Assembly: GCA_037043015.1 (NCBI GenBank)
Contig: CM073327.1
Location: forward strand, 9,158,727-9,222,726
Origin: Bryum argenteum
Lineage: Eukaryota > Streptophyta > Bryopsida > Bryales > Bryaceae
Length of the DNA: 64,000 nucleotides
Direction of reading: 5' to 3'
The notes beneath the pieces were generated by a model. The model ran no database searches, was not told the DNA's origin, and worked only from the letters and a program-made list of their open reading frames with translations. Numbering within the stretch: position 1 is the first letter of the stretch; each line of letters begins with the position of its first letter. Made by a program: the position numbers and the translations under genes. Of the stretch, positions 1 through 64,000 are shown in pieces.

Positions 1-393
1 AACATCCCATTAGTATTGACTTCTACCTACTTTCAAGTGCTCATAAGACAAAAAACATGTCCTTTTGCCTCAAAGATTTTTGAGGGTGCCCATATAATAC
101 AGTGTATTGAAATTTCAAGATTACATTTTAATGTAGTTTTAGAACATCTCATACCTCTGAATGGTACTATTATTGTCCTTCTTGTTCACTAAGAATTTTA
201 GGGAATAAACAAAGATTGATATCTTTCATGTAATGAGTTGATCAAAGAACATCACCTTCTCTATGAATTCTCACATTCATCATAATCATCATAAATATCT
301 TGTTGTAAGGAGTAGAACTCATAGAATCTTATTCTATTATAGATCTCTTATTTTTACTTATTTATTTTACTTTTGTATCATAGTGTGGTGCTA

Positions 394-402
394 ATTTGTG
401 AT
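394..402. repeat. Left 9-bp target site duplication of the MULE
   Basis: ATTTGTGAT directly abuts the left terminus and is repeated exactly at 10930-10938. The flanking bases differ, so the duplication is exactly 9 bp. Confidence 0.9.
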
Positions 403-615
403 GAGGGGTGCTAAGTCTTAAGCCATAAGCAATGAGCAATGAGCAATAAACTCTTGAGCAGTAACGCATAGTATTGTAACCAACTATCGACCTATGACCG
501 TGTAAAATGATTATATTACAAAATGATGTTCAAGTGTAAGAGCCAAAAATTTCATATAGAAATACATTCAAGACAGTAATTATTTGAGAAGGTAGCCTAT
601 AACCGTGGTTTGGTA
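403..615 (+). repeat. Left terminal inverted repeat of the MULE
   Basis: It shares blocks with the reverse complement of the right end. The first 22 bases match at 16 positions, a GCAATGAGCA block follows, then AACTCTTGAGC, then a GTAGCCTA-AACCGTG block near 595-610. Divergence and indels make the inner limit approximate. Confidence 0.75.
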
Positions 616-774
616 TATGAGTTCAATTTTTGAATAAGATTGATCAAAATTAGAATTCACATACATTAGTATCACTGTGTATATACGCAATCATATATCT
701 ATGAAAATCGTGATAAACATAAACATATACTGAAATTAATAAGAAATCAAAGCAAAATGTGCACATATGTAATA

Positions 775-2204
775 CTACATAGATATGTTGGAGTCAAAAC
801 TACCCTCAACTGAAGAGGTAGTGAAGGTATTGTCCTCCTCAGCCTGTATGTCTATGTAACTATGCACTTTAGGATTATAAGTACGTTGCTTCCAAACTAA
901 AGGAGGTGAGGGGGCTTCTGCTAAAGCCATAGCCATATCTTGTGCATAACATGGTAAAGTAAAAGTATCATGGGGACTGGTTAAGAGGGCCTCCGATGAA
1001 GCTCTGAAACACAATGTAGTATAAAGTTAGTTATATACAAATGAAAAAGAAAGAAAAATAAAATAAAAATGACAGCATATACATAAATGCATAAAATTTA
1101 CAAGTATACAACTTACTTACGCAAAAAGCAAATGGAACAATTGCGCTTTTGAGGAGGCTCTTCGGGTTTGTCGATATCACGAAGTCCCCCGGACTTTCAT
1201 TGTGGTGGAGGAGGGTTGCTTAATGGTGCAAGGAGAGCCTCGAATATGTTGGCGTCACCTTCAAAGGCTACAATGTGACGTCTAATATTGTAAATAAGCA
1301 CGTCACTGAGGCTCCCGAAAAAAAAAACCAAAAACATGTATAAGAAGATAAAGAAACTGGTTCACCATAAGTTAATAAAATCAAGATAAAATAAAGTATC
1401 ACCTTGTAGATGCAAACCAATCTAAAATAATATCTCCAGGCTTTGAAAGTACTTCAATCAAGCCTTGCATGAATGATAAGTCTTTCTCCCGAGGACCTCT
1501 CCATGGAACTCGATCCATTCATGTTCGAGATTCTTCGGATGTGAAGTTGAGAATGCAATCACATTTCTCAAGCCTCAGAATGATTGCGGAGAAATCGAAA
1601 CTCTCTCGGAATGAAAACGTGATACAATCGGTCCTCCACGGATGTATAGTTTGATGCAAAATCGATTGGTCTACAAAAAAATGAAAGTTGAATAGAGCAT
1701 TAGTCCTAAGTAGAAGAAGATTGGAAAAAAAGTATCGTGAAAGATATACAATATAATACCTCACTTATCTTGTCCGTTGGAGAAGTAAGGCGAAGATCTT
1801 GGACACCCCACCATTCTTTTTCAAAACAAAGTTGAACTCCGAGGCCCACTCAACAATATCGCGAAAATGGTGGAATCAAAGCGGTGAAATAGAAGTAGGG
1901 CAAAGATCATCGTGAAGAAATGCATCTCGCAAATGCAAAAATTGACTCTACACAATTTTTGTCTATGTTGTTCCAAGACGAGATAATTGAGGGCGGTGAA
2001 GAGATAGAAGGGACCTGTAAGCCTTCGGTATATCATGCTATGAGTAAGTCAATTCCCTTATGAGGGCAAATTTCGTGAGCTCACTCGACGTGTGCGGCCC
2101 GCTCCAACCTTATTATTCAAAACAATAAAGTCATATATTTCTACAAAGCAGGAGAAATACTGAAAAATAAATGAAGTAGAACAAGCACAAGATAGAAGCT
2201 TACC
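775..2204 (-). pseudogene. Decayed beta-class DNA amino-methyltransferase region continuing the ParB-like gene
   Basis: Downstream of the TGA at 2231 the minus strand keeps exon-like blocks: about 2108-1760, 1670-1403, 1310-1121 and 1003-775, with usable splice sites. The 1670-1403 block ends in a stretch reading GLIEVLSKPGDIILDWFAST. This resembles methyltransferase motif I of the CcrM/N4-cytosine type (LI..FS.PGD.VLDPFAGSG), which sits C-terminally in beta-class enzymes. The next block reads RRHIVAFEGDANIFEALL, like the strand after motif I with its acidic SAM-ribose ligand. The 2108-1760 block contains KEWWGVQDLRLTSPTD; a catalytic DPPY/SPPY motif is not clearly preserved. Stops and frame changes interrupt it: TGA 2231, stops in 2108-1760, a frame change within 1670-1403, and TGA near 1183. 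Fusion with the upstream ParB-like domain is inferred from order, strand and phase. Confidence 0.55.
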
Positions 2205-2230
2205 ACATCTATAAATCTATGAAGTGCTAT

Positions 2231-5200
2231 TCAACGAGGATCTCTCCCTTCATCTCCGTTAGCTCCCTGCAAAGTGAGATCTAACATAGACACATTCTGA
2301 ATGAAGTTGTATACGGAAGTAGATGAAGTATTCGTAGAAGCACTTGCACCATGAGGTTGCAAGTGTTTCTTCATTTTTTGCAGATGCAGCTGAGTTGCCT
2401 GTGTCAAAGTATGAGCACTGTCTTGCGTGCCATCAAAATCGTGAGTAGCAGGACCAGACACCTCAGATGGTGTTGGACGAGGAATAGAAGACAGTAGGAC
2501 ATTTGCGGAGGAAGCTCTCTTCTTGGTAGGTCGTGTCTTTCTCTCCTCTGATGGTCCTTGAGCAAGTAAATTCGTATCTTCATCTTCGGCTTCCTCTTCC
2601 GTAAGAGGCATGGGAACTCCACCATTGATGTTTGTCCTCTCATTAACCTCCTCAAGAGGTGTAAATGTAGGAGGACATTCGAGGTACCAACAACCGGCAG
2701 CCAGGTGATTGTCGTTGAACTTCTTCTGTTGAGCAGGTGTGTAGAAGCAAATGGAGGAGGTCTTATCTAGAAATGATGAGAAGTACGCAGGCATGGAATT
2801 CTCGCCAATGGCTTTCTTTCCAATGAGCTCCCTTTTGATGTATCTGAAGAAATTAAAGAAAATACTGAAGTCAATGTACTTGGAGAAATAGTAACATTAT
2901 TAATTTTGAAATAGATAGAAAAGATAGTATAGAACAATAGAATTAATCTTACCTGTATAAAACTCGCTGAACAACGGAAGCTGTGCCTGGATACTTTGTA
3001 AACTTGGTTTCTTTCTTGTACACAGGTTCTGCTCTTGGATTAAAAAAGGGCAAGAATGTCTTATCCCATAGTAGGATCCGGTAGGTCTCAACATATTGAG
3101 ATGGAGTCTTGATTCCACCAGATCAATCGGTTCCAACTTCTCGCGAATTTTTTCAAATTCTCGAAGAAGTTGGTCTTCAAGCTGCAAATATCAAAGTACA
3201 TGTTTCAGTATAAAAGTAAGACAATAAAACTATAAAGAATGAAAGTTGAATATAAAAATTACCTCAGTCCAAAAAGATGTCTTGATTATCCACGTTGCAA
3301 GTGGAATCTTGGAATCCGGTGTAGGAAATTTGTACGCTGCACGCATTGTCGGGGGAGCATTCCACCATGTCAACCAGAGTGCTTTGAATTGTGGTTGAAC
3401 AGGAGTTGTTGCGATTAATCGCAGTTTGTCAATAGTCATTTCTGGCTTAGAATACAAACTGTAATGTTCGTTTATCTGCAAAAGTAAGAAAAATATATCA
3501 GATTTATATTAGGAAATGAAGTTGATAGAAGTTCTTTAAAAAAAACGTGGGAAACAAACCTGTGTGAAGAAAGCTTCTCCATTATTTGGATTAGCTACTG
3601 CAAGGTACTTATCAAAGTCCTTGTTTTGAATGGAATCAACAAGGTCGGTTGCAGCTTTTGTCATCATGTCCCAAACTCCCTGAGGATTTTGTTGATCCTT
3701 GAGAGTCTTCTCGTAATATTCACGAGAAGCTGCATCCGATGCAGCTGCAATCTCTCTCTGCACAGTACAAGTAACTAGTCATGAAATAAAAACTTGAACT
3801 TAAGAATTTGAATAGATCTAATGAAATAGGAGAAAGGTAGAAACTTACACGATAAAAAAAAGCGATGAAGACTTTCTGAGTCAATGGATACCAAGTCGGG
3901 ATCGTGACATTTCTGTTTTTCGATTTCTCACAGGATTTATATTCCTCTTCTGTAAGTAGATTTTTGAAGTCAGTGAGCTTGAGTCCTCCAAAAGATCGGA
4001 TCCGTTGAAGTCTTGCTGGAAGGCTCGTTTTTACATGGTCATTTTCAGTGGACCTGCACAAATAGAATGATAATTGATGAAGTGAAAGATACAAAATAAT
4101 TGTAAGAAAAAAACAATTGCAAAGTAGAAATAAACTTACCAATTGATGTCATTCATTGCATCCAAAACATCTCCAGCATTCAAAACATCTCCAGCATTCT
4201 CCCTTGGATCGATAATAAACGTATCAACAGAATAGTGCCAATCTTGTTCATCTGCATGGTGCATGTTGATGTGCCTCCACCAAGCTCTGTGGCGGTGATT
4301 GCCATCCCACACATACAACATCTTACCGTGAAGATCTTGTAGATGCACTTGCCTAGAGAGGAGCTCTTCAAACATCTCATTTGCCTCGATCCAATATGGA
4401 TCCCATGCCTCCATTTCCTCCTCCGAAATGGCCTTTGATCTACCTCTGTAATCATACGCAGAAACATAGAGAACACGGTCGCCCTCACGATAACCATGCA
4501 CAAACTCATTCTCCAATTTCTGAATCTCGACGTCACTAACCGGGCGTACTTTTGGCATGGAGATCATGCGACAGAGAGGTACCGGAATTCGAGCTAAAGT
4601 CAAGCTCGAAAGAAGAGCACGACTGTCTTTCTTTTGTATTTTTCGGAGAAGTAACTCTCCCTCAAGTACGTTGTTGATTCCATCGGGAAGTTCTGGTTGA
4701 GGGAGGACCTCCGTGGGTACAACAGATTCGGCGGGGGGAATGGCCTCAAGTGTTGACAATGGCCTATGAGTTGAACTCACCTGCAAATATAAACTACAGT
4801 CAAAAATTGCTCACATATTGAAAGTCCTACTTGCAAAAAATTAATTATATAAATGATATTAACATATCAAAGAAGAAACATACATAGCGCACGACAATTG
4901 ACCCCGAAACTAACAGAAGTTTTTTTGCACTTATAGGGTGCAGCAAGAGAAGCTTGCTACCCGCAGCAAGCTCTGCGGACCAAGAACTAATTCTTACAAG
5001 CGGACCAAGAACTAATTCTGCAAAACAGCATTACTCCGTTACAAAAGGTTTGAAACCCTATTACGTCGATAGGCCGCGTGCACGCGGACCGTCTCAACGC
5101 CCGTCTCAAAAACCAGAATGATCGCAATTTGGACAGTCCGCGTGCACGCGGACCGTCCCGACATCCATCTCAAAAACCAGAATGTTCGCGATTTCGACAG

Positions 5201-5803
5201 TCCGCGTGCACGCGGACCATCCCGACGTCGATCTCACAAACCAAAACGTTCGCATTTTATCATTTGGACGAGCCGCGTGCACGCGGACTCTTCTTACGTC
5301 GGTTTGAAACAACATATTATTCGCATTTCGGTAATCCGCGTGCACGCGGACAGCAACCACATTCGTTTCAAGCATCAATTCCAGCACCAAAACTCTAACT
5401 TTCTTCACTAAACAACATTTTGCGGTGCAAAACAAACATCACTCAAAACGCAGAATTACACTAAACCCCCAAAATCGTGAGGACTGGAGGAAGCCGAACT
5501 ACTGTCCGCGCACACGCGGACAGGAAATCAGATTTCTAAATTCCCCATTCTACTAAGTCCAGAATTGCTAAACAAACTATAATCCAGAAATCTCACCGCT
5601 TGAGGTGTTGGAGAGATGATCTCCAGGTCGTCATTACTTTCTTGGACCGTTTCTTCTAACCCATCATGAGCTCCTCGACCTCCTCGTCCTCGACTACCTC
5701 GCGCAGCCCTTCCACGGCCACCTCGTCCTCTAAGTCCTTCGCCGCCACTGTCAGCAACTCCTCCACTCATTGCTTCAATCGCCATCTCCAGGTTGTTCTC
5801 CAT
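2231..5803 (-). CDS. MULE accessory protein with Arg-Gly-rich N terminus and ParB/Srx-like DGxHR domain
   Basis: I read seven exons on the minus strand: 5803-5597, 4780-4140, 4053-3849, 3757-3560, 3475-3263, 3107-2953 and 2843-2231. They sum to 2,232 nt, 743 aa with no internal stop, all with GT-AG borders and matching phases. Residues 24-44 are an RGG-type tract, common in nucleic-acid-binding proteins. Exon 2 (residues 70-283) holds a stretch ending VWDGNHRHRAW; D228-G-N-H-R232 matches the ParB/sulfiredoxin-fold signature, preceded by a helix-like VEIQKLENEF. Later exons are Trp/Tyr-rich and unrecognised; the last contains an acidic segment and KKR. A farther 5' acceptor for exon 6 (start 3181) would shift the frame, so I prefer 3107. 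The TGA at 2231 may be premature, because related coding sequence continues beyond it. ParB assignment rests on motif reading only. Confidence 0.68.
5072..5521. repeat. Array of CpG-rich 18-bp palindromes, about 64-bp spacing
   Basis: The perfect core CCGCGTGCACGCGG occurs at 5074, 5138, 5202, 5273 and 5336; the full form GTCCGCGTGCACGCGGAC is present at 5136-5153 and 5200-5217. A sixth member, GTCCGCGCACACGCGGAC (5504-5521), keeps both 7-bp arms. Spacings are 64, 64, 71, 63 and 170 bp. The spacers of the first units are themselves related (CTCAAAAACCAGAATG recurs), so it arose by tandem duplication. It lies in intron 1 of the ParB-like gene. Each palindrome has four CpGs in otherwise AT-rich DNA, suggesting a conserved protein-binding or methylation site. 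Confidence 0.85.
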
Positions 5804-6844
5804 CTACAACGAATGCAAACCACCAAAAAAAGAGCTCAACACACGTACACCAACAAAAAAAGAGCCCCAAACAAAACTAACAACTTCCTTGCACAAAAAC
5901 CTCAAACCCTAATGCCATGACGGCTACTACCCCTTTCAACCCTAAATGTTATTTACTTTACTAACTCCTGAAATTCTCCACTTTCCTATCTCTTCAAACT
6001 AATTCGGATTCAGGTCGCTAATACCTTTGATTCGCTCTCGCCATCGCTCTCACCAAGTGACGGTTGATGATCTAAACTCCGCATTCCAACAAGTCGATAC
6101 AACAGCAATGCAGGCGCAACTGATAGAACTTGGGTTTTCTTTGAAAAGCTCCACACCGCAATCTTCAAATGTTAAAGCACGAACACTATCTACTACATTC
6201 TCGTCTATACGACTTCTAATCCTTCTTACCCGCGATTTCAAAAGCTCTCTTCTACTACTAAAGCGGAATACACTCCGCTTTTTTTTTTCTACTCCCGTCT
6301 CTCGCTACCAATAGAGGTGTTCGAATGTCTAGCATTTGGATTGGTTCGCGATTAGTTTAAACTTCCAGACATGTTCTGTTCGAGCTTCTCTTCTAATACA
6401 AATACTTAAATGGTTTTCATTGCCACAACATTTTCATCAATGCGCACGCCACCTCTACCCTTCTAATTTCAAACAACCATAAACGCCTTAATTGCATTTA
6501 CGAAACCATATCTTCCATTCTGTATAGTACATACCCTTTTGTCATAAAACCAAATATTTTTATTTGATTTTCTTGTTACATGATTATAATTCAAATACTT
6601 TGTCCGTGCCGTCAATACAACTACCATGATATGTAACATTAATTCTTGGCGACTCTAAAAACGACTGCAATATAATGTCCACTACGTTATTTTTGAAAAC
6701 TCACCTACTTTAAGTACGTTAAGATTTTTCTTAATCTTTTTGAATTCTATGTACTCATGCAAACTCCGAGTGGTAGACAATCTATTAATACTCAATCTAC
6801 CTTCTCTCATCATTCTCTTCTAACCCTTCCATGGTCTTCTCAAA
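5804..6844. promoter_or_regulatory. Shared region between the two divergent MULE genes
   Basis: About 1 kb separates the ATG of the leftward gene (5803) from the first open stretch of the transposase (6845). No convincing ORF spans it. By position it should hold both 5' ends, perhaps with untranslated exons. I see no decisive TATA box. Confidence 0.4.
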
Positions 6845-9800
6845 ATGGCTTCCTTCTGTCTTCGTGGTGGAGGACTACCTTTTACAGTCCCTTTAGGTGT
6901 AGATGGAAAGGTTATTGTTCATGAACACATGCTTGAGGCAAAATTTAATTTGCTTCCTGGATCTTTGTTCGTAGAAAAGATTTTGTTTAATGAGTCCGGT
7001 GTTTCGATAGGGACTTTGCTCGAAAACAAAACTACTGATTCCACTGGAGGGTTTTGGATTGTTTCATCTAGCACGTACTCTGTATTCAGTAGGGAGTTTG
7101 AGTCTCAAATGTGACATTCAACAACTTCCTTTGTCCACTTATCCACTTCGGTTTCTGTGAAGATAGAGCCTTCGGACAATATCATCACTTTGTTCAGCGA
7201 CTCCGATGACAAATCATTCCCTACGGTACATTCTTCTGTACCTACTAACAATCCTTCTTCCAGTAGAATTCCTACAATACAACTCCCATCGAAGCCTACT
7301 TCTTCTCATCCTTCTTCTTTGTCTAGTGGGCGTCCACCCTTACATCTTGTTCTCTCCTCAAGTGCAATCACTATGATGGAAGCGTTGGTTCTAACCTCCA
7401 AAAGGAGACGGTCCAAATCTGAACTTAGTGGTGTAGATTTCAATAACATTCGAGTCGAAGAAGTTAGTTATTTGCCACAACATTATGATGGAAACGTAGT
7501 CTTTATCCTACCCTCATTGCTTCAAGGAGTTCCTCAAACATATGGTAAAGGTTTAGATGGGATGGACAAGCAACACGACGGACATGCATGGTGCACAACA
7601 AGGATAACTCACATTCAGAATGATTACAACATATCCTTTCGTCGATCCTCCTGCGTTGGTGAGCTACAGTGCTCTAATGAAGCTTGTGAGTACATGATGC
7701 GGAACTCAGGGCAATGCAATACTACGCAATGGACTGGCCAGACACCAACACGATTTGAAGTTGGACGAAATCCGCCTCCAAAGTCAACGTTGCAATGCAA
7801 GGTTTGCCATACTCCTCCTCTGTTTGCCTTGAGGACATGCAACGCCGTAATCTTCTATGTAACATCACCTACAATAGAGAGTCGCGCATGTATCCACTTA
7901 GGCGAGCATAAGCACCCTGTGGTGGTGATGGAATTTGTAGGGAGACAATAGATTTAGTATATCGGTGCGTGGCAAAAGAGGTCTCTAGAACGCCCAACGC
8001 TACGAACTCGCTATAATGATTGGTGCAAATCGAGCGTTTTTAGAAAACTTTCTTTTCAAAAGCCCCACACCGAGAAAAGCGACCATCTTTAGAAAGTGTT
8101 ATGGATAAGTATGAAACACTAGCCTCTCCCAATTGCGAAAATTATATTGTAGGTGCAAAGAGACTCGTTCGAAGTGATCGTGGGCCTATTGATAGCATAC
8201 AAGCTTTGAAGGTGAATAATCCTTTCATTTTTGTTCACGAGAATAGATTCCCTGGCCAAACAAAAGACAAAGTTTTCATCTTTAAGATGTTAGTTCAACT
8301 TGAAGGTAGTGGTTTTGACCTTGTGAAGCGCATGCAACATGGAGGAGACTTACAAGATTCGTGGGTCATGTTTGATCATGTTAAGCGACTAAATGATTGG
8401 ACGACTATGGGTTGCCATGTCTATCACAACAAATATTGCAAGGTCATGACAATTGCATGTTGTGACATGCAATCAGAAGATGCTAGTGCTCAAATTCTAT
8501 TTTGGCAGAATTTAAACTCTGTGATGCATGAGCACGGTGTTTCGAGTATCAACTTCAAAGGCTTCATGGCAGATAGTGCTCAAGCTAATTGGATTGCAGT
8601 GAGGAAGGTTTATGGAGGAGGGGACGGCAATACTCCTATGAAAGACAAGGAGCGAACCTGTCTTTATCATTGGTCTGCCAACTTGGATAAGTATACGCAG
8701 AAGTATATCAAACCATCCATGCAAGCTCATCATAAGCAACTATGTCAAGCCTATAAGAATGCAAAGAGTTAAGGAAGTGAAACTCAATTCCACGTCATCA
8801 AAAATTGGTGGTTATCATCCAGTGCGACTCATCAAGATGGTGTGGCACACTTACAAGAGTGGTTTGGATTACGCACTTTCGATACAAGCAGTGGGGTGGC
8901 GAATTTCAAATGGTGAGTTTCAGTATATCAGATGGTAATGAAATTATAGCTCTTGATTCATACAACTATATTATTTTTTCTTGAATGAAGTGTACTCATT
9001 TGATTTACAAAACACTTTCTTTTTTGCAGGACCTAACTTTGGAAGAGATAGCAAAGGTTCCTACATGCAACCTTGCGGACCATCCCATAGTACAATGAAG
9101 AGGGCATCAGGAAACAAGATGACTTGTCCTTATGAGGCCACCATACACGATATGATTCGTGCTTTCATGCAGATAACAAACTACAGATCGTGGGTGAAGG
9201 GTGGAAAAGGAGGGACTGGACCAAGCGACACAGCCCTAAAATTGAAGGCAGCAATGCGAAGTGGTGATCCCAATCTTCTGGCTGAAGTAATGAAGACTAT
9301 TCCAGGTGCCGAAGACTTGCCCCTTACAAACTCTGGCTTGGAAGGAGCAAAGATTTTTGGCTCTACAAAGAGGAAATCTGACTTACCTCCTGGATCAGAG
9401 TTTGACTCTCATCGTCCGGATAAGGTAAATTACTCGGTACCTCGTCCTTCTTCACGGGCAACACGAGCACGTATTGAAGAGTCTCTGAATACACCGTTAT
9501 ATGAGGTGACCCATGTGACGGGTGTCCATGAGAGTATCGTGATCCTAACCAATGGCACATAGCTCGCACCAATCCAAAATCCCGGGTGAAATGTCAAGCT
9601 ATGCAGTACATACGAAAGGCATGTGAGGCACAAATCAACAAGGGCCGCCAAGCAACTTGCGCTCCAACTTATCGTGGCCTGAAGAAAGCTTACGGAAAAG
9701 ACACCTTGGAGGTTACGGAGTTTTGGTTCTGTCCTGATGATATCAAGCAATGCGTTATGGGAAAAAAGAAGTTTTTTGTAAAAGACTGGCCGCCAGTACC

Positions 9801-10395
9801 TATGGTGTCGCCTATCCAGATTGGTACTAACTTATCCCGGGAGGAACTTCTTGCACTAGAGGATGCTGGATTCCAACTAGAGCAGCGAAAAGCCTTGTCA
9901 CCAAGGAATCTTTTCAAAACCATTCCTAATCTTCCGATTCCTCTCTCTGGGATTCATATTCCCGAGAATCTTGATAGTCATGCGCCAACTAGGTATGGAA
10001 AACTTGTTCGTCGAAGTTCTCAGGCTCCTGATGCTGATCACAGAAACAAGTGGGAGAGTTCGGCTCTCATGGATGGATATAGCATTGTTGGAGTCACAAT
10101 TGTCCCTCACCCTGGATATGGAGCGGTTATTTCTCTTGCGGCTCCAACAGATAATGTCTACCGTGTCTCCATCAGCAATTTTCCATATTATACTTGTCCT
10201 GACTTCACTAGGATGAGTACAACTTCTCTCGGAAAGAAAGGGAAATGGGTGAATTGCAAGCATTTATATTATCTTCTTAGGTATTACTGCAAACTTGACT
10301 ACACAAAGGATATCTTCATGCATGCACCAACTTGGAGCTATCGGGAGGTCATCCACCTACTACAATCAGCTCAGATAGTTGATTCTACCAATTGA
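6845..10395 (+). pseudogene. Decayed MULE transposase (GCM1/WRKY-type zinc finger, RNase-H-like core, SWIM-like finger)
   Basis: Open blocks run 6845-7951, 7942-8100, 8101-8912, about 9031-9540 and 9541-10395. The first carries SSCVGELQCSNEACEYM, a later CKVC and CIHLGEHKHPV; the Cys spacing with HxH resembles the GCM1/WRKY-type finger found in MULE transposases. The 8101-8912 block has FMADSAQANW followed by ERTCLYHWSANL, like the D...C..H..N catalytic context of MULE DDE enzymes. The last block ends with TCPDF...WVNCKHLYYL, a SWIM-like finger with the second Cys replaced. A probable intron lies at about 8913-9030. Lesions include TGA 7112, TAG 7951 with a frame change, shifts between 8014 and 8100, TAA 8770, and a frame change near 9535, so no full-length enzyme is encoded. 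Confidence 0.72.
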
Positions 10396-10734
10396 TTTTA
10401 TTTTCATACATAGTGTTACTTTAATATATGTATCGTTTATAGAATGTAAATATTCAATTATCACATGTTTTTGTCAACTACAGTATTCTATTTGATTGAG
10501 AGACATGTTTTAGGACTCCTATGCTTCATAAATAATAGTCTATACTACTTACTCATGTTTCAAGAAATGAAACATATATGTGTAGTCGTATCTTAAGGTC
10601 CTCTTTTATTGACTTTGAATCTACAATTTCTTTACACGGGTTTTTCTTTCTTGAGGCTCTTTATGTTGAATCTCTATAATATGGCACCTCTATAATATGG
10701 CACCTAAACCCGTGGCATGACTTGTACATGATGC

Positions 10735-10929
10735 ATTGGTTCACGGTTTTAGGCTACTATTCCCACGGTAATAGGCTAACAACCACACATGATATTTTGG
10801 AAAGTAGCCATAAAACCTATTTCATTTCCGAATATTTCGAAAATTTTGTCTTATACCAAGCTCACCGCTCAAGAGTTTCTGCTAACCGCTCAATGCTCAT
10901 TGCTCATGGCTCATGACCTAGCTTCACTC
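10735..10929 (-). repeat. Right terminal inverted repeat of the MULE
   Basis: Inverted partner of the left terminus, ending in CTTCACTC just before the target duplication. Shared blocks include GCTCAAGAGTT and GCTCATTGCTCAT. Confidence 0.75.
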
Positions 10930-10938
10930 ATTTGTGAT
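10930..10938. repeat. Right 9-bp target site duplication of the MULE
   Basis: ATTTGTGAT directly follows the right terminus and matches 394-402 exactly. Confidence 0.9.
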
Positions 10939-11889
10939 TGAGTTTATACTTGGTTCTATTCAAGAAGTTGTATTATATATGTAGATAGACATGTATGAAT
11001 ATACTAAAATATTTACATTATTTTAAATCTTAGAGGTTGGTACGTATGTTAGAAGTCTTTCAAAGACGAAAAGTGCGGTGTGGTCAATGGCTCTTTCTTT
11101 AGAATATATTAGTAAATTTATTGACAATAGTGGTTTTATCTAGGATTTTAATTCTTAGAATGTACAAAAATTTGGAATCTTTCTTGGAAAAGGATAAGCC
11201 ACTTGATAGTGAAGAAGAGCAAAAGAGTATGTGTGATATATTGTGCTATTCATGGGAAAAACTTTTGAATCCTATATTATGGGCCAATTTCCCTTGTTCT
11301 TTGACCATGCTTACTTTTGCTAGGCTTTCTTTCCATGAAATCTAAAAGCTTAGTTGCATCAATAAAGAATGAAGAGCTTTTGTCAAAGATCAACCTTACT
11401 TTCATGAATTTGTGACATCTCAAGGAAAATATCTTGCATTCATCGATCAAGATTGTTCAAGTCTAGGATCATTTTGGATTCGGTTGTTGACCATCCAATT
11501 GAAGAAATGCACGACTTTCAAAATGGTCTTCGAAACAAATATAGTAAGTGGCAATTATCAAACAATTAACACTATTCTTATGTGCGGAGATAAAAGGTTG
11601 TTACGTATTGTAACCGAGGTTTATGAAAAAATCTTCACTAATAAGCTTATTTTTTAGTATTGTTAGTTCTTTGAAAAAGTGTCATGTGTATTGCCTCCTA
11701 TATCAATTGTATGCCGATTTCAACATGTAGTTGTTAAACTTATTGAAAAGAGTGAGTCAAAAAGATATGAAGTCTTGATACATTGTAGAGTTGAGAGTGA
11801 TTGTGGACCAAAAAGGGCAAACTACATATATGCCTCTACTGAAAAAAGTTAGCAATGAGTTAAGCATCATCAAGCTTGGTTTTCTAAGT
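10939..11889. other. Gap between MULE and SINE fragment, no assigned gene
   Basis: AT-rich sequence with short open stretches (11121-11345, 11412-11657) that match no family I recognise and have no good exon context. Possibly eroded transposon or coding remains. Confidence 0.4.
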
Positions 11890-12035
11890 TGGGTTACAAC
11901 TCTGACATGAACAAAGTGTTTGTTCAAATTATCCTTGAATGTTTATACAAAGGTCATAACACAAATGGTAATATTACTAATCCCTCTCATGATGAACACT
12001 ATTCCAACTCCTACCTAGCCACTAAGGTAATTCCT
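11890..12035 (-). repeat. SINE fragment (minus orientation), same family as 51701-52054
   Basis: AAGTGTTTGTTCAAAT, then CCCTCTCATGATGAACACTAT and CCTACCTAGCCACTA follow the order seen on the reverse strand of the copies at 40.3-40.47 kb and 51.9-52.05 kb. It is diverged and lacks the tRNA-like head. Confidence 0.55.
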
Positions 12036-12717
12036 CAAATAATCAACAAGCTATCTATTGTAATGTATACCCATGTAGGAACATAATAGGTTAACTAAAC
12101 TTGTATGAGTGTGTAGCTCTACATGTAGCCCTCTACGTAGTTCCAGGTGGACAACTCTACATGCAGCCCTCTACGTAGTTCCAGGTGGACAGCTCCACAC
12201 CGACAATTCAAACTTCACGGCAAGTAATGATGGCGTAGATCCCCCCCCCTAACGTCTGAGCGGCCACTTAGAGATTAGTATTGGTATCAAGATTGTAGTG
12301 ACTTTCTTTTGTTTGCATTATGTGTTATACATGTCTCCAAGATTAGCACTTGTATGTGTCGGTGGGAGCACGTTAGGTTCTCAAAGCTCCACGCATGATT
12401 GAGCTTTTTGTTCGAGTAAAACTTCAATTGAGCTATCTTCGTAACCTTTCATTTCAGTGAGTAGTTGAGTATGAACCAATCTAAGCAAGTGAGAAAACGT
12501 ATCTTGAGTCTTTGTTCTTAAGGTTGAGTGAATCTTGCTTGCAAAAGAACCTTTCAATTACTTTCCACACGATCCCCACAAAGGACTTTGAGATACAAAC
12601 ATAGCAAGGTCTAAAGCCCCCAATTGTTGGGTGGTCTAAGGACTGCTTTGCAATGTAGAGAAAATCACCACACAATTAAGAATTCCAAATTCAACCATTT
12701 CCATTCAAATCTTTTCC
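12036..12717. other. Intergenic, with a short tandem duplication
   Basis: A unit of about 34 bp ending GCCCTCTACGTAGTTCCAGG is duplicated at roughly 12117-12190. No gene is recognised in the remainder. Confidence 0.5.
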
Positions 12718-12721
12718 TTAA

Positions 12722-13649
12722 CCCCTAAAAATCCAGGGGTTTCCTCGACCTCCAGAACCAAAAACTGCCATTTTTCACCTTCGTTGGGAGATGGGGAAAT
12801 GGAGAAACTTTTTTTTCTGGTTTTAGACTTTGAACCGTAAGATCTTGTACCTAACTTGTATACAAAGGACTGGTCAAAATTTCAACCGTTGGATGTTTTT
12901 CATTTGTGAGATCATAACAATCAAAGTTTGACCAACACTTTTTTTTTGCCACTGCGTGAGAGGCATTGTCTAAATGGTGCCAAGGGCAACTTGATGATTG
13001 TTATTCCAAATATTTTTCCCTCATTTTTTTTCATGTAGGTATTCAAGTTGGGTATGCTCATGCAAAATTTTAGAGACCAATTCCACTTTTTGACCTTAAT
13101 GTAAAATATTTTATGAAAGAAGGTCTAAAAACAACCATATAGTAAAACAAGCACCACGTATGATATATTTAGTTTGAGAAAAATCTCGACGGTGAGAAGG
13201 TGCATTTATGATAATGTGAATTTTGAAAAAAAAAATCTTGGAAAAAATCCAAAATCTCGAATTTTGGCAATTTTTGAAAGAAAAAATTGTAAAATTACTA
13301 GAAATTGTGAAGATTGTTTTTGAAAGTTTTGGAGGCTGCCCTTGTAAAATTGGTAAACTTTTTGACTTCGGACACATTGGAATTTGAATAGTAATTTGGT
13401 AATGAACATATTTCTAAAAAAAAATAAATTAAAAAAAATTATTTTAAACTGCCCGATTTGGACTTGAAACCTAAAATTTCTAGATGAAGGTTATAAAATT
13501 AAAATTTGACTTTGAAAATTTTACCACATACACATTACTGCATGTGGAGCACCCAATAAAAATCTTAGGCAAAAATATCAGTTTAAATGCTTAAAATGAG
13601 CTGCCCGAAATCTCAGAAAACCGAATCGGCTTTCCTGGATTTTTAGGGG
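12722..13649. mobile_element. Non-autonomous TIR element with TTAA target sites (family A, copy 1)
   Basis: The 16-bp terminal repeat CCCCTAAAAATCCAGG is exact at both ends in inverted orientation, and TTAA flanks each side (12718-12721, 13650-13653). The interior is non-coding and shares GTGAGATCATAA..TCAAAGTT with the elements at 17385 and 31891. TTAA duplication suggests mobilisation by a piggyBac-like enzyme, but the TIR motif is not a piggyBac type I know. Confidence 0.75.
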
Positions 13650-13682
13650 TTAAATGGGCGTACTTCATTACTGTTGTATATA

Positions 13683-13983
13683 TGGTATGCACACCTATTA
13701 TCGTGCACTTAAGGAAAATTGAGGGAATCTATATACTTGGAAAGAGAAATGAGTGGGTTACTATTTTTCAGGGATGAGGAATAGGAAAAGACTCACTTTC
13801 CCTATTTTTGTGATTTAAAAAAAACACACATAATTAAATACAATTTTTAAAAGCAGTAGCCTAAAGGCGGACACCCTAATTATGTCCGCATGAGGTACAT
13901 GCAAGGGAGGTTAGATCTTCATGAAAGAAAGAATCTTGGGTGCACGCCTTTAGGTAGGTGCCCGCTTATAGGTGTGCATACCA
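13683..13983. mobile_element. MITE with TA target sites
   Basis: TGGTATGCACACCTAT at 13683 is repeated inverted at the right end (ending 13983), flanked on both sides by TA. Length 301 bp, non-coding. TA duplication fits a Tc1/mariner (Stowaway-like) origin. It lies about 250 bp upstream of the TMEM45-like gene and may contribute to its 5' flank. Confidence 0.65.
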
Positions 13984-14237
13984 TACTGCCGTGGAGAATG
14001 GAACCCACAACGTCCTCTTGCCTGATATGAGCTCGATCTTTCCTCTCTCAAAAAAATTCTCCATAAGGGGGCTCATTCTCATTGTCGGAGAAAATTAGGG
14101 TTCTGCACTTGCGATGGCGGTTCGAGTACCACTAGCAGAATCGGCACCCCCTAAATCGCCGTAGCCAGCCACGGATCGATCAAGCTAACAAAAACCCATC
14201 GCGAGATTGATTGGATTTTTGGGTTTAGGATTTAGCA

Positions 14238-16290
14238 ATGGGTTCGTTCAAGGGCCATGTTCTTCCGGGATCCATGTTCTTGCTAGTCGGAATCTGGCAC
14301 TTACTGAACTCCATCACGAACTACGTCGTGAACCCCCGATCGTTTCGTGCTCGCGCATGGCACCCCGCCCGCTGCTTCTCCGGGAAAGCCCGGTACCTGG
14401 AGCTTTACATTCTTTTGGTCGGGACGTTCACGGATATGTGCATCGAGTTTTTCTACTCCACGCATTTGAAATTCACTGTCAATGGCGCTCTCAATACCAA
14501 TCACTTGAATGATTTCGAGCACGCTGCAATGTTGCTCATGTTCTTCCTCTTCTGCGTCACCGTGCTCGTCCATGAGACCACCAGGTACTTCTACTTTCCC
14601 TTACCCATCTTCTCACTGTTTTTAGTGATACTCTTACTTACATTGTGCTCTGCATGGATAACTGTAGCACATGTGATATTCGAAGAATATTGCAGAATAA
14701 TATCATTCATTGAAGAAGCAGTCGATTGTCGATGTTTCCGAACGCATTACATTTCTGAAGATACCCTTACGGTTACTGAGAATTCTCCAAGGATCGACTA
14801 AAATGTTATGTGATTTATCAAATGAATGTCCATTCTAGAGTGACTCTAGCGTATTGTAATTTAGAAAGTGCTGATCGCTAGTAATGTAAACTAACTTTGA
14901 GTTCGATCGTGTACTCGTCTGAAATTTTGACATCAAAGGATTGTGCAGTGGTAATTTAGGGTTTTAAGAATGTAAATAAGATAGTACTTATCGAACTAAC
15001 ATGATATCAGAAGAATTTTCTAAAATGCAGCTGATTTTTGATTCCGTAGGCCTTACGTTCTAGGTTAGTTTGAATCTTCCAAGGATCGTATATTGTTCTG
15101 TGAATTTTTTGTATGTATATTCAAGAGAGAGTGCAGTGTAACATAATTCAGGTGGTACTCAATTAAATTTCAAGCAGTTAATTGAATTTCAAGCAGTTGA
15201 TTGTCAATTTTGCACCGAAAATCCCTCAAAGATTGTGCGCTAGTAAAATTCAGGGCTGAAGAATCGGACACTGGGAACTTTCACCAGTAGCGTACCTTTT
15301 GTGATTTAAATGGACAATGCTCTGCCGCGACAATGGCTGTGCATATTCTTGCCACTTGCATCTAAATCTCTCCAGGGATCTCATATTCTATTAGTATGCT
15401 CTTAGATTTCAGTTCGTTTAATGTGTGCACATTCTAGATAAAATGCAGCTTAACATATTCATCTTAGTATTGCATAAGAAAACTACTGACTTCCAAGCAG
15501 TCAGTAGTTCAATTATTTGCAGATTCACCGTCGAATGCGCAGTAAAACAAGGGCTCAAACAATCTAACATTGGAATTTCTTATAGTAGCATTGCTTTCTG
15601 ATTGAGTTTCAAGCGGTCTATTGTTTACTCTCTTGAAGGTTTAGCATCGAAAAACCTGCAGTAGCAACATCAGGCATGTGCCAATGGTGTTTCTGATACT
15701 AGCATTGCATCGGATTCTGGAATTCAAAAAAACAGTGCCTTATTTGTGGCAATGGGCTGTGCAGGTTGTTGCCGCTTCCAGAGGGCTCCTTGTTCGTAAT
15801 AGCAGCGATGGCATTCACAGCCGAGTTCCTCCTCTTCTACTTCCACTCCACAAACCACCACGGCTTAGAAGGCAGGTACCACGAGATTCTAGTTCTCCTG
15901 ATAGGCCTCTGCATCGTGTGCGCCCTCCTGTCCGGAGCATACCCGGAGAGCTTCCCAGTGGACATTCTGAGCGGCATGGCGATCACACTCCAAGGAGCCT
16001 GGTTCTACTTCACAGCCTTCACTCTCTACGGCCCTCTCATGCCGGAGGGATGCACTGACGACCGTGACGAGATTGTGTGCTACGCTGATTCCTTTGAAGC
16101 TCGAGGGGAGGCTTCTGCGCACATTCAGCTTGCTATTCTTGTTCCGTGCGTTTGGGTGGGAGTGCTTGTGGCTTATGGCGTTGCTGCTCACTTCTGGGGG
16201 CACCCTGATATCTTCCACCCCCCTAGATCTTCTGACTCTCGCTCTGCCCTCGACTCTCCCATCTCTTCTTCTCCTGCCGATCACCAGTGA
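14238..16290 (+). CDS. TMEM45/DUF716 family multi-pass membrane protein
   Basis: Two exons, 14238-14584 and 15765-16290, join at AG|GTACTT ... GTGCAG|G to give 290 aa, close to the usual TMEM45 length of about 275. The N terminus MGSFKGHVLPGSMFLLVG, the HLLNSI segment, the DFEHAAMLLMF segment with its HE, and FYFHSTNHHGLEGRYH in exon 2 are family hallmarks with conserved histidines inside membrane segments. About seven hydrophobic helices are visible. The tail after residue 265 is Ser/Pro-rich and hydrophilic. Family members sit in endomembranes or the plasma membrane; plant homologues are poorly characterised and some are described as virus-responsive. The start is the first ATG in frame, with good family agreement. 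The single intron is 1.18 kb and repetitive. Confidence 0.9.
14585..15764 (+). repeat. Diverged repeats filling the intron of the TMEM45-like gene
   Basis: Motifs recur in the same order about every 350-400 bp: a TCCAAGGATCG-like block (14788, 15079, then CTCCAGGGATCT near 15371), a CAAGCAGT(T/C) block (15174, 15193, 15497, 15609) and a TGCGC/GTGCAGTAGTAAAA block. This suggests the intron grew by old tandem duplication. Confidence 0.5.
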
Positions 16291-17384
16291 GTGATTGTCC
16301 ATCTTCTTTTAACCAGTTAGTGATTGAACATCTTTGCATTGACCAGATTGTTGTATAGAGGCAGAGTTAGTGTGTGTTAGGTCACCATTTATGAGAGCTC
16401 CCAGATTGCAATATTGAACAACGAGTGGAGGTTTTTGTGCTTCTGTAACTGACGCTTTTCTGGAGAGCATGATAGCTTCGGTCGAAATAGAAATTACCAA
16501 GCTATGTTGGAAGACCGTATTACCTGGACTGTATCATTAAAGAGTGCAAAAGTCTCTTCCAGAGTCTTCAACTCTAGATTCTCTCTTCATGTGTGCAACA
16601 GCTCAATTTCTAGGTTGCCATGGTACATTCACCCAATGTATGTGTATCGTATCGTTTATGAACGTTGTTAGATTGCTTCGATGGACAAGTGGGTGAGTGA
16701 TTGTGGCACATGCATCTATAATCGACGCTTGTAAGATTCATTCGGAGTTGATTGTTTAGAGCAAAGCTGGTGGCTGCAACTGAAGGTATATTGTGATTCT
16801 TCCTTTTAGTGAATCCACTTGGATTGAATGTGCGTTTTTGAGACAGCAGAAGTGATAGCATTCTGTTCTGTTTACACATTTGGTGTACCAAAGCTATGGT
16901 CAATAAGGACTCGATAAATATTGTATCGAGAATGAGGTGACCTGGGATGAGTGTATGGCAGAGGACGCCTCAGGATGTGCAGGTGGGGAGGATTTGGGAA
17001 AGGGCAGTGTAGAAACAGTATATTTTATTTTATTTTGCAAAATATGTACACTACTAAATCACTAGGTAAATTGGTTCAAGTCAAAACGTGTACCTATTTT
17101 GCAAGGGAAGTCTTTGAAGATTTCAGAAACAGTCTTCACAGTACTCAGAAAACCTTGGGAGACAAACTTTGGATGTTACTATCTCTCAAATGGTCAACAT
17201 CCAATAATCAATTTTTGAGATAATAACTAAAAGTAATCTTAGGTATGAGACCTTACAGTTGGAAGTTAAAAAAAAAAGACAAAAAGTTTGGCTCACACCC
17301 AATAGGAGTGCATGGGTATAGAAAATTGCAATTTTGTGATTTCAAGCTCCCAAAAAATACCAAGATAACCAAGAACTGACTTAA
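16291..17384. other. 3' flank of TMEM45-like gene, no further gene seen
   Basis: Contains the presumed 3' UTR and unremarkable AT-rich sequence. Short open frames lack codon or family support. Confidence 0.5.
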
Positions 17385-18217
17385 CCCTTAAAATCAACTT
17401 GCATCAGAGCTGCTAGAAAGTCTCTAAACTGTCCGAGACTACCCTGTTTTGATGTTAGGTGAAGGTTTTTGAATTTTGACGTATTTCTAAGTATTAACGA
17501 TAGTGATCTAGTACTTGACTTGTGTGTGTATGTGTACATCAAATCGCACGTTCAAATTCCTTACCAATTGTGAGATCATAATCTTCAAAGTTGGAGGAAA
17601 AGTTTAATTCCCTTGTTGTAGAAAGGGTAACTGGTTTCTTGAGGTCAAAAAACCATTTTTAGTGAAGTATTTGATATAAGGCTCTTCACATTCTTGTTCC
17701 TCGGTGAGTTAGGAATACGCCTATGCAATTTTTACACCCATGCGACCTATAAAACCTAAAGAAATGCTTGATTATTCACATGAAGTTCTATTGAAATTCA
17801 AATACCTAGGCTGCTCTCTGACAATAAAAATTGCACGTGAGGAATAATTTGATTGAAGATCTGAACGATGAGAACATGCCCTAAACTCTTAAGTTACATG
17901 TACAAAAAAACAAAACATGAAAGAAAAGTAAAAACTCGATTTTTGGTGAATTTTTAAAGTTTATGCAATTTAAATGATTTTTGAAGATTCTGAGAATAAT
18001 TGAGCATATATTAAAGTTTGGGCAAATTTCAAATTGTATTTTCAAACTTTGACCATGAATATCTCCTAGAATATGAGGAATCTCAAAGCTCAAAAGAACT
18101 TTCTAGAAAGATATGTGAAAACTCTCCAACCTTCAAAACATTTCAACTCCATATGAGCTAAATATAGTAAACCAAAGGTTGAACAAATCCTAATCGACCA
18201 TAATACATCCTTATGGG
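17385..18217. mobile_element. TTAA-flanked TIR element (family A, copy 2, diverged)
   Basis: Flanked by TTAA at 17381-17384 and 18218-18221. Ends CCCTTAAAAT and, inverted, CCCATAAGGAT are weak TIRs. The interior shares TTGTGAGATCATAATCTTCAAAGTT with the other family members. Non-coding. Confidence 0.55.
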
Positions 18218-19807
18218 TTAAGAAGGCCTCTACCATTTGCCTCTAGTTACCTTCCATAGATATGACTGTAGCTAAATACATCAAAAGATTGACATTGAGC
18301 GCTTCTTTGTGTGAAAACAAAAAAATAGAGGCTGCCTCCTCTAATTAAGGGCCATAACACATGGGAGGAAAGGCAGTGAGATGGAAGATTCGTATTGGTT
18401 CTAATTAGCAAGTGGTTGCCATATGAGAGGAAGTAGGGACAGTGGCAAGAGTGACATACTGACATGGAGCAACTTTGTAGCTTTGGGGTTTGCTTTGGAT
18501 GTTGCTTTGGGATCTACATGGTAATGACATGGCACATGGGAGGCACTTGAAAACTACAACACACTAGTGCCTGGAAGTCGACCGGCAATTGAAGAAAAGT
18601 GAAGAAAATTCAGGAGCAGCGACAGCAGGCAGGGGCAGCCTGCCGATGGTGTGGCATGGCCCTAAATAGTGGCAACAGCCCATGCCGGTCAGCAACAGGG
18701 AAGGACGGTACGAGTTGGCATGCTGATGTGGCAAAATCCGACGTGGACGCGGTCACTATTCCGAGCTGGCACAGTCAATGGTTGGTGAGGGCACTCTGTT
18801 GACTCCACCATCTCCGCCTTCGTCCAGCAGCAGCAACTCGAGATTCCAGGAAGGGAGCCGGCTCTGTGCCATGAAGCTTTCATTTCTGTATAGCAGGAGC
18901 CCCGACGCAGAGGTTATCTCCCCGGCGGAATACCCAACATCTCGGGGCTCCTGTACGGTAACACACTTTTCAGTTTCAGCTGCCCGGTTTGACGGAAACT
19001 TTCTGGTTTCAGCTCCTTGGTTTGACGGAATTCCTCTGTATTTGCTTTGCTTATGTATTATAACGTTCATCGTACAATTTCTATGAAAATTTCTTTGTGT
19101 TGCCCACGTTTTTTTCCTATAAATGGAGAATTGTAGAGGGTGTTATGTCGTAATCCCCTCTCAAGAGCAGGCATTACGGGATGGGAGCTCCCGTCAAATG
19201 AACGGGCCCGAAACCGGAAAGTGTATTACGTATGTTGAAAGCTCGAGAAGAAACCATATCTTTTGGTGTTCAAGCTTGAGGTTTATCTTGATGAGTTTTC
19301 AAGAGCTCCGAACAATGCACTTCTTGTGAGGTTGATTCCTTCTTGTTTTTATGTTCTATCTAATTAAGATTAGGTCATTTCTTGTAATTTCTGGTATTCT
19401 TTATGGCCATACACACTTTGAAATTTAATGTTTAACGATTTGCGATTCCGTCATTGCCTGTACCCACCTACACAAAATACCCGCTTCCAACGACAGCTCC
19501 AACATCCCGGTCCGACCAACAGTCTCTAAGATTGCATTGTCACAAACAAAATAAAAGAAACTACTTGCCTTATAGGACTTACCCATCAATATGAACTTTG
19601 TTTGTATGATTTTGTAGATTTATCTGAGTGAGTAAAGATGAGAGAACAAAACTAGATATTGCATGCAACTAAAGGTTTATCTATACACTCTACATTAAAT
19701 CAATACTCGATATTATATTAGTTTTTAATGTCTCTTTGAAATCTAAGAAAATTTTACAAGGGTAGGAGTGATCTTTCTTTCATTAAAATTGAATTTCGTT
19801 AGCTCAG
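18218..19807. other. Unassigned intergenic sequence
   Basis: More GC-rich than its surroundings at 18.6-19.3 kb. It holds a short tandem duplication (TTTCAGCT..C.GGTTTGACGGAA, about 18969-19045) and a TATAAATG at about 19117 that could be a promoter. Short open frames show no recognisable protein. Confidence 0.4.
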
Positions 19808-20365
19808 TTAATTATTGCTTAGTACATCATAAGCACGACATATTGGTAAAGAAGGAAGTTTTATATCCCACTTGACTTGGCCAAATTCAAGCATCCGTTG
19901 GCGCACTTGAATGTTCGTGTTCTTGTTCCAATATTTGCAAATATCTTCAGCAAGTCGGTGCAACCTCCAACGATGTTCATAATTTTGCATAATTTGAGAG
20001 CCATGTAGCTCGCGATGTTGTAGCTTTGACATGATATTTTTAAAAGCCACCTTCTTATATTCCTTCTGGGATTCAATTTTTGAGCCATGTAGCTCGCGAT
20101 GTTGTAGCTTTGACATGATATTTTTAGAAACCACCTTCTTTGACATAATAGTTTTAGAAACCGCCTTCTTATACTCCCTTTGGAATTCTCTAATCGTTTC
20201 TTCAAAGGATTTGATTTGCAAAAAGTTGCAAAAGTCTTGTGAATTGGGCCATAATCGCAAGGTACGAGTTCCTTCCCACAAGGAAAGTTCAAATCGAGGA
20301 TCATAACTTAAAAGGTTGGTTGCATCTCCGTTGGTGACAACTTGTGCATTATTATTGTCTTCCAT
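19808..20365 (-). CDS. Uncharacterised 185-aa ORF with internal duplication
   Basis: A single open frame from ATG 20365 (MEDNNNAQ...) to the stop at 19808. It is Lys/Arg- and Gln-rich, predicted soluble, with no signal peptide. A 28-residue unit containing NIMSKLQHRELHGS occurs twice because of an 84-bp in-frame DNA duplication; a third, shorter relative (KTIMSKKVVSK) precedes it. I recognise no domain. It could be an exon of a larger gene or a remnant of a transposon protein. The open frame kept through a duplication is the main evidence of coding. Confidence 0.4.
   Translation of the reverse strand: MEDNNNAQVVTNGDATNLLSYDPRFELSLWEGTRTLRLWPNSQDFCNFLQIKSFEETIREFQREYKKAVSKTIMSKKVVSKNIMSKLQHRELHGSKIESQKEYKKVAFKNIMSKLQHRELHGSQIMQNYEHRWRLHRLAEDICKYWNKNTNIQVRQRMLEFGQVKWDIKLPSLPICRAYDVLSNN
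20000..20140. repeat. 84-bp in-frame direct duplication
   Basis: GCCATGTAGCTCGCGATGTT begins at 20000 and again at 20084, with near identity for about 55 bp downstream. Confidence 0.8.
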
Positions 20366-21156
20366 GACCTTTGACAACTTCAAGTAATTTATATTTACAT
20401 ACGAGATGAATTTATAAGGAGTACAACAAATTCTAAGTTAAGCTCCAAAAAGACTACCAACTGCAAGTGATTACAATACATAAAAAAGCTAGGAACAAGG
20501 AAACAAAATTGTATATTATATATCTAAATAGCTATATATATAATTTATTTAATAATGTAAAATATTTGATCTTACAATTTTGAAGTAAAAGTCTTTTAAC
20601 TAGGAGTGTGAAAACTTCATTGTATACACATATATATCTAAATAACTATATATACATAATTCATTTATTAATGTAAAAGATTTAATCTTAATGCTTCGAA
20701 GAAGTCTTTGCCATGGCCGGAATCCCTCGGATTTGTGATTAGAGGACGAGCGGTAGAGCAGGAGCATAATCGAAGTTCATGGAAAAACTATAGAGGTGGC
20801 ACCTCCCCATTGGCTGCGGGAAGTGTGGTTATTTTCCATAACGATGCCTTCGTTGGCATTATGGTCTTACCACTCTTGCATCTTTGATCTTTAAGATCAG
20901 TGCTCTTATTGTGTTGTTTTGTAGAATGGAAGGGGAGGGGGGGTTTTTTTCACTGGCAATTAATAAGATATAAAATTTTTAATTTTTCTTTTTGGGAGGA
21001 TGACGATTGAGTTATTCCCAACTATATTCAATTCTGAAATTTTTGTTTGAGAGTAAATGAATAATTTATGGAGTTTTGATTATATAGTTTGTAATTTGCG
21101 AGGAGGGATAAATTAGTTTTCCTAAAAAGTTTTGAACTGCGGTTATGCTAGAAATT
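20366..21156. other. Intergenic, no gene seen
   Basis: AT-rich. Around 20790-20850 a diverged relative of the 21157 hairpin is visible (GGTGGCACCTCC, then GGTTATTTTCCATAAC). Confidence 0.4.
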
Positions 21157-21269
21157 TCAAAAAGAGCCACTGGTTATGGAAAATATCTAGTGGGGCACCT
21201 TTCCGAGCCGCGGGAGCGGCGAGGGAGGTGCCATACTAGATATTTTCCATAACCAGTGGCTCCTTTTGA
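21157..21269. mobile_element. Hairpin MITE with near-perfect 45-bp arms
   Basis: TCAAAAAGAGCCACTGG through TATCTAGTGGGGCACCT is repeated inverted with only a few mismatches, around a GC-rich loop CCGAGCCGCGGGAGCGG. Length 113 bp. No clear target duplication could be fixed. It sits about 100-250 bp 5' of the LysM kinase remnant. Confidence 0.6.
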
Positions 21270-21403
21270 GTTACCTAGGACATTATTAGAGACCCTCACC
21301 AATGGCTATGCTACTCGCTCGTACCATGGCAAGTATCATGAAGCTTCAATAATCTTGAAATTTGCATAGTTCTTGATTAAGGGGGGAAAGGTGGAGAGTA
21401 ACG

Positions 21404-23558
21404 GCATGGGGAGCTCGTCACCATGGCTGATCACGGGTTTAGTACTGGCTCTAGTATCCTTCGGGGAAGCTGTGTGCGTGCCTGCGACGGGGTGCGACAG
21501 TGCGTATGCGTTTTACCGGATCCGTTCAGGGAAGAATTTGATTGCCATCGGGCAGAAGTCCCAAACGACGCCGGAGAGAATCCAGGACATCAAGGATGCT
21601 AATTTCATCAACTATGGCGATCCCTTGTTCATTCCCTTCAAGTGCGACTGCGTTAATGGTCAGCTATTACACAACTTCCAGCATATGGTACGTGCATCGC
21701 TAGATGCTTTTTCCCATCATCTCTGAGAGGTTACAGCGTTCTTGAGAACGAAATAGGGAAATTAGAGATCAAAATACTTGATTCTGAACTTCAGCATTAG
21801 GTCGATATCGTATCTATCTACGCCTTGATGGACAGTTACACATATACTGTTATATCTATCCGAGAGGTTGATGAGGAGCTTCGTGCATCATCCTCCTCCT
21901 TTTGAATTTGAGAACAGTGAGAGGGCCAGCAATTCCAACTACCGTCCATGTTGGTTGTATTGAATTTAATCAATTGCCTACCTTATCTCGTATATGTTCT
22001 CGACACCACGTTTTCTCTCAAGAAAAGGATTGTAATTGTGTCCTTTTGCGGAAGAAAGTCATGAATACAGAGAAATTTTACATTTGAGCGTCTTTTACTT
22101 AGTTGCAAGGGCGGTGCTCTACGAACTGAGCTCTACTTTGTCCAAGAAAAGTGTAGCATACAGGAGAGTGTGTTCATTATTGCACAGTTAGGCTTTAGGC
22201 TTAAGAGGTTAGGCATACCTCAGGCGCTGAATACAAGCTCGGCAAAATTGCGTGTTATCGTTTTGCCTGACATTTTAATTTGCATGAATGTGTGTACTGT
22301 ACAGCCGCTAGGGAACCATTAACCTGGTCATTGAGGGTACAAATTGCGCTAGATGCTGCACGAGGTTTGGAATACATTAATGAGCATACGAGGCCTTCGT
22401 ACATCCACCGTGATATTAAGTCGGCTAGCATACTACTTGATGAGCAGTTCCATGCAAAGGTACGAGAAGGAAGATTTGTGTCCCTTTTTTGTTCCATAGA
22501 CGACAGACTCAAAGTACTGACTTGATCGTTTCTGGGCGTAGGTGGCAGATTTTGGTCTTACTAAACTCACTGCGACGAAGGTGGAAGACACAGGGGTAAA
22601 GCCCATGAATGTGGTTGGAACCTGGGGTTCCATGGCTTCTGAGTAAGTTGGTTGCTCTCTTCATTACCCATCCATATTGTAATTTCTTACCTCTGGACAT
22701 TAGGAACTTCATTTCTTAACATGATATGGCTTTGCACAGGCTATTTGTTTTCACATATATTGTTTCACAGTACCACTTTGGTATCCATCTCTCTTTACCC
22801 TCCTACTGGGGTAAAGTGTTCCGATCAGTAGTCTCGTTTAGTTCCATAACATTTCACCCACCTTCACTTAAAGTGGAGAATGAGATCATAGCAAAATAAA
22901 ATTCACGTGATGGTTGATTAAGCATTGTGGGATACTGATTGCTATGGTTATGAAATCTAAGTACAGGTATGCTCGGTTTGGATGTTTCATTCATGCTCGA
23001 CGTCTACGCTTTTGTTATCGTACTGTTGGAGATTATATCTGGAAAAGAGGCATCATACGCGGAACTTTAATAGAGGATATCCCACCCAGCATTGGACGTC
23101 CAACGGAGGAACAAAGAGCTTTGGTTCATCATATACGCCCATAAAACCATCTATTCCTGATCTTCATGGAGTTAATGCAATTGCTTCGCGAATACTGACG
23201 TTTGAATGGCCACCAGTTTGAACCTTTATTGAAAGGTGCAAATGGAAGAGACAAGCTATCCAAGTTCATGATCCTGCACTCACTGGGAGATAATTACCCT
23301 TCAGATGCGGCCTGGAAGGTTACAGTCTTCTCCTTGTCTCTATTTTAAAGACCTATGGCCACGGTTTTCCAGTATCTAATTTGCCACGCCGAGTTGATTC
23401 AGATGGTACAACTAGCAGAGGCCTGCACACATGAGCTCCCGAGCAATCGACCCACCATGCGGAAGGCAGTAGTATCACTTATGACATTATCATCAACAAC
23501 TCATGAATGGGAAGTTGGTACATTTTCAAACCATAGTGGAATGACAAGAAGTGGATGA
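21404..23558 (+). pseudogene. Truncated LysM receptor-like kinase (CERK1/LYK-like)
   Basis: The first exon encodes a signal peptide (PWLITGLVLALVSFGEAVC) and a LysM-like segment with YRIRSGKNLIAIGQ and IPFKCDCVNG, as in chitin receptors. The next coding block (about 22310-22459) already lies in the kinase C-lobe: [10 protein letters not shown], then [13 protein letters not shown]. It is followed by VADFGLTKL (22541-), VGTWGSMASE where VGTFGYMPPE is expected, LDVYAFVIVLLEIISGKEASYAEL (about 22999-23070), and ACTHELPSNRPTMRKAVVSLMTLSSTTHEWEVGTF (about 23425-23530). The remaining LysM repeats, the transmembrane helix and the kinase N-lobe with its ATP-binding lysine are not found, and frames do not join. 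This is a remnant, not a functional receptor. Confidence 0.75.
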
Positions 23559-23909
23559 CGACGAGAACAGCAAATCGAATGCTAGAAGTTGTAAATTCAA
23601 TAGAAAGACCGCCTCCGAAGCACATGATCCTGAATAGATTTATGCAATTCTCAAAGTACCGGTACCACCCTGCGCCTCTCAATCATGCAGGTCTTATGTC
23701 AGTTGGCACAGTTTATTGAGCGGCTTATTTTTTTCTGGAAGTCAACTGAATAGACACATTTTGCTCATGTGTTCAATCCATGGCATTTAGTGATGGTCAT
23801 TCAGATCTCTGCTAGGAAGAGCTTTGGATAGTAGAAGCTGGCCATAGGTTCTAGAGTCACCGCACTTATTGGTTGAAAGCGAGTGGATTCCCCATTCTGG
23901 TTGGACATC

Positions 23910-24073
23910 CACTACTAGAAAAGAGGGGGGTAAGCAATGTCACAAACATTGCTTACTTGGGCAATGTATAGGGGCATGCTTTAGCACCATTCCCAAGCAG
24001 ATAAGCAATGTCTTCAACCTCAAATCTATTAAATTGCTTTGTGACATTGCTTACCCCCTCTTTTCTAGTAGTG
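23910..24073. mobile_element. CACTA-type MITE
   Basis: CACTACTAGAAAAGAGGG at the left end is mirrored by CCCTCTTTTCTAGTAGTG at the right, extended by GTAAGCAATGTCAC/GTGACATTGCTTAC. The 3-bp duplication ATC flanks it (23907-23909, 24074-24076). The CACTA terminus and 3-bp duplication are CACTA superfamily traits. 164 bp, no coding, foldback structure. Confidence 0.85.
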
Positions 24074-25261
24074 ATCGGAGTTCTGCCACGAAATCGTTGT
24101 TCACTTGCAATTTTGTGTAAACTAAAATATTGCAGTAGCAATGGTTTTATGTATCTGAGATACTCAAAATCTTCTGAGTTCGTACATTAATTTCTGCGTG
24201 CACTGAAATTGAATTAGTGACGGAGATATTTCATTGCTTGGAGTTGATCTTTGGAGTCACTACCTGGCCTGCTTTACTCTAATTCAAGTCATAAACTCTG
24301 AACTTCTTTAACAGATTCTGTCGTTTTTGCCATTTACAACGAACCACTCTCAAGCTCAACCTGTGGTATGTTTCTGATCCCGGCGGTGTAATCTCACTCC
24401 ATTCCTCTCCATGACGGTATCTCGCTCTTGCTTATCTTACTAGGAAAAAGTTGATCTTCGGGCATCAAACATTAGTGTGGGAGCTAATGATGTGCCAAAA
24501 GTTTCCTTGCGATGTGCCAAAAGTTTCCTTGCGATGTGCCAAAAGGTTCCCTGCGATGTGCCGATGCGATGTGCCAAAAGGTCCCTGCGATGGGCCAATG
24601 CGATGTGCCAAAAGGTCCCTGCGATGTGCCAATGCGATGTGCCAAAAGGTTCCTTGCAACCCATGCAGTCTAGGTTCTCCTTAGAAACGGGCACAAGGTT
24701 AGCACGACGTGGATACCGTCAACTTTTTCAATTTCCACTGCCCAGTGGGACAACTGGAAATCCACGAACCCATCTTGGACTATGGACTCGGGTGTTTGAT
24801 CCGATCTTGGAATATACAAGGAAGTTGCTCTGAGCGAGTATCCACTAACCTGCATGCATTTTCAGGATCTGACTGTAATATTGAACTTTTGTGTAGTAAG
24901 CAGATGGGAAAAGTTGCTTACTTTCAGATGGAAACGTTTGCGTGGAATCTCTGGGCAAAAGAATTGGTACGGTTGCTCAGAGATGAGGACTCAATTCCAC
25001 TAGATTGAAACACTAGCCAGTTGGTTAAAGCACGTGCTTGACTCTTATGTATAAGAAGGAATTAGTATTGTATCAATTGCAGTGATGACGATCGAGACTG
25101 CTGCCCGGAGCGTCTTCGAAGTATGATCATGTGCAGGTATGAAAGTAGGTGCTGTCAGGAGCGCTAGTTTCTGCTGCTACGATAATTACTCTCCTACTTG
25201 TCAGAGTATTTCATTTGGTTTTGATCGAGCCGTTGAATTCTGTTGGAGCTAGCAAGCTAAG
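24074..25261. other. Spacer between the two kinase loci
   Basis: Apart from the minisatellite at 24489-24655 I see no gene. Short frames across the minisatellite are repeat artefacts. Confidence 0.5.
24489..24655. repeat. Composite minisatellite, GATGTGCC units
   Basis: Units GATGTGCCAAAAG(G/T)TTCC(C/T)TGC of 21-22 bp alternate with a 13-bp half unit GATGTGCC(G/A)ATGC, giving a higher-order 34-bp period in the right half. Confidence 0.85.
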
Positions 25262-28200
25262 ATGGGTGCTCGCCTTGTTCGATCACAGTGGATGACCTCC
25301 CAATTGGGGCTAATTGGACTCTTCCTGCTCTTCCTTGACACTGGCATCTTCGTGCATGGGAACACGTGCACTGAACTCAAATACCGTGAACCCGAAAGTA
25401 AGATTCAGAAAAGTGAGCGTATGCCCATGAAGTTGAAAGTGAATTATTCGTGATAGGAGATTCTTGGCTGGCCGTGTTTTGATCCAGCGGTGTTACCTAT
25501 GATACTTCATACACTACGAAGACAGTCGTTATTCACTGCAACTGACTGATACTTTCCTCGTTAACTTCGATCTTTTGTAGTTGAAGCGCTTGAAAAAATG
25601 CGGACGGCATGGAAGGACACACCAGACTTCGACAGTAACCTGGTAGGCTGGAGTTCGAACGTTAGCAGCGTTTGCGAGTACATAAAACTAGATGCAAATC
25701 CTACGAGGTCGCCAAGTTGGCAAGGAGTGGAGTGCTCGGCTTTCTGTTGGAACGAAACCATCGATCCTAATTGTACAATTTGGAGTGCACACATAATTGG
25801 CATGTAAGCAATCCAAATCCAACTTTTGTAGACTAATTCCTCTAAGAAAGTAATTCGCTGCTTCTATTTTGCGCTCACAAGTTTAAACACTGTACTAACA
25901 CATGATGTCTGTCTTTATGGGCCTCACCGATTTTTGCAAGGATCACTGATTCAGAAGAGTTTAACTTCCTCGATGTAGTACTCTAGATAATAAGTGTTAC
26001 AAGCCTCAAATGACTGACAGTGGTATTGTGCTTGACATGGAGTGTCATAAAACAGATCTTTGTCCAATGCATCGATTGTAGGCGTTTTGCCGCCGGAAGT
26101 CAGAAACGTCTCAACCTTCTATTGCTTGTAAGTTCACTCCACATCCATGAAATGATTCACGTTTACTTAGATTCTCTTTTTCTTGGTCGTGAGTGGAGAA
26201 GGCAGACGAGGGTGGAGGTATAATTACTGCTTTAAATTATGCTTTAAATTCAATTATGACGTTTTGAGTATCTAGAGATTGATCGTAGCTCCTAGCAGAG
26301 GATTTTTCTCATTTCATTGCCGCCTGTGCAGCACATTGACAGGAAATCCGAATCTTACTGGTCCTTTACCTGAGATATTTTCATGGATAAATATATTGTA
26401 AGAGTGCTCATACCCAGATTACAGCTAACCTTTATATGGAATGTGGATGTGCAATTTGTTTTAGAACACTTTCCACATCTGGCTCGTCCTTGTATTGCTG
26501 AGTGGACCAATTTGGGTGACTCGCTGTGCGTTTTGCATTTGACATAGGGATGTCCACGACAATGGTTTCAGCGGCACCATTCCAAGTATGCAATATCTAC
26601 TTCGGAAATTGTGAGTTGTACATACCTCAATCGTGAAGCTCCAGTCCGAAGATCTAACTATATCTTTCAATATAGAAGATGGATCAAGTTGATATCAAAT
26701 TGAAGAAGTTCAGTGCATTTCAACTAACAATAAGTGTATTCTGCTCATTTAACAGAAATTTGGGTGGCAATGAGTTTACTGGAGAGTATCCATTTGATCA
26801 GCTTTACCACTTGGATTACCTCCAAGAACTCGACATTGGCGATAATTTGTTGTACGGAGAGATCCAATACGATGCTTTCGTGAACAAGACGGAACTGAAA
26901 AGCTTGTAAGGCTTTACCTATCACACTCCAAGTTCTCATATTTGGCTATAAAATCCTTAGGTGACAGTTCTGCCATTTTCTCCTTATCAGGGACATGTCT
27001 GACAACTCTTTCAACGAGACCTTACTAGACCTCAATCCCATGCACCACTTGAATTTTTGTAAGCTTTACTGTATCCATGATGATTTCCATTGAGCTGGGC
27101 CAAATTCTCATGTCCAGGAACATAAATGACAACTCCTTCTCTGGTATTTTTCCAGACCTCAGTCCCATGCACAAGTTGATTCGCCTGTAAGCACCACCCA
27201 ATCTTGAACCTTTCCAATACTTTGACTTTCTCGCATGGCAATTCCAATTTACTGAACAGGTAAAATCGTATCTACTGCTGACCCTTGATGTGATCAAACA
27301 TTTGCTGAAAATGCAGAGATGTTTCTGGGAATCGGTTTGAGGGCCCGTTACCAGATATCAGAGGGCCGTTTCCTTCGCTAGAATATGTGTAAGTGTGAAT
27401 GAGACGCCATGATTGTGGATGTATGCTTGTAACTACAAACTGATTGAAGCAGAAAGTCCGTTAGGACGTTATACTACTCACCATATACCAGGGTTGAATT
27501 GTTCATAACTCGCTCTATATCATGTGTCTTGGCTGATCAAGCACACTGTGGGCATGAAACAGAAGTCTTGCCCGAAACATATTCAATGGGACGCTCAACT
27601 TGCAGGATGTATTCAATCTGACTCACAGTACTTCACTGACAAAAGTGGACCTATCTGGGAATCAACTCTCGGGAAAATTACCTTCATGGACTGCCTCAAG
27701 CCTCGGCTCTATCCAAGAACTGTAAGCATATTCGGACTCTGTCATCAATTCAAGTGGATTTTGCAATGCAGATCAATCTACAGTTGTTGAAGGCTTTCAA
27801 GAGCAGGCGAAGAATTGTAGTGATAGTGGTGTACTGCATGTAAGTGATGCAGTTTTAACTCTTGATGGTCTTCAGCTGGACCGCTGGTCGCCGAACAAAT
27901 GATTGTTGTACCTAAGTAATTATGAACCTTTTCCACGAGGTTCTGATGCACGTCAAATTGTTCACAAGTCACCATGTAATCCAAGCGTGATGTTAATACG
28001 TGCATGGTTCAGGTACTTAGACAACAACAAGCTGTCAGGAATTCTTGACATCTCTCAGATGTTTGCCGTCGGTCTTCTTCAAGCCGATGCTTCAGCAACA
28101 AAGCTGAAAATTATGAGCTTGGTAAACAACAGCATCGACGATGTGATTTCAGAACCACACATCATTGCAAGTGTCACCGCTATCTTCAAGTAAGTATTAT

Positions 28201-31200
28201 TCCTTGGCTGATAAATTGAACCAACATGCTGAGGACATAGTGCGCCCACTCGACTTGTACGCAAACTTGACTCCCATTCTGATCCAGCAAGTTGCCCTTC
28301 ATTTTGAGCAGACTTGTGAGATAGAGCGCTTATATCTTGTACAGTACCCACTAAGAAGTTTACGTTCAGAGCAAGAAGAGATTACATACCCTCAACTTTC
28401 AAATGATCACCATGTTTGTAAAATCTATCAAATTGCAAATTATGAAGTGTGAGAGTAAGGTAGTGAATTTTTCTTTACCAATGCATGAAAAATCTCTATA
28501 AAAAGTGTAAATTGATTCGATAACTTTAGTATCTTTTAACTTACTTTTAGTATCTACCTTTAGATGTTATGAAGATCATTTCATGGTGAGGTTTGTTGGG
28601 AAAAAGAGTATTATTATCTCTCTATCAACCTCTTTTGATGCCCTTTACATATATGTGGCTTACATTCACAAATATTGAGGTGAGTTAGTGCGAGAGACCT
28701 TGATGTTGTCTCCTATTGAAAAAGTTACATACACATTCTAAAGTGTTGTGATTGCTCATGGCCTTTTCTTACACATGAGGCTTGGAATAGCACGAAAGCG
28801 ATAGTTTTGATAGCGTTTGCTACATGTCGAGCACTTTGGTGGTAGTGTCATGGAATTTGGTTATTCCAGGTGGTAGTTATGATCACTTGAAGTTGCTTTT
28901 GTTTATCGTGACATTTACTTAGAGTACAAAAGTTCAATGTTGGGCTTCATGGGGGGTACAATTCAATTTTTTTCTAAAAAGGAGTTGCATATATAGAAAG
29001 TGTATTGAAATAGCTTTCTTTAGAGATGGTTGAAGGTTTTCATTGTTTCATGCCTCAGCAATAGTAGCTTCTAATAAGAGCTAAGGATAAATAATAAAAA
29101 ATATGTTAAAAAGTTGTATATTAAGATAGATTTTCTAGTTTTTATTGGAATTTCTTCAAATGATGATATAAAATACTACATCATCTCTCCGATACAATTT
29201 GTAGTTGGTAATTTGGATTATTTTTGTGAACATGGCAATTGTTTGAAGATTGCGGCATGTTCTCTTGTTTCATTCCTATACGTAAAGTTGTTGGTGGGTA
29301 CTGTACATCATTGGAATATTCAGGCTGGAGGGAAATCCATATTGTGCTAAGTATGACTCCAACAATGACGCCAAAAGATGCTACTGTTTGCAAATCTGCT
29401 TTGTATCACAAGGTAAGTAGTACACGTGTTTGACAGACTTACTTAAGAGCCTGGTATCGAATGCGGTGCAATTACAGAGTACATTACAAAAGAATTCGAT
29501 TCAATACAGATTGGTACACATCATCCAAGAACAGGAAACCTAATCTCGTCCTGTGTGTACTACCAAAGCAGGCAGACGCAAGATTGTCATCGTTGCAGCA
29601 ACTACCAGTATGGGTGCAGTGCTGCTGATATTGTTGATCGCTGTATGGGGTGTACTTCTCAGAAACAGAAGATATAAACGGTATCTGCAACTGAAATTTG
29701 AAAAAAGTAAGTACACCAGTGCTCGCTTACTCTCAGGGCAACATACAATATCACTTCGGTACCTTTTTTTGTGTTCTAGTGGCGTTCATAATCTTCTCCG
29801 TGCTGCAGGATTCAAAGAGCTTGACGTGAAACCCACCATATTCACCTACAGTGAGCTACGTGCTGCCACACGCGGCTTTCATGAAGACATGAAATTGGGG
29901 CAGGGAGGCTATGGAGCAGTCTACCAGGTGCTTCTCACGACCAGCACCTCATGTTGGTCTGAAATATTGGAATCTGCGAACTGTAAATGTAACCCAACAT
30001 GTTGTTTATTTAGCAAATATCACAATTTTGTGCTCCAAAATTGACCAGCTTAATTCTTAGATGTACTTTTGTACAATGTACATGCGCAAAACAAGTATTT
30101 TCCAGACATTCAAACTCGCCCCAGTTTATGTGAAGAGGCACAGGAGGGCTAATCAAGGAAATCATGCAGGGAGAGCTGCCGAGTGGGCAAGTGGTGGCCA
30201 TCAAGGAGCTGTTCAAGACTGCAAAAGCCCACGACGAGTTCCTAAATGAGGTGGTCTTGATTACAGGCATGAAGCACAGGAATTTGGTGAGCTTGAAAGG
30301 ATGTTGTCTTCGTGAACCTCAAAGGTTTCTGGTTTACGAGTACGTGGATAATTACGATGTCGACCAGGTTTTACTTGGTATGTCTGCTTTACATTGAACT
30401 CAATGTTGCTCAGTGCTAATTGATTGTCTAATTCCTCCTAAACTTTCTCTAACCCCTCAACCGATCTCTAATCCCTTGCAAAGCACAAGGAAGTCCTAAA
30501 CTTTCACTTTTTTACTGAATGCTGTGCAATAGGATCAAGAAAAGAGGAGATGAGGGGTTCGCTGGCAAGCTGGCCGGCACGGCACAAGATTTGCTTGGGA
30601 ATTGCTCATGGTTTGCATTATCTACATGCAATGGCACATCCAAGAGTCATTCACCGGGATATCAAAGCTGGAAATGTCTTGTTGAACCGTCATCTGGAGG
30701 CCAAAATTGCTGATTTTGGCTTGGCTCTTTTATTTCCGGAGGAACAGAGCCGCATAATGACTCTGTCTGTTGCTGGCACCAAGTAAGCATCCTTTGGTCA
30801 AATCTTCTCTTGCATACTCAGGGCACTTTGTCATTTGTTTAGTTTAGATCTGCTTGAGTACCAAAATTTGAAGATTAATATATGCACTATGATGATGGTT
30901 GTAGAGGGTACTTGGCACCGGAGTATGCCGCAGACGGAGAGTTGAGCGACAAAGTGGATGTTTACAGCTTTGGAGTTTTATGCTTGGAAATCATAAGTGG
31001 GAGGCGCAACATTGATGTTACTGCACCCAAGGACCAGATTTATCTCTATAGATGGGTAATTGAAGTTGAGGACATGCAAAGATATAGCATTGCTAGTGAA
31101 GCTAGTTGACTTTTCCAAAAAAGACTGACTTATAGAAAATAATTGATCACTTCAACCCAATTTTCTTAGTGACTACTTCCCATTGGATATTACTTGATTA

Positions 31201-31626
31201 AATGCTAGCGGATGAACTAAACTACATGAAAATGGTTTCATCTATGTGCAGGTGTGGAAACTACATGAGCAAGACAGGTTAATGGATTTGGTTGATCCAA
31301 CACTAAAGATAAGTGGTGAGGAAGTGAAGGATGTACAACGATTCCTTATCATGTGCCTTCAATGCATTTCAATTGCAAAGGAGAAACGACCGAGCATGGC
31401 ACGGATTGTATCTATTCTCCAAGGGGACATGGAGATAGTGAGAAATGCATGTGGTGGAGAATGGCTAAGTTCTGGGAGTTCCCACATTGAGCCGGGCACC
31501 TTGTGGAAGGACAATAGAAGCACTTCTTCCTCGAATACTTCGTCTTGGCACCCTCATGATGGCCACAGTTTTGATGGTGGGAATCTTTCAATGCAGATGT
31601 CTATGACCAGAGGTAGATTACCTTAG
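25262..31626 (+). CDS. LRR receptor-like serine/threonine kinase (RD type)
   Basis: Seventeen exons in phase give 815 aa: 25262-25397, 25581-25803, 26056-26127, 26332-26397, 26548-26610, 26756-26905, 27118-27186, 27317-27388, 27629-27721, 28013-28189, 29324-29412, 29572-29706, 29809-29927, 30170-30377, 30533-30782, 30905-31055, 31252-31626. A signal peptide ([18 protein letters not shown]) is followed by an N-cap with [10 protein letters not shown], then LRRs split one per exon ([29 protein letters not shown]), a GNPYC cap and a transmembrane helix near residues 408-430. The kinase has GQGGYGAVY, Lys500 (VVAIK), HRD 598-600, DFG 618-620 and LAPEYA: complete and probably active. It should sit in the plasma membrane. 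A 68-nt LRR-like exon at 26991-27058 does not fit the phase. Ligand unknown. Confidence 0.82.
26991..27058 (+). other. Out-of-phase LRR-like cassette exon in the receptor kinase
   Basis: Between good splice sites (TATCAG|GGACATG and TTTTT|GTAAGC) lies a 68-nt copy of the next exon (27118-27186, 69 nt): [22 protein letters not shown] against [23 protein letters not shown]. Including it shifts the frame; skipping it keeps the gene open. Confidence 0.6.
28190..29323 (+). other. Long intron of the LRR kinase
   Basis: 1.13 kb between the last LRR exon and the GNPYC exon, much longer than its other introns. AT-rich; I find no coding insert or clear TIR pair. Confidence 0.5.
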
Positions 31627-31740
31627 GCTATTGGTGTAATGACCTCCGGGCATACATCCAAGGATAGGTTGAACGAACACTCCATTCATGCGGGCCTCTG
31701 AATAGGTTGGAGTTTCTCTTATACATAACCTTAGTTAGAA
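31627..31740 (+). repeat. SINE 3' fragment in the LRR kinase 3' flank
   Basis: GTAATGACCTCCGGGCATAC, CGAACACTCCATTCAT and AGGTTGGAGTTTCTCTTAT match the 3' part of the copies at 40.36-40.47 kb and 51.97-52.05 kb. It starts just after the stop codon and may be part of the transcript. Confidence 0.6.
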
Positions 31741-31890
31741 ACCAAACAATAACGAGTGCAAGGGTCTTATGGGAAACAAGTCTTCAATGATGTGCCTTTT
31801 TGATTCTCTCAAAAACCTTCAAACCACTTTATTAAGAAAGCTTCTATTCAGACTTTCAAGGGTACTACCAAATGCCATCTCTTCATTTAA

Positions 31891-32151
31891 CCCCTAAAGA
31901 TCCACGATGTTCTCGGAGCTTGAAATTCCAACACTGACCACTATGTACTAATGGGGGTACGTCCAATATTTTTGGAAACTTTTGATAATTTCAACCGTGG
32001 GATCTTGAAGTAGACTACCATCGGTAGTAGTGTGAGAATTTTCAACCATTGGATCATCACTAGATGTGAGATCATAACATTCAAAGTTGAGTGTAATTTT
32101 TTTTTGCCCTCGACGGTAAAAGCCGAATCGGAGGCCGTGGTCGTTTAGAGG
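31891..32151. mobile_element. TTAA-flanked TIR element (family A, copy 3)
   Basis: TTAA at 31887-31890 and 32152-32155. Ends CCCCTAAAGATCCACG and, inverted, CCTCTAAACGACCACG match at 12 of 16 positions. The interior GTGAGATCATAACATTCAAA and the CCGAATCGG near the right end are shared with copy 1. Confidence 0.7.
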
Positions 32152-32789
32152 TTAAAGAGTTTTGAGAAAAAAAATTGCTTTCGGAAATATCCTCCTTGTA
32201 CGTTCAAAAACAAAGTTATTTTTTTCCATAGAGATTATGAAGAGTTGCAATATTATTTTGAAGTTGCTCTTGTAAATCTTTTGGACCTAGGGTCAGCCAA
32301 CAGGTTCAACTGGTATAAGTGAAACTTCACAAGTCCTAGAGAATGATAGGTGAGAAGCCCCTTCCTTTGCATGTCTTGTTTTGACAAAATACGAGCCCTC
32401 TAAATATGATGTTGTCATCAAGTCTTGAAAAGTATGAAATGTCTACACTTTTATTTTTGTTGTAATTTGTCTTTTTTTGTGTATTTTTCTTTTCTAACAT
32501 AAAAAAGAGGTTTTTACTGCCGCAAAAAAACGTGTGACAAAAGCTTCTTTCACCTAGTTTTACTCAAATACTCCCTCCGTCCCAAAGATATTGTCCAATT
32601 CATGGTTTTTTTGCGTCACATTTATATTGTCTAGTTGTTATTAGGCAAATGTTCAAACGCTCACCATGTTGTTGTAGAGCGCCAATGGACAAGCAATTGT
32701 GTCTGAGAGAAGGCCTTGTTGAGCCAACTTGTCCTTGCCTATGTGTGGAAGTTTGTAATCGTTTCCGCTGGAGCATTTCATGACTTTGA

Positions 32790-33434
32790 TAAGGCAATGT
32801 TGTAACTAAAAAACACATTCTTCAGTTTGTGATGGCCCATTGCGTTGAAAGAATCCACGACGGCTACTGTAAGCTCATCGATATTGTTTGGCGCCTCCTG
32901 ATGTTGAAGTGATTGGATTGCTCGGAAGAATTTAAGATCAAGCACGTTCATGTAAGGGCTATTTAGCGGCTCACACACCAATCTGATCTGAAAGCCATCT
33001 TTATCTCCTTCTTCGATCAGCTCCGGGTCATTAGGTTTCCGGTGAGGCTTGGCATTGTCATGTTGAACAAAGATTCTCACTATAAGAAAACCCTGTTTTT
33101 CGTGATGTCTTGTGTAATGTCTAATGTATTTTGTGATGTCTTACTGTCTTAAAAGATGTCTTCGAAGACAGGAGGATGTCTGTACGTCTACTGAGCACAT
33201 TTTGGATTGGAGGGGCATGAAGACATCTCCAAACAAAAAGATGTCGGTGAAGACATGGATGTCTTTGAAGGCATCTCGATAGACATCAAACTGCCACGTT
33301 GGCAAGGGATTTTGGACTAGCAAGGTAAAAACGACCAAAATTTACTGGTGGACAGGGTAAAAAGCATTTCTAATGTTAAAAGAGTAGGTGAATGGGCAGC
33401 GGTTTTCAAAAGTAGAAAAAAAACATCACACTTT

Positions 33435-33484
<50 letters not shown>

Positions 33485-36400
33485 TTTATTTATTTATTTA
33501 ATAATGCCAAATCATTATGTGACGTGGCAATACTGAAAATAATAATTTCAGGCTATTCTAACTATTTTTTCATTGGTCTATTTTTTAAAAATATATTAAA
33601 ATATATAATTATATTTCAATAAAAAGTATATTTTGTAAATTTTTATTATATTCAAAAAAATTAGAATATTATAATTCTGTAATTTTTATGATTTAAAAAT
33701 ATTTAAATATTTAAAAAATATTATATATAAAATATAATATCTATAAGATAACAATGGTGCCGAAAAAAAAAGTAAAAGTAATTTCGTGGATATTTATTCC
33801 TCAAAAAACACGTGGACATAGATTAAAAAAGTTATTTACAACGCTTTATCTACATGGCAACAAAAACTCCACGTCGGACCAGTTGACAAGTCATTCAACA
33901 TCTAGTCGGATGTTTAACACGATGTCCAACTTACCATAACTACAGTCAGGCATGAATGTCCGCGTAGACATCTACTCGGATGTCTATGAAGATGTTTTGC
34001 ACGACATCCTCTTAGACGTCATTTACTAAAAAGCGGCAGTACTCAAGGGTCTTTTTAGAATAATATCAACTTTTTCTCTTGCTGCTTGCCGTCCATTGGC
34101 GCAGGTCTCTGATTGAGGGTAATCCTCAAATACTTAAAAAAAATATAAAAAGAAAATAAAAACAATAAACAATGTTTTTTGCTTACTTCAAGAAGGAATT
34201 AAATATTATTTATTACTTATAGATTAGATTATTATAGTCTAATGGCAAGACTATACATTACTCTATCATCAACAACCAATATTATACAAATTAAAGCAAA
34301 TTTATAAGAAATATGAATTTATGAAAGTAGCTATTTAATACAGTTTAGGAGACAATTCTAGAATAGAATTAGTATTAGGAAAGTTAGTTGGAAAGTTAGT
34401 TAGGGTAGAAATAGAAGGTAGTTAAGAGTTTAAAGAGAGCCTATCACCATGGAAGACTATAAATAGTCTCATGATTGTAATTCCACACTTTTTCTATCGA
34501 TAAAGATTATTTGATTTGTTGTGGAAGAAACTCTAAGACTTATAATACGTGCTTTGTTGTGGAAAGAACTTTAAAGCATCTGGTATCTGATTTGTTGTGA
34601 GGGAAAACAAAAAACCTTTTATAGTTAATATGTTGTGATTGAAACCCTAAAGATGTCATCAGATGTCTATGATAATGTCTGCAGGGATGTCTAAGATGAC
34701 GTTCATGAAAATGTCTAACATGATGTCTATGAAGATGTCGAAGATGACATCTACGACAACATTCAGAACCATTTACAGGGATGATTTTCATTGATTTCAA
34801 TGGATGAACAGAGGCGGCTAGGGTTTGCTGCCGCCGCCATAGTTAGGTCATGAGACCTTTAAGTAGAATCAGAGGCCGCACGAAGCTCATTTTTGCCTTC
34901 ATTTTTTCAAGGAGTTAGTGTTTGGAGTGTAGAGGCTAAGGTTTGCTTCTTCATGTGGCTAGGGTTTGTTGCCGCCGCCATAGTTGGGTCATGAGATCTT
35001 CAAATGAAATTACAAAGCCCATTTTTGCCTTAGTTTCTCCAAGGAGTTAGTGTTTAAAGTATAGAGGATTTCAAAATTGTTTCCTTTCAGTTTCAGAATG
35101 ATTGTTAACTACAATAAGAGAAGAGTATTTGTAGAAATCCAGTAGCTCTCAAGAGTAGGTTTCCTTCTTCATGTGGCTAAGATTTCCTACTTAAGAGGTA
35201 CTAGATTTCAAAAGCATCTTATACGAGAAACCCTAGGACTTGTAGTATTTGATTTTGTTGTGGAGGAAACCCTAGTACTTGTAGTATTTGATTTGTTGTA
35301 GAAGATGTCTATGATGATGTCTGCAAGATGTCTTAGAGCATGTCTATGAAGATGTCTAAATGTGTTGATGGAATTCTGTTTTGGAAGGTGGGACATAAGG
35401 GGTCGGGGCAGCGAACACGATCTGAGGCCGCGAAGCGACATGCGTGCTTGTAGGTGAGTGGAACAGATGTATGTATAGATGTCTATAACGTTGTTTTTAA
35501 TGATGTCTAGAAGGATGTCTGAAGAAATGTTTAAGCAGATGTTTGCAAGAATGTTTAAGTGTGTCGATATCTTGAGGTTAGGAAGTAAACCATCTCAACC
35601 TAGGTAGTGCAATTAAATGGAATTAAATCAGAATTTTTTTACCTTTACAAACCCTTCCTTAAATGCAGTTGATATTGGCTTATTGAATATGTGTAGCGGT
35701 GGGACATGCACATGACCATACGGGTATCGACAACAAGCGATGGTAGTGAAGGGACTTACGGAGTTCAGATTGTGGGCGCGTAGTATATCGTAGTTGTTGA
35801 CAGACGTATTAGTAAATACTCTAGTTTTGTGTTATCTAAGGTTTTAATGACCTAAGCAATATATATTTGACTCATACTTTTTGATGTGATAGTGTTTACA
35901 GTTGATGTTATGTGAGACGTCTGTGGATTACGGATTTGATGACTATATAAACATCTAAAAATGTCATCCTAGATGTCCTTTCATATGCCCAGAAAACATC
36001 AATAGTAACATTGTTGCAAACATCATGTCTAACACAAAACGTTTACATCGATGTCCTACAGGATGTCGCTACAAACATCCGAGCAAACATCACAAATTTA
36101 ATAAGGACATCAACCTAAAAATCATTCTACGCACTGGAAACATCTTATAAGACATAAAAATTGTCTTCTAAGATATCTTGTAAGACATTGCATACGTCTC
36201 GCAAGACATCTTGTACAACATCTAAGATGTCTTGCAAGACATTTAAGTTGTCTTAACTGATGTTTAAAACTATCATGATAGGAGCATAAAACCTCCGCAA
36301 TATGCTGACGTGGCATGCCGCGTCATTTTCCCGGGTCCACGTCCACTTTTCCCGCGTGCCACATCGAATTTTCCCGGGTGCCACGTCAGATTTTCTCGGG

Positions 36401-37610
36401 TCCACGTAGGATTCTGGCTCCGCCATGTCATCTTTCGTGGGACCATGTAAAATTCCACATCATGATGAATTTCATCCCCATGTGGCACTGCCCGTCCACT
36501 TCAAGCTGATGTGTCATCTACGTGGCACCCACGTGGCACACTTTTTACCCTTCCAAAATTACCTTAAGACATCTTCGATCTTAAGACATCTGCCTGTCTT
36601 TTTAGACGTCTGCTTAGACATCTGTTATGTCTAGGATGTCTTATCGTCTATAAGACATCCGAATTAATGTCTACATTGTCTATTTAGACATCATTTACAA
36701 CATCATTAAAAACGCAGGTTTCTTATAGTGTCTGATGGGACTGGAGTTGCAATTTGGTTGCTGAGGCCAAGATGCTCGAATGGCCGGAAACACATGTCGA
36801 ATCAAGAAGTGCTTCGTGAAATCCTTGTTCACTGATTTGATTGGTTTCGTCTCCATTGTTCCGGCCGGTCGATTCTTGAATGAAGGCTTTGCTGCCTCTT
36901 TGTAGACTAAGGGAAAAATCCCAATTCTTCTAGTAAACCATTGGTTTTTGATTCGATCAAAACGGGGAAAAGCCACCACGGCCATGAACAACACTTTGAA
37001 GATAAAACGCTTGCTCTTTCCGATTCGATGCGGTGCTTCGTCATCAGATGCAAGATAGAATGTCCTACATTCTTTAGTCAAATAAAACTATTTCTCATCG
37101 ACATCAACACGATCCAATTGAGTGCAGAAATGAGGATCGTCGCCACTGAGTGTAGACTTGTTAATTTGTTCAACAACATTGGCGAGTCGAGACGTCTTAT
37201 TCACATCAGTTAGAAACGGCTTCAATGCATTTGTGTGACGCTTGCAGATTCCTTCGATGATGCGCCTATGGAGAGTTGACTTTGATACGCCAATGGCACT
37301 CGCTGTCGAGCGAAATTTCTTTTGCTTACGTCTATCAATCGCCTGGAACTTCTCCATGTCGACGACGACCTTTTTTGCCCCTATCTTGTTTGCCATTTTG
37401 CGATGATACGTCAGCATACACACTATCACTGGGCTAGCAACTCCCTACCGTGAGTCCATACACAATTGATTGTACGGACACTGACATCGAACTCCTCTGC
37501 TTTCAAGGAGCTATACTAAAGCTTTCTATGTTGAAAGCGTTGCAATGGAAATTTGAACACCGCTCGGCGTTGTTTGTCTGTCAAATTCTTTCGCTCACGC
37601 ATCGACATTG
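32790..37610 (-). pseudogene. MLE transposase, DD39D type, split by insertion
   Basis: From about 37610 leftward the minus strand reads MSMRERKNLTDKQRRAVFKF and a helix-turn-helix VSVRTINCVW; then a second DNA-binding segment FRSTASAIGVSKSTLHRRI (about 37300), RVDVDEK (first catalytic Asp, near 37090), LYKEAAKPSFKNRPAGT and NCNSSPIR at the CACTA border. Beyond the insert it resumes in phase with IFVQHDNAKPHR (second Asp) and SPYMNVLDLKFFRAIQSL (third Asp), as in plant mariner transposases. A TAG after residue 30 or so (HRKL*YSS), frame changes near 37430 and 37085, and the 3.65-kb insertion make it inactive. Confidence 0.82.
33078..36730. mobile_element. Non-autonomous CACTA element, 3.65 kb, rich in GATGTCT repeats
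   Basis: CACTATAAGAAAACCCTG at the left end pairs with CACTATAAGAAACCTGCG (right end, inverted), both followed by TTTTT. The 3-bp duplication TCT flanks it (33075-33077, 36731-36733). Dozens of (A)GATGTCT / AGACATC copies cluster toward both ends, the organisation expected of subterminal transposase-binding repeats. The centre has a poly-T run (about 33438-33477) and an AT-rich core. I find no transposase, so it depends on an autonomous relative. Confidence 0.88.
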
Positions 37611-38579
37611 ATGGATCCTAACAACATCAAACATGGAATTTTAAGCTTAAAGATTTGCTCAAATATCAACCACCACTACAAAACTCGCACAATCTTCACA
37701 AAGCTTGAAGTTGCTCAAGCCCACACTTTCAATAGATAATCATTAACCTAGACGGTACACCGAACATACTCCTTTCAAATATGCAATCAAACAACTCTCA
37801 AACCAACCACCACAACAACAATACAGAAAACGTACTGCAAATCTCTCACTTGATCAAGCTTACAAAATTAGTCACAAGTAAACCTTACATGATCAATATA
37901 GAGTTCGAAGTTCCTCTTGAAAGCTAATTCTATTGGCTACCGATACGCATGAGTTCCCTTTAATGAAATTGGTGTTTCTAACGAGGGAATAGACATTTTT
38001 AAAGCCTTAAGCTTCACTGATCTGGCCCTTGGAATTGATGATGAGTCGGTGACGCTTCTTAGCAGTCGTCCCCCACCGATGTTGATGACGATGAGATTAC
38101 AAGTTGATTAACCGAGTGATCGAAGTCGTTTTAGCCTTCACAGATGTCGATGACGGTGAGACATCACTTCACCAAAGTCAACCATCAATACGAAGCTTCA
38201 CTGGTGCTTCTTCAAAAAACGACAAATAATGGCAATGGTTTTGGCACCAAAATTCAAACTTGCAAAACGGTGACAAAGTTCAAAATTATAGGAAGGGAAA
38301 GACGCTTCAAGGATTTGCATATTTACACCACAAAGTAATAAAAAAACAATTTATTTGAGCTTAATATCGCTGATTAAACACAACTTGGACAATATCTTGG
38401 GGAAGGAGGGAGTACATGCCATATTTTCAATACATCTTCGATCGCTCCAGGTTTCTACCGCTAAAACTAGACTAAAATTTAAATTCATTCCAAAAAATGA
38501 ACTCAAAATCGAACGGTGGATGAAGGAGATACATCTCCTCAAACATCATCCATTTTCTCATTTTTTTCATCATACAAAT

Positions 38580-39347
38580 ATCATTTCGAATCCAATACCA
38601 AAGTTATACAGATCAAAAATATCTCAACTACAAAGTTGTTAGGATCAACTCATGCATCTAAAGGTCACACTTCTATAAAAAGAATTTGTGAAAACTATTT
38701 TTGCTCTCACGTGATTGGCTCGCAATGGCAAAACGTGCCCCATGTTTGAAAACCCCAAAAATAGAAGGTGCCTTCACAAAAATGCATGCCATTTATTCAT
38801 ACTTTATTTTATGGATCTGCAATTTATACTAAACAAAATAAATTTGATTTGTGACCCCACCCAAGTGATTTTCTCCAAAATAGAGTCTAGATGAAGATGT
38901 TATGCCTCTTTAAAGTCTCCGCCCTTCATCCAAAATGTTGTTTATCGACACTAGAGACGTATAGGGGTTAGTCCTTTATGGGCCAAATGACGATAATCGA
39001 CATTTTTTATGAATGCAGCAACTTTGAAAAGCCATAACTTCTTCATAAGCAATCCATTTTGAATGAGATCACTTAGGTTGCATTTTGATTCAAGTCTAGT
39101 TTGTATGGTAAAAATTGCATATATATAAAATGAAGTATGAATAAATAGCATGCATTTTAGTAAAGGCACCCCTTATTTTTGAGTTTTCAAACATGGGGCA
39201 TGTTTTATAGTTGCAAGCCAATCATGTGAGATCAAAAATATCTTTCATGAATTTTTTTATAGAAGTGTGATCTTTAGATGCATCGTAACAACTTTGTAGT
39301 TGGAAATTTTTTGATCCATATAACTTTGGTATTGGATATGAAATGAT
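38580..39347. repeat. Long imperfect inverted repeat (foldback), arms about 365 bp
   Basis: The left arm begins ATCATTTCGAATCCAATACC and the right arm, inverted, ATCATTTCATATCCAATACC. Matching continues through CAACTACAAAGTTGTTA, ATGCATCTAAAG.TCACACTT, ATGATTGGCT, GCCCCATGTTTGAAAAC and AAAATGCATGC to a centre at about 38955-38985. Arms look roughly 75-80% alike. It could be an old foldback transposon or a small-RNA precursor; no target duplication is clear. Confidence 0.8.
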
Positions 39348-40004
39348 TTTTTTTTTAGTTTATATCTTCTCCCAAGAGTTTGGTGAGTTGTGAACTACAT
39401 CAAATTTATGCAAGCTCATTTGGATTCATAGATTCTTCACAATTAGCCTTTGAACTCAAAGAAGGCAAGGTTTACTTAGTGTCAAATAACTTGTTGATAT
39501 GTGAACCTATTAGTGTTCCTCTAAGGTTATTGGTGGCCATTCTCTACATTATCATATAATATGCAATCATATCAGTTTCCAATTACCACTACTAGAAACT
39601 TTATTTTTTTCCAAGATTTTACTCTCTTTTAATTCATCACAAAATATATAGTATATATTTTCAAAAATTAACTCTACTGATCTAATTTAAGCATTATGAT
39701 CTTCATATTGTCTTTTGAGCAAAATTTTATAAGGATCACAGAATGCATCTTCCATTACACATCTAAGTTTTCCTCCAAGTCCCTTGTGCTTTTAGTGGCT
39801 AAGACATCACACTCGAAAGATGACCAATCATGATTGGAAATATTAAAAATTAACAAAGAAAAACATCGGTGACACTCACACATTCGTAGCTTCATCCAAA
39901 TATAGTGAAGATGGGCACTTCAACAAGTCAAATCCACCTCATAAATATTTATAAACTTAATTGGTCTATACCTAGCATGATGTGTTGAAGTTGTTGCGTA
40001 CTTT
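39348..40004. other. Intergenic, no gene seen
   Basis: AT-rich, without convincing ORFs. A CACTACTAGAAACTTT at 39592 resembles a CACTA MITE start, but I find no matching right end. Confidence 0.4.
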
Positions 40005-40475
40005 GTATCATAGCAACTCAGGTTTCTCAAAGCCCTTAGGGAAGATACCCTGTTGGGTACCTCTAGAGCACTACTCTAAATTTGATAATTAGTGCTAGAT
40101 TATTATAAGATTTGAAAATGCTACAAGTTTTTACTTTTGTTCAAAAAAATTTACCAAGAGCATTGATTCTGATACTATATAAGGATCCCCATCTTGGCCA
40201 ATATAGTTTGTAAAATTATTGAACAACAGTAAAAACTTATAACATGTTTATGTAAATTAGTGTATTTAACACTAATTATCAAATTTAGTGTAGTGGCTAG
40301 GTAGAAACCAACATAGTGTTCACTGTGAGAGGAGGTAGTAGTCTCGCACTTAGTGTGATGACCTTTGGGCATGCATCCAAGGATAGGTCGAACAAACACT
40401 TCATTCACACCAACGTCGAACAAACACTTCATTCACACCAACCTAGAATAAGGTTGGAGTTCTTCTCATGCTTGA
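40005..40475 (+). repeat. SINE copy interrupted by a MITE
   Basis: The left part (TTTCTCAAAGCCCTTAGGG..GATACC, 40021-40068) aligns with ACCTCAAAGCCCTTTGGGG of the 51.7-kb SINE. The right part (40296-40475) carries GGCTAGGTAGAAACC, GAGAGGAGGTAGTAG, CAAACACTTCATTCACACC and AGGTTGGAGTTCTTCTC in the same order. An extra CGAACAAACACTTCATTCACACCAA duplication is local. The tRNA-like head is not recognisable. Confidence 0.6.
40069..40295. mobile_element. CACTA-end MITE inside the SINE copy
   Basis: CACTACTCTAAATTTGATAA... and, inverted, CACTACACTAAATTTGATAA... match at 25 of 26 positions. It separates two parts of one SINE. The expected 3-bp duplication is not clear (GAG against GCT). Confidence 0.65.
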
Positions 40476-41268
40476 AGTAGTCATTGGTTTCCATCATCAT
40501 TGGATTGTATAGCTACTCTAAGCTTGTTCTCAACTACAGGCTGATAAATATAAGACTGTCAATCTCTGGAGCCCTACTTGATGAATACTATGATTGAGTG
40601 CCTATTCAATGGTTGCATCTGATTGTATGACTATGGAACTATCGAATGCGAGCCCCTTGGGGATAATTAAACAAGTGTAATTGTGATGCACAAAAACTTA
40701 TTAAAGCACTATGAAGCTTAGAATGCGAGGCCACTGTGGTAGAAAATGTATGAAAGAAAGTCATGTTTGACGATGATCACAACCCCATGCAACTTGATAT
40801 GTCCTAGACTCGAGGACTACAGACCTTTCTCTTGAGCTGTCTTGAGAATAATTGTTACAGCTCAGGGTTATTATTTGATTATAATTTGCGTAAGGCCAAT
40901 AGAGTAATACCATGATCCACAGCCTGAGATTTCATGGTCCATAGGCTATCACGTATCGTTCTGTTTATAAAAGATTATGAATCGCAAGGCAAACTTAACA
41001 TCGGACGACATATATCACTGTAATCTCAATCTGTCACTACATACTTCAAACGGCATTGAAAACATTGAAAACTGAATCCTCCTGCTTCCAGGTACTTCAT
41101 GCAAGAACAATCTCCTCAGCATTTCCATTCATGCGTAGCAAAAAATGGTGCAAAACCTGGGACTTTCAAGAATTAAGAAAATAACATAAAGTCTCATGTG
41201 ACTAGCACATATCGACCAATAATGAATGCTGCAGAATTTAAAACACTAGAATGGCAATACTAATCAAC
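40476..41268. other. 3' flank of the IleRS gene, no further gene seen
   Basis: Probably includes the minus-strand 3' UTR. No other feature is supported. Confidence 0.45.
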
Positions 41269-44200
41269 TCATTTAGCACGCAGTTGCTCTGCAACCGAGT
41301 AAAAAAAGTGTTTCCCTTCCTCCACTTCATATTGCCCTTGTCCGTCGATGGCAAGTTTCACCTGTGTTGTCATCACATATGCCCACCATGGATTCAACTT
41401 CGAGCATTAATGATATCAGAATCAACATGAAGGTGGTACAATGCACAGAAAAGAGAATGTACGTATAGAAACATGCTTAAACATACCTTCTTGTTAGGAC
41501 CAACTTCAGCTCTTAGTTTGGCAGGATCTCGAGACCGCAAAACTACTGCCAAATTCTCAGCAAGAGCTTTGTCACCTGCACGCATCAAATGGACAATCAG
41601 AACGCAATACTTGACTTGGCTGTTATCGTTCACAGAAAAGTTAAGACCTGAAATTAACTTACCTGAGCAGATGTCACAAAGAAGATCCTGAGAGAAGGAT
41701 AATGCAGGCCTGGCCAGGGTGATTTCAAAAGAGCCACCAGCCACTCCATGATATTCTTCTGTCGCAATGATCACCTGGACATTAAGATGCAGTTAGTGGC
41801 TTTCAGCACTTCGTACGTTCTTCAAGAAATTTTGCCCACTACTAAAAGGGACATATATCCGAAGACATTTATGATTTGCGGGAATTTACAATCCTGTGTA
41901 TAAACTTGGAAACTAGTCTTCACAAACGGTCATTGACAAATGGAGTACGAGGCAAAGAAGTAACGAACTTTCAGTCTCCAGCAACTTTAAATTGATGCTT
42001 ACCCCGTGTTGAGGAAGATGTTGCTTGGCGAGGAGTGGAGAACCAACAATCTCTGCCATATAGTTCGTCTGTGTGCATAACAAGAGTAAGATAAATTCGG
42101 GAATCTATTCAATTTTCTCAAATTACTGCGTCATCTACGACATTGACAACAAGAGCTTCATATTCTTCCAGAGCTAATCCATCAACTTAGTACTACAATA
42201 TCACGAACAAATTGCTTTGATTGGTAGGGAACAAAATGCATACCTGAGATTCAAATACACGTTGAAGGACTGAGGAATCACTGCCAGAAACATTAGTATG
42301 GACATCAAAGTAAACCTCCACGGTGTCGGTAGGTTCCAACCCTGCCTTCTTTCTAAGCTTTTGAACTCTGTTCACCACCTGCATGTAAAGAAGTGGACAG
42401 GGGTCAAGTTGGGAAGCAACATTTCTGATATGTCACTCAAGATACCTGCATAATACTGAAGCAGCTGTTTCGTGTGTGTAATGGGGTCTTACTTCTCGAG
42501 CGAATCCTGCTTCTTGAAGACTCTCGTCCGGTCTCAAATCAAGTACCACGAGTACCTCTCCTGAAATTTTACACATGGGAATTAGTGACACTTTCAAGAC
42601 GCGACTCAAAATGTGATGTGAACCAACAGTTGGTAACTGAGATTTACCATCGCCAGCGGCATCAATGTCTGCTTTGGCGATTCCATCGGGTGCTTTGAAG
42701 TCATTAATGACCTGCAAAAAGCAACGAATCGGGAGAGTCTCAACGATGATGCTCGTAGGAATTATTTTTTGAATACGTAGCATATGAACAACCACAAGAG
42801 CAAGTATTCCGAAATGTACTTTGATATGGAAAGGTAAGAATTCATGAGAAACTGAGATTAATGAGAAGATATCCCCAAGTGTATGTATTATCAGCAATGT
42901 CTAACCTTGATATCCTGCAATCCAAGCTTGTGACCAGCAAATGTGCCTTCCCCTGCTTTCTGGAACTCTAAAATCTGGGCTTGTGACAATGCCTTCACTT
43001 CCTTAGCGACCAGGCCCATGGACTTTCCGAGTTTCTTACCCAATCCACTGCACAAAACAAACAGCCGCATCAAATCGTGAAGCGTTTAACCGAGCAAAAC
43101 ATTCGGGAATCCAATATATAAGATAACAAGTTGTTCAATACAAAGCAAACACGTACCTGTAATCAGGCTCGGCTCTCAATGATGCATATTTAAGAAGGTC
43201 GTTGCAAGGTACTATATTCCGCACGTTAAGCTCCTCTCTTACGTACTGTCAATCAATGCATTCTGTCTCAGACTTGCAAGAAAGTGATGTGCACAAAAGA
43301 AAAAGGCACAAGCAAATATGACGAATGTGCACCATAATACAAGCATAACTTCAATACCTCGCCAAGGGAACCCGTAATATCGTCCAGAAAGTCGGTATCG
43401 GCATGGACAACCACCATCTCCCTGTACAAGCAATATCGATTCATTCAGTATATTCAACTTTGGAACGAAACACGACAAGCATCGAATTATGTAGATGGAG
43501 CAACTTACTTCAGAGGGGTTTTGAGGGGCTTGTTATGGCGCTCCCGAATATTGCGAGCCAAATCAATAACGGACATCATTCGTGTGACGCTCCGCTCAAT
43601 ACGTTTGTCAGTCTGCATGTACAAAAATGACCAAGTCTGTCAGTCTAATATGCATGAATCTTATATTTTAGCTGCAAAAAGAACAATCGCGCTAGAGTAT
43701 AACCAACAAGAGAAAATGACATGGCAAGGTCAGTCATTCTCCGAGCTTGCCAAAAGCTTTAGAACGAGTAAAGAAGAGTATGTAATATTCTTGGACTAAC
43801 CTTGCTCTCCACCTCCGGGAAGGAACAGTAGTGTACACTTTCCTCTGCCTCAGGTAGTGCAAGCCGTAAGTTCTGATACATTCCATCTGTAAAGAATGGA
43901 GTAAATGGTGCCATAGTCTTGCAGCAAGTCAACAGAACCTGTTCCAGCAACATCCCCAAATGTAAGTCTTAATTAACCAGACCTCAGGACTAGAGTGTAT
44001 TTCAACGAGAACTGCAGCAATAATTACTTGAAAAAGAGATTAATCAAAAGCGGCAATCGAGAAGAAGGGTATGCAAATCCACTCACGAAATACAAAGTAG
44101 ACAATGCTACACGACTGTCGTCATCCCCGGTGCGACCTTTCAGACGCTTCCGGTTGAACCGAACATAAATGTTGGTCAAATTGTCAATGAACTTAAGTAA

Positions 44201-47200
44201 CTCTGGAACCACCGTGTATAAGCGGTAGGCATCCATTTCTTGACGAACGAAGGCCACTAAACTCTGGTTGGCAGAGTTGATCCATCTATCCAAAACGTTC
44301 GTAGACTGCTCCAAGATAGTCCGGTCAAGTGGCTTAAAAGGCTCGAGTCCTTCTGCATCTAGCCTCTTCACATTTTGAACCAAAAATCTGTATGCATTGT
44401 ACCATGGCAAGAAGACATCTTTCACCTGCGACAACCGAATGTATTCAGAGGTTGGCAACAGGAAAAATCTTCGCAATGACCAAGGTATTGCATAAACAAA
44501 CAGACAAATCCAAACATTTCAATCAACCGGCTTCGTGCAACGCTGAACAGCATGTACTAGACAAAGAACTGCAAGTAACTTACCACTGAATATACACCTT
44601 CTTTCTTAAATTTGAGTGGCTCTCCTTTTACAACAGGAGAATTAATAAGGTACAATCTCAAAGCATCCTGCGTCCACACATGCAAAGTATCAGCAAGTAG
44701 TTGCAGCAATACCACTCAAGAAGTACATCAAGACCAACTTAAATGAAGGGAAAGTTTACTTACAGCACCATATTCGTCAATGATTTTAGTTGGGGGTGGG
44801 TAGTTGTTGAGCCGCTTGCTCATCTTCTTGCCATCCTCCGCCAACACCAAACCATTGCAGATCAGATTCTGAAATGCAGGTTTGTCAAACAAAGCTGTTG
44901 ACAGTACCATTAATGTGTAAAACCTGCAAATTCATCCCAAGAAAAAAATAAATAAATCAACGACTTCATCGAGTCAACAAAATTTGCAAGCGTGAGGGTT
45001 GATGCCCGCTAAAACAGGATAATCTGGTTCAATAACAACTGCTCTGTTAGTGGAGATTGGAAATACTAAAGAAAAAGCTTTGCTGGTCGCGGAAATAAAA
45101 GTAGCACGTACCATCCACGGGTCTGGTCAAGGCCTTCAGCAACGAAATGACCGGGAAAGTTTCTTTCAAAGAGTTCTTGATTTTCAAATGGGTAGTGGAT
45201 GTACGCATACGGCATAGATCCACTCTCAAACCAACAGTCAAAAACCTGTGAAAATGCATACAACACGTCACGCTACAACTTCCAAAATGCAGATAGCATG
45301 CGCATATGAAGCATCATAAATTTAACTCCCTTGTGGTTCAAAAATATTACTACTGAATGACTACTAGTAAAATAGTGCAATAAATATCACTAGCTACAAG
45401 GACCAGTCTAGATACGAATATGGTCTGGATACGTACATCCTCCACACGCTTCAAGACTCCGAACTTTTCACCTCGAGGCGAAGGAATAGTAACATGATCA
45501 ATGTGATGACGATGTAGATCTGTAGCCTGCAGTATGAAGAAAGTTGAAGGAGTCAAGCAACCATGAGGTGATTAACCAATTTCTACAAGTACAGATTCAA
45601 ATGCCAGGATATCGTTGATAATTACCTGAAATCCAGATTTCTCGTAAAGCTCTTGGATAGAACCAATGACCACAATGTCCACTCCATCGTCACTGCGCCA
45701 AATGGGCAAAGGTGTGCCCCAGAACCGAGTGCGACTAATGGCCCAATCTCGAGCATTTTCCAACCAGTTGTGAAACCTTTTCTCCTGAAAAAGTGTGGGA
45801 GCTTTTCGCTGTTATGACAATAGAGGCTCGTTCTACACTATCAGATGCTAAAAGTTTCCATACCCATTTTGAGACAAACTACAGAAAGGGCCTCAAGAAT
45901 CTTCATAGTAAAGCAAGATGAAATGAGGTAGAAGATATACAATGTGCACGTACCTTTACAGAGTCTGGTACCCAGTAGGTCTTTTTGTTGTTTTCAATCA
46001 GACGGTCCTTAAATTGTTCAACTGCCACGTACCTTAAGAATCACACACCAACAAGGATTCACTTATCTTGGGTCAAGGAGCGGATCTGGGGAGACTTTGA
46101 AATTATCCTACTCCTTTGCCGAACTTGCAGGTTAGAAATTGAAAACATACCAGCTAGGAACCACTTTGTAAATAAGAGGGGTGTCTGATCTCCAGCAGTA
46201 AGGATATGAATGCATGATACTTCCAACGTTCACTAGCCTGCCTTTGGCCTACATTTCAACATTTTCATGCCAATGAGATTGTCAGTATGACGCTTAGAAT
46301 AGAGCCTCAGTGAACCTCCACGGAAAATCACCTCAGAGAACAGAAACTCCAAAATTCACAACACAAAATGCAAAGGATATCAGATGATACACACCTTCAC
46401 AGCAGCAATAATGTCCTTGTCCGCTTCTTTTACAAAACGGCCTTCAAAGTCAGCTACTTCCGCCGTAAAGTTACCAGCACCATCAACTGGATTAGGTAGA
46501 TTTGGCCCCTATTAAAAAATAAGACAGTGTTAACATGTGGCATTACTAGAAACGTCGAACGGGAAATGGCACTTCATGTAACCATTTATCTTTAGATCTC
46601 CGCCTATCTACCATCCATTCTTAACCTATCAATGACATGAGCCTTTAACTCGATTCAAGGTTAAGCTCTACTCCATTGATGAAAACTAGGTCGATTACGA
46701 GGTCATACGGTACCAATCTCGAGGGTGGAGAAACATGCATATTATATATTGTACGTGCATATTGTACCTCTCGACTCAAAAATGGTCCAGTTACTGATCA
46801 AATAAGGAAAGGGAGAAAGAAGAGCAATCTCACCTTCTGAATGACTCCGTTAGCCAAGCACACGCGGTAATCGTCCTCTCCAAATGCAGGGGCACAATGT
46901 ACAACTCCAGTTCCGCTATCATCACTGACATAATTATCTGCTACGACCTTGAAGGCAGTGTCCGAGAAAGCCAAAAAATAATCGAACAAAGGTTTGTACC
47001 TGAATCATAATACAACCCCACCACAATGTGAAACTGAGTTGCATTCCAGAAAGTTTAAAATGTGACGACGTCAGCAGTTAAATAGCTGAAGTTTTTCAAG
47101 AAAAAAGTGCGTCTTGAAGGTTACTTACTTCTTGCCTACTAAATCACTACCCTTGCACTGTCCAATAACATCGTAAGTATTAGAATCAACAGAAGAAACT

Positions 47201-48544
47201 GGTTGCTCAGCTCCCTTCTTGTCTCCTTTCTTATCGCCTTTCTTTGCCACGGCTTTGTCAGCCGGAGCAGGTGCAGCATCCGCTTTAGGCTTGGCTTCTT
47301 TAGACGCTCCCTTGACTTTCGTGCTTGGGAGCTGCGATAGCCTCGACTCTGCTACAATGTAGACTGCACCTGTCGTTTTGTTCCGAACCTGTAACGGCGA
47401 AAGTTCGATGAAGTACTTAGTATCAAGCGAAACCCCATCTCGCACAATGACTATTTACTATTATTAAGAAACGATTCAGGATCGTAATTGCACACAATCA
47501 AACTCAACCACGAACAGACCTTGGTGTACGTGAGGTTGGCATTCACACACAAAACCAGGTTACTAGGAAGCGTCCACGGAGTCGTAGTCCAAGCCACCAA
47601 CGATGCTCCATCGGCATCTTCCAGCAACGGGAACGCCACCATTACTGCAGGATCAGACACATCCTGGTGCAAAAAACAGATTTTCCTCAACATTCAGTCA
47701 CAAATGCCACTCTAGAGCAGGATTATAACTACAAATTCGCTCGAATATCATGAAATTTGCAACTTAATCAATCTAATTAGACTTGATCGATCAATATAAA
47801 CTTTGATCATCTGAATTGATCGCAATCAAAACGATACATTCGAGATATTCGAACCTTGTAATTGAGACCGGCTTCAAAATTCGACAGCGACGTCGTGCAT
47901 CCAACACTGTAAGGCATAACCTGCCAAGCCAAATTTAAAACTTTGATCAATCGACTGAATCCTTGAAGTCCATCGTCCTCTTAAACCCTAAACCTGAAGG
48001 TTGATCGCACCTTAAGGCCTTGATAGACGTAATTCTTCTCATAGAGCTGCTTGAACACCCACCACACGGACTCCATGAACTGAGGATCAAGAGTTTTGTA
48101 GTCATTCTTGAAGTCGATCCAGCGGCCCATGCGAGTGACAGTCTTCTCCCACTCCTGGCTATAGCGCATGACAATGCTGCGGCAAGCTTCATTGTAGTTG
48201 TCAATTCCCATTTTCAACACGTCTTCCTTAGTCTTGATGTCGTGCGCCTTGTCGATCTCGTACTCTACGGGTAGGCCATGGCAATCCCAGCCGAAGCGGC
48301 GGGTCACGTGGTGGCCCGTGGCCGTCTGGTAGCGCGTAACAATATCCTTGATGGTCCCGGCCAGGATGTGGCCGTAATGAGGCAGTCCTGTTGCGAATGG
48401 AGGCCCATCGTAGAAGACGTACTCCGGCTTGCCCTCTGTTCGCTTCAGCTGCGTCTCGAAGGCGTTCAGATCCTGCCAGAGGCGTAGCAGCTTCTCCTCC
48501 TGCTCCGGAAAGGAGTACTCCTTGCCCTCACAGACGTCCTCCAT
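41269..48544 (-). CDS. IleRS: Isoleucyl-tRNA synthetase, cytosolic type
   Basis: Charges tRNA-Ile with isoleucine (class Ia). Twenty-six exons from ATG 48544 to TGA 41269 sum to 3,591 nt, 1,196 aa, matching eukaryotic cytosolic IleRS length, with every junction in phase. Exon 1 (48544-48011) has the HIGH-like HYGH at residues 56-59; the KMSKS-like KMSKR is at 648-652 (exon 44923-44764). The CP1 editing domain shows [11 protein letters not shown] (225-) and [16 protein letters not shown] (364-379) with the proofreading Asp. FWGTPLPIW and RGW..FYTLMV are further family signatures. The C-terminal anticodon-binding and tail domains follow (exons 44425-41361). No transit peptide is seen. A Lys/Ala-rich insert (272-311) lies in the editing domain. 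Other exons: 47920-47855, 47663-47520, 47388-47129, 46999-46834, 46508-46395, 46248-46151, 46032-45954, 45784-45626, 45526-45437, 45245-45112, 44667-44584 and later. Confidence 0.95.
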
Positions 48545-48749
48545 CGCTGACCTCCTGAAACTTCTGCAATTCGGCTGGAAACACGATATCAGGGCTTTTA
48601 GAATTGAAATTGAGTGGGATGCACGGCGTGGTCGAGCCCCGAACCCTAATTCTCAATGGGCTCGTTCAATGGGCAGTCGGGCTGTGGGGAACAGGGGCGG
48701 TATAGAGAACAGAGATGGGAACAATGATCTCACACTGGGACTTGGGACG
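48545..48749 (-). promoter_or_regulatory. Probable 5' UTR/promoter of IleRS
   Basis: About 200 bp upstream of the ATG before the minisatellite begins. No clear TATA box on the minus strand, as is common for housekeeping genes. Confidence 0.35.
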
Positions 48750-48960
48750 TCGACAAAAAGGGCGGGGTCTTGGGGGCTTCGACAGAGGGGCGGGGTCTTG
48801 GGGGCTTCGGCAGAAGGGGCCGGTTCTGGGGGCTTCGACAGAAGGGGCGGGGTCTTGGAGGCTTCGACAGAAGGGGCGGGGTCTTGGAGGCTTCGATAGA
48901 AGGGGCGGGGTCTTGAGGGAGGGGCGGGGTCTTGGGGGAGGGGCGGGGTCTTGGACGAGC
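48750..48960. repeat. GC-rich minisatellite upstream of IleRS
   Basis: About eight copies of GGGGCGGGGTCTTGG(G/A)GGCTTCGACAGAA-type units (roughly 28 bp, shortened to 19-20 bp at the right end). The plus strand is strongly G-rich with GGGG runs, so G-quadruplex formation is conceivable. It lies about 200-410 bp 5' of the IleRS start codon. Confidence 0.85.
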
Positions 48961-50523
48961 GTTGGACGAGTGTTTGAAATAACTGACGGAGAAATGTGAA
49001 TCGTAGGGCCCCTTTATATTGCGGTTAAGGCATAAGGGAGAATGCTCAATAATGGCTCACATTTGTGATTTTTTAGTCTCTATTGAAGTAAATGAAGTAA
49101 GCAGTTTTCATGCATGGGAAAGTAAATGGAGTTACGGTCAAAGTGGATTCATCATTTTTAGATTTTTCTACAATTGTTTATGAATTTTTGAAGATACCTA
49201 TGATGTTTGTTGTGAGTACATGCTACTATTGAAGTGTGGAGCTATTATGTACATGTGGGTCAAGAAGCCTAGTGCTCCATTATTGGCACTGCTTAATTTT
49301 GAGCACTCTCCCTTGTTTTGATGTAAGCCCAATTGGAGTAGGAGTGAGTTTCCACTTAGATCTTGACTTGCAAATCAGGACGTTCATTGGACCTTGCAAT
49401 ACAAAGTCCCTAGGCTCAATTGTAGAGCTCAAATAATGTCACAACACCACATAGCTTTACATTGTTCAATAATTTGCATTTGATATGAGGATTGTGACGT
49501 TAAGAATATTTAGATAACCAAATATGTGGTCAAAATCCAAGTAATTAGATTACCAAATATATGATAAAAAGCCGACAAATTACAAACGTCTCTTTTTCTT
49601 TTGAGCCAACCAAATTGGTCCTTTCAAGCTCAAAATTATAGCACCAATAAGAATTGATGTTTTCCCACAATGTTGTAACCTTGTAATTTGTAAACCCTTA
49701 CAACAAAATCCATTGATTTATGAATATTATTTAACGACATCTATTTTGCCTCCATGCACAACATTGGAGGGATATTTCACAATTAGTAGTCTACATTACA
49801 CTTGATAGATAGTCCGTGGTGCGGATGCTACTACATCATAATCTAACATTGATAATATCACACCATCCGTTTCACCAAGAAGAGTGATATAAACAAGGTG
49901 TAACATATTTGATAATAACACATTTTGAAGATTCTGCTAAATGTGATATTTTTTATTTTAAAAAGGTGGAAAATCAAAACTAAATTATAATGGGAAAAAA
50001 AAAAAAAAAAAAAAAAAAAGTGACACGAATGCATAGAGGTGGAGTCTCGTGGCACGATGAGGGTCATGCGCCGCCCCTTCAGCGCCTTGAAAAGAAAGCC
50101 CTCGCGGTGCAGTGTATTTGAGGGTTGGTAAACAATCAAGTTGCATGAACAACATTGCATTTAATGCAGTGGCGGCCCATGACCCATATTATTACATTTT
50201 CATTACTGATAATGAAAAAAATAAGAGATGTTATAAAGGGTGATAGGGATAATAATGATGGAGTTTTACTTTATAAAAATAGGTTTCAAACATTTAGGTG
50301 ATAATATCAAGGTGTTCTATCAACAAGGGTGACATCATCAAGGTGTTCTATCAACATTGTTGTGTTTGTTATAATCCCAAGAATTCAAAACAAGTTCATA
50401 TATATTTATTACTTTTGTTTTGTAACAAACCATCAATTTCAATTGAAGTAAAAACAATCACCACAAAGTCCTCTTGTTTTGGTTATCGGAATTTGTTAAT
50501 ATAAGCCAATCCTCAAAATTAGT

Positions 50524-50606
<83 letters not shown>

Positions 50607-51700
50607 TTCCTAATAAATAGATTATTGATGAATGTATTACCAAGTGAAAAGTACATGTGAACCATGGCAAGACAACTTACCCGGAGAAACTGCAATTGAA
50701 CGTGTGTGCTAAATGAACGTTGTAGAGGAAGGAAAGAACTCGGGGGATAAAGTTGTATGGATTAGGAGAAGTTTTCTCGGGGTGGCTGGATGAGGAGCCA
50801 TTCCAAAGAAAGCTCTGGTAAATACATTGGTGGGTAACCAATGGGAGTAAAATCTATCTAGAAATCTAGAACTACGCATAGAATACATGTGAAGTAAATT
50901 GGTTGTATGCAACTATAGAGCTTGCGTAGCTTCTACAAAAGTCTCCAAGATCTTCTCCTTACGGAGGTGGTCATGCCATCTCTCATCAAAAAATAAATTG
51001 AATTCATCTCTAATCATATCATCCACAATAAATATTCTCTAAGTACACTCGAGATCATGGCAGCCTGTGTCAGTTTCGTAGACAATTGGGAACCTACGAG
51101 GCATTGGTGCGAGAGGAGAAGCATCTCACAAACCATTACTGAGGGAACTTGCATCAAAACTTACAAAATAGTCCGGGCATACCTTCAAGCGGATGTTGCC
51201 GTAGAGCACTCGAAGAACCGATGGCTGATAGTCTTTGGTGAAACAAATAGACAACTTCGGCAACTGTCGTCAATGTAAGGGTTCATCTGCTCTCTGAAGA
51301 CATTCACGTCAATGTAAGGGTTTATCCGCTTCCTCTAAACATTCACCGCTACTGCACGGTGGTATATAGACTATATGAAGGCCGCCTCCTTATGCGGTTT
51401 AGGTGAGGCCCAAACTTCATGCCAATCTGGCTTGTACGTAGGAGGAAGTAGCTACATTCATTTGTTGGAAATAGATCTCTGAAGTTGACTATTGGTAACA
51501 AGTAGTTGGCGTCCGATATTCGCTTGAATATTGCATCAAGGATGTTTGTGTGCTCCATCTCCAAGGGCCAAATGTCATGAAAGCTATAACACCTAGAAAT
51601 CACAAAGAAGAAGATGAAACTCGAAAGGAAGATTTAGGGGTAGAGAAGATTTTAACTGAATATAGTTTGTTTAGTAAGGTAGTAGATGGGAAAGAGATAG
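48961..51700. other. Intergenic with simple repeats, no gene seen
   Basis: Includes a poly-A run (49996-50019), the TA microsatellite below, and a short duplication CGTCAATGTAAGGGTT(C/T)ATC at about 51268 and 51308. No convincing coding sequence. Confidence 0.5.
50527..50603. repeat. (TA)n microsatellite
   Basis: About 38 uninterrupted TA dinucleotides. Confidence 0.95.
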
Positions 51701-52054
51701 GCACCACAAGCCTTGGATTGGTGGTTAGGGCTTAGGCCCCCAATGAGGAGGTCGTGGATTCTATTCCCCATGCCGGCGTGGTGCTTACCACTATAGTCCA
51801 CCCAACTATTGTGGGGGGTCTTTGGACCTTGTTGTATGGGTACCTCAAAGCCCTTTGGGGAGATACGATGTCAAGTATCTTCAAAGCATTAGTAACTAGG
51901 CTAGAAACTAGCGTAGTTATAGTGTCCACCCTCGAGAGGGGGAAGTAGTATTGTTCCAATTTCCCCTTGTCCGGTGGTCATCGGGATATTAGCATTACGG
52001 ACGAACACTTCATTCACGCCGACCCCTTAGAAAGGGACCGGAGTTTCTATCTAT
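51701..52054 (+). mobile_element. Full-length tRNA-derived SINE
   Basis: Flanked by the perfect 15-bp direct repeat ATGGGAAAGAGATAG (51686-51700, 52055-52069), typical of LINE-mediated insertion. The head GCACCACAAGCCTTGGATTG, then GTGGTTAGGGCTTAGG (A-box-like) and GTGGATTCTATTCC (B-box-like, compare GGTTCGANTCC), points to a tRNA-like Pol III promoter. The 3' end is GGAGTTTCTATCT. 354 bp, non-coding. Related 3' sequences occur at 11.9, 31.6 and 40 kb. The perfect duplication implies a fairly recent insertion. Confidence 0.8.
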
Positions 52055-52393
52055 ATGGGAAAGAGATAGAGTTAGTTAAATGGAGAAGTCCTGAAGAGCC
52101 TAAAACATAGGCAAGGAACTCAAAATTGGTTAGACTTGTTCCTCTCTTTGAAAATAGTTGTCAATTTTGAATCCAATATCACGTGCATGTCCATCACGTT
52201 GACACGCTGGCAGCCCGACGATTCCTCAGGCTACCCCCCGAAAACACTCGGCCGCCCTCTCCGCCATAGCCAAGCATCAAGACTAGCTCCTCACCGCTGC
52301 AGCACCAAACGAGGCAGCCACACAACTCCCAAACTACAGATCGACAGATCCATCACCAAAAATCGTTGAGATCTGAACTCCCGATCAGGCAAG

Positions 52394-55300
52394 ATGCCGG
52401 TCGCGGCATCAGCCATCTACTTTCTCAACCTACGGGGCGACGTACTCATCAATCGCCTCTACCGCGATGACGTCGGGTACCTCTCTTTCCCTCTCATTTT
52501 TCTCTCTTTTGCCAGTATTCGATCAAATGCTGATCAATGGAGCTATTGTGTGTGCAGTGGCAACATGGTGGACGCATTTCGCACTCACATTATGCAGACC
52601 AAAGATCTGGGCACTTGCCCCGTGCGTCAAATCGGAGCTTGCTCGTTTCTGTACATGCGCATCAGCAATGTCTATATTGTCACTGTCGTCAGTAGCAATG
52701 CGAATGCTGCTTGCGCCTTCAAGTTTGTCGTCGAGGTAAGTATATTCCAGTTTTGAATTTATTGCAAGAGTTCAGCTCCCGTGTAGAGATTGACTTGACC
52801 TAATATTAATGTCTCATATCGGCAAAGTGTGGCCTGAACACATAGGATGATATTAAGCTATTACAGGATCTTGCGAATTTCTGCAAGTGATATAGTACAA
52901 GGGAATGAGATTTGAATAAAAGGATTGGAGTTTGTTAATAAGAAACTAGTTCAGCATTCAAGCGGATGCTGAGATTTGAGTTCTCGTAGTCTTTAAGCGT
53001 CGTCTCTCTTTAATATATACTGAAGAATCCATTATTATGCCATGTGTTTAGGGCACACAAGTAGAATATGGATGGAGCCTCCTACATTAGACTGTGGAGT
53101 GATCGATTGGCAATAGGTGCGTAATTGAAGTAAACCTGTTAAAATGGCAGATGGAAAGCTGATGGATTCTAGGGCAGAAAGTGACTGAGGAAAGAAACTA
53201 TCGAAGATCATGTAGCTTATCTTATGGCACACAATGAGAAGCTGATTGAGTTTTGATTCAGAAAAGCTCATGGAAGTTCATGGCAGAATGTCAATTGTAG
53301 TATTACTAATTCAACAAGATCGAGTTTAGTAGCTCCAGTTTAGGTCAATCTGAATCATGACCTGCAAGAGATTAGACCATTCTGGTGGAACTATTACTGG
53401 AAATTGGCTGCTGCTGTTAAGCACTGGCCTAACAGCGCCAATGTGGACGTTCTGCCATGGCTTGGACTTTTGTAACGAATACGTATCTCGTTCTCTAGTT
53501 ACTTTAGGGCAAGTGATTGAGTCGTGTCATACTCATGACTTGAAGTGCGAACCAGCCAACTGATATAAGTAGATTGTAAAGTGGATCCGAGTGTGTTCTA
53601 GAAGGCCTCCCGGTTAGCTGATTGGTTCGTGCGGTCAGGGATTCTTGCTTGGTGAGAGCGATAGTGTCACTGTTAATGTTCGAAGGATTCCATATTCAGG
53701 ACTGATCGTGAGCTTGTTGCTGTAAATTGACTTTGAACCATCGGTATCAGGCAGTCGCACTTTTCAAGTCTTACTTTGGAGGAGCCTTTGATGAAGACGC
53801 GATCAGGAATAATTTTGTCCTCATCTACGAACTTCTTGATGGTTCGTGATTCTGAATTGGCTCTGGTATACGAAGTTCATTGTATTGGCACTTCATATTG
53901 CTGATCAAGGTCTAGATAAGAAGGATTATCACTCTTACAATCGCTTATTTATTCTTCATTTGTGTCGCCTTGTTGTGTTCAACGTGGCATGCATAATCTC
54001 TTTATTATAACAAGCTCACCGTTTACCTCTCTTAGGTGGATAGAACAATGCATCAAACTTTTTCACTACGTTATTTCATTGTTGTTCAATCTCAGTCCTT
54101 AGCTAGTATGGGTGCGCCATGTGGACTGGCCCAGCCTTTGAGATGATTCAGTCTGGTCTTCAGATAGGAAGAGGCCGCCTTATTGTAGCATGCCATTGAT
54201 AAATTTGCCTCATGTGCTGCTGTTATCAATGTTATTCGTGCAGAGATTATGGACTTCGGGTACCCGCAAAATCTGTCCCCTGAGATACTGAAGCTTTACA
54301 TTACTCAAGAAGGAGTTCGTTCCCCCTTTTCATCTAAGGTAACACTCTATCATTTACTTCCTTTGCAGGTCTTTGCTGTTGCTACAACGGTCAATCTGGC
54401 TGCTTTTTTGTCCCGGTGTTTAGCGGGTGAATGTTTCAATCACTAGATTAACACATGCGTACGTTGTTGTATTTCATCAGGCTATAGACAACAGACCCGC
54501 AGTGAATGCGACACTTCAAGTTACAGGAGCTGTGGGTTGGAGACGAGAAGGTCTTGTGTACAAGAAGAATGAGGTGTGGACCGTTGCGTACATTATATCT
54601 GTTCTGGAGGCGTTTAAGGTTGACATTTGTTTGTGGAGGGCTGCAATTAATATCCCCTGGTACTTATCCAGTGAACATTGAATTTTGCAGGTCTTTCTAG
54701 ACATTGTGGAGAGTGTCAATCTTCTCATGTCTCAGAAAGGTGAGTGTAGAGCTTTCAGACGCTGTGGTCGGTATCATAGTTGATGACATTGTGGAATCCC
54801 ACTCGTGGCGGCATTTTAAATGGGGAGATCGAGAGCCTGGCGAGGCATGTCTGGGCTTTTTCTTTGGTGCTAGTTTCATCGCTGCTTTGCAAAGTAAGCT
54901 CTACTGTCTCTTACGGGCATTTGGATTGGATTTTGGGTTTGTTTGCAGGAACTACTCTGCGGTGCGATGTCACTGGAAAAGTCTTAATGAAATGCTTCCT
55001 TTCGGGAATGCCGGATCTAAAGCTTGGGCTCAATGATAAGATTGGATTGGACAAAGAAGCTCAAGCCAAGGCTCGCCCATCAAAAAGGTGCACTTTTCGA
55101 ATATAAAGTAGTACAGCCAAATTAACCTACGGTTTTCTTGAATGGCTTGGATTCATGAGGTGTCTGTACTAATATTGTATCCTGTTGAATTGACAGCGGG
55201 AAGACAATCGAGCTCGATGATGTCACATTCCACCAGTGTGTCAATCTTACAAGATTTAACGCCGAGAAGACCGTTAGTTTTGTTCCACCTGATGGAGAAT

Positions 55301-56396
55301 TTGAGCTCATGAAGTAAGTTGCATAGTTCAGATTGTTTGTATCCTACATGGTGTTGAATCTCCTATATATCTTTAAGGTGCATCGTGGTTGCCTCTTCCA
55401 TATATGAATGAAATTTGGTTCTTTCTTGTGAGAACAATCCATTAACATACTGTGTTGCTGTGCAGGTACCGGATCACAGAGGGCATCAATCTGCCCTTTC
55501 GGGTATTGCCTAGCATCAAGGAGTTGGGTCGCACCCGACTGGAGGTCAACGTTAAGGTACCGAAATTTGGAAGCCTTCAGTCAAAACGCGAATCAAGTTT
55601 TGTAGTATCATTTTCATAACGATATCACGCCTTACATTGTTTTATGAAAACGTTGCACAAACAGGTGAAGAGTGTCTTTGGGGCGAAGATGTTTTCACTT
55701 GGAGTTGTTGTCAAGGTGCCGGTTCCGAAGCACACTGCGAAGGCTAGTTTCCAGGTGACCTCTGGAAAGGCCAAGTATAATGCGGCAACCGACTGCTTAA
55801 TATGGAAGTAAGCAACTCTCTTAATAACATTATGTCCCTCCATGTACAAGTCAAGCCACTTTCTTGATTCTATTGTCGTTACTGCGTGCAGGATTAGAAA
55901 GTTCCCCGGTCAAACAGAATTCACGATGAGCGCTGAAGTGGAGCTCATCTCCACGATGGTTGAAAAGAAGTCTTGGACCAGAGCACCCATTCAGATGGAG
56001 TTTCAGGTCTGTGACTATCCCAACCTCTACATTTACTGTGTGTACTCGTGTATGCTTCAATACTTAATGAGTGTCCGAAGCAAGCTGCTAAATGACTTGA
56101 ACTTCTGAAATGAATGTAAGATCTTGCATGGAGCCTCATCTGCAAAGAGGCAGGATATTGAAGTCCCTTTTCTGGTTAATTGTCACAGGTTCCCATGTTT
56201 ACTGCCTCCGGTCTGCGCGTTCGTTTTCTGAAGGTGAGTTTCTTTCAATGCTTCAGTTCATATTATGCTCATGGAGTCACCAATTTGCTTACTGTAAAAT
56301 GTTTCAATACTTCAGGTTTGGGAGAAGAGTGGCTACAGCACTGTTGAGTGGGTTCGGTACATCACGAGGGCTGGTTCATATGAGATCCGATGCTGA
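52394..56396 (+). CDS. AP2M: AP-2 complex subunit mu (clathrin adaptor medium chain)
   Basis: Medium subunit of the AP-2 adaptor: it binds Yxx-phi cargo signals and phosphoinositides in clathrin-mediated endocytosis at the plasma membrane. Thirteen exons in phase give 439 aa: 52394-52476, 52558-52735, 53751-53841, 54244-54338, 54481-54573, 54691-54739, 54949-55087, 55197-55313, 55466-55556, 55665-55807, 55892-56006, 56189-56233, 56316-56396. The N-terminal longin-like domain opens [19 protein letters not shown] and reaches [10 protein letters not shown]; the mu-homology domain starts near [20 protein letters not shown] and ends [22 protein letters not shown] at the usual C terminus. Plant AP2M is 438 aa. 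LCDVTGK-like [19 protein letters not shown] is intact. No damage is seen. A SINE lies about 340 bp upstream. Confidence 0.96.
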
Positions 56397-57774
56397 TGAT
56401 TGGTAATTTCTGTAGAGGTTTAGAAGTAGGAACGATCCACCCTTTCTTTTCCACCCCCATTGTTGTCCCATTGCTGCATTGTTCCGGAAGACAGTAGGTT
56501 AGTGAAAGCCCATAGATTCTAGTATGTAGGTCCTTCCTACAGTAGCTTATCGTTGATTCACATTGATTTATATCCTTTTGGTTAGCACTACAATGAAAGA
56601 GCATTCTGGCATTCTGCTAGTCTTTGAACTGCTTGATGATTCAAACTTTGAGCAAAAGTTGGAACACTTGCCATTAGATTTCGTAACTGCCGCTTGAATC
56701 GATGAAGAATACAAAGATAACGATTTGAATAAACGTTGTTGGGCTTTAGTGCAGAAATGATTACTATTTTGTCTCCTGCTTTGCAATGGATTAATTTCGA
56801 GATCAAAAGTAGAGATCTTACTATGGAAACCTGAGATCCAATATTTTTATGGAAATCGGGCACTTAAGAATATTTTTGGATAGCCAAGCATTATGACTTC
56901 AAAATTGAGGCCCTCTAGAAACATATGGTATAAATACAGGTACCTACTATTAATTTATTCATCATTGAGTATTGGAGGTTACAAAATCATTGACTAGGCT
57001 TGTGATGGGTGGAGGCACTAGTACAAACATGGCCTGAAGGGAGGATGTTTTACACACCTCGGGGAGGAGAAGTGCCGAGTATGCCACCATTGTGTACTTG
57101 GTACATGGCCCTATGTAAAACGCCTCAGTTAACGATCAATGAGGAACACCACGTGTAGGAAAACTGGAATCACCTATGAGCAGTGCACAAAGTGTACGCG
57201 AAGAAAGTCAGCCCAACATTTCTTCATTGCCCCATGTTACAAAATTCAACCACTGTGCACTTCAAGGGGCTACTCATACAGTGTACATACTTTGAAGGTG
57301 ATTGGTTCATTCAATGATCTCAAAACTACCCTTAAAAGAACCTTGACTAGTTTCTATTTGGAGCTCTTCTAAAACTAAACTATGTAATGAAATAAAGACA
57401 TGTTAATTGTATCTAAATAACCAACTCTTCCATGTAACTTTTTCAAAACCTTTTGTGATTTAGGAGTGTTTCAATCAAAACCTTTTGTGATTTAGGAGTG
57501 TTTCAAAGTGTTCAGTTGACCACAAAATGGTCCACTTGGGGATATTAGGGGTTAACACTTGAAGAGTAGAGGATAATTATACCAAACTCAAAACAATATT
57601 TTCCACGGGCAGACCCCACCCGAGCCTGCCCGGCACACCTTATCCATTCAAAATCGTGTCGGTGTTGGTTGCTACTGAGGTTTCTCCTCGCATTGCAGTT
57701 TCGATTGTGGCTATGGTGACGAAGAAGAGAGAATTCTGAGGGAGGGGAGGCGGCCCGTAATACAACGACATTCA
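56397..57774. other. Spacer between AP2M and the DUF3820-like gene
   Basis: Contains the AP2M 3' UTR and an adjacent duplication AAAACCTTTTGTGATTTAGG at about 57448 and 57478. A CACTAGTACAAACATGG at 57017 resembles a CACTA MITE start, but no right end was found. Confidence 0.45.
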
Positions 57775-60320
57775 ATGGCGCCTGTTGCAGCGGGCTTGGC
57801 GTTGTCTCTAGGATCTTCAGGAAGGTCGCTCACCAGGGAGAGCGCTCTTTCCAGCCGGTTGAACTTGAATTCTTCTTCGCCACTTCAGCAGGCTCGTGTA
57901 AACAACTCGAACGTAAATGGCGCAGCTTTGCGGACTGTTTTTCGATTGCAAGCTTATGCCCGAGGTAGTAGTAGTAAAGGAACGCCTGGGTACCTTTATG
58001 CTAGAGACCGTGTTGTCGATTTCGGGAAGAATAAGGGCAGCATGCTCGGCACTCTTTCCTCACGGTACGCCCTTCTTTCTATCTATCTCCTTATCAATGA
58101 ATCTTGCTAATCTTTCTGTTGCTGTTTCCTGTTCGAAAAGCAAGCATTGCTGCTTTTGGCAACCTCTGTAGTAGGTTTGCCTATCACCTGGCTCTTTTCA
58201 ATCACAGAATAATTCTCTTCCAGACACTAAACCCTACCAAAACCCTTCAATCTCAAGCTGAGTCTGAACTCAATTCTGCACTGTGTGATAGGTCAACAGT
58301 CTAATAGTTCGAGCTCAACATTGCTTTACTGTGATAAAAGTTCCGAGCTTTGGGTTTCAGTTTGAAATTCCAAGGATTGTTTTTTACATACTCTGCAACA
58401 GATCTAAAGTAGTTTTTCTATTCATGAAAAGCTGCAACCCACATCTTCAAGAATGAGGTTAAAGTTCAGTCATGGGCATGTCCATAGAATTTGAAGCGCC
58501 AATGAACTGGGGTTTAGGATTGTTACACTGATCCATGGCGTCTCACTAAGAATTTGCATATGGCGTTTTTTTTGAGCCGATCTCAATCTTGTGAAACTGG
58601 CAACATTTTGACATGGAGTGAGATTGCTTGAACGATTAACTACTCACTCACTCTTGTCGTAAGCTACATAATCTAGCATAGTTACACTCAGTGCTGCAAA
58701 CTCATTTCATAAACTACTAAAGAGCATAGTTATCCTTCCTTCCCTACTCCAAGATCCACCAACAACATTGATTGAGGATTGGTTTGCTTGATCCACCAAC
58801 AACATTGATTGAGGATTGGTTTTGCTGGATGAGTGATGGGTGTGAAGGTGCGATGGTGGTGGTGGTGGTGTGACAGTTACCTGCGGTGGATGACGAAGAA
58901 CCTCAAGGGCACAATGATAAGTGAATGGGCGGATTACGCACAGGAGGTGCTGGACGATCCGTTGTACCAGGACCGCATCGAGTGGGAGAAAGTGGAGAAG
59001 CTGCTGGTGCACTCGCACGACCTGGCGCAGCTCGCCAACTCCCGCGACGCCCTCGCTCCTGCGCGCATGTATGGCTGGGACATCGACAATGAATCGGCGT
59101 GGAGTGGCGTGAATTTCGCTCTTCTCGGGACTACCAAGGGTGGCAAGATCCCTAGGAAGCCTGTTGTCAAGGAGCCTAAGGTTGCTAAACCGAGAGCACC
59201 CAGGAAAACCCCTACACCAAGAGTATCCAAGGTCAGTAATAACCCTCTTCAATTGGTGGCCTTTTCAATTGGTGGCCTTCTTCACCGTAGTGTAAACCAG
59301 CCCTTGAGTGTTGTTGTTTTCTGCACTTTTGCTTGGATTGTGGGGAGTTTTTATTATGAGGGTATACATGGAAAGTGTATCATTATGTTAATCTCACATG
59401 TTAATGAATTTTCTGTTTGAATTTGTTCATATGTAAGGAGCTTGTAGTTGCAATTGGTAAGAAAGAATGAGGAATGTGTATGTTTTTCATGTTCATGAAA
59501 ATTGACACGATTATGAAGAGTCAAGTGTTTGTTTGCTTAGAACGTGGAGCCGTGGTGTACTGCCCTATGTATTGAGGGTTTAGGATTTAAGGGTTGCAAT
59601 TTTTGAAGATGCATGGTCATGTATAACAAAAGACCCACCATAGGAATTGAGTTGGTGATCTTCTCCACATTACATCTAGATTTGGACTTGCCTTACGGTA
59701 AAGACACTTTCAAGAGTTTGGTTTTCCTAGATCACATGAGATTGTGACATGTCTTGAAAGAATTGGGTGTAATTTTTTCTTTTGCACTATTGCTTGAAAT
59801 GTGGGTTCCTCCCTCTCTCCTAGGGTTGAAGATACAGTTTCACTGATTGACTTCTAATATCTACTCCTATTATTGAGTCTCTCATTGCTCATGTCTACTA
59901 TCAAGTTGACACTGGAGCAAATACATGCACCCATAGTCCTTGCATAAAAAACCTAAAACTATCGATAACGAATACCAAGTTCCTTCACATCTTTCATTGC
60001 AATCTCTATGCAATCAACAACATATTTGTTCATATTCACTCAAGATAGAATGTCACTTGTTTTGTTTTCTGGTGGAGCAGGCCGTGACAGAGCAGGAGCT
60101 GGATGTGAGGAGCAAGTGGCTATCGACGCCAGTGGAGGAGGGAGGGAGCTTGCGAGAGGAGCTGGAGAGACGACGAGCAGCCAGACGAGAGAGGTTGAGT
60201 GCACAACGGGAAGAGTTGCTTGAAGCAAGCGCAGGCATGAAGGAGACCAACCTCAAGTTCCCTGGTCGCAAAGGAATCCTTGAAAAAGTCAAGAATGGCA
60301 AGACTCCCCAGCAGCAGTGA
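57775..60320 (+). CDS. Probable plastid-targeted protein with DUF3820-like motif
   Basis: Three exons, 57775-58064, 58877-59231 and 60081-60320, join in phase to 294 aa. The first 65 residues are Ser/Arg/Ala-rich and nearly free of acidic residues, like a chloroplast transit peptide (ending near RLQAYARGSSS). Across the exon 1/2 junction VVDFGKNKGSMLGTLSSRYL then RWMTKNL matches my memory of the short DUF3820-type motif (FGK.KG..L..LP..YL.W). EWADYAQEVLDDPLYQDRIEWEKVEKLL follows. A Lys/Pro/Arg-rich linker (about 196-215) leads to a C-terminal coiled-coil-like, Arg/Glu-rich region (SLREELERRRAARRERL). It ends with FPGRKGILEKVKNGK. Function unknown; nucleic-acid association in the plastid is only a guess. 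Confidence 0.75.
58742..58830. repeat. Short tandem duplication near the intron 1 acceptor
   Basis: GATCCACCAACAACATTGAT...GGATTGGTTT occurs twice in a row, about 40-bp unit, ending about 45 bp before exon 2. Confidence 0.8.
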
Positions 60321-60689
60321 CAGGAAAAGCAGCTATACAATCGCACCTTCAGCGGTACCATTTTTGAATGAGATCAATTATATCTCCAATCCAATCCCTG
60401 AGTATTACTGTCAACATTCGTTTAGCTGGGGTTACAAGAAAATTTTGTATACTCCATCAGTTGTAGATCCTCTCTATTGTGACAAAAATTGTCTTCTTTC
60501 ATTAGTGCCAAGTGTGGAAATATTCACCCACATTTTTTTCACAGATTCTTTTTGAAAATAGTATACTTTGGTGAGTTTTTTTGGTGGTGTTCTTGGTGGA
60601 TATTGACTCTAGTGTTTGTCGGTGTTTTGGATTTGTAAAAGTGAATGTGTAGGAGCCATATGTAGCAGCTGCTCAATGTCAAATGTGTG
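60321..60689. other. 3' flank of the DUF3820-like gene
   Basis: Probable 3' UTR and spacer. No separate feature seen. Confidence 0.4.
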
Positions 60690-60850
60690 GAATACTTTCA
60701 CCAGTGAGTAAACTGCGACGAAGAAGTTGGGTGTCTCCGTGGACACATTGATGAGGGCTTTGCCGGTAGTTGGGTTTAGGCGTAAGCGTGCACGAGAGGT
60801 GGATCACATCCTTCCTAATACTCTTGCCATGACACTAAAAGTGATCATAT
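60690..60850 (+). pseudogene. Decayed RWP-RK domain fragment, copy 1
   Basis: The plus strand reads FTSE*TATKKLGVSVDTLMRA and then GFRRKRARE. KKLGVS..TL corresponds to the AA..LGV..T.LK helix of RWP-RK domains. The RWP core is lost. The DNA, including CACGAGAGGTGG..CACATCCTTC and TGAAAGTGAT-like sequence downstream, is homologous to copy 2 over about 150 bp. Confidence 0.5.
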
Positions 60851-62549
60851 GAAAGTAAATAAGTTCGAAACGTTCACGAATATTTGTCTTTCGATAAAAT
60901 AATTCTCAACACCCGTTCAAGACCAAAAATGTTTCTTCAACAAAAATACTGCCTTTTGACCATGTTCGAAGGCGTGTAACCATAAAAGTGTCATGTTTTG
61001 GAGTTTTGGTGATATTAAGGCATGTTTCATTGTTGCATGTCTACAATTTGAATAAAAAACTATTTTTTCATGATCAATGAATTCTTGCAAATGGAATCTA
61101 AGAATATGCTGAAACATTTTCTACTTGTTTTTGTTCGATATTCTTTTTAATATTAGAAATCTCAAGGTATCTCTACATAAGAGAATCTAAGCAAAATTCA
61201 CTTTTTTTTAGGAATTGTAACTACTTCAATCACCACTGCAAATTAACTTTATTTGTTGAGTTGGACTCAACTCAATTCTAATTCTTTTGCTAAAAACTTG
61301 ATTCATTCTCAGGCATGCATTTTAGTAAAGGGATCTAGCTTTGGACTATGTTTCTTTAAGCGTGGAATTGTTGTCACCATTGCAAGGCTATTATTTAAGC
61401 ATATATACTTTTTTGAGTGAGCTATATTTGCATAAGAGGTTTATTGAGATAAAGGTAAACAACTCTCTAGTTGGTTATCTTCAGGTATAGAAACCTCCAT
61501 GTATATTTCTAATTCAAAATGTCAGCTTTGTGGTAACTTCTTACAGTCTTTTCATTGGTCTTAATTGATACTTGCTATATACTTCAGTTTTATTCTTGTT
61601 GAAATAAATATGTTATGTATATTGATTGATTGAAATTTGGAAGGATTGAGGCAAGGATTTTAAGTAACCTTTTCTTAAAAGTGGCTTTTGTGTATGAGCC
61701 TCATTACAAGGAGACTCAAAATGGCCTCAGTCTCTATTATTATGACAAGTTAGTAATGTTCAACGGTACCATTACTGTCATGCGACCAAAGGTATGCAAA
61801 TTTATTAAAATAAAATAAAAAATTGATGTACCAACCTTTTTATGGATTGATATCTTCAAAGTTGTATAAGATGTTAAACCTTTCTAAATAAACTTTAAAT
61901 CAAAATAGAATCAATAATATTGTTAAAGTCAAGCAAAGTGCAATGATGCACTACAACATTTTATTTGCGACATGACAATACACCATTGTATTACTTTAAT
62001 CCTGAGCAAATATATTGTTACAAATAAGTAGTGCACGGTTACTTGCACGTGGCCATGTACTCATTAATGTGCAAGGCGGCATTTGCAAGATGTCAACTTC
62101 TTGTCGTACGGGGGCTAATGATAGCTTTGCCCACTATCCCATCCCGGCTAACTTGGGCTTCATGCGGGCTTAGCCAAGCTCACCGAAACTTCACCCGAGC
62201 TTCACGCCATGTTTTAGCATACCATTAGCACGCTCACTTGATCATTGATTGAGAGATTTGGAGAGTGAGCGGCATTTACCAAACACGCCAAGAGTAAGAA
62301 GCACACAAGCTCTCGTAAACTGAACTCGCAGCACAATGGTGAGCCGCTTCAACCCCTCGATGATGCAAGATCATGCAACTCGTGTGGCTTTGTTCCTTGA
62401 TTTTCGTGATGTTCTTGTTGATTGAATAAGTTTCGTGATGCATTTGCCCTTGAAATGAGCTCTTTGATGTTATTTTGGTTGGATTGTATAGGAGCCACGA
62501 AGAATAGGTGCTTAACAGCAACAGTTAATAATTTTGAAGGTGTCGCCAT
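60851..62549. other. Spacer between RWP-RK fragments
   Basis: AT-rich. A short open stretch at 61630-61818 (YEPHYKETQNGLSLYYYDKL) looks vaguely protein-like but I do not recognise it. Confidence 0.35.
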
Positions 62550-62720
62550 GTTTTCACCTGAGTGAAGTAGCCGTGGCAAGGGAGTTGGGTGTCTCATTGG
62601 AGACACTGATGAGGGCTTGCAGGCACTTTGGATTGAGGCACTGGCCCGCACGAGAGGTACGGTAGACCACATCCTTCTTGAAATTCTTCCCTTAAGGACA
62701 TTGAAAGTGATGATTTGAAT
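62550..62720 (+). pseudogene. RWP-RK domain fragment, copy 2 (best preserved)
   Basis: The plus strand reads FHLSEVAVARELGVSLETLM and continues RACRHFGLRHWPARE, an almost complete RWP-RK core (consensus about F.LPI..AA..LGV..T.LK..CR..GI.RWP.RK). HWPAR replaces RWPYRK, and stops follow at once. No start codon or other exons of an RKD/NLP gene are seen nearby. RWP-RK proteins are plant transcription factors; this piece is probably non-functional. Confidence 0.65.
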
Positions 62721-63195
62721 TCTTATGCAATAAGGTGAGATTACTTGTGTATCCACGTGAGGAAGGTGAGGAGTAGTATGCGCGGCCTACATGCCATAGC
62801 TCTGGATGAAGAAAGAGCAGGCCGGGAGCTAGCGACAGCTTACGTGCAGTAGGTGATGGTGGAATTAGATGGAAGTCCAACTCACGTGAGACACATAAGA
62901 GTAAGGAACCGAGCATTGTGAACGTACGAGTTTGTTTTTGAATTCCTCATGACAGTTTGTAGCGATTGATTACTTAGTTTGGGTACAATGCGAGAAAGCT
63001 TTGCACGCATTATGGATATAGAGATCAGTTCCACACTATGGTGTTTCTCTTCAACCGTATCGGCCATTTATTTTTAAGTCAGCTTACATTGCTCAAATGT
63101 TTACATTGCTCAAATGTTAATTCGTAGTCGTGTTTTCCAATGAAATATTTATTCCTTTCGGTTAGAATGTGCAGCGGCCGCAACATTTAAGGATC

Positions 63196-63320
63196 ACGAA
63201 CCAATTCCCCTACTTTTCTCTCACTCTGACCGAAGCGGCGAGGGAGTTGCATGTCTTGCAGTAGACTCTAAAGAAGGAATGGCAAGGATTGGCGGTGAAG
63301 CGCTGGCCCCGGTCGCAATG
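63196..63320 (+). pseudogene. RWP-RK domain fragment, copy 3
   Basis: The plus strand reads YFSLTLTEAARELHVLQ*TL and then KKEWQGLAVKRWPRSQ. TEAARELHV and KRWP match the two conserved halves of an RWP-RK domain. One in-frame TAG lies in between and the CR residues are replaced. Confidence 0.6.
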
Positions 63321-63471
63321 TATGCATACTACAAGACATTCAAACCGTTTGATTTTAAACACCTTTAGTTGATTAAATGATGTATTATTTTTGCAAACTA
63401 TACATGATCCTACCATTGTTTGCAGGCAAGGTGCTTGGTAAGCAGAGTTAAAGAACTGGTGGATGCCATTG

Positions 63472-64000
63472 CACTACTAGTAAAGAGGAGGGTTTGCAAT
63501 GTTACAAACATTGTTTTTTGTGTGAACATTGCTTACTTGGGCAATGTATTGAAACTTGCTTTAACACCATTCCCAAGAAAATAAACAATGTTTTCATCCT
63601 AGAATCTACAATTAAATAGATTTGAAGTTTAAACATTGCTTATTTTCTTGAGAATGGTGCTAAAGTAAGCTTTAATAGATTGCCCAAGTAAGCAATGTTT
63701 ATAGAAACAACAACTTTTGCAACAAACCTCAATTCCGTTAAAATGGCACTATGCCATGTGCCATTTTGTCACACCAAATCTTACATATGTGCTCATATGG
63801 AATGGTGTATTCTGTAATATCAAAATTCATTTAATAATATCACTCCTTTATATATATTGTCACTCATTTTCCATAATATCACCTTCAGATTCTGTTATAT
63901 CACATGGTTTTTGGACTGCAGTTCAGAAAGTTGAGGTGTGCCATTTTAGCGGCATAACGCCATTTTAATGGAATTGGGGATAACATTGCAAACCCCCTTC
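63472..64000. mobile_element. CACTA-type MITE, right end beyond the window
   Basis: Begins CACTACTAGTAAAGAGGAGG followed by GTTTGCAATGTTAC. The last bases of the window (AACATTGCAAACCCCCTTC) are the start of the inverted right terminus. An inner hairpin (63525-63705, GCTTACTTGGGCAATGT and its inverse) is shared with the MITE at 23910, so both belong to one family; this copy is longer. Confidence 0.75.

Follow-up and report, generated by a model that had tools for sequence, protein, structure and literature searches.

Among the closest described systems is a DNA transposon of the brown alga Ectocarpus, Sola1-1_Ec32, which carries an accessory protein with ParB-like and methyltransferase parts, and the passages describing it cite similar accessory proteins from green and red algae (PMC12477816). 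A preliminary description of the present locus had held that no fusion of this kind was known in a eukaryotic class II transposon, a statement that the Ectocarpus Sola1-1 publication overturns. A second point of reference is VANC of the Arabidopsis VANDAL MULEs, whose targets are tandem repeats, some of them within the introns of VANC21 (PMC5735166).

The window analysed here, a stretch of 64,000 nucleotides from the moss Bryum argenteum, contains a MULE-type element of about 10.5 kb at 403-10929, with divergent transposase and ParB-methyltransferase genes (Table 1). Imperfect inverted repeats at 401-444 and 10888-10931 have 44-nt arms that are 82% complementary, and alignment of the ends stretches the terminal inverted repeats (TIRs) to about 100 nt. 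The sequence ATTTGTGAT is repeated exactly at both sides, abutting both element ends, and it is this flanking 9-bp repeat that sets the limits of the element. A target site duplication (TSD) of about 9 bp together with terminal inverted repeats is the combination that marks a MULE, and the earlier claim of a bordered MULE holds. This copy is decayed, as both of its genes are broken. The window also contains host-type open reading frames (DUF716 and a class I tRNA synthetase). We read the locus as a decayed autonomous two-gene MULE whose ParB-methyltransferase protein would be self-recognising and either anti-silencing or transposition-assisting, a reading to which we give a probability of about 0.45, slightly short of even.

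Table 1. Features of the element and its flanks, in window positions.
Feature	Position	Strand	Basis or remark
Target site duplication, left (ATTTGTGAT)	394..402		exact 9-bp repeat
Left terminal inverted repeat, imperfect	403..510		inner limit approximate
Subterminal motif ATAACCGTGGTT	599..610	+	equals first 12 bases of relative's transposase contig C80; suggestive only
Last exon, acidic C-terminal tail	775..1008	-	ORF; tblastn with relative's tail E 0.007; 5' boundary approximate
Methyltransferase exon after motif I (RRHIVAFEGD ...)	1200..1305	-	boundaries by eye
Methyltransferase exon, motifs X and I (PWRGPREK...PGDIILDWFAST), 1 internal stop	1403..1680	-	PF01555, PDB DpnA, PHROG, relative E 5e-9
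Decayed stretch, expected place of motifs IV and V	1681..2203	-	frames broken, motif IV unreadable
Exon 7: conserved middle region and linker, stop at end	2231..2843	-	tblastn E 7.9e-13
Exon 6, internal frame changes	2953..3181	-	later frame matched by relative
Exon 5, conserved middle region	3263..3475	-	tblastn E 2.7e-17, 47% identity
Exon 4, conserved middle region	3560..3757	-	tblastn with relative E 3.8e-6
Exon 3	3849..4053	-	tblastn with relative E 9e-7
Exon 2: ParB/Srx-like domain, WDGNHRHRAW	4140..4780	-	36.7% identity to relative over 147 positions, E 1.5e-29
Tandem array, five palindromes (14-18 bp, core CCGCGTGCACGCGG)	5068..5371		in intron 1
Sixth palindrome arm pair, altered centre	5504..5521		core start 5506, 2 mismatches
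Exon 1: start codon and RGG-rich stretch	5597..5803	-	ORF list, gene model
Transposase part A, broken	6863..8918	+	collinear with relative's open 719-aa frame, E 1.8e-164
Transposase part B, SWIM-like C-x-C...C-x-H at end (by eye)	8975..10278	+	E 2.4e-114
Right terminal inverted repeat	10830..10929		inner limit approximate
Target site duplication, right (ATTTGTGAT)	10930..10938		exact 9-bp repeat

A pattern scan recovered the same ParB-methyltransferase gene from a cyanobacterial biocrust metagenome-assembled genome (MAG), where it bears introns and keeps an uninterrupted frame from exon 2 through the tail, with a second copy in the same bin. All seven pieces of the relative's gene are collinear within window positions 4780-775 (tblastn E 1.5e-29 to 0.007), and the transposase is collinear as well, the relative's open version being 66% identical to the window's, which is interrupted by stops and frame changes. 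By blastn at E<=0.01, contig C58 of the relative gave a single 29-bp match to the window. Two further genome-contig loci were rejected, L146 because it looked spurious and L147 for having no DGNHRxxAW frame. The MAG that lists these contigs is assigned to Synechococcales, which would suit a true cyanobacterial gene and, if so, weaken the selection argument for transposons. That origin is highly improbable given the GT-AG introns at conserved positions, the homologous transposase in the same bin, and the lack of a match in 96 other relatives searched with the ParB query and in 385 other sampled members of the phylum searched with the transposase query. The contigs are probably a eukaryotic contaminant of the MAG.

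The two copies of the relative (C58 and C134) were compared from exon 3 to the methyltransferase, leaving out the ParB exon, and gave a dN/dS of 0.081 over 814 codons and 0.084 over the 280 methyltransferase codons. Values near 0.08 indicate purifying selection on the protein in the relative, its methyltransferase part included. MULEs are described as prone to acquiring host gene fragments (PMC6446971), and a captured passenger with no role for the element, as in a Pack-MULE, would fit that habit; we consider this very unlikely for a gene that is long, constrained and accompanied in two hosts by the same family of transposase. The proposed association of homologues with MULE ends is only partly borne out: an unbroken transposase of this family lies in the metagenome bin that yielded the relative's gene, but no contig of the relative carries a TIR and none holds both genes. 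The 12-mer ATAACCGTGGTT common to the window and C80 has an estimated chance expectation of roughly 0.5, and with up to 2 mismatches it occurs 6 times in the biocrust bin G001 versus 15 times in the reversed control, showing no excess.

Three broken ORFs of the window, scanned for families, gave no transposase family match, and the best family match of the relative's intact transposase was PF00872 (Transposase_mut) at E 0.038, its 13.3 bits falling short of the cut-off of 21. The C-x2-H and SWIM-like signatures were read by eye. A single-sequence AlphaFold model of one transposase ORF had a pLDDT of 34 and was unusable.

The ParB-methyltransferase gene runs from 5803 to 775 on the minus strand, opposite to the transposase. 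In it a DGNHR domain, whose ParB identity is itself motif-based, precedes a methyltransferase, both in a single gene of a DNA transposon. Most of what the preliminary description had reported for this gene was located again: the RGG-rich start, the DGNHR motif, a probable premature stop, which closes the exon 7 frame at 2231, and beta-class motif I (SKPGDIILDWFAST, about 1446-1405) with RRHIVAFEGD (about 1283-1254). The order of the motifs within one gene is likewise supported by the collinear exons and by a 548-aa ORF of the relative that joins the conserved middle region to the methyltransferase. The clean 743-aa protein was not reproduced; exon 6 shifts frame in the gene model.

The DGNHR-type signature of a ParB/Srx domain is present, WDGNHRH occurring in both the window and the relative. 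Window exon 2 showed no ParB match in Pfam, PHROGs or NCBIfam, and the PHROG ParB-like match of the relative reached only E 0.25. An hhalign ParB match of 94% over 26 columns dropped to 0.16% once the DGNHR motif was masked, and after the same masking the exon was no longer among the matches shown for custom ParB profiles. A PDB profile search with a two-row ParB alignment returned chance matches only, and a single-sequence AlphaFold model of the exon (pLDDT 36) was unusable. Ten viral DGNHR segments were drawn from 66; eight matched PF02195 at E<=0.1, and one of the eight scored above the cut-off. The ParB/Srx assignment is a weak one, based on a motif of about 25 residues. With the window ParB region, phage tblastn found no match at E<=1, and tblastn at E<=10 gave 3 plasmid and 12 phage records at E 2 or worse; two of these loci, annotated as hypothetical proteins, were dropped on annotation alone. 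Viral contig scans with the window ParB region, the window transposase, the ParB alignment, the relative's transposase and the 548-aa ORF yielded no relative.

A ParB-like domain might also act as a nickase or NTPase that aids transposition through nicking or target handling, the methyltransferase fold only helping DNA binding. The ParB-methylase fusion Bce_0392 is reported to nick DNA (as told in PMC5512222), and the phage contig L096 has the same domain order. We regard this as unlikely here: the structural model was unusable, no positions could be assigned to catalytic residues, and the evidence is of motifs.

The methyltransferase block of the window, read through with X at stops, matched PF01555 (E 0.0043; 17.5 bits, below the curated cut-off of 26.7) and PHROG DNA methyltransferases (E 0.005), and all four PDB sequences at E<=10 were DNA methyltransferases, with DpnA best at E 0.0045. 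Joining two exons of the relative gave PF01555 at E 2.9e-5 (24.6 bits versus the cut-off of 26.7), and a PHROG DNA methyltransferase at E 1.2e-4; the 548-aa ORF by itself had no PF01555 match at E<=1, the next exon being required, and the relative's PDB match to DpnA reached only E 0.047. An hhalign comparison of the relative's methyltransferase with 12 phage and plasmid methyltransferases scored 98.4 (global) and 97.6 (local), and a local methyltransferase HMM ranked the raw ORF at 1518-1402 first of 2122 fragments (E 1.4e-7), with 1866-1768 from the decayed stretch also placed in the alignment. These two tests are partly circular because the 12 templates were picked as matches of the window block, a circularity that does not affect the matches in Pfam, PHROG and PDB. 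When 1190-2230 was aligned to the profile with frame shifts tolerated, the score was 99, and none of 24 control stretches exceeded 58.4; we trust this alignment over motifs X and I only and draw no motif IV from it. The agreement among Pfam, PHROG and PDB supports the beta-class fold proposed for the 1403-1670 block, in its motif X-I region and with both Pfam scores below the curated cut-off.

Activity is another matter. Both intact copies of the relative have TASTG, and both have DVPE as motif IV, the aromatic residue and one proline being gone; no catalytic motif of the form [DNS]PP[YFW] was found there, and this part of the window copy is broken. The wider pattern [DNSE]PP[YFWHL] is absent from the 1142-aa concatenation of C58 pieces. 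With DVPE in place of DPPY or SPPY, the working 4mC/6mA enzyme suggested at first is unproven and doubtful, even if catalysis by DVPE is conceivable. An active 4mC/6mA methyltransferase that the ParB-like domain directs to mark the element's own DNA would be in keeping with the beta-class fold, in which motifs X and I are present, and with the strong purifying selection on this part, and the self-marking idea was already published by the Ectocarpus authors (PMC12477816). Set against it are DVPE and the rotifer N4CMT, in which changing SPPY to APPA abolishes activity, though the residues changed there are different ones (PMC8885841). We hold this explanation to be doubtful.

The window element and the relative each carry an array of long palindromes towards the 5' end of the gene, alike in layout and unlike in sequence, with a CpG observed/expected ratio of 1.88 (CpG-rich) in the window array versus 0.75 in the relative's. 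Tandem repeats are frequent among transposons. The layout resembles parS, and the arrays are candidate binding sites. In the two-gene MULE that we favor, the first gene encodes the transposase and the second one long accessory protein, in which a putative ParB/Srx-like DGNHR domain is followed by a conserved middle region and then by a domain of beta-class amino-methyltransferase fold that has an AdoMet motif but, in the intact relatives, an altered catalytic motif IV. By analogy with ParB at parS and VANC at its tandem repeats, the protein may recognise its own element through the arrays, where it would bind AdoMet and serve self-recognition and anti-silencing (or assist transposition), and would not be a standard 4mC/6mA writer. 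A more specific version, which we think rather improbable, is a eukaryotic parS-like system in which the ParB-like protein would load on the palindromes of its own gene and spread along the element, while the methyltransferase fold, catalytically re-tooled with DVPE, would switch with AdoMet so as to prevent cytosine methylation by the host or to license transposition. The arrays offer concrete candidate sites that make self-recognition testable, DVPE gives a concrete ground for doubting simple 4mC/6mA writing, and open sequence for biochemistry is at hand, covering exon 2 through the tail in L148/L153 and lacking the ParB exon in L151.

Several known systems share parts of this arrangement. 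The phage ORF at L096:7719-6421 likewise has an N-terminal DGNHR and a C-terminal beta-class methyltransferase, but it has DPPY and FMGSGTT and is a single ORF of 432 aa with no room for the middle region. DIRS1-type retroelements carry an N6-adenine methylase domain described as catalytically inactive; they are class I elements with a tyrosine recombinase, and the passages on them mention no ParB domain (PMC3537659). Mariner elements of algal viruses resemble the window element in combining a DNA transposon with a methyltransferase gene, but theirs is a separate protein beside the endonuclease, of Methyltransf_26 or C5 type, and a ParB fusion is not mentioned in the passages concerned (PMC3627910). 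VANC is similar in being a MULE accessory gene with targets in the element's own non-coding DNA and has an anti-silencing role; its motif is YAGTATTAY, and "methyltransferase" and "palindrom-" are absent from the main text of the VANC paper (PMC5735166). The parallel drawn here is one of function. Sola1-1_Ec32, compared here by its description, is a Sola1 element of 21.5 kb (PMC12477816), whereas the element in the window is MULE-type, with a 9-bp TSD and a length of 10.5 kb. ParB-methyltransferase accessory proteins, so far mentioned for algal transposons, thus also occur on a MULE-type element, and are strongly constrained in its relative. As far as our searches show, the MULE host, the evidence of selection and the palindrome arrays in both elements are new.

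Inverted 44-nt arms, 82% complementary (about 100 nt when gaps are allowed in the alignment), bound the element, and both ends abut ATTTGTGAT, an exact 9-bp duplication, as expected of the bordered MULE that had been claimed here. The rightward gene is a transposase, broken in the present copy, whose pieces align in the same order with a pair of open reading frames in a relative from biocrust (E values of 1.8e-164 and 2.4e-114); the Pfam label for the relative's transposase is weak (PF00872, E value of 0.038, under the cutoff). In its upstream part, the leftward gene was placed as seven exons with GT-AG borders; downstream of these, a pair of exons for the methyltransferase and one for the tail were assigned by eye. 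It is disrupted by a frame change in exon 6 and by the suspected premature stop, which lies at 2231, and its methyltransferase part carries further stops and frame changes.

Features of the window, of the related contig C58, and of the viral contig L096
Feature	Position	Strand	Description
Element	window 403-10929		10,527 bp; imperfect inverted ends and target duplication
Leftward gene	window 5803 (start) to 775 (end)	minus	ORFs, exon placement
Window palindrome array	window 5068-5371	.	intron 1 of the ParB-methyltransferase gene
C58 array	L153 4295-4691, to contig end	.	precedes ParB exon
L096 ORF	6421-7719	minus	viral contig; 432 aa; DGNHR part and intact PF01555 methyltransferase

Elsewhere in the window, a DUF716-domain host gene lies a few kilobases past the element (14240 to 16290, plus strand; ORF 15706 to 16287, E value of 1.6e-38). 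Just upstream of it, at 13681 to 13985, is a pair of 31-nt inverted repeats, 87% complementary and 243 nt apart, possibly a small transposon. A tandem pair of 38-nt units, 95% identical, occupies 12117 to 12192, and 62 perfect palindromes of at least 14 nt, in AT/TA runs, begin within 1 kb at about 50000 to 51000.

Scanning a prokaryote genome collection for the pattern WDGNHRxxAW led to three contigs. Contig C58 (locus L148), in the biocrust Synechococcales MAG G001, carries the leftward gene from exon 2 through the tail. Its ParB piece matches the window at 36.7% across 147 positions (E value of 1.5e-29), and the later pieces match in order (9e-7, 3.8e-6, 2.7e-17, and 7.9e-13, with 5e-9 for the methyltransferase and 0.007 for the tail), against a background of one window match at 0.11 and the rest at 0.3 or worse. 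The proposed fusion is borne out by this collinearity and by the relative's 548-aa ORF, in which the middle region and the methyltransferase are joined unbroken. Four GT-AG introns of C58 lie at the sites of window introns between exons 2 and 6, and one lies past the AdoMet motif; the window's exon 6-7 intron is missing from C58, and an equivalent of the RGG exon 1 was not found there. A further copy of the gene in G001, C134, shares 94% identity with C58 across the 548-aa ORF, and the bin also contains a transposase with a 719-aa open frame, 66% identical to the window transposase over 181 positions. The ParB query found no match in the 96 other relatives searched, nor did the transposase query in 385 further sampled members of the phylum. 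Given the introns, the transposase in the same bin, and the lack of matches in those 96 and 385 genomes, we conclude that the G001 contigs are probably eukaryotic contamination. They are fragments, in which the relative's transposase and ParB-methyltransferase gene are tied by the shared bin; no contig was seen to carry both genes or a TIR.

Over 814 codons compared between C58 and C134, which leave out the ParB exon missing from C134, there are 139.5 synonymous and 47.5 nonsynonymous changes (dN/dS of 0.081); for the 280 codons of the methyltransferase part, the ratio is 0.084. Such low values argue against the gene being a passenger without a role for the element, a reading that we consider very improbable.

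The meaning of DGNHR was probed by scans of viral contigs (7 stretches in one, at least 120 in another), whose 119 ORFs gave 66 nonredundant segments, likely spurious frames being discarded by eye. PF02195 (ParB_N) was matched at an E value of ≤0.1 by 8 of 10 randomly drawn segments, with 1 of 10 above the cutoff, and by 2 of 4 hand-picked segments. With an HMM of the 66 segments, the window exon ranks first among 2,122 window fragments (E value of 0.0013, 22 residues covered); with the motif masked, it is gone from the eight best rows. Likewise, hhalign gave the ParB exon 94% across 26 columns, and 0.16% after masking. The relative's ParB exon reached a PHROG "ParB-like partition protein" at an E value of 0.25. 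Because the match rests on the motif and is lost when this is masked, we label the exon 2 domain ParB/Srx-like by signature, an identity that is not proven. The ParB/Srx identity claimed in the preliminary description is weak: the DGNHR signature is present, and no ParB match to the window exon was found in Pfam, PHROGs, or NCBIfam. One of the 119 ORFs, the L096 phage protein, likewise without a ParB match in Pfam, has its DGNHR part ahead of a full PF01555 methyltransferase (E value of 1.1e-40), the same order as in the window gene.

The methyltransferase query, window block 1866 to 1200 with stops read as X, matched PF01555 (E value of 0.0043; 17.5 bits, cutoff of 26.7), PHROG DNA methyltransferases (0.005 and 0.0098), and, more weakly, NCBIfam methyltransferases (0.0091 and 0.11). 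All four PDB rows were DpnA (0.0045 and 0.0048) or RsrI (two at 1.3), which we take to be beta-class methyltransferases. Among the 30 phage matches listed from 163 records (E value of ≤10), 25 are annotated as methylases or methyltransferases and 2 as hypothetical, and 3 lie in unannotated records, several rows being one phage under two accessions; the 30 plasmid matches listed, from 2,461 records, comprise 29 with a methyltransferase annotation and one annotated as an alcohol dehydrogenase, and E values in both sets are modest (best, 0.009). With exons joined, the relative matched PF01555 at 2.9e-5 (24.6 bits, cutoff of 26.7); its 548-aa ORF on its own gave no match at ≤1, and its methyltransferase matched DpnA only at 0.047. 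The beta-class domain proposed earlier agrees with these PF01555, PHROG, and PDB matches, modest as the E values are.

At the motif IV position, both relative copies read D-V-P-E (LADMVLFDVPEDLP and LVDMVLFDVPEDLP) where aligned phage enzymes have DPPY; the motif is unreadable in the window copy. The pattern [DNSE]PP[YFWHL] is absent from the 1,142-aa concatenation of C58 pieces. The AdoMet motif is TASTG in C58 and C134, and the motif X region is recognizable. On account of DVPE, of TASTG and motif X, and of the split PF01555 results, the methyltransferase fold is supported at its C-terminal part and standard amino-methyltransferase chemistry is doubtful, and DVPE in place of DPPY speaks against the suggested 4mC/6mA-type modifier.

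The intron 1 array consists of five palindromes with the core CCGCGTGCACGCGG, perfect over 14 to 18 bp and spaced by 64, 64, 71, and 63 nt; a sixth, at 5506, has a changed center, and the core has one additional site elsewhere in the window at ≤3 mismatches. Within the array alignment, 27 of 65 columns are invariant, and a 16-column invariant run spans the palindrome, a run reproduced in 0 of 100,000 column shuffles. The array holds five of the nine perfect palindromes of at least 14 bp with GC of ≥40% in the 64 kb; after mononucleotide shuffling of the window (20 replicates), the mean is 1.85. The C58 array repeats a 106-bp unit 3.7 times in tandem; its palindrome core, GGGTCTCGGATCCGAGACCC, occurs four times, with 0, 3, 1, and 0 mismatches, and two of these sites are perfect 30-bp palindromes. 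The two arrays are alike in layout and place and different in sequence. CpG observed/expected is 1.88 in the window array, 0.71 in the remaining element, and 0.75 in the C58 array, and CpG retention is therefore no common trait of both.

We favor self-recognition, in which the ParB-methyltransferase protein would recognize its own element through the palindromes and might then counter silencing or aid transposition. The idea draws on two analogies, one with parS arrays, the sites recognized by ParB, and one with VANC and its targets, described below; by these, the palindromes are candidate binding sites, and we infer binding and all later steps.

The preliminary description knew of no such protein in a eukaryotic class II transposon, and this no longer holds. 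According to PMC12477816, Ectocarpus Sola1-1_Ec32 encodes a protein of 1104 aa in which a ParB-like domain is combined with a methyltransferase domain of N4C/N6A type; examples from green and red algae are cited there (Iyer 2011; Petroll et al.), and binding and modification of their own transposon by such proteins is already proposed. By description, this protein is like the window gene in both domains and in lying on the strand opposite the transposase. Among the papers listed by a literature search that covered few subscription papers, none pointed to a ParB-methyltransferase gene in a MULE or to palindrome arrays beside such a gene, and the words methyltransferase and ParB were absent from the accessible text of a MULE survey (PMC6446971). 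As far as these searches show, the type of accessory protein is already known, and the MULE host and the palindrome arrays beside the gene are apparently new. The intron 1 array may be compared with the targets of VANC, which, according to PMC5735166, are tandem repeats in the noncoding DNA of VANDAL elements themselves, VANC21 introns included.
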